Shown: positions 1-14,208 of the stretch, piece by piece
Position numbering within the stretch: position 1 is the stretch's first letter
Layout of the letters: each line of letters begins with the position of its first letter
DNA from: Rudanella sp.
GTDB taxonomy: Bacteria; Bacteroidota; Bacteroidia; Cytophagales; Spirosomataceae
DNA length: 14,208 bases
Reading direction: 5' to 3'
Assembly: GCA_026785985.1 (NCBI GenBank)
Contig: JAJAYX010000616.1
Span: 1-14,208 of the forward strand
Notes under the pieces: model-generated
The model's input: only the letters and a program-made list of their open reading frames with translations
Told to the model about the DNA's origin: nothing
Database searches by the model: none
Made by a program: the position numbers and the translations under genes

Positions 1-157
1 CGGTATTACAAACGGCAAAACTGACATCTTTAACGCCCAATTTCACCATGTGCTTCACGGCATTACCGCCAGCACCGCCCACACCAATCACTTTGATGAT
101 AGGGCCGTTTTCTTCCGGGATTTCGTAGGAATATCCGTGGTCAAGCATCGTGTTCAT
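1..157 (-). CDS. ftsZ: Cell division protein FtsZ, N-terminal fragment
   Basis: The first 52 codons of the tubulin-like GTPase that polymerises into the cytokinetic Z-ring; the rest lies beyond the left edge. The visible residues include IIKVIGVGGAGGNAV and end in VSFAVCNT. This is the FtsZ N-terminal strand, the first nucleotide-binding glycine-rich loop (GGAGGNAV) and the VCNTD segment. I chose the ATG at 157; a second ATG at 148 would remove three residues. It is the last gene of the dcw run here and starts 35 nt after the ftsA stop, so it is probably co-transcribed. That spacer holds a 21-nt tandem duplication. No Shine-Dalgarno sequence is evident, which is normal for Bacteroidota. Identity is secure even from this short piece because the motif and the position after ftsA agree. 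Confidence 0.95.
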   Translation of the reverse strand, partial: MNTMLDHGYSYEIPEENGPIIKVIGVGGAGGNAVKHMVKLGVKDVSFAVCNT

Positions 158-161
158 AAGG

Positions 162-203
162 GTGTCAGAGTCTAATAGGTATGTGGCTTAGTTTAATAGG
201 TAT
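162..203 (-). repeat. 21-nt tandem duplication spanning the ftsA stop codon
   Basis: On the minus strand two adjacent 21-nt units (203-183 and 182-162) both begin ATACCTATTA and agree at 17 of 21 positions. The first contains the real end of ftsA (codons for Thr-Tyr, then TAA). The second, being in phase, repeats Thr-Tyr followed by TAG. It fills most of the ftsA-ftsZ spacer. I see this directly; that it arose by duplication of the ftsA end is inference. Confidence 0.7.
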
Positions 204-1572
204 CCTTCTTTTCAATAAAATCGTCGCCCGAGAAGAACTTCTTCACCTTCGAGAACCAGCCTTCTTTGGAGGCTTCGTCTTGCGGTGGCGGAGGTGAACC
301 GGGTCGATAGGGGGGTTTTTGTATGGGCGGTTTCGCCACCGGAGCCGGTTCGGCAGTTCGGTTGGGGTCGCTGATAAACGATACCCGCTCATCGACCTGC
401 TTAAATCCTGCCCAAACTAATCCAAGAGCCGTTGCATAAGCCGGGTCACTCACCAAATCAGCACGGCCATTATGTTCGAGCCATTCGGGATATCCCACCC
501 GAACATCCATATTGGTAACCCGCTTAAAAATCGACTCAATGTTTGGTGTGGAAGCTGTTCCACCCGTTAACACAATGCCTGCCAGCAGTTTATGCTCGAA
601 ACCTGAGCGCAAAATCTCGGCCTGAACCAGGGCCGCAATTTCCTTCAGCCGGTCTTCCATAATCAGCGAGACATTGCGGAGCAGCACATCTTTGGGGGTT
701 CGATTCACCAGGCCCGGCACCGAAACAACTTCGTTTAACCGGCTATCGGCGGGGTTGGCATTCCCGAACCTGATCTTAATTTGTTCGGCATGGTTGCGCA
801 ATACTTTGCACCCCTGCTCAATATCGTTGGTAAGGCTGTTCCCTGCCCAGGGTAGAATAGAGATATACCGGAGCACATTCCGGTGATAGATTGCAATGTC
901 GGTGGTACCACCGCCAATGTCTACGAGAGCAACGCCAGCCTGCTTTTCGTCTTCGGTCAGCACGGCCATTCCCGATGCCAGCACCGACAATACCAACTGA
1001 TCGCGTTTGAGCGTATTATCGGCAGCCCGGTCAATACATTTTTTTGTATTGAGAGCGGCATTAGCCGGAGCCATAATAATCTGAAAATCAGCCCCTAACT
1101 TAACGCCATTACGGCCAACGGGATCTTCAACACCCGGCTCGTTGTCTACCGTGAAATCCATCGGCAGCACATGAACGATCTCGTTACCGGGTGGAATCAC
1201 AGTCCGGTACATATCGCTCAACAGGTGTTCAATATCGCTTGGGGTAATTTCGTCGCCCGGCGAACTTCGGGTGATGCTACCCACCTGACGACGGGCACTA
1301 ATGGTATTGCTACTGAAACCTACATTGACCACTCCAATGTCAATATCGGCCTGATTACCAGCTTCTTCTATAGCCTGATTAATGGCTGAAACCGTCTTGT
1401 TGATGTTCACCACGGAGCCTCGCGTAACGCCACCCGAATCGACACGGCCGACGCCCAGCACTTCGAGCGTGGGGAAATCCTTATTGCGAATTAACCGACC
1501 TGCCACGGCACACACTTTGGTGCTACCGATGTCAAGTCCTACCACTATTTGATCACTTTTCGTCGCTGTCAT
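193..1572 (-). CDS. ftsA: Cell division protein FtsA
   Basis: Actin-like ATPase that tethers FtsZ filaments to the inner membrane and recruits later divisome proteins. Numbered from the chosen ATG (459 aa), it shows the phosphate-1 motif VVGLDIGSTKVCAV at about 10-23, phosphate-2 VDIGGGTTDIAIY at about 217-229, and an adenosine-site motif IVLTGGTAS at about 343-351. A proline-rich linker follows at about 400-430, then a C-terminal amphipathic stretch GWFSKVKKFF that fits the membrane-targeting sequence. An in-frame GTG at 1578 would add two residues. I prefer the ATG at 1572 because it forms a 4-nt ATGA overlap with the ftsQ stop, implying translational coupling. Length is slightly above the roughly 420 aa of E. 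coli FtsA, mostly because of the linker. Confidence 0.97.
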   Translation of the reverse strand: MTATKSDQIVVGLDIGSTKVCAVAGRLIRNKDFPTLEVLGVGRVDSGGVTRGSVVNINKTVSAINQAIEEAGNQADIDIGVVNVGFSSNTISARRQVGSITRSSPGDEITPSDIEHLLSDMYRTVIPPGNEIVHVLPMDFTVDNEPGVEDPVGRNGVKLGADFQIIMAPANAALNTKKCIDRAADNTLKRDQLVLSVLASGMAVLTEDEKQAGVALVDIGGGTTDIAIYHRNVLRYISILPWAGNSLTNDIEQGCKVLRNHAEQIKIRFGNANPADSRLNEVVSVPGLVNRTPKDVLLRNVSLIMEDRLKEIAALVQAEILRSGFEHKLLAGIVLTGGTASTPNIESIFKRVTNMDVRVGYPEWLEHNGRADLVSDPAYATALGLVWAGFKQVDERVSFISDPNRTAEPAPVAKPPIQKPPYRPGSPPPPQDEASKEGWFSKVKKFFSGDDFIEKKDTY

Positions 1573-2372
1573 TCGCACACGATTTGATTACGGTACTGCA
1601 CGTTTACCCGGCTGTATTTAGTCCAGCCTTTAACGGAAAGGACTGATTTATAGAACAATTTCAACTTCTTAAACTTCAATTCCAAATTAATGGGAGATCC
1701 CAGTTCGATTCGGTGTTTTCCGTAGATAGGCCACATGGTTACGGCACCCCGTTCGGTAACGTCAATTTCGGTGATTTGCGCCTGCCAGAAAGGGTCTTTC
1801 CGAATCATGGTTAGCAGTTCCACAATGCCCCGACTGCTTGAATCGGTTAACGTTGAGTGTTTCGCAAAATAGCCACCCGACAGCAATGGCACCCGGACAG
1901 TATGGTTCATTGAAATGGGGAAAAATCGTCCTTCTTCGCTCACATATTGACCACCTACGAATCGTAAATCAGGTTTTAGTGATACTAAACGGGCCACGGG
2001 TCGAGGTTGCTCTATGCTGACGACTAAGCTACCCATTAAGTCACGAGAAACCTGACAATTTTTAATCAGACCATGCCGCTTGAGTCGTTGTTCCAGCTCA
2101 CGAAAATCAATTTTGTCAAACGTTTCACCCACAACCGGGTCGCTGCCTTCGTTGGTTAAATAGCCCGTTACATCACGTCGGGACAAGAACTGATGCCCGT
2201 CGACCTTGTCAAGCTGCACGACCACTTTCTGGCAACGTTTTTGTTGCTGTTGTATTTCAGTAAACGCAATTAGCGCAAAAAACAACAAGACCCCACCCAG
2301 GGCCCACAATCCCGCAACAATTGGTATGCCGGAGCGAGACTGTCTTGTATTTAGGTTAAAAGTAGAAAACAT
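1569..2372 (-). CDS. ftsQ: Cell division protein FtsQ
   Basis: Bitopic divisome protein that links early (FtsZ/FtsA) and late (FtsB/FtsL/FtsW/FtsI) division proteins. The 267-aa product has a short cytoplasmic N-terminus, one membrane segment at about 15-38 (rich in G, L, F, A) and a periplasmic region. Residues from about 48 to 122 look like the POTRA domain, ending with SLVVSIEQPRPVARL. The C-terminal part ends YSRVNVQYRNQIVCE, which resembles FtsQ proteins of Bacteroidota. Sequence similarity to proteobacterial FtsQ is low, so the call rests on topology, the POTRA-like region and the murC-ftsQ-ftsA position. It overlaps ftsA by 4 nt and starts 36 nt after the murC stop. No ddl gene lies between murC and ftsQ, unlike in E. 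coli. Confidence 0.9.
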   Translation of the reverse strand: MFSTFNLNTRQSRSGIPIVAGLWALGGVLLFFALIAFTEIQQQQKRCQKVVVQLDKVDGHQFLSRRDVTGYLTNEGSDPVVGETFDKIDFRELEQRLKRHGLIKNCQVSRDLMGSLVVSIEQPRPVARLVSLKPDLRFVGGQYVSEEGRFFPISMNHTVRVPLLSGGYFAKHSTLTDSSSRGIVELLTMIRKDPFWQAQITEIDVTERGAVTMWPIYGKHRIELGSPINLELKFKKLKLFYKSVLSVKGWTKYSRVNVQYRNQIVCE

Positions 2373-2408
2373 CTTGGTCTTAGGCGGACTAAGGCGTTAA
2401 TATATTTA

Positions 2409-3788
2409 TTAACTGGCAAAAAGGCTATTCTTCAAATCGGGCAGCATCTGATCAATGTCCCCTGCACCAATTGTTACAAGTAGTGATGGCTTCTTTTGCC
2501 GGACAACGTCGGTCAGTTGACCTTTGGTACACAAATTTGCGGTTTTTGATTTAATGTTTCGCACAATTAGTTCCGAAGTTATGCCATCTATCGGTAACTC
2601 GCGGGCTGGATAGATGTCGAGCACGATTACATGATCGGCAATAGACAGACTCTCGGCAAACTCGTCGGCAAAGTCGCGGGTGCGGCTGAAAAGGTGTGGC
2701 TGAAAAATGGCTGTCAATTCCCGGTCAGGATAAAGTGCTTTAACTGACGACAGAAACGCCTTAACTTCAGCCGGATGGTGCGCGTAATCATCAATTAAAA
2801 TAGAGTCATTTGATTGCCAGATATACTCAAATCGGCGTTTGACCCCCCGGTAGGTGTTTAAGCCATCCCGAACTCGCTCTGCCGATACGCTTAACTCCAG
2901 AGAAACGGCGGCTGCCGCAATGGCATTTTCGACATTGTGAAAACCCGGCATTATCATCCGAATATCGGTGATAACACCCCCTGGATACACCAGGTCAAAC
3001 ACAAAACAGGCCGAGTCAATGTGCAGATTATGAGCGTGATACTCCCCCGATTGCAGCGAATAGGTTCGTACTTCGGCTTTTGTTTTATCCGCGAGCGTTA
3101 GGCCTTCTTTCTGGAAAAATATGCCGTTATCATCAATTTGGCTCACAAAAGCTCCAAATGAGCGCAACACGGCATCTTTATCACCATAAATATCCAGATG
3201 GTCGGCATCGGTCGAGGTGACAATGGCCAACTGCGGAAACAGGGTTAAAAAGGAGCGGTCGAACTCATCGGCTTCGACCACGCAAATCACCTGACTCAGA
3301 TCGTCGGCAGGTTCATTCAGCAGAAAGTTAGTCCCGTAGTTTTGGGTAATGCCTCCCAGGAAGGCCGCACAGTTTACGCCGGCATGGCGCAATATATGCG
3401 CCACCATCGACGAGGTCGTGGTTTTGCCGTGCGTACCGGCAACGGCCACTGTTTTCATGCGACCCGCCAATAATCCCAAAACCTGCGACCGTTTTTGAAT
3501 TGTAAAGCCATTTTCGCTCAGGAAGATATATTCGGCATGGGTTTTCGGTACGGCAGGTGTATAAACGATCAACGTTTGGGCCGGGTTCTCTCGAAAATGA
3601 GCTGGAATCTGAGCGACATCTTCCGTAAAATGCACAGCCATACCTTCGGCTTGTAGCACATCCGTGAGGGCCGTTGGGGTTTTGTCGTAGCCAGCCACAT
3701 CATAGCCGTTCACCCGAAACCACCGGGCCAATGCACTCATGCCAATACCCCCGATACCGAGGAAATAAATGTTTTTGTATTGATTCAT
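2409..3788 (-). CDS. murC: UDP-N-acetylmuramate--L-alanine ligase (MurC)
   Basis: Cytoplasmic Mur ligase that adds L-alanine to UDP-MurNAc using ATP, the first step of the stem peptide of peptidoglycan. The 459-aa product begins with a Rossmann-like UDP-binding loop, FLGIGGIGMSALA (9-21). The ATP P-loop AGTHGKTTTSS lies at about 117-127, the central acidic motif VEADEFDRSF at 171-180, DADHLDIY at 194-201, and the C-terminal-domain motif DDYAHHPAEV at 333-342. GTHGKTTT together with DDYAHHP separates MurC from MurD, MurE and MurF. Length is normal for the family. The start ATG at 3788 lies 6 nt from an inverted-repeat element that fills the murG-murC spacer, so its initiation region could be structured in the mRNA. 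Confidence 0.97.
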   Translation of the reverse strand: MNQYKNIYFLGIGGIGMSALARWFRVNGYDVAGYDKTPTALTDVLQAEGMAVHFTEDVAQIPAHFRENPAQTLIVYTPAVPKTHAEYIFLSENGFTIQKRSQVLGLLAGRMKTVAVAGTHGKTTTSSMVAHILRHAGVNCAAFLGGITQNYGTNFLLNEPADDLSQVICVVEADEFDRSFLTLFPQLAIVTSTDADHLDIYGDKDAVLRSFGAFVSQIDDNGIFFQKEGLTLADKTKAEVRTYSLQSGEYHAHNLHIDSACFVFDLVYPGGVITDIRMIMPGFHNVENAIAAAAVSLELSVSAERVRDGLNTYRGVKRRFEYIWQSNDSILIDDYAHHPAEVKAFLSSVKALYPDRELTAIFQPHLFSRTRDFADEFAESLSIADHVIVLDIYPARELPIDGITSELIVRNIKSKTANLCTKGQLTDVVRQKKPSLLVTIGAGDIDQMLPDLKNSLFAS

Positions 3789-3794
3789 AGGGGA

Positions 3795-3858
3795 AGGGAG
3801 AAGGGATTAAGGGAAAGAGGATTTCGTAGGCGTACCTTTCCCTTAATTCCTTCTCCCT
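3795..3858 (-). repeat. Imperfect 23-bp inverted repeat between murG and murC
   Basis: The arms 3795-3817 and 3836-3858 are reverse complements at 22 of 23 positions, separated by 18 nt. The left arm region is pure purine/T and contains the unit AAGGGA three times, at 3794, 3801 and 3809, so the units are spaced 7 and 8 nt. The right arm overlaps the murG stop codon (3857-3859) and the left arm ends 6 nt before the murC ATG. The spacer RNA could fold into a long hairpin covering the murG end and the murC initiation region. There is no strong U-run after it, so a classical terminator is less likely. Confidence 0.8.
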
Positions 3859-4945
3859 ATTTTAGTTTCATAATCTCTTTCGCAATGTCGTTGGCTGCGT
3901 TTGGGCGGGCCAGCAATTTAATTTGTCTGGTCAGAATGGCTCGTTGATCGGCGTTGTTGAGCAGGGCCAAAGCTTCGCTCACAAGGGTCGTTCGGGCCTG
4001 GGAATCTTTCACCAGCAAGGCCGCGTTCCGATCCACCAGACTCATTGCGTTTTTGGTTTGATGATCTTCCGAAGCCGCCGGAAAGGGTACCAAAATTGCC
4101 GGGCGACCCACCAGGCACAATTCCGAAACCGACAAAGCACCCGCCCGCGACACTACTGCGTCGGCTACGGCATAGGCCCGATCCATCTCGTAAATGAAAT
4201 CATAGGGCTTAATAAAACTGGACCCGGTGGCCTGCACTGCCGTCCGTGCCCGTTCAATGAAAACCGGGCCTGTTTGCCAGATTACCTGTATGCCAGCCGC
4301 AACCAACTGAGCCAGCCCCTGCTCGATACATTCGTTGAGGGTTCTTGCTCCCTGACTCCCACCAATAACAAGCAACGTTGGCCTGTTAGCATCCAGACCA
4401 AATTGCTGATGACCTGCTTCCATCTGACTGTCAGCTTGTTGAATATCTTTCCGAACAGGATTACCCGTGATGATAATCTTTTCGGGGGCGAAAAAAGCCT
4501 CCATGCCAGGGTAGGCTACACAAACCCGTTTGGCCCAGCGAGCCAGCACTTTGTTGGTCAGACCCGCGTAGGAATTTTGCTCCTGAATAAGCGTCGGAAT
4601 ACCGGCTAAACTGGCCGCCAGGAGGGTTGGGCCGCTCGCATAACCACCCACGCCCACGGCAACGTCGGGCCGAAAGTCGCGTACCAGTTGACGAGCTCGC
4701 CATAGGCTTCGGCCCAGTTTAAGGGGGAAGACCAGGTTATCCAGCGTGAATTCGCGCTGGATCCCCACTACCGGCAAACCCTCGATACGATAGCCCGCAC
4801 GAGGGACTTTTTCCATTTCCATTTTGCCTTCGGCTCCCACAAACAGAATCTCCGTGCCTGGGTCAATGGTTTTCAGTTCGTTGGCAATGGCAATGGCGGG
4901 GTAAATATGCCCCCCCGTGCCGCCCCCGCTGATGATTATTCTCAT
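3857..4945 (-). CDS. murG: Lipid II synthase MurG (UDP-GlcNAc transferase)
   Basis: GT-B glycosyltransferase on the cytoplasmic face of the membrane; it adds GlcNAc from UDP-GlcNAc to lipid I to make lipid II. The 362-aa product shows the N-terminal glycine loop IISGGGTGGHIYPA (about 4-17), GVGGYASGP (98-106), the second G-loop IGGSQGARTLN (194-204), SRAGALSVSEL (266-276) and the donor-site region PFPAASEDHQTKNA (287-300). I chose the ATG at 4945, which puts the G-loop at the usual distance from the N-terminus and lies 4 nt after the ftsW stop. An upstream start at 4987 would add 14 residues and overlap ftsW. The stop codon sits inside the inverted repeat downstream. Confidence 0.97.
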   Translation of the reverse strand: MRIIISGGGTGGHIYPAIAIANELKTIDPGTEILFVGAEGKMEMEKVPRAGYRIEGLPVVGIQREFTLDNLVFPLKLGRSLWRARQLVRDFRPDVAVGVGGYASGPTLLAASLAGIPTLIQEQNSYAGLTNKVLARWAKRVCVAYPGMEAFFAPEKIIITGNPVRKDIQQADSQMEAGHQQFGLDANRPTLLVIGGSQGARTLNECIEQGLAQLVAAGIQVIWQTGPVFIERARTAVQATGSSFIKPYDFIYEMDRAYAVADAVVSRAGALSVSELCLVGRPAILVPFPAASEDHQTKNAMSLVDRNAALLVKDSQARTTLVSEALALLNNADQRAILTRQIKLLARPNAANDIAKEIMKLK

Positions 4946-4949
4946 GGCT

Positions 4950-6116
4950 CTACAATTTACTTTCATCAGCCTCATCCCGGCTGACACTCAACACGATACC
5001 GATGGCGATACCGGTGAACAACAGTGACGTTCCACCCATACTTAATAGGGGTAGTGGCAAGCCCGTTACCGGGGCCAACCCAACAGCTACAGCCATATTG
5101 ATAATAGCCTGTAAGACAACGCTGAAGGTTAGGCCCGCCGACAGCAATCCACCAAACGGTCGGGTACTTTTTCGGATGGCCCGCAGCCCCCGCGTCAGCA
5201 GCCAAAGGTAGGCCGCTACCACGGCAATGCCGCCAATCAGACCGTATTCCTCTACGATGATGGCAAAGATGAAGTCGGAATACGGGTGTGGCAGGAAGTT
5301 CCGTTGATGGCTTTGGCCCGGCCCCTGCCCGTAAATTCGCCCATTGGCCATAGCGATATAGCCCTGGTGTTGTTGGTAAACCAGCGGGTCGTCGGCATCT
5401 TTCAGGCGGCTCTCATCGGCCGTCCCCTGAAGCTGACTGATAAATATTTTCACCCGGTTGGTGGCCGTTCCGAGCCGTTGCCCCAACACCAGACCAATGC
5501 CGCCCAACACCACACATACCACCACCATGCCGGTCAGATAGCGCATTGGCACTCGCCCAATGTACATCAGCAGGAAACACGTGAGGCCCAATAGCAGGGC
5601 CGTGGAGGTATTCGACAGGATAATGAGGGCGCAGATTATCCCGATCCAGACAATCATGTTGGCCAACACGCGGGGTTCATAAACCACCCGTTGCCGTTTG
5701 GCGAGCATGGCCGCCAGATTCGAGATCAGGGCTAACTTGGCCAAATCGGAGGGTTGAAACGTCTGGTTGATCAGCGGAATCGTAACCCAACGCGAGGCCT
5801 CGTTGAAATTAGTGCCTTTGAAAAATGCCCACAGCAACAACGGTACCGATAGCCACATGCCAAACTTCGACAGACGGGCATAATACACGTAGTTGATCTT
5901 GTGGGCAAAGTACATACAGACCAAACCCAACAGCACCAGCATACCGTGCTTGAACAGGTAAGACTCCGTGTTGCCTTCCATTTTCTGGTAGGCCATTGTT
6001 CCGGTGGCACTATACACCACCAGTACACTCATGATGGACAAAAACAGCACCACCCACCAAATTTGGCGGTCGCCCTTGAGGTTGTCCCGGATCCAGCTAC
6101 TGATTGAAAAGGTCAT
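4950..6116 (-). CDS. ftsW: SEDS peptidoglycan glycosyltransferase FtsW
   Basis: Polytopic inner-membrane SEDS polymerase that makes septal glycan strands from lipid II together with the class B PBP FtsI. The 388-aa product has a roughly ten-helix hydrophobic profile, the SRWVTIPL and QPSDLAKLAL segments (about 108-130), the large periplasmic loop with GQGPGQS (263-269), then LPHPYSDFIFAIIVEEYG (275-292). Its Asp281 corresponds to the catalytic Asp of the SEDS family. Near the end is GLPLPLLSMGGTSLL. RodA is the alternative paralogue, but the position between murD and murG supports FtsW. Its ATG overlaps the murD stop by 4 nt (ATGA). Confidence 0.96.
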   Translation of the reverse strand: MTFSISSWIRDNLKGDRQIWWVVLFLSIMSVLVVYSATGTMAYQKMEGNTESYLFKHGMLVLLGLVCMYFAHKINYVYYARLSKFGMWLSVPLLLWAFFKGTNFNEASRWVTIPLINQTFQPSDLAKLALISNLAAMLAKRQRVVYEPRVLANMIVWIGIICALIILSNTSTALLLGLTCFLLMYIGRVPMRYLTGMVVVCVVLGGIGLVLGQRLGTATNRVKIFISQLQGTADESRLKDADDPLVYQQHQGYIAMANGRIYGQGPGQSHQRNFLPHPYSDFIFAIIVEEYGLIGGIAVVAAYLWLLTRGLRAIRKSTRPFGGLLSAGLTFSVVLQAIINMAVAVGLAPVTGLPLPLLSMGGTSLLFTGIAIGIVLSVSRDEADESKL

Positions 6117-7456
6117 TTTAGGTTTTTTATGGCATCCTTAAACTGTTCTCCCCGATCCTCGTAATTTCTGAACAGGTCGAAACTGGCGCAGGCGGGTGAG
6201 AGCAGAACCGTTTCGCCGGGGGTGGCCCAGTTGAGGCCCTTTTGCACGGCTTCGGTCACGCTTTGAGTCTCGAAAATCAGGGGAACCATGCCCGAAAAAT
6301 GGGATACTAGCGTTGCATTGTCTTTGCCGAGGCAGATCAACGCTTTCACTTTCTTTCCAACCAATTCATCTAACTGGCTGTACTCGTTGCCTTTGTCCTG
6401 CCCACCCGCAATCCAGACGGTTGGGGTTGTCATGCTGGCCAGTGCATAAAACACGGAGTCCACGTTGGTGGCTTTAGAATCGTTGATAAACGCGATTCCA
6501 TCGACCACGCCCGCCGGTTCGAGCCGGTGAGCCGCATTCTGAAACGTTCGTAATCCCTCGGCAATGTGTTCCGACGAGACTCCCACCGACTGAGCTGCCA
6601 ACACAGCCGCCAGCATATTGATGGCATTATGTGGGCCTTTCAGGGGTAAATCGGTAATGGGCAGGGTGAAACAGTCCTCGCCATTTTGGGCAGTAAGTTC
6701 ACCATTTAGGAAAAACCCACCGGGGCTGACTGGCTGCTCCAGCGAAATGGGCAACGCATTGGGAGCCAGCGAACGATTGGCTAACTTAGCTACAATTGCC
6801 GGACTTTCCTGAAAATAAATAAAGTCGTCGCCGGGCTGCATATTCTGCAAAATCCGAAACTTGGAGGCCACGTAGTTCTGAAACGAATAGCCATATCGGT
6901 CGAGATGGTCGGGGGTGATGTTGAGCAACACGGCTATGTTGAGCCGGGTGTCATACATCGTATCTAACTGGAAACTGCTGATTTCCAGCACAAACCAATC
7001 GAACGTGTCGTTGATTACCGCCTTGGCAAAGCTGTCGCCGATGTTTCCAGCCAGGCCAACCTTGAAACCAGCGGTTTTCAGGAGATGATAAATTAGGAGG
7101 GTTGTGGTGGTTTTGCCGTTGCTGCCCGTAATGCCAATCAGTTTGGCGGTGGTGTAGCGGGCAGCAAACTCAATCTCTGAAATGACGGGAATTTCCCGCG
7201 CTTTCAGGGCCTGAATCAGCGGTATGGTGTCGGGAATACCCGGACTTTTTACGACTAAATTAGCCTGTAAAATCCGGTCTTCGGTGTGGCTTCCTTCCTC
7301 AAAGTCAATGGAATGCTGGCGCAGTTCGTCACGGTATTTGTCCTTCAGGCCACCCCGATCCGACAAAAACACGTCGAATCCTTTGGCTTTTCCCAGCAGG
7401 GCTGCTCCAACACCACTTTCTCCGCCACCTAGAATAACTAATTTTTGCCCATCCAT
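6113..7456 (-). CDS. murD: UDP-N-acetylmuramoyl-L-alanine--D-glutamate ligase (MurD)
   Basis: Cytoplasmic Mur ligase that adds D-glutamate to UDP-MurNAc-L-Ala. The 447-aa product (from ATG 7456) starts MDGQKLVILGGGESGVGAA, the MurD N-terminal nucleotide loop. It continues with VVKSPGIP (68-75), the P-loop GITGSNGKTTTT (108-119), LAGNIG (135-140), LEISSFQL (157-164) and further on FINDSKATNVDSV, the ATP/Mg region of the C-terminal half. A TTG at 7474 could add six residues, but the ATG gives the standard MurD N-terminus. The start codon lies in the loop of a perfect 10-bp palindrome. It is the first dcw gene in the window; the gene upstream is mscL, not mraY, with a terminator in between, so murD may head its own transcript. 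Confidence 0.97.
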   Translation of the reverse strand: MDGQKLVILGGGESGVGAALLGKAKGFDVFLSDRGGLKDKYRDELRQHSIDFEEGSHTEDRILQANLVVKSPGIPDTIPLIQALKAREIPVISEIEFAARYTTAKLIGITGSNGKTTTTLLIYHLLKTAGFKVGLAGNIGDSFAKAVINDTFDWFVLEISSFQLDTMYDTRLNIAVLLNITPDHLDRYGYSFQNYVASKFRILQNMQPGDDFIYFQESPAIVAKLANRSLAPNALPISLEQPVSPGGFFLNGELTAQNGEDCFTLPITDLPLKGPHNAINMLAAVLAAQSVGVSSEHIAEGLRTFQNAAHRLEPAGVVDGIAFINDSKATNVDSVFYALASMTTPTVWIAGGQDKGNEYSQLDELVGKKVKALICLGKDNATLVSHFSGMVPLIFETQSVTEAVQKGLNWATPGETVLLSPACASFDLFRNYEDRGEQFKDAIKNLK

Positions 7457-7468
7457 GCGGGCAAAAAT
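7441..7468 (-). promoter_or_regulatory. Perfect 10-bp inverted repeat around the murD start codon
   Basis: Arms 7441-7450 and 7459-7468 are exact reverse complements (ATTTTTGCCC on the minus strand first), with an 8-nt loop that holds the murD ATG (7456-7454). In RNA the AUG would be presented in a hairpin loop and codons 3-6 would form the downstream arm. The palindrome is seen directly; a role in controlling murD translation is inference, and it depends on transcription starting far enough upstream. Confidence 0.5.
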
Positions 7469-7469
7469 A
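7462..7469 (-). promoter_or_regulatory. Possible -7 promoter element of murD
   Basis: TATTTTTG on the minus strand matches the Bacteroidota -7 consensus TAnnTTTG. It lies only 5 nt before the murD ATG, so a transcript from it would be leaderless or nearly so. No good TTTG box is found about 20 nt upstream, so this is weak. Confidence 0.3.
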
Positions 7470-7477
7470 AGCAAAAC

Positions 7478-7509
7478 AAAAAGCCCCGACCAGTTTGGCC
7501 GGGGCTTTT
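7478..7509 (-). terminator. Intrinsic terminator after mscL
   Basis: A 10-bp GC-rich stem (7479-7488 with 7500-7509) continues through an internal position that is A/C on the plus strand but a G-U pair in minus-strand RNA, then CCA/TGG closing a 3-nt loop. The minus-strand RNA runs into CUUUUUGUUUUG. It begins 20 nt after the mscL stop and separates mscL from the dcw genes. Confidence 0.85.
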
Positions 7510-7528
7510 GATTGGTATTTGGCGTAAA

Positions 7529-7861
7529 TTAGGCGAGAACCTCCTCCCTTCTTGAGATACGCATCCGGTTGGCGGCTTTCACAATCATGAAAATCACCCA
7601 GGCAACAATTAGAAACTGAACAATAGAGTTCAGAAAGTTACCGTACCGTATGGCCACTTCAGGGGCAGTACCGACCGCTTCTTTCAGAACAACTTTCAGT
7701 TGGGTGAGATCGACCCCGCCAAGGGCCAGTCCAACAACAGGATTAATAATATCCTCCACCAGCGAAGAGATGATTTTGCCAAAGGCAGCACCAATGAACA
7801 GACCAACGGCCAAATCCAAAACATTGCCTTGGGCAACGAACGTGCGAAATTCTTTTAACAT
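7529..7861 (-). CDS. mscL: Large-conductance mechanosensitive channel MscL, short C-terminus
   Basis: Inner-membrane pentameric channel that opens under high membrane tension to release solutes during hypo-osmotic shock. The 110-aa product begins MLKEFRTFVAQGNVLDLAVG. It has the first membrane helix at about 14-41 (FIGAAFGKIISSLVEDIINP, the pore-lining signature), a periplasmic loop, and the second helix at about 77-97 (IVQFLIVAWVIFMIVKAANR). After KAANRM only about ten residues remain (ending EEVLA), whereas E. coli MscL has 136 aa with a C-terminal helical bundle. The linker and bundle are therefore mostly missing. The channel core is intact, so it is probably functional. A terminator follows 20 nt downstream. 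Confidence 0.95.
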   Translation of the reverse strand: MLKEFRTFVAQGNVLDLAVGLFIGAAFGKIISSLVEDIINPVVGLALGGVDLTQLKVVLKEAVGTAPEVAIRYGNFLNSIVQFLIVAWVIFMIVKAANRMRISRREEVLA

Positions 7862-7902
7862 AGCAAAATAAGTTTAGGCAAGAGATGAGTTTGTAAGACG
7901 CT

Positions 7903-7933
7903 GAAAGCTAAGAATTGTCTCGAATTGAGCCAA
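7903..7933 (-). promoter_or_regulatory. Candidate mscL promoter
   Basis: On the minus strand, TTG at 7933-7931 lies 20 nt before TAGCTTTC at 7910-7903, which matches the Bacteroidota -7 consensus TAnnTTTG in all but the last base. A start near 7897 would give a leader of roughly 35 nt. The rest of the 113-bp gap between the DUF3078 gene and mscL shows no clear hairpin. Confidence 0.35.
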
Positions 7934-7974
7934 GCTTTTAACTATCTTTTCATACTGCTACGGAGCCAGCCAAA

Positions 7975-8922
7975 TTACTTCTTGCGGAAGGTTGTGGTGT
8001 TGTAGAGTAAGCCAATGGCCAATGTCTGTTGAAGTTGCCAATCTTGTGAGAAATCTTTGTCGAAAAGTGAAATCACGCCTAATGTAGTGCTAAGGTATTT
8101 ATTGATTTTAGCTGTGGCAATTAAGTCAATGCGATGATCAATCGCATCCAGCGTTTGGTAATTGGCAAACATCTGGTAGCGGGCGTTGATGTTGATGTTG
8201 TCTGTAACGTTTTTGTTCAAAGCCGCCTGCAATTGCAACGCCAGCCACTCCGTCCGAACGGTTTTGCCCGCTTCCACGCCAAAAGCCGTGGCCGTGCGGT
8301 CGGGCCGCGAAATGCCATCGGTTCCTTTCCGAACACGAACAATATCATCGTTCACGAATGTCAGGCGGGGAGCAAATGGGCTTACCCGTAACGAAAACCA
8401 ATCGTTTGGCCGGTAAGCAACTCCCCAGGCTGCCGTTAGCTGAGCGGGGGCAAAAAAGCCCGAAATCTGCTGACGGGTCGTGTTGGCCGGAATCTTGTCG
8501 TATTGATAGCCCGGAGCAAGAAACGTATTGAATGTTCCCGACATGAAAATGTCCCACTTCGGAGCGATTTTCTGACCCAAGACCGAGTTGATGAACAACT
8601 GATCAGCGGCTTTCCGGCTCGTGCCGCGCTGATTGATATAGCCCAACTGAAAATCACCCGTGTTGTCCCACGATGTTTTTCCTTTCTCATACAAGGCCCG
8701 TGAGGAGATAACCAGCCCTAATGCGGTAGAATTAACGCCACCCCCAACCCAGTTGCTAAATGAGGCCTGATTGATGTTAACCCCACCACTGAACGATTTT
8801 TGCCAGTAGGTTGTGTCGCGTTTGATCTTGAGGGTATCCTCAAAATTTTTTGTCGGCGTTTCCTGTGCCTGAGCAACTAAATAAGTGAGCCAAACAAGTA
8901 CGGTAAGCACTATTGTTTTCAT
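7975..8922 (-). CDS. DUF3078-type outer-membrane beta-barrel protein
   Basis: The 315-aa product begins with a signal peptide (MKTIVLTVLVWLTYLVAQAQ, likely cleaved near residue 20). The mature part is rich in alternating aromatic/polar strands typical of an outer-membrane barrel. The segment GGVNINQASFSNWVGGGVNS (46-65) and the following GKTSWDNTGDFQLGY (81-95) match the pattern I know from the DUF3078 family of Bacteroidota. No enzymatic motif is visible and the function is unknown. It is flanked by two mechanosensitive-channel genes, but spacing (113 bp to mscL, and a terminator between it and the MscS-like gene) suggests it is transcribed separately from the upstream unit. The family call is from memory of the motif, not from a search. 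Confidence 0.8.
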   Translation of the reverse strand: MKTIVLTVLVWLTYLVAQAQETPTKNFEDTLKIKRDTTYWQKSFSGGVNINQASFSNWVGGGVNSTALGLVISSRALYEKGKTSWDNTGDFQLGYINQRGTSRKAADQLFINSVLGQKIAPKWDIFMSGTFNTFLAPGYQYDKIPANTTRQQISGFFAPAQLTAAWGVAYRPNDWFSLRVSPFAPRLTFVNDDIVRVRKGTDGISRPDRTATAFGVEAGKTVRTEWLALQLQAALNKNVTDNININARYQMFANYQTLDAIDHRIDLIATAKINKYLSTTLGVISLFDKDFSQDWQLQQTLAIGLLYNTTTFRKK

Positions 8923-8943
8923 CTTTTACAGTAGTTAGTGTAA

Positions 8944-8973
8944 CAAAAAAAGACCCGCCATTGTGGCGGGTCT
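8944..8973 (-). terminator. Intrinsic terminator after the MscS-like gene
   Basis: A perfect 10-bp stem (8951-8960 with 8964-8973) closes a 3-nt loop. In minus-strand RNA it is AGACCCGCCA, CAA, TGGCGGGTCT, followed by a run of U (8951-8945). It starts 5 nt after the stop of the MscS-like gene. The clearest terminator in the window. Confidence 0.93.
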
Positions 8974-8978
8974 GAACG

Positions 8979-9803
8979 CTAAAAAACTTCAACCTTTCGG
9001 GATTGGAGAGTTTGCAGCGGGAATATGGTGGTTGTTACTCCCGTTTGCAGCGTAAGCGAGGTATTATCAATGCTGACTATTGCCCCTTTCACCTCGTCAA
9101 TTTGGATTACCTGACCCACTTTGTAGCGGTCTTTGGAGTAAAACGACGACAAAATATTGGCCATCACATCGCGTGAAGCAATTCCGTATCCCACGGCGAA
9201 GGCGAAAATAATGCCGCCAATGAGCAGGTTAAAACTCGATTCGAGGAGTTCGGTATTGATGCCCGCCTGCCCCAGCGCACTGATGATAGTGATGATCAGG
9301 AAAAAGAAAAATACGATAGATCCCAGCAGTTTTGCTGATGCAATCTTAAAGGTCTGACACAATGTTATAACGGCCCTTTTCAAGCCATCAGCCACCAATA
9401 TTCCTATTTGAAGCATGATGGCAGCCGCGATCAGTTTAGGAATAAAGTTAACCAGCGACAGCACCATGCCCGTTATGGCAGCTACGCCCAACGTTTCGGT
9501 GGCGGCTGTAATAAACACCAGCAAAATGAAGTAATACAGAACCTTAGAGACAATTTCGCTCAGTTTGATCTCCGTCTGTAGTTGCCTGATAAAGTCAATT
9601 TCGTTCAGTTTGGCCCCGATCTTGTCGAAGCCAACCTTTTTTAAAACACGGCCAACAATGGCCGCCACCGACTTGGCCACCAGGGTGCCAATGAGGAGAA
9701 TAACAACGGCTCCAACCAGCTTGGGTACAAAATCCACAAACTGATTGATAAGCGTTTGAAAGGTATTAATCAGGATTTCGACAATATTTGGCAAATTACT
9801 CAT
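8979..9803 (-). CDS. MscS-superfamily / CmpX-like membrane protein with TM-helix repeats
   Basis: A 274-aa integral membrane protein. Membrane segments are predicted at about 25-48, 83-103, 118-140, 160-180 and 192-212. Two of them sit in similar contexts (FVPKLVGAVVILLIGTLVAKSV at about 25-46 and FIPKLIAAAIMLQIGILVADGL at about 120-141), which fits the 'conserved TM helix' repeat of CmpX-like proteins. The last helix is followed by FAFAVGYGIASRDVMANILSSF and a small beta domain (about 217-274, including YKVGQVIQIDEVKGAIVSID) as in MscS. The usual IPN near the end of that domain appears as FPL. It probably acts in membrane-tension or osmotic homeostasis; channel activity is not certain for CmpX-type proteins. 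Its start overlaps the 61-aa gene upstream by 8 nt. Confidence 0.85.
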   Translation of the reverse strand: MSNLPNIVEILINTFQTLINQFVDFVPKLVGAVVILLIGTLVAKSVAAIVGRVLKKVGFDKIGAKLNEIDFIRQLQTEIKLSEIVSKVLYYFILLVFITAATETLGVAAITGMVLSLVNFIPKLIAAAIMLQIGILVADGLKRAVITLCQTFKIASAKLLGSIVFFFFLIITIISALGQAGINTELLESSFNLLIGGIIFAFAVGYGIASRDVMANILSSFYSKDRYKVGQVIQIDEVKGAIVSIDNTSLTLQTGVTTTIFPLQTLQSRKVEVF

Positions 9804-9981
9804 GGTCAGTCGGTGGGTTTACTGGTGATGCAAACAAAGAGGAAATTACACTCAAAAAGTCGCCAATATACAGTTCGGCAATCTGGAGACTATTTCTGAT
9901 TGAGTCGATTTCTGATACTAGTTCCTCCTGAATGTGTGGAGGGCAGAGGTCAGTGGGTTCGATGTCTTTAAAGTTCTCCAT
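9796..9981 (-). CDS. Small acidic protein of unknown function (61 aa)
   Basis: I do not recognise this protein. It begins MENFKDIEPTDLCPPHIQEE, is acidic and predicted helical in the middle (about 16-50), has one Cys in a CPPH motif (residue 13), and has no signal peptide or convincing membrane segment. It is likely real: it starts 13 nt after the sigma-factor stop and its own stop lies inside the start of the MscS-like gene (8-nt overlap CATGAGTAA region), the geometry of a translationally coupled operon gene. Sitting directly after an ECF sigma factor raises the possibility of a small cytoplasmic regulator or anti-sigma partner, but nothing in the sequence proves it. Confidence 0.65.
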   Translation of the reverse strand: MENFKDIEPTDLCPPHIQEELVSEIDSIRNSLQIAELYIGDFLSVISSLFASPVNPPTDHE

Positions 9982-9994
9982 AAGGTTGTGCTGG

Positions 9995-10594
9995 TTAAAA
10001 GCGCAATGGCCATTTCGTTATAATATATCTCAGAGCCAGCAGAAGCCACATGACAACACCCTCCAGATAGTATTTACGCAGTTTGTCTTTAGCTCGTTTA
10101 AGCCGCATTTTCACCGCGCTTTCCGTTACCTTCGTCATATCGGCGATATCCCGTATGCTAAAGTCATCCTGATATTTCATCATCAAAAGACTTTTCTCGT
10201 CGGCATTCAACTGCTCCAGCGCGTTCCGAAGCCCAACAGACTGCATTTCGGCAATTTCAGCATCGTTATTATCGCTGTAGTCGGGCACCCGGTCAATGTC
10301 TTCGGTTAAAAATTCATTGCTACGACGAGTGCGCGTGTGGTCGGTACAATAATTATAGGTAACTGAATAAAGCCAGGTCGCAAATTTTGCCTGCTCTTTG
10401 AACCCGCCCAACTTGATAATCAACTTCATAAAAATGTCGTGGGTAAAGTCTTCGGCACGGGCTGAGTCTTTAGTAAACGACAGGCACTTCCGATACACCT
10501 TATCACAATACCGTGTGTATAGTGCTTCAAAGTATTGGTTCCGCTGCGTATCAACGTAGAGACGCACCAGTTCCTCGTCAGTGTATTGTTTCAT
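9995..10594 (-). CDS. ECF-type RNA polymerase sigma factor with hydrophobic C-terminal tail
   Basis: A 199-aa sigma-70 family protein of the extracytoplasmic-function type, directing RNA polymerase to a specific promoter set. Region 2 covers about residues 20-90 (YTRYCDKVYRKCLSFTKD, AEDFTHDIFMKL, FATWLYSVTYNYCTDH). Region 4 covers about 128-176 and includes LNADEKSLLMMKYQDDFSIRD and the helix-turn-helix VTESAVKMRLKRAKDKL. After region 4 the protein continues with a hydrophobic tail of about 20 residues (VVMWLLLALRYIITKW), which is not a normal part of this family. It is the first gene of a unit with the 61-aa gene and the MscS-like gene, preceded by a strong promoter. Regulon and signal are unknown. 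Confidence 0.92.
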   Translation of the reverse strand: MKQYTDEELVRLYVDTQRNQYFEALYTRYCDKVYRKCLSFTKDSARAEDFTHDIFMKLIIKLGGFKEQAKFATWLYSVTYNYCTDHTRTRRSNEFLTEDIDRVPDYSDNNDAEIAEMQSVGLRNALEQLNADEKSLLMMKYQDDFSIRDIADMTKVTESAVKMRLKRAKDKLRKYYLEGVVMWLLLALRYIITKWPLRF

Positions 10595-10671
10595 GGGTAA
10601 GAGTTGCCCTGTAAGACCAGTAAAATATGGGAAAGTAACAGTTGACTAAAGAATAATTAACAGTAAAGCTC

Positions 10672-10703
10672 CAAATATACAGTCCTTGTCATACGAAAAC
10701 AAA
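10672..10703 (-). promoter_or_regulatory. Promoter of the sigma-factor operon
   Basis: On the minus strand, TTTG (10703-10700) is followed after exactly 20 nt by TATATTTG (10679-10672). This fits the Bacteroidota primary-sigma promoter (TTTG at -33, TAnnTTTG at -7). The start would be near 10667, giving a leader of about 70 nt. The -33 box touches the base of the tsf terminator stem. Confidence 0.75.
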
Positions 10704-10733
10704 GAAGCCCGACCAAGATTGGCCGGGCTTCTT
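10702..10733 (-). terminator. Intrinsic terminator of the rplM-rpsI-rpsB-tsf operon
   Basis: A 10-bp stem (10702-10711 with 10724-10733) continues through a G-U pair (minus-strand RNA) and CCA/TGG closing a 4-nt loop. The RNA then reads CUUCUUUGUUUUCG. It lies about 20 nt after the tsf stop. The core is nearly the same as in the terminator after mscL. Confidence 0.87.
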
Positions 10734-10754
10734 ATATATTTAACAAACAGTTAA

Positions 10755-11588
10755 TTAACCAATAGCAACCCGCTTAAAAGCTGAAATGGTCAATCCTTTT
10801 GATGTTTTTTCGAGGAGTTGAGCAATCGTCAACGAGTTATCTTTAACAAACTCCTGGTTCAGCAGGGTGTTGTCTTTGTAGAACTTGTTCAACTTACCCA
10901 GTGCGATTTTTTCAAGCATCGCTTCGGGCTTGCCTTCCTGACGGGCCTGCTCTTTACCAATTTCGATTTCGCGCTCCACAATAGTGGCATCAACGCCATC
11001 TTTGTCGAGGGCGACCGGCTTCATAGCGGCAACCTGCATGGCCACATCGCGGCCTACTTCGTTCACGTCGGTTTCGTTGGTATTGTTCATAGCTACCAGA
11101 ACGCCCAATTTGCCGTTCGAGTGGATATAAGACACCACCTTCTCGGCAGACACGTTCTCGTAAGAAATGACATCCACTTTCTCGCCAATTTTACCCATCA
11201 GATCGGTAATATGGTCCTGAAGTGAACGGCCATCGGCCTGACTTGTTGCCAGCAACGCTTCTTTGCTCTCCGCATTGGTCGAAACGGCCGTGCTGATAAT
11301 GGCCATAGCCAGATTCTGGAAATCAGGTACTTTAGAAACAGGCTCCGTTTCGCAGGCTAAGGCAATGATTTTACCATTGTTACCTTCAGAATTAACGTGT
11401 GCCAGTACTACACCCTCAGAAGTTGTATTGCCAGCCCGCTTGTCAGCGATTTTTTGACCCTGTTTGCGCAGAATTGCTTTAGCCTCATCAAAATTGCCAT
11501 CGGCCTCAGTCAAGGCTTTTTTGCAGTCCATCATGCCGGCTCCGGTCTCTTGCCGAAGTTTATTTACGTCTGCTGCCGTGATTGCCAT
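10755..11588 (-). CDS. tsf: Translation elongation factor Ts
   Basis: Guanine-nucleotide exchange factor that regenerates EF-Tu-GTP in the cytoplasm. The 277-aa product begins with the UBA-like domain MAITAADVNKLRQETGAGMM (1-20) and DCKKALTEADGNFDEAKAILRKQG (21-44). The EF-Tu contact signature is thus the family's TGAGMMDCKKAL. The dimerisation/core part includes GKIGEKVDVISYE and NEVGRDVAMQVAAMKPVAL. Length is close to E. coli EF-Ts (283 aa). It is the last gene of the ribosomal operon, 176 bp after rpsB, across a spacer holding three inverted repeats that may lower or tune its expression relative to S2. A terminator follows. Confidence 0.97.
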   Translation of the reverse strand: MAITAADVNKLRQETGAGMMDCKKALTEADGNFDEAKAILRKQGQKIADKRAGNTTSEGVVLAHVNSEGNNGKIIALACETEPVSKVPDFQNLAMAIISTAVSTNAESKEALLATSQADGRSLQDHITDLMGKIGEKVDVISYENVSAEKVVSYIHSNGKLGVLVAMNNTNETDVNEVGRDVAMQVAAMKPVALDKDGVDATIVEREIEIGKEQARQEGKPEAMLEKIALGKLNKFYKDNTLLNQEFVKDNSLTIAQLLEKTSKGLTISAFKRVAIG

Positions 11589-11627
11589 AAGAAATGTATG
11601 TAAGTTAAACGGTTGTCAAAAGAATGT

Positions 11628-11646
11628 ATGTCTGCCAATCAGACAT
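11628..11646. repeat. Short perfect inverted repeat in the rpsB-tsf spacer
   Basis: ATGTCTG (11628-11634) and CAGACAT (11640-11646) are exact reverse complements with a 5-nt loop. It lies 40 nt upstream of the tsf start. It could be a small RNA hairpin or an operator; nothing distinguishes these. Confidence 0.45.
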
Positions 11647-11657
11647 GAACTATAACG

Positions 11658-11690
11658 AAGTAGCCCATAGCGGCTGACTACGGGCTACTT
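11658..11690 (-). promoter_or_regulatory. 13-bp hairpin between rpsB and tsf (possible attenuator)
   Basis: Arms 11658-11670 and 11678-11690 pair over 13 bp with a 7-nt loop. The only non-complementary position is A/C on the plus strand but G-U in minus-strand RNA, so the structure is fully paired in the operon transcript. It is not followed by a U-run (CUUCGUUAUAG follows), which argues for a processing, stability or pausing element rather than a full terminator. Confidence 0.6.
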
Positions 11691-11695
11691 TGGTA

Positions 11696-11764
11696 AGTTG
11701 AAAGTTGTTAGTTAAGAGTTGCATTTCCGACAAGTTGGCCCCATCTAACGACTAGCTTTTAACT
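11696..11764. repeat. Inverted heptad-repeat element in the rpsB-tsf spacer
   Basis: From 11696 four consecutive 7-mers each begin AGTT (for example AGTTGAA, AGTTGTT), ending at 11723. On the opposite strand, reading from 11764 down to 11744, three 7-mers (the first AGTTAAA) form a diverged inverted arm, and the 20 nt between the arms are unrelated. The right arm ends exactly next to the rpsB stop codon (11765-11767). Confidence 0.7.
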
Positions 11765-12652
11765 CTATCCAGCTTCTTTAGCAGTGGCAACGGGTGCCGT
11801 AGCTTCAACTTCGGGGGCAGTTTCGGCCTCAGGCTCAGCAACCGCAACAGGAGCGGCAGCAGCTACGGGAGCCACATCAGCACCTTCGGCAGCGGCCTGA
11901 CGGCTATCGCTGGCACGTTTTGCTTCTTCTTCCTCCTGCAAACGCTGATCGTCTTTGTCCTGCTTCCGTTCCATCAGACCTTCTTCGATGGCCTTCCCGA
12001 TGGCAAGCGTAATCAGGGCAATCGACTTATACGCATCGTCGTTAGCCGGAATCGGGAAATCAACCACTTCGGGGTTCGAGTTCGTATCGCACATAGCAAA
12101 CACCGGAATACCGAGCCGCTTGGCTTCGGCAACCGCAATGTGCTCGCGCTTTACGTCCACGATAAACAGGGCGGCAGGCAGACGGGTAAGGTCAACGATA
12201 CCACCTAATACGCGGTCTAATTTTTCTTTGTCACGCGACATAGTCAATCGCTCACGCTTGGCAATGTTGCTCGACGTTGTTTCGTCTTTCAGCATTTTCT
12301 CCAGCGTCTGGAGTTTCTTCATCGACTTCCGCACGGTGGCAAAGTTGGTGAGCATTCCACCGAGCCAACGGTCGGTTACGTAAGGCATTTTCAGGCGACG
12401 GGCCTCTTCGGTCACGATTTCCTGAGCTTGCTTTTTCGTAGCGACGAACATCACTTTGCGGCCTGAGCGCACAATGCCTTTCATCGCTTCGGCGGCCTGA
12501 TCGAGGCTGGCGAGCGTTTTGTTCAAGTCGATAATATGGATGCCGTTTTTCTCCATGAAGATATACGGAGACATCCGGGGGTCCCACTTACGCGTAAGGT
12601 GGCCAAAATGCACACCAGCGTCGAGCAGGTCTTTATATTCGATTTGTGCCAT
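11765..12652 (-). CDS. rpsB: 30S ribosomal protein S2 with extended C-terminal tail
   Basis: Primary-assembly-late protein of the 30S subunit. The 295-aa product (from ATG 12652) opens MAQIEYKDLLDAGVHFGH, then RKWDPRMSPYIF, VTDRWLGGMLTNF (92-104) and LFIVDVKREHIAVAEAKRLG (162-181), all S2 hallmarks. An upstream start at 12694 would add 14 residues that are not part of S2; the MAQIEYKDLL start is the conserved one. Beyond the core (about residue 227) comes a charged, coiled-coil-like stretch (about 228-250) and then about 45 residues almost only of A, P, V, E, T. S2 tails vary in Bacteroidota, so this is likely genuine but low-complexity. The gene sits 154 bp after rpsI, across a spacer with a heptad element, and 176 bp before tsf. 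Confidence 0.97.
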   Translation of the reverse strand: MAQIEYKDLLDAGVHFGHLTRKWDPRMSPYIFMEKNGIHIIDLNKTLASLDQAAEAMKGIVRSGRKVMFVATKKQAQEIVTEEARRLKMPYVTDRWLGGMLTNFATVRKSMKKLQTLEKMLKDETTSSNIAKRERLTMSRDKEKLDRVLGGIVDLTRLPAALFIVDVKREHIAVAEAKRLGIPVFAMCDTNSNPEVVDFPIPANDDAYKSIALITLAIGKAIEEGLMERKQDKDDQRLQEEEEAKRASDSRQAAAEGADVAPVAAAAPVAVAEPEAETAPEVEATAPVATAKEAG

Positions 12653-12732
12653 TTTCGTTTTGAAAATATGGTTGTAATAAGTGATACGCAGCACCGCTCG
12701 TCGGCATCTTCTAAGAGCAGTCTGGACTTTGG

Positions 12733-12803
12733 CAGTGAACAGTGACAGTCCGGCAGCCAGCAGTAAATAATTTTAACCACTGATCGCTGATCGCTGATAA
12801 CTG
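12733..12803. repeat. Inverted heptad-repeat element in the rpsI-rpsB spacer
   Basis: From 12733 five consecutive 7-mers follow, four of which begin CAG (CAGTGAA, CAGTGAC and so on), to 12767. On the opposite strand, from 12803 down to 12776, four consecutive 7-mers all begin CAG and two are identical (CAGCGAT). The spacer between arms is 8 nt and A/T only. The right arm ends 3 nt from the rpsI stop codon (12807-12809). The remaining leader of rpsB (12653-12732) shows no strong structure. Confidence 0.75.
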
Positions 12804-12806
12804 AAA

Positions 12807-13193
12807 TTAACGCTTGCTGAACTGGAACCGCCGACGAGCTTTGGCACGACCGTATTTCTTACGTTCTACCATCCGCGAGTCGCGCGTCAGGAAGCCCTCT
12901 TTTTTCAGAGCAGGGCGGAACTCAGCATTCAGTTCAACTAAGGCGCGGGAGATAGCCATCCGCGTAGCTTCGGCCTGACCGGTAGTTCCACCGCCCCGAA
13001 CGTTCACTTTCACGTCGTAGCCACCGGTGCCATTGACTGAGGCAAAAGGCTGGTTCAGAATGATTTGCAGAATTTCAGACGGGAAGTACTGCTTGTACTC
13101 TTTCCCGTTCACCAGAATGTTTCCGGTACCGGCTGACAGATAGACGCGCGATACGGCGGTTTTCCGACGACCAATGGCATTGATACGATCCAT
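12807..13193 (-). CDS. rpsI: 30S ribosomal protein S9
   Basis: Protein of the 30S head whose C-terminal tail reaches the P-site tRNA. The 128-aa product begins [19 protein letters not shown], contains [23 protein letters not shown] (the S9 signature GGGxxGQAxAxRxGIxRAL with A for G) and ends [16 protein letters not shown], the conserved basic tail with the final SKR. Length is typical. It starts 3 nt after the rplM stop, so the two are certainly co-transcribed, as in most bacteria. Confidence 0.98.
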
Positions 13194-13196
13194 TTG

Positions 13197-13640
13197 TTAG
13201 AGAGTAATTGTGGTTGGTTGCTGGGCTGCGTGTGGATGCTGATCGCCAGCATAAACGTGCAGATTGCCGTAAATTCTCCGGCCCAGGCTGTTCTTAGGCA
13301 ACATGCCTTTGATGGCCATTTCCAGAATCCGCTGCGGATGTTTTTCGAGCAGAATCCGGGGGCTTGCGAAACGTTGTCCACCGGGATAACCCGTATGGCG
13401 TACATAGACCTTATCGGTCATTTTCTTACCAGTCAGACGCACTTTTTCAGCGTTGATGATGATTACGTTGTCGCCACAGTCAACGTGTGGCGTGAAGTTG
13501 GTCTTGTGTTTGCCGCGAATCATAAAGGCAATTTTACTGGCCAGCCGACCTAATATTTGCCCTTCTGCGTCAATCACAACCCAGTCCTTCTGTACCGTAT
13601 CACTGTTGGCAGAGATGGTTTTATAACTGAGCGTATTCAC
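13197..13640 (-). CDS. rplM: 50S ribosomal protein L13
   Basis: Early-assembly protein of the 50S subunit. I chose the GTG at 13640, giving 147 aa that start MNTLSYKTISANSDTVQKDW, the N-terminus usual for Bacteroidota L13. The open frame continues upstream to 13718 but the added residues are not L13-like. Signature parts are VVIDAEGQILGRLAS, TNFTPHVDCGDNVIIINAEKVRLTGKK and YVRHTGYPGG. It is the first gene of the operon with rpsI, rpsB and tsf. A promoter at 13716-13747 and a leader of about 70 nt with hairpins precede it, leaving room for autoregulation. Confidence 0.97.
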   Translation of the reverse strand: MNTLSYKTISANSDTVQKDWVVIDAEGQILGRLASKIAFMIRGKHKTNFTPHVDCGDNVIIINAEKVRLTGKKMTDKVYVRHTGYPGGQRFASPRILLEKHPQRILEMAIKGMLPKNSLGRRIYGNLHVYAGDQHPHAAQQPTTITL

Positions 13641-13676
13641 TGTTTGTATTGATAATTGGTTGATTACGAATGCGTT

Positions 13677-13716
13677 GTGCAAAAAAAGCACGCACCCCGC
13701 CTTAAAACGGGAGTGC
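13677..13716 (-). promoter_or_regulatory. Structured 5' leader of rplM
   Basis: In minus-strand RNA two small stems follow each other. The first is CCCG (13711-13708) with CGGG (13699-13696) around an 8-nt loop, extended at the DNA level by GCAC/GTGC. The second is GTGC (13691-13688) with GCAC (13680-13677) around a run of seven U. Terminator-like features in front of the first gene of a ribosomal operon suggest a ribosomal-protein leader. I recall that L13 leaders have been proposed for Bacteroidia, but I cannot confirm a match here. Confidence 0.45.
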
Positions 13717-13747
13717 AAATATAGGAGTTATGCCGCTGAAATACAAA
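13716..13747 (-). promoter_or_regulatory. Promoter of the rplM-rpsI-rpsB-tsf operon
   Basis: On the minus strand TTTG (13747-13744) precedes TATATTTG (13723-13716) by exactly 20 nt, the Bacteroidota -33/-7 arrangement. Transcription would start near 13711, about 70 nt before the GTG of rplM. Boxes and spacing are identical to those of the sigma-factor promoter. Confidence 0.8.
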
Positions 13748-13756
13748 GGGAAACGG

Positions 13757-13853
13757 GAAAAAAGGAAGGAGAGGAAAGTGGAAGGGGATGAAGCAATCAA
13801 ATGTATCTGGGTTTCTTCACCTTCGGCCCTTTCCTGCTTCCTCCCTTCTCCTT
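13757..13853. repeat. Purine-rich/pyrimidine-rich quasi-inverted element between rplM and the plus-strand gene
   Basis: 13757-13793 is almost pure purine with GGAAG-like units about 7 nt apart. 13815-13853 is almost pure pyrimidine and, read on the other strand, is a similar series of purine 7-mers (AAGGAGA, AGGGAGG first). The arms are only approximately complementary; about 20 nt separate them. The element lies between two divergent promoters and overlaps the plus-strand one. It resembles the murG-murC spacer in composition. Confidence 0.5.
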
Positions 13854-13860
13854 ACTTTTG
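13830..13860 (+). promoter_or_regulatory. Candidate promoter of the beta-oxidation gene
   Basis: TACTTTTG (13853-13860) matches TAnnTTTG, with TTTC (13830-13833) 19 nt upstream as an imperfect -33 box. The start would be near 13866, about 25 nt before the ATG at 13891. Confidence 0.5.
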
Positions 13861-13890
13861 TTCCAATTATTCTTCAAAAACTATCAACCA

Positions 13891-14208
13891 ATGCCTGAAA
13901 TACAGTATACCACCGACCGGGGAGTGGCTATTATCACCTGGAATATGAGTACATCGCCCATGAACGTGCTCAATGAGGTGTCGATCCCGGAGTTTGAAAC
14001 AGCTCTGAATCAGGCTTATACCGACGAATCGGTGAAGGGTATCATCATCACATCGGCCAAACCGGAGTTTGTGGCCGGGGCCGATCTGAAAATGATTCTT
14101 CGCAACAACAATGGCGACCCCAGCCAGATGCTGCAGGTTTCTGCCGGCCTGAACCGGGTTTTTCGGGCGATGGAAGTGAACGGCAAACCCGTGGTGGCGG
14201 CCATCAAC
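13891..14208 (+). CDS. Fatty-acid oxidation multifunctional enzyme (FadJ/FadB-like), crotonase-domain fragment
   Basis: The first 106 codons of a protein that continues past the right edge. It begins MPEIQYTTDRGVAIITWNMS and contains GIIITSAKPEFVAGADLKMI (about 50-69), the crotonase-fold oxyanion-hole region (FVAGADL), and ends KPVVAAIN, which normally precedes the second oxyanion glycine (GxxLGGG). This is the enoyl-CoA hydratase part; the N-terminus MPEIQYTTDRGVAIITW with MNVLNE resembles the alpha-subunit type fused to 3-hydroxyacyl-CoA dehydrogenase (FadB/FadJ). A stand-alone enoyl-CoA hydratase cannot be excluded from this piece. It would act in cytoplasmic beta-oxidation. It is divergent from the ribosomal operon, with no functional link expected. 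Confidence 0.85.
   Translation, partial: MPEIQYTTDRGVAIITWNMSTSPMNVLNEVSIPEFETALNQAYTDESVKGIIITSAKPEFVAGADLKMILRNNNGDPSQMLQVSAGLNRVFRAMEVNGKPVVAAIN

Follow-up and report, generated by a model that had tools for sequence, protein, structure and literature searches.

STRR heptanucleotide repeats of cyanobacteria were reportedly described by Mazel in 1990 and Vioque in 1997. An earlier note on the DNA studied here had stated that heptameric repeats are known from cyanobacteria, and the accessible part of one account agrees, reporting for this other phylum 7-bp STRR repeats that can form intergenic hairpins, with neither a core nor an inverted centre in the description (PMC2670836). The available sections of a study of Xanthomonas (Rehm et al. 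2015, PMC4692102) mention only a few paired repeats for Nostoc. For Xanthomonas itself they describe GGGAATC heptamer repeats with 7-nt units, a preference for four units and a mostly intergenic location, lying on the sense strand within 50 bp of stop codons and seldom between divergent genes; inverted heptad pairs amount to 70 and 75 cases in two genomes. That study deals with one G-rich unit type and a quadruplex reading, whereas the elements described below have many unit types per genome, are mostly inverted pairs and add a core in a subset of copies and inverted centres. TAACTGA repeats, according to the parts seen of MacGregor 2015 (PMC4679880), are intergenic heptads in five Bacteroidetes, some with other heptamers nearby, but they are direct and mostly precede start codons, with one inverted case in 170 sets of the main genome. 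Repeated heptamers are thus on record for cyanobacteria, Xanthomonas, Beggiatoaceae and Bacteroidetes (PMC4679880, PMC4692102), and their origin has no accepted explanation. In line with the earlier note, no description of inverted heptad arms in Cytophagales was found in the literature searched, but such arms are already described outside this group (PMC4692102, in the sections available).

Template switching between inverted repeats leads to arm homogenisation and spacer inversion (PMC8604942). Quasi-palindrome template-switch mutation likewise involves these two effects and the making and repair of hairpins; the accessible parts of the reports place the mechanism in yeast genes and RNA genes and not in a genome-wide class of heptad-armed elements (PMC8604942, PMC8794818).

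Heptad elements of the window

The window is the whole analysed stretch of Rudanella sp. DNA, 14,208 nucleotides long. Four of its spacers, for which the earlier note had claimed a single architecture of inverted heptad arms around an unrelated centre, were examined with 1000 dinucleotide shuffles and separate arm-wise tests. Element 1 (3795-3858) lies in the murG-murC spacer, with a left arm of AGGGAGA/AAGGGAT-like units (3795..3823) and an inverted right arm (3830..3858). Its hairpin score of 32 was reached by none of the 1000 shuffles and its RNA z is -5.6, while lag-7 identity is significant for the whole element (p 0.003) and weaker for the arms alone (p 0.09-0.11). Element 2 (11696-11764) occupies the rpsB-tsf spacer, where AGTTGAA/AGTTGTT units (11696..11722) face an inverted, degenerate right arm (11738..11764). 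Lag-7 identity is pronounced in the arms (p <=0.001; whole element p 0.006), the hairpin score is not significant against shuffles (p 0.62; RNA z +1.0) and the left arm resembles the inverted right arm in 7-mer similarity (p 0.018). Element 3 (12733-12803), in the rpsI-rpsB spacer, combines CAGTGAA-like units (12731..12765) with CGCTGAT units in inverted orientation (12774..12805); lag-7 identity is strong (p <0.001) and inverted pairing does not reach significance, with a hairpin p of 0.28, a 7-mer p of 0.36 and an RNA z of -0.4. Element 4 (13757-13853) separates rplM from a divergent enoyl-CoA-hydratase-like gene and consists of GGAAGGA-like units (13757..13796) and an inverted right arm (13818..13853). 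Here lag-7 gave p <0.001 for the whole and 0.05 to 0.44 for the arms under two arm definitions, and shuffle and arm-wise tests of pairing gave hairpin p 0.034, 7-mer p 0.17 and an RNA z of -1.5 for the plus strand and -2.0 for the minus strand.

The 7-nt phasing thus holds in all four elements, best in elements 2 and 3, and this part of the claimed common architecture stands. Pairing of inverted arms is strong in element 1, weak in elements 2 and 4 and unproven in element 3, where it does not exceed chance. The centres of these four are unrelated, as had been stated, but in related genomes there is a subset of elements in which the centre is conserved and the arms vary; its core, TTGGCTGACGC-N-GCGTCAGCCAA, is absent from all four window elements. 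A fifth candidate at 7876-7966 failed every shuffle test. No RNA family was found in the window at gathering score.

Heptad hairpins in related genomes

Heptad hairpins are a genuine class in this bacterial family. In 400 kb of the congener G001, 62 intergenic lag-7 runs were counted against 0-13 at six other lags, with run thresholds that vary by lag from 16/23 at lag 5 to 12/17 at lag 11; the Spirosoma genome G130 holds 30 lag-7 runs against 0-18 at other lags. An inverted partner accompanies 54 of the 62 runs in G001 and 25 of the 30 in G130 (the control left out the 3-kb neighbourhood of the element). Hairpin arms at 19 Spirosoma-group loci (67 hairpins) give a lag-7 identity z of 18, with a lesser lag-8 peak (z 7.5). 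The 7-nt excess that the earlier note proposed to seek elsewhere is therefore present in G001 and the Spirosoma group, but not by every count: 105 hairpins of G130 show no excess, with 13 each for lags 7 and 8, 12 for lag 4 and 10 for lag 12, and nine Larkinella loci contain 16 lag-7 runs, barely above 13 lag-10 runs. Arms of 60 Dyadobacter hairpins reach a lag-7 identity z of 0.9. The likeness to the sections seen of the Xanthomonas study (PMC4692102) thus extends to inverted pairs and to the 7-nt period, the latter being weak by hairpins in G130. Unit types are many, for example AAACTGT, AACAGTG, AATGTAT and AAATCGT, with no single G-rich GGGANTN unit in common.

The cut-off for heptad hairpins was a lag-7 fraction of 0.45, 0.42 or 0.40 depending on the analysis and also admits short perfect palindromes and an ordinary TAGCCCG hairpin; for a strict set, nine TAGCCC hairpins were shifted to the other hairpins and 11 with arms shorter than 22 nt were removed, and the earlier results held up under this stricter choice. 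Two generalisations were dropped. A general law assigning G to the 5' arm and C to the 3' arm appeared in the pooled Spirosoma loci and in G130 (11 vs 2, p 0.02) but was not significant in G001 (19 vs 10, p 0.14). A rule of a constant tetrad and a variable triad per heptad gave a phase variance no different from the null (0.0318 vs 0.0327) and a contiguity of 71/230 with 46 expected.

Turnover in spacers and position relative to genes

At the rpsI-rpsB spacer, 37 of 42 related genomes carry an insert at the same site, and 31 of the 37 inserts are 7-periodic. Among filled pairs with a coding identity of 84% or less, 14 of 18 show no mutual resemblance beyond shuffles. Slippage and template switching would keep the design while the letters turn over, so that orthologous spacers would share their architecture and have little sequence in common. 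Two Larkinella genomes lack an insert that is present in a third at 96% coding identity. The comparison of orthologous spacers that had been suggested for gain of whole elements also yielded a positive case, as an element of approximately 180 nt was gained in G001 by clean insertion, with empty sites in the congeners G002, G003 and G000.

The RNA fold is more stable than that of shuffles in 27 of the 37 inserts (z -2 or lower; 18 of the 37 fail the hairpin test at 0.05), and this weakens the template-switch reading since selection for structure would predict it too. RNA stem-loops under selection at the 3' ends of genes, serving as terminators or mRNA stabilisers and kept by compensatory substitution with sequence left free, would also fit the position of the elements. 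Of 72 codirectional heptad hairpins in the strict set, 58 are no more than 15 nt away from the upstream stop codon (61 of 158 other hairpins), and a heptad hairpin occurs in only 6 of 146 divergent spacers, compared with 85 of 842 other spacers (p 0.019), with spacer types resting on longest-ORF gene calls that are not curated. None of 39 divergent spacers in G001 contains one, but the depletion is absent in G130 (2/60 divergent, 1/51 convergent). The proximity to stops and scarcity between divergent genes given in the available sections for Xanthomonas (PMC4692102) are therefore matched in the pooled set and not in G130 alone. Selection at the RNA level is nevertheless unlikely as the main explanation. 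Sense-strand G-T and A-C mismatches number 138 vs 154 (p 0.38; strict set 123 vs 143, p 0.24), so that no G-U preference is seen and the selection for structure considered in the earlier note goes unsupported. The U tract of an intrinsic terminator was not found behind the stems: at least five T in the next 8 nt follow 4 of 61 strict heptad hairpins (7 of 76 in the earlier set) compared with 28 of 145 other hairpins. Moreover, the insertion in G001 is missing in three congeners and the rpsI-rpsB insert in two Larkinella, and selection for pairing would not flip a centre as described below. Tolerance is a likelier reason for the location behind genes than a function that is required there, and some elements may act secondarily as 3'-end mRNA stem-loops. 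Compensatory changes in hairpins alone are, as a general warning, no proof of RNA function.

A position nearer the stop than the start is also commoner among other hairpins (107 vs 48). Element 4 of the window departs from the rarity between divergent genes.

Core copies and inverted centres

Elements with the core TTGGCTGACGC-N-GCGTCAGCCAA have heptad arms that differ from copy to copy and are often perfect. Of 55 non-redundant core copies, 14 were counted with perfect 28/28 arms. Arms also mirror non-heptad sequence, in L225, L228 and L230 and, at 27/28, in L277, a core copy of the window's own genome. For L228, three relatives of the genus Fibrella match in the neighbouring gene only and differ in the spacer.

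Eighteen of 25 orthologous pairs were used, leaving out five same-locus duplicates, one repeated pair and L329/L268, a doubtful 80% match between genera. Orthologues at 7 of 14 Larkinella core loci have collinear flanks and a centre in opposite orientations. At six of these, identity to the reverse complement is 0.87-1.0 (0/1000 shuffles), and the seventh is weaker (0.60, p 0.002). Mirrored double changes from one Watson-Crick pair to another were found in six pair comparisons at four independent loci, with about 0.1 expected (L316/L341 had zero paired positions in this scoring). Gaps that are multiples of 7 make up 17 of 26 in the arms and none of three in the flanks. As pairs within a locus overlap, the counts of mirrored changes, inversions and gaps are not all independent. 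Inverted centres together with mirrored substitutions and heptad gaps are the traces that a polymerase switching templates, combined with slippage by heptads, would leave. Both arm homogenisation and spacer inversion are seen in the Larkinella core copies.

The two orientations among orthologues at these seven loci could also suggest a micro-invertible switch, in which a site-specific recombinase acts on the TTGGCTGACGC arms. This is very improbable, given that the flipped segment measures 9-16 nt and that the mirrored substitutions and 7-nt gaps lie outside the core. To our knowledge, such a segment is too short to loop for known DNA invertases. Short-read assemblers cannot orient a centre between perfect arms longer than the k-mer, and the four compared Larkinella genomes are drafts of many contigs. 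An assembly or sequencing artefact at hairpins is nonetheless hardly credible, as the perfect inverted repeat at inverted loci is 2-42 nt, short compared with usual k-mers, and heptad runs are present in single-contig genomes such as G130.

Dispersed families

Non-autonomous mobile elements of MITE or REP type, with each heptad type a transposase-moved family and turnover in place a series of repeated insertions, would explain several observations. An AATG-type family has at least 39 matches in G002 (40 of 279 candidates scored), 19 of its copies have ends and core in common, a TTAGACG-type copy is flanked on both sides by a 13-nt direct repeat, a relative appears to sit nested within the tip of a different G002 element, and the insertion in G001 is clean. 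Such an origin is quite unlikely for the class, as the core copies share their centre and not their ends, and the inverted centres and mirrored changes would be left unexplained. No target-site duplication was found at the 55 core copies, where direct-repeat lengths match the null, and these copies have no conserved terminal inverted repeats of the kind that define MITEs. REP palindromes are likewise short, extragenic and present in many copies (PMC3733652), but they fall into two superfamilies marked by a GTAG or CGTC tag that is conserved, whereas the elements here are without conserved arm sequence.

Proposed mechanism

The elements are probably quasi-palindromes, mostly just behind stop codons, which errors of DNA replication keep remaking. 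At the start, a short spacer would acquire a heptad array together with its inverted partner, an event seen at one locus, where its origin is conjectural. Whole 7-nt units would then be gained or lost by slippage, as the gaps between orthologues show, and the arms would allow a polymerase template switch inside the hairpin. Through this switch the sequence of one arm would be copied to the other, substitutions transferred and the centre flipped, as its products in relatives show. In the subset with the conserved palindromic core, the tip consists of this core, which may serve as the fold-back point.

Template switching is preferred because of the inverted centres, the mirrored changes, the 7-multiple arm gaps and the perfect arms including non-heptad ones, and also because of the missing target duplication, the common inverted partners, the gain in G001 and the lack of a G-U excess. 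The generating process put forward in the earlier note (template switching, or slippage with subsequent inversion) is thereby well supported in the relatives. For the four window elements it may be assumed from their kin, not from those sites. Template switching is weakened since the decisive loci are all Larkinella core copies and the core is absent from the window elements, since some heptad families resemble ordinary dispersed elements and since the 7-nt step of G130 hairpins does not exceed the 4-, 8- and 12-nt steps. One expanded AATG element of G002 appears to have non-mirroring variable bases in its arms, which counts against template switching as well. Template switching alone gives no reason for a 7-nt unit.

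A more tentative proposal is that the heritable identity of an element could be its shape. The nascent strand would fold back at the palindromic core and print a mirror copy of the adjacent sequence, while heptad slippage supplies the arms. An element could in this way endure, change orientation and be replaced in place although its arm sequence is not conserved, and it might need no protein of its own. Inverted heptad pairs are already known from Xanthomonas, but the core, the flipping centre and the turnover in place appear to be new. Natural near-relatives hold single steps (unit gain or loss, arm copying, centre inversion and whole-element gain), which makes it directly testable how these repeats originate and how often templates are switched in wild bacteria. 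A second core, TTGCTTCGC-N-GCAGCGCAA, occurs in Fibrella and is rare, with none in six other genomes or the controls, one copy in G041 and six in G068.

Periodicity and arm pairing in the window

The genome that contains the window is a draft assembly of 4.68 Mb in 891 contigs. The sample included three further genomes of its genus, and the family includes Spirosoma, Larkinella and Fibrella. The minus strand of the window encodes ftsA, murC, murG, murD, mscL, tsf, rpsB, rpsI and rplM, an FtsW/RodA-type protein (FtsW match below its own cut-off), an FtsQ-like protein (match below the curated cut-off) and DUF3078, mechanosensitive-channel and sigma-70-type proteins; an enoyl-CoA-hydratase-like gene begins at about 13891 on the plus strand. 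The earlier note had proposed that four spacers, 3795-3858, 11696-11764, 12733-12803 and 13757-13853 (elements 1 to 4), share an architecture of two inverted arms built from units of about 7 nt. A 7-nt periodicity beyond that of shuffled sequences was found in all four, and arm pairing beyond chance was strong in element 1 and weak in elements 4 and 2. The arms of element 3 did not pair beyond chance against shuffles. The record L001, labelled "Flavobacterium sp. SUN052", clusters with the relatives of the window (S2 95% identical, similar spacers) and its name looks wrong.

Heptad hairpins as a class of elements

Heptad arrays near stop codons, including inverted pairs, are described in Xanthomonas (Rehm et al. 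2015, PMC4692102), 7-bp repeats (STRRs) able to form hairpins in cyanobacteria (PMC2670836) and TAACTGA arrays in five Bacteroidetes (PMC4679880). For bacteria, a search of the open-access literature retrieved no inverted heptad elements that have many unit types, share a core or carry inverted centres. Hairpins with arms of 18 nt or more were collected from 19 Spirosoma, Fibrisoma, Fibrella and window-related loci. In these 67 hairpins, identity at a distance of 7 nt (lag 7) lay 18 standard deviations over shuffled arms, with further peaks at lag 14 (z 9) and lag 21 (z 5); lag 8 gave a smaller peak (z 7.5). The lag-7 z value was 2.7 in 17 Aquirufa hairpins and 0.9, no excess, in 60 Dyadobacter hairpins.

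The scan for 7-nt periodicity combined with inverted symmetry, which the earlier note had suggested, was positive for both runs and hairpins in the congener G001. There, 400 kb contained 62 intergenic lag-7 runs compared to 0, 3, 13, 7, 8 and 6 at lags 5, 6, 8, 9, 10 and 11, and 54 of the 62 were accompanied by an inverted partner, inside the run or no more than 150 nt away. Lag 7 was found in 30 of 72 G001 hairpins, lag 8 in 13, and lags 4-6 and 9-13 in 2-6. The Spirosoma genome G130 was positive for runs (30 at lag 7, 0-18 at other lags, 25 of the 30 with an inverted partner) and negative for its 105 hairpins, where the lag-7 count of 13 did not exceed those at lags 4 (12), 8 (13) and 12 (10). 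Per 10 kb of noncoding DNA, lag-7 runs numbered 33 in the genus Fibrella, 28 in Fibrisoma, 27 in the window's relatives, 17 in Arcicella/Flectobacillus, 16 in G001, 11 in mixed others, 10 each in Spirosoma and Larkinella, 7 in G130, 3.5 in Aquirufa and 2.9 in Dyadobacter. Raw lag-10 runs outnumbered lag-7 runs in Dyadobacter (33 versus 11) and Aquirufa (12 versus 8) and nearly matched them in Larkinella (13 versus 16).

A conserved core and a probable generating process

A subset of the hairpins carries a conserved palindromic centre. In Fibrella forsythiae, the arms around the core TTGCTTCGC-N6-GCAGCGCAA belong to several different heptad types. For a second core, TTGGCTGACGC-N-GCGTCAGCCAA, the search pattern TTGGCTGACGC-N(2-28)-GCCAA was loose, and palindromic copies were counted on both strands. 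Of 121 genomes of the family, 26 contain this pattern, some by chance. Forward matches reached 33 in Fibrella G010 and 15 in Larkinella G099, and no genome had more than 2 on either strand for the reversed pattern, used as a control. Among 55 non-redundant copies with arms of at least 15 nt, the arms measured 15-49 nt and varied in sequence from copy to copy, and 14 copies paired perfectly over 28 nt by our own count. Several arms mirror non-heptad sequence, including those of L277 from the window's own genome. Direct repeats flanking the 55 copies stayed at the null level.

Eighteen orthologous pairs at 14 loci of four Larkinella genomes (G090, G099, G115, G058; flank identity 86-96%) were compared. 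The centre was inverted at seven loci, strongly at L314, L317, L319, L321, L322 and L344 and weakly at L334/L339, and kept its orientation at the other seven. At the loci with an inverted centre, the perfect inverted repeat is 2-42 nt long, which is short compared with the k-mers commonly used in assembly. Apart from 60 base pairs in gaps and 14 mismatched in both species, 347 were paired in one or both species: of these, 322 showed no change, 17 had a one-sided change, 2 were broken by double changes and 6, at four loci, had double changes with pairing kept, against about 0.1 expected. Gap lengths were multiples of 7 in 17 of 26 arm gaps and 0 of 3 flank gaps. Read from the alignments, the right arm of L335 starts out as a 24-nt mirror of its left arm, which L334 lacks. 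At L099:9112, the comparison of G001 with the related genome G002 likewise revealed a left arm longer by 21 nt and a longer right arm, read as whole-unit growth, although in the longer element the variable bases are not mirrored.

Template switching between inverted repeats homogenises arms and inverts the spacer (PMC8604942) and can make and repair hairpins (PMC8794818), and the polymerase footprint has been linked to heptad slippage (Mrazek 2007, as cited in PMC4679880 and PMC4692102). The relatives carry the products expected of both processes, in line with the generating process that had been put forward. The same combination may have made the window's four elements too, and the core may act as a fold-back point.

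Turnover of orthologous spacers

The region from rpsI to the conserved stretch upstream of rpsB was extracted from 42 genomes; for L148, which has no marker sequence, the first 100 nt were taken. An insert of 62-110 nt was present in 37 genomes, and the other five had 8-30 nt. Of the 37, 31 were 7-periodic (p <= 0.05), 27 had an RNA z of -2 or lower and 19 passed the hairpin test; unit types, read from the sequences, include AGTTTAC, AATGTAT, TTGGGCA and CAGTTAT. For the 45 closest genome pairs, resemblance was compared with the highest score reached in 100 shuffles. At coding identities up to 84.4%, 14 of 18 filled pairs were no more alike than the best shuffle (one tie), the exceptions being window/L111, L110/L111, L120/L126 and L112/L113. 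At 87.6% and above, five of eight filled pairs beat the shuffles and all misses involve L142.

Comparison of orthologous spacers pointed to gain and loss of whole elements, which the earlier note had proposed to look for. The rpsI-rpsB spacer is empty in Larkinella L138 and L140 and filled in L141 (96% coding identity); since the L141 insert matches that of L139, loss in L138 and L140 is the simpler reading. An element of about 180 nt separates a stop from a start codon in G001; the same position is occupied by TAAACAATG in G002, by overlapping stop and start codons in G003 and by a 19-nt spacer in G000, which marks the element as a gain.

The stretch at 12687-12727 (sense GTCCAGACTGCTCTTAG..GGTGCTGCG), which lies upstream of rpsB, stays conserved next to sequence that turns over. 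Its marker GTCCAG was present in 41 of 42 spacers, no Rfam match reached the gathering score, and the stretch is a candidate S2 leader RNA. A conserved hairpin at 11660-11689 in the rpsB-tsf spacer (sense TAGCCCGTAG..CTATGGGCTA), seen in the relatives compared, also adjoins a heptad element.

Position, RNA pairing and dispersed families

In a strict set (G001, G130, the window, L001 and L110-L148), heptad hairpins occupied 72 of 712 codirectional, 13 of 130 convergent and 6 of 146 divergent spacers (88, 15 and 8 spacers in a looser set). The codirectional ones of the strict set lay at a median of 5 nt past the stop codon and 27 nt ahead of the next ORF, nearer the stop in 57 and nearer the start in 13; the median for non-heptad hairpins was 21 nt past the stop. 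Element 4 is an exception, located between divergent genes. We hold that the location 3' of genes mostly reflects tolerance.

Selection for structure had been offered as the other explanation of the shared design. Sense-strand G-T mismatches did not exceed A-C mismatches in heptad hairpins (138 versus 154, p 0.38; strict set 123 versus 143, p 0.24), and therefore no RNA-pairing selection was detected from them. As the G-T excess in other codirectional hairpins was slight (165 versus 130, p 0.048, or 175 versus 141, p 0.06), these serve as a weak positive control.

An AATG-type heptad family had at least 39 matches in G002 among the matches listed, and 19 retrieved copies share common ends and a core; their left arms, as read, vary in length by heptad units. 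A TTAGACG-type copy is bordered on both sides by a 13-nt direct repeat, and a relative is nested in the tip of another (GAACAAC) heptad element in G002. The AATG-type copies, the direct repeat and the nested copy indicate that at least part of the heptad hairpins have dispersed as elements. Many copies of the AATG-type dispersed element (L099:3567-3677 and L170-L188) have the ends TTAAGTGAATG and CTGACTACTTAA. The TCAGTACTGGACATT family is seen in L293 and L294 (G002) and L095:10389-10545 with its G002 orthologue in L283, including the 13-nt-repeat and GAACAAC-tip copies. At L103:1832-1980, G001 has a dispersed palindrome with ACAGGATTACAGGATG units in a place that carries other sequence in G002. 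The two ends of L103:4285-5110 are 98-100% identical to numerous G002 contig ends, as would be expected of an insertion sequence.
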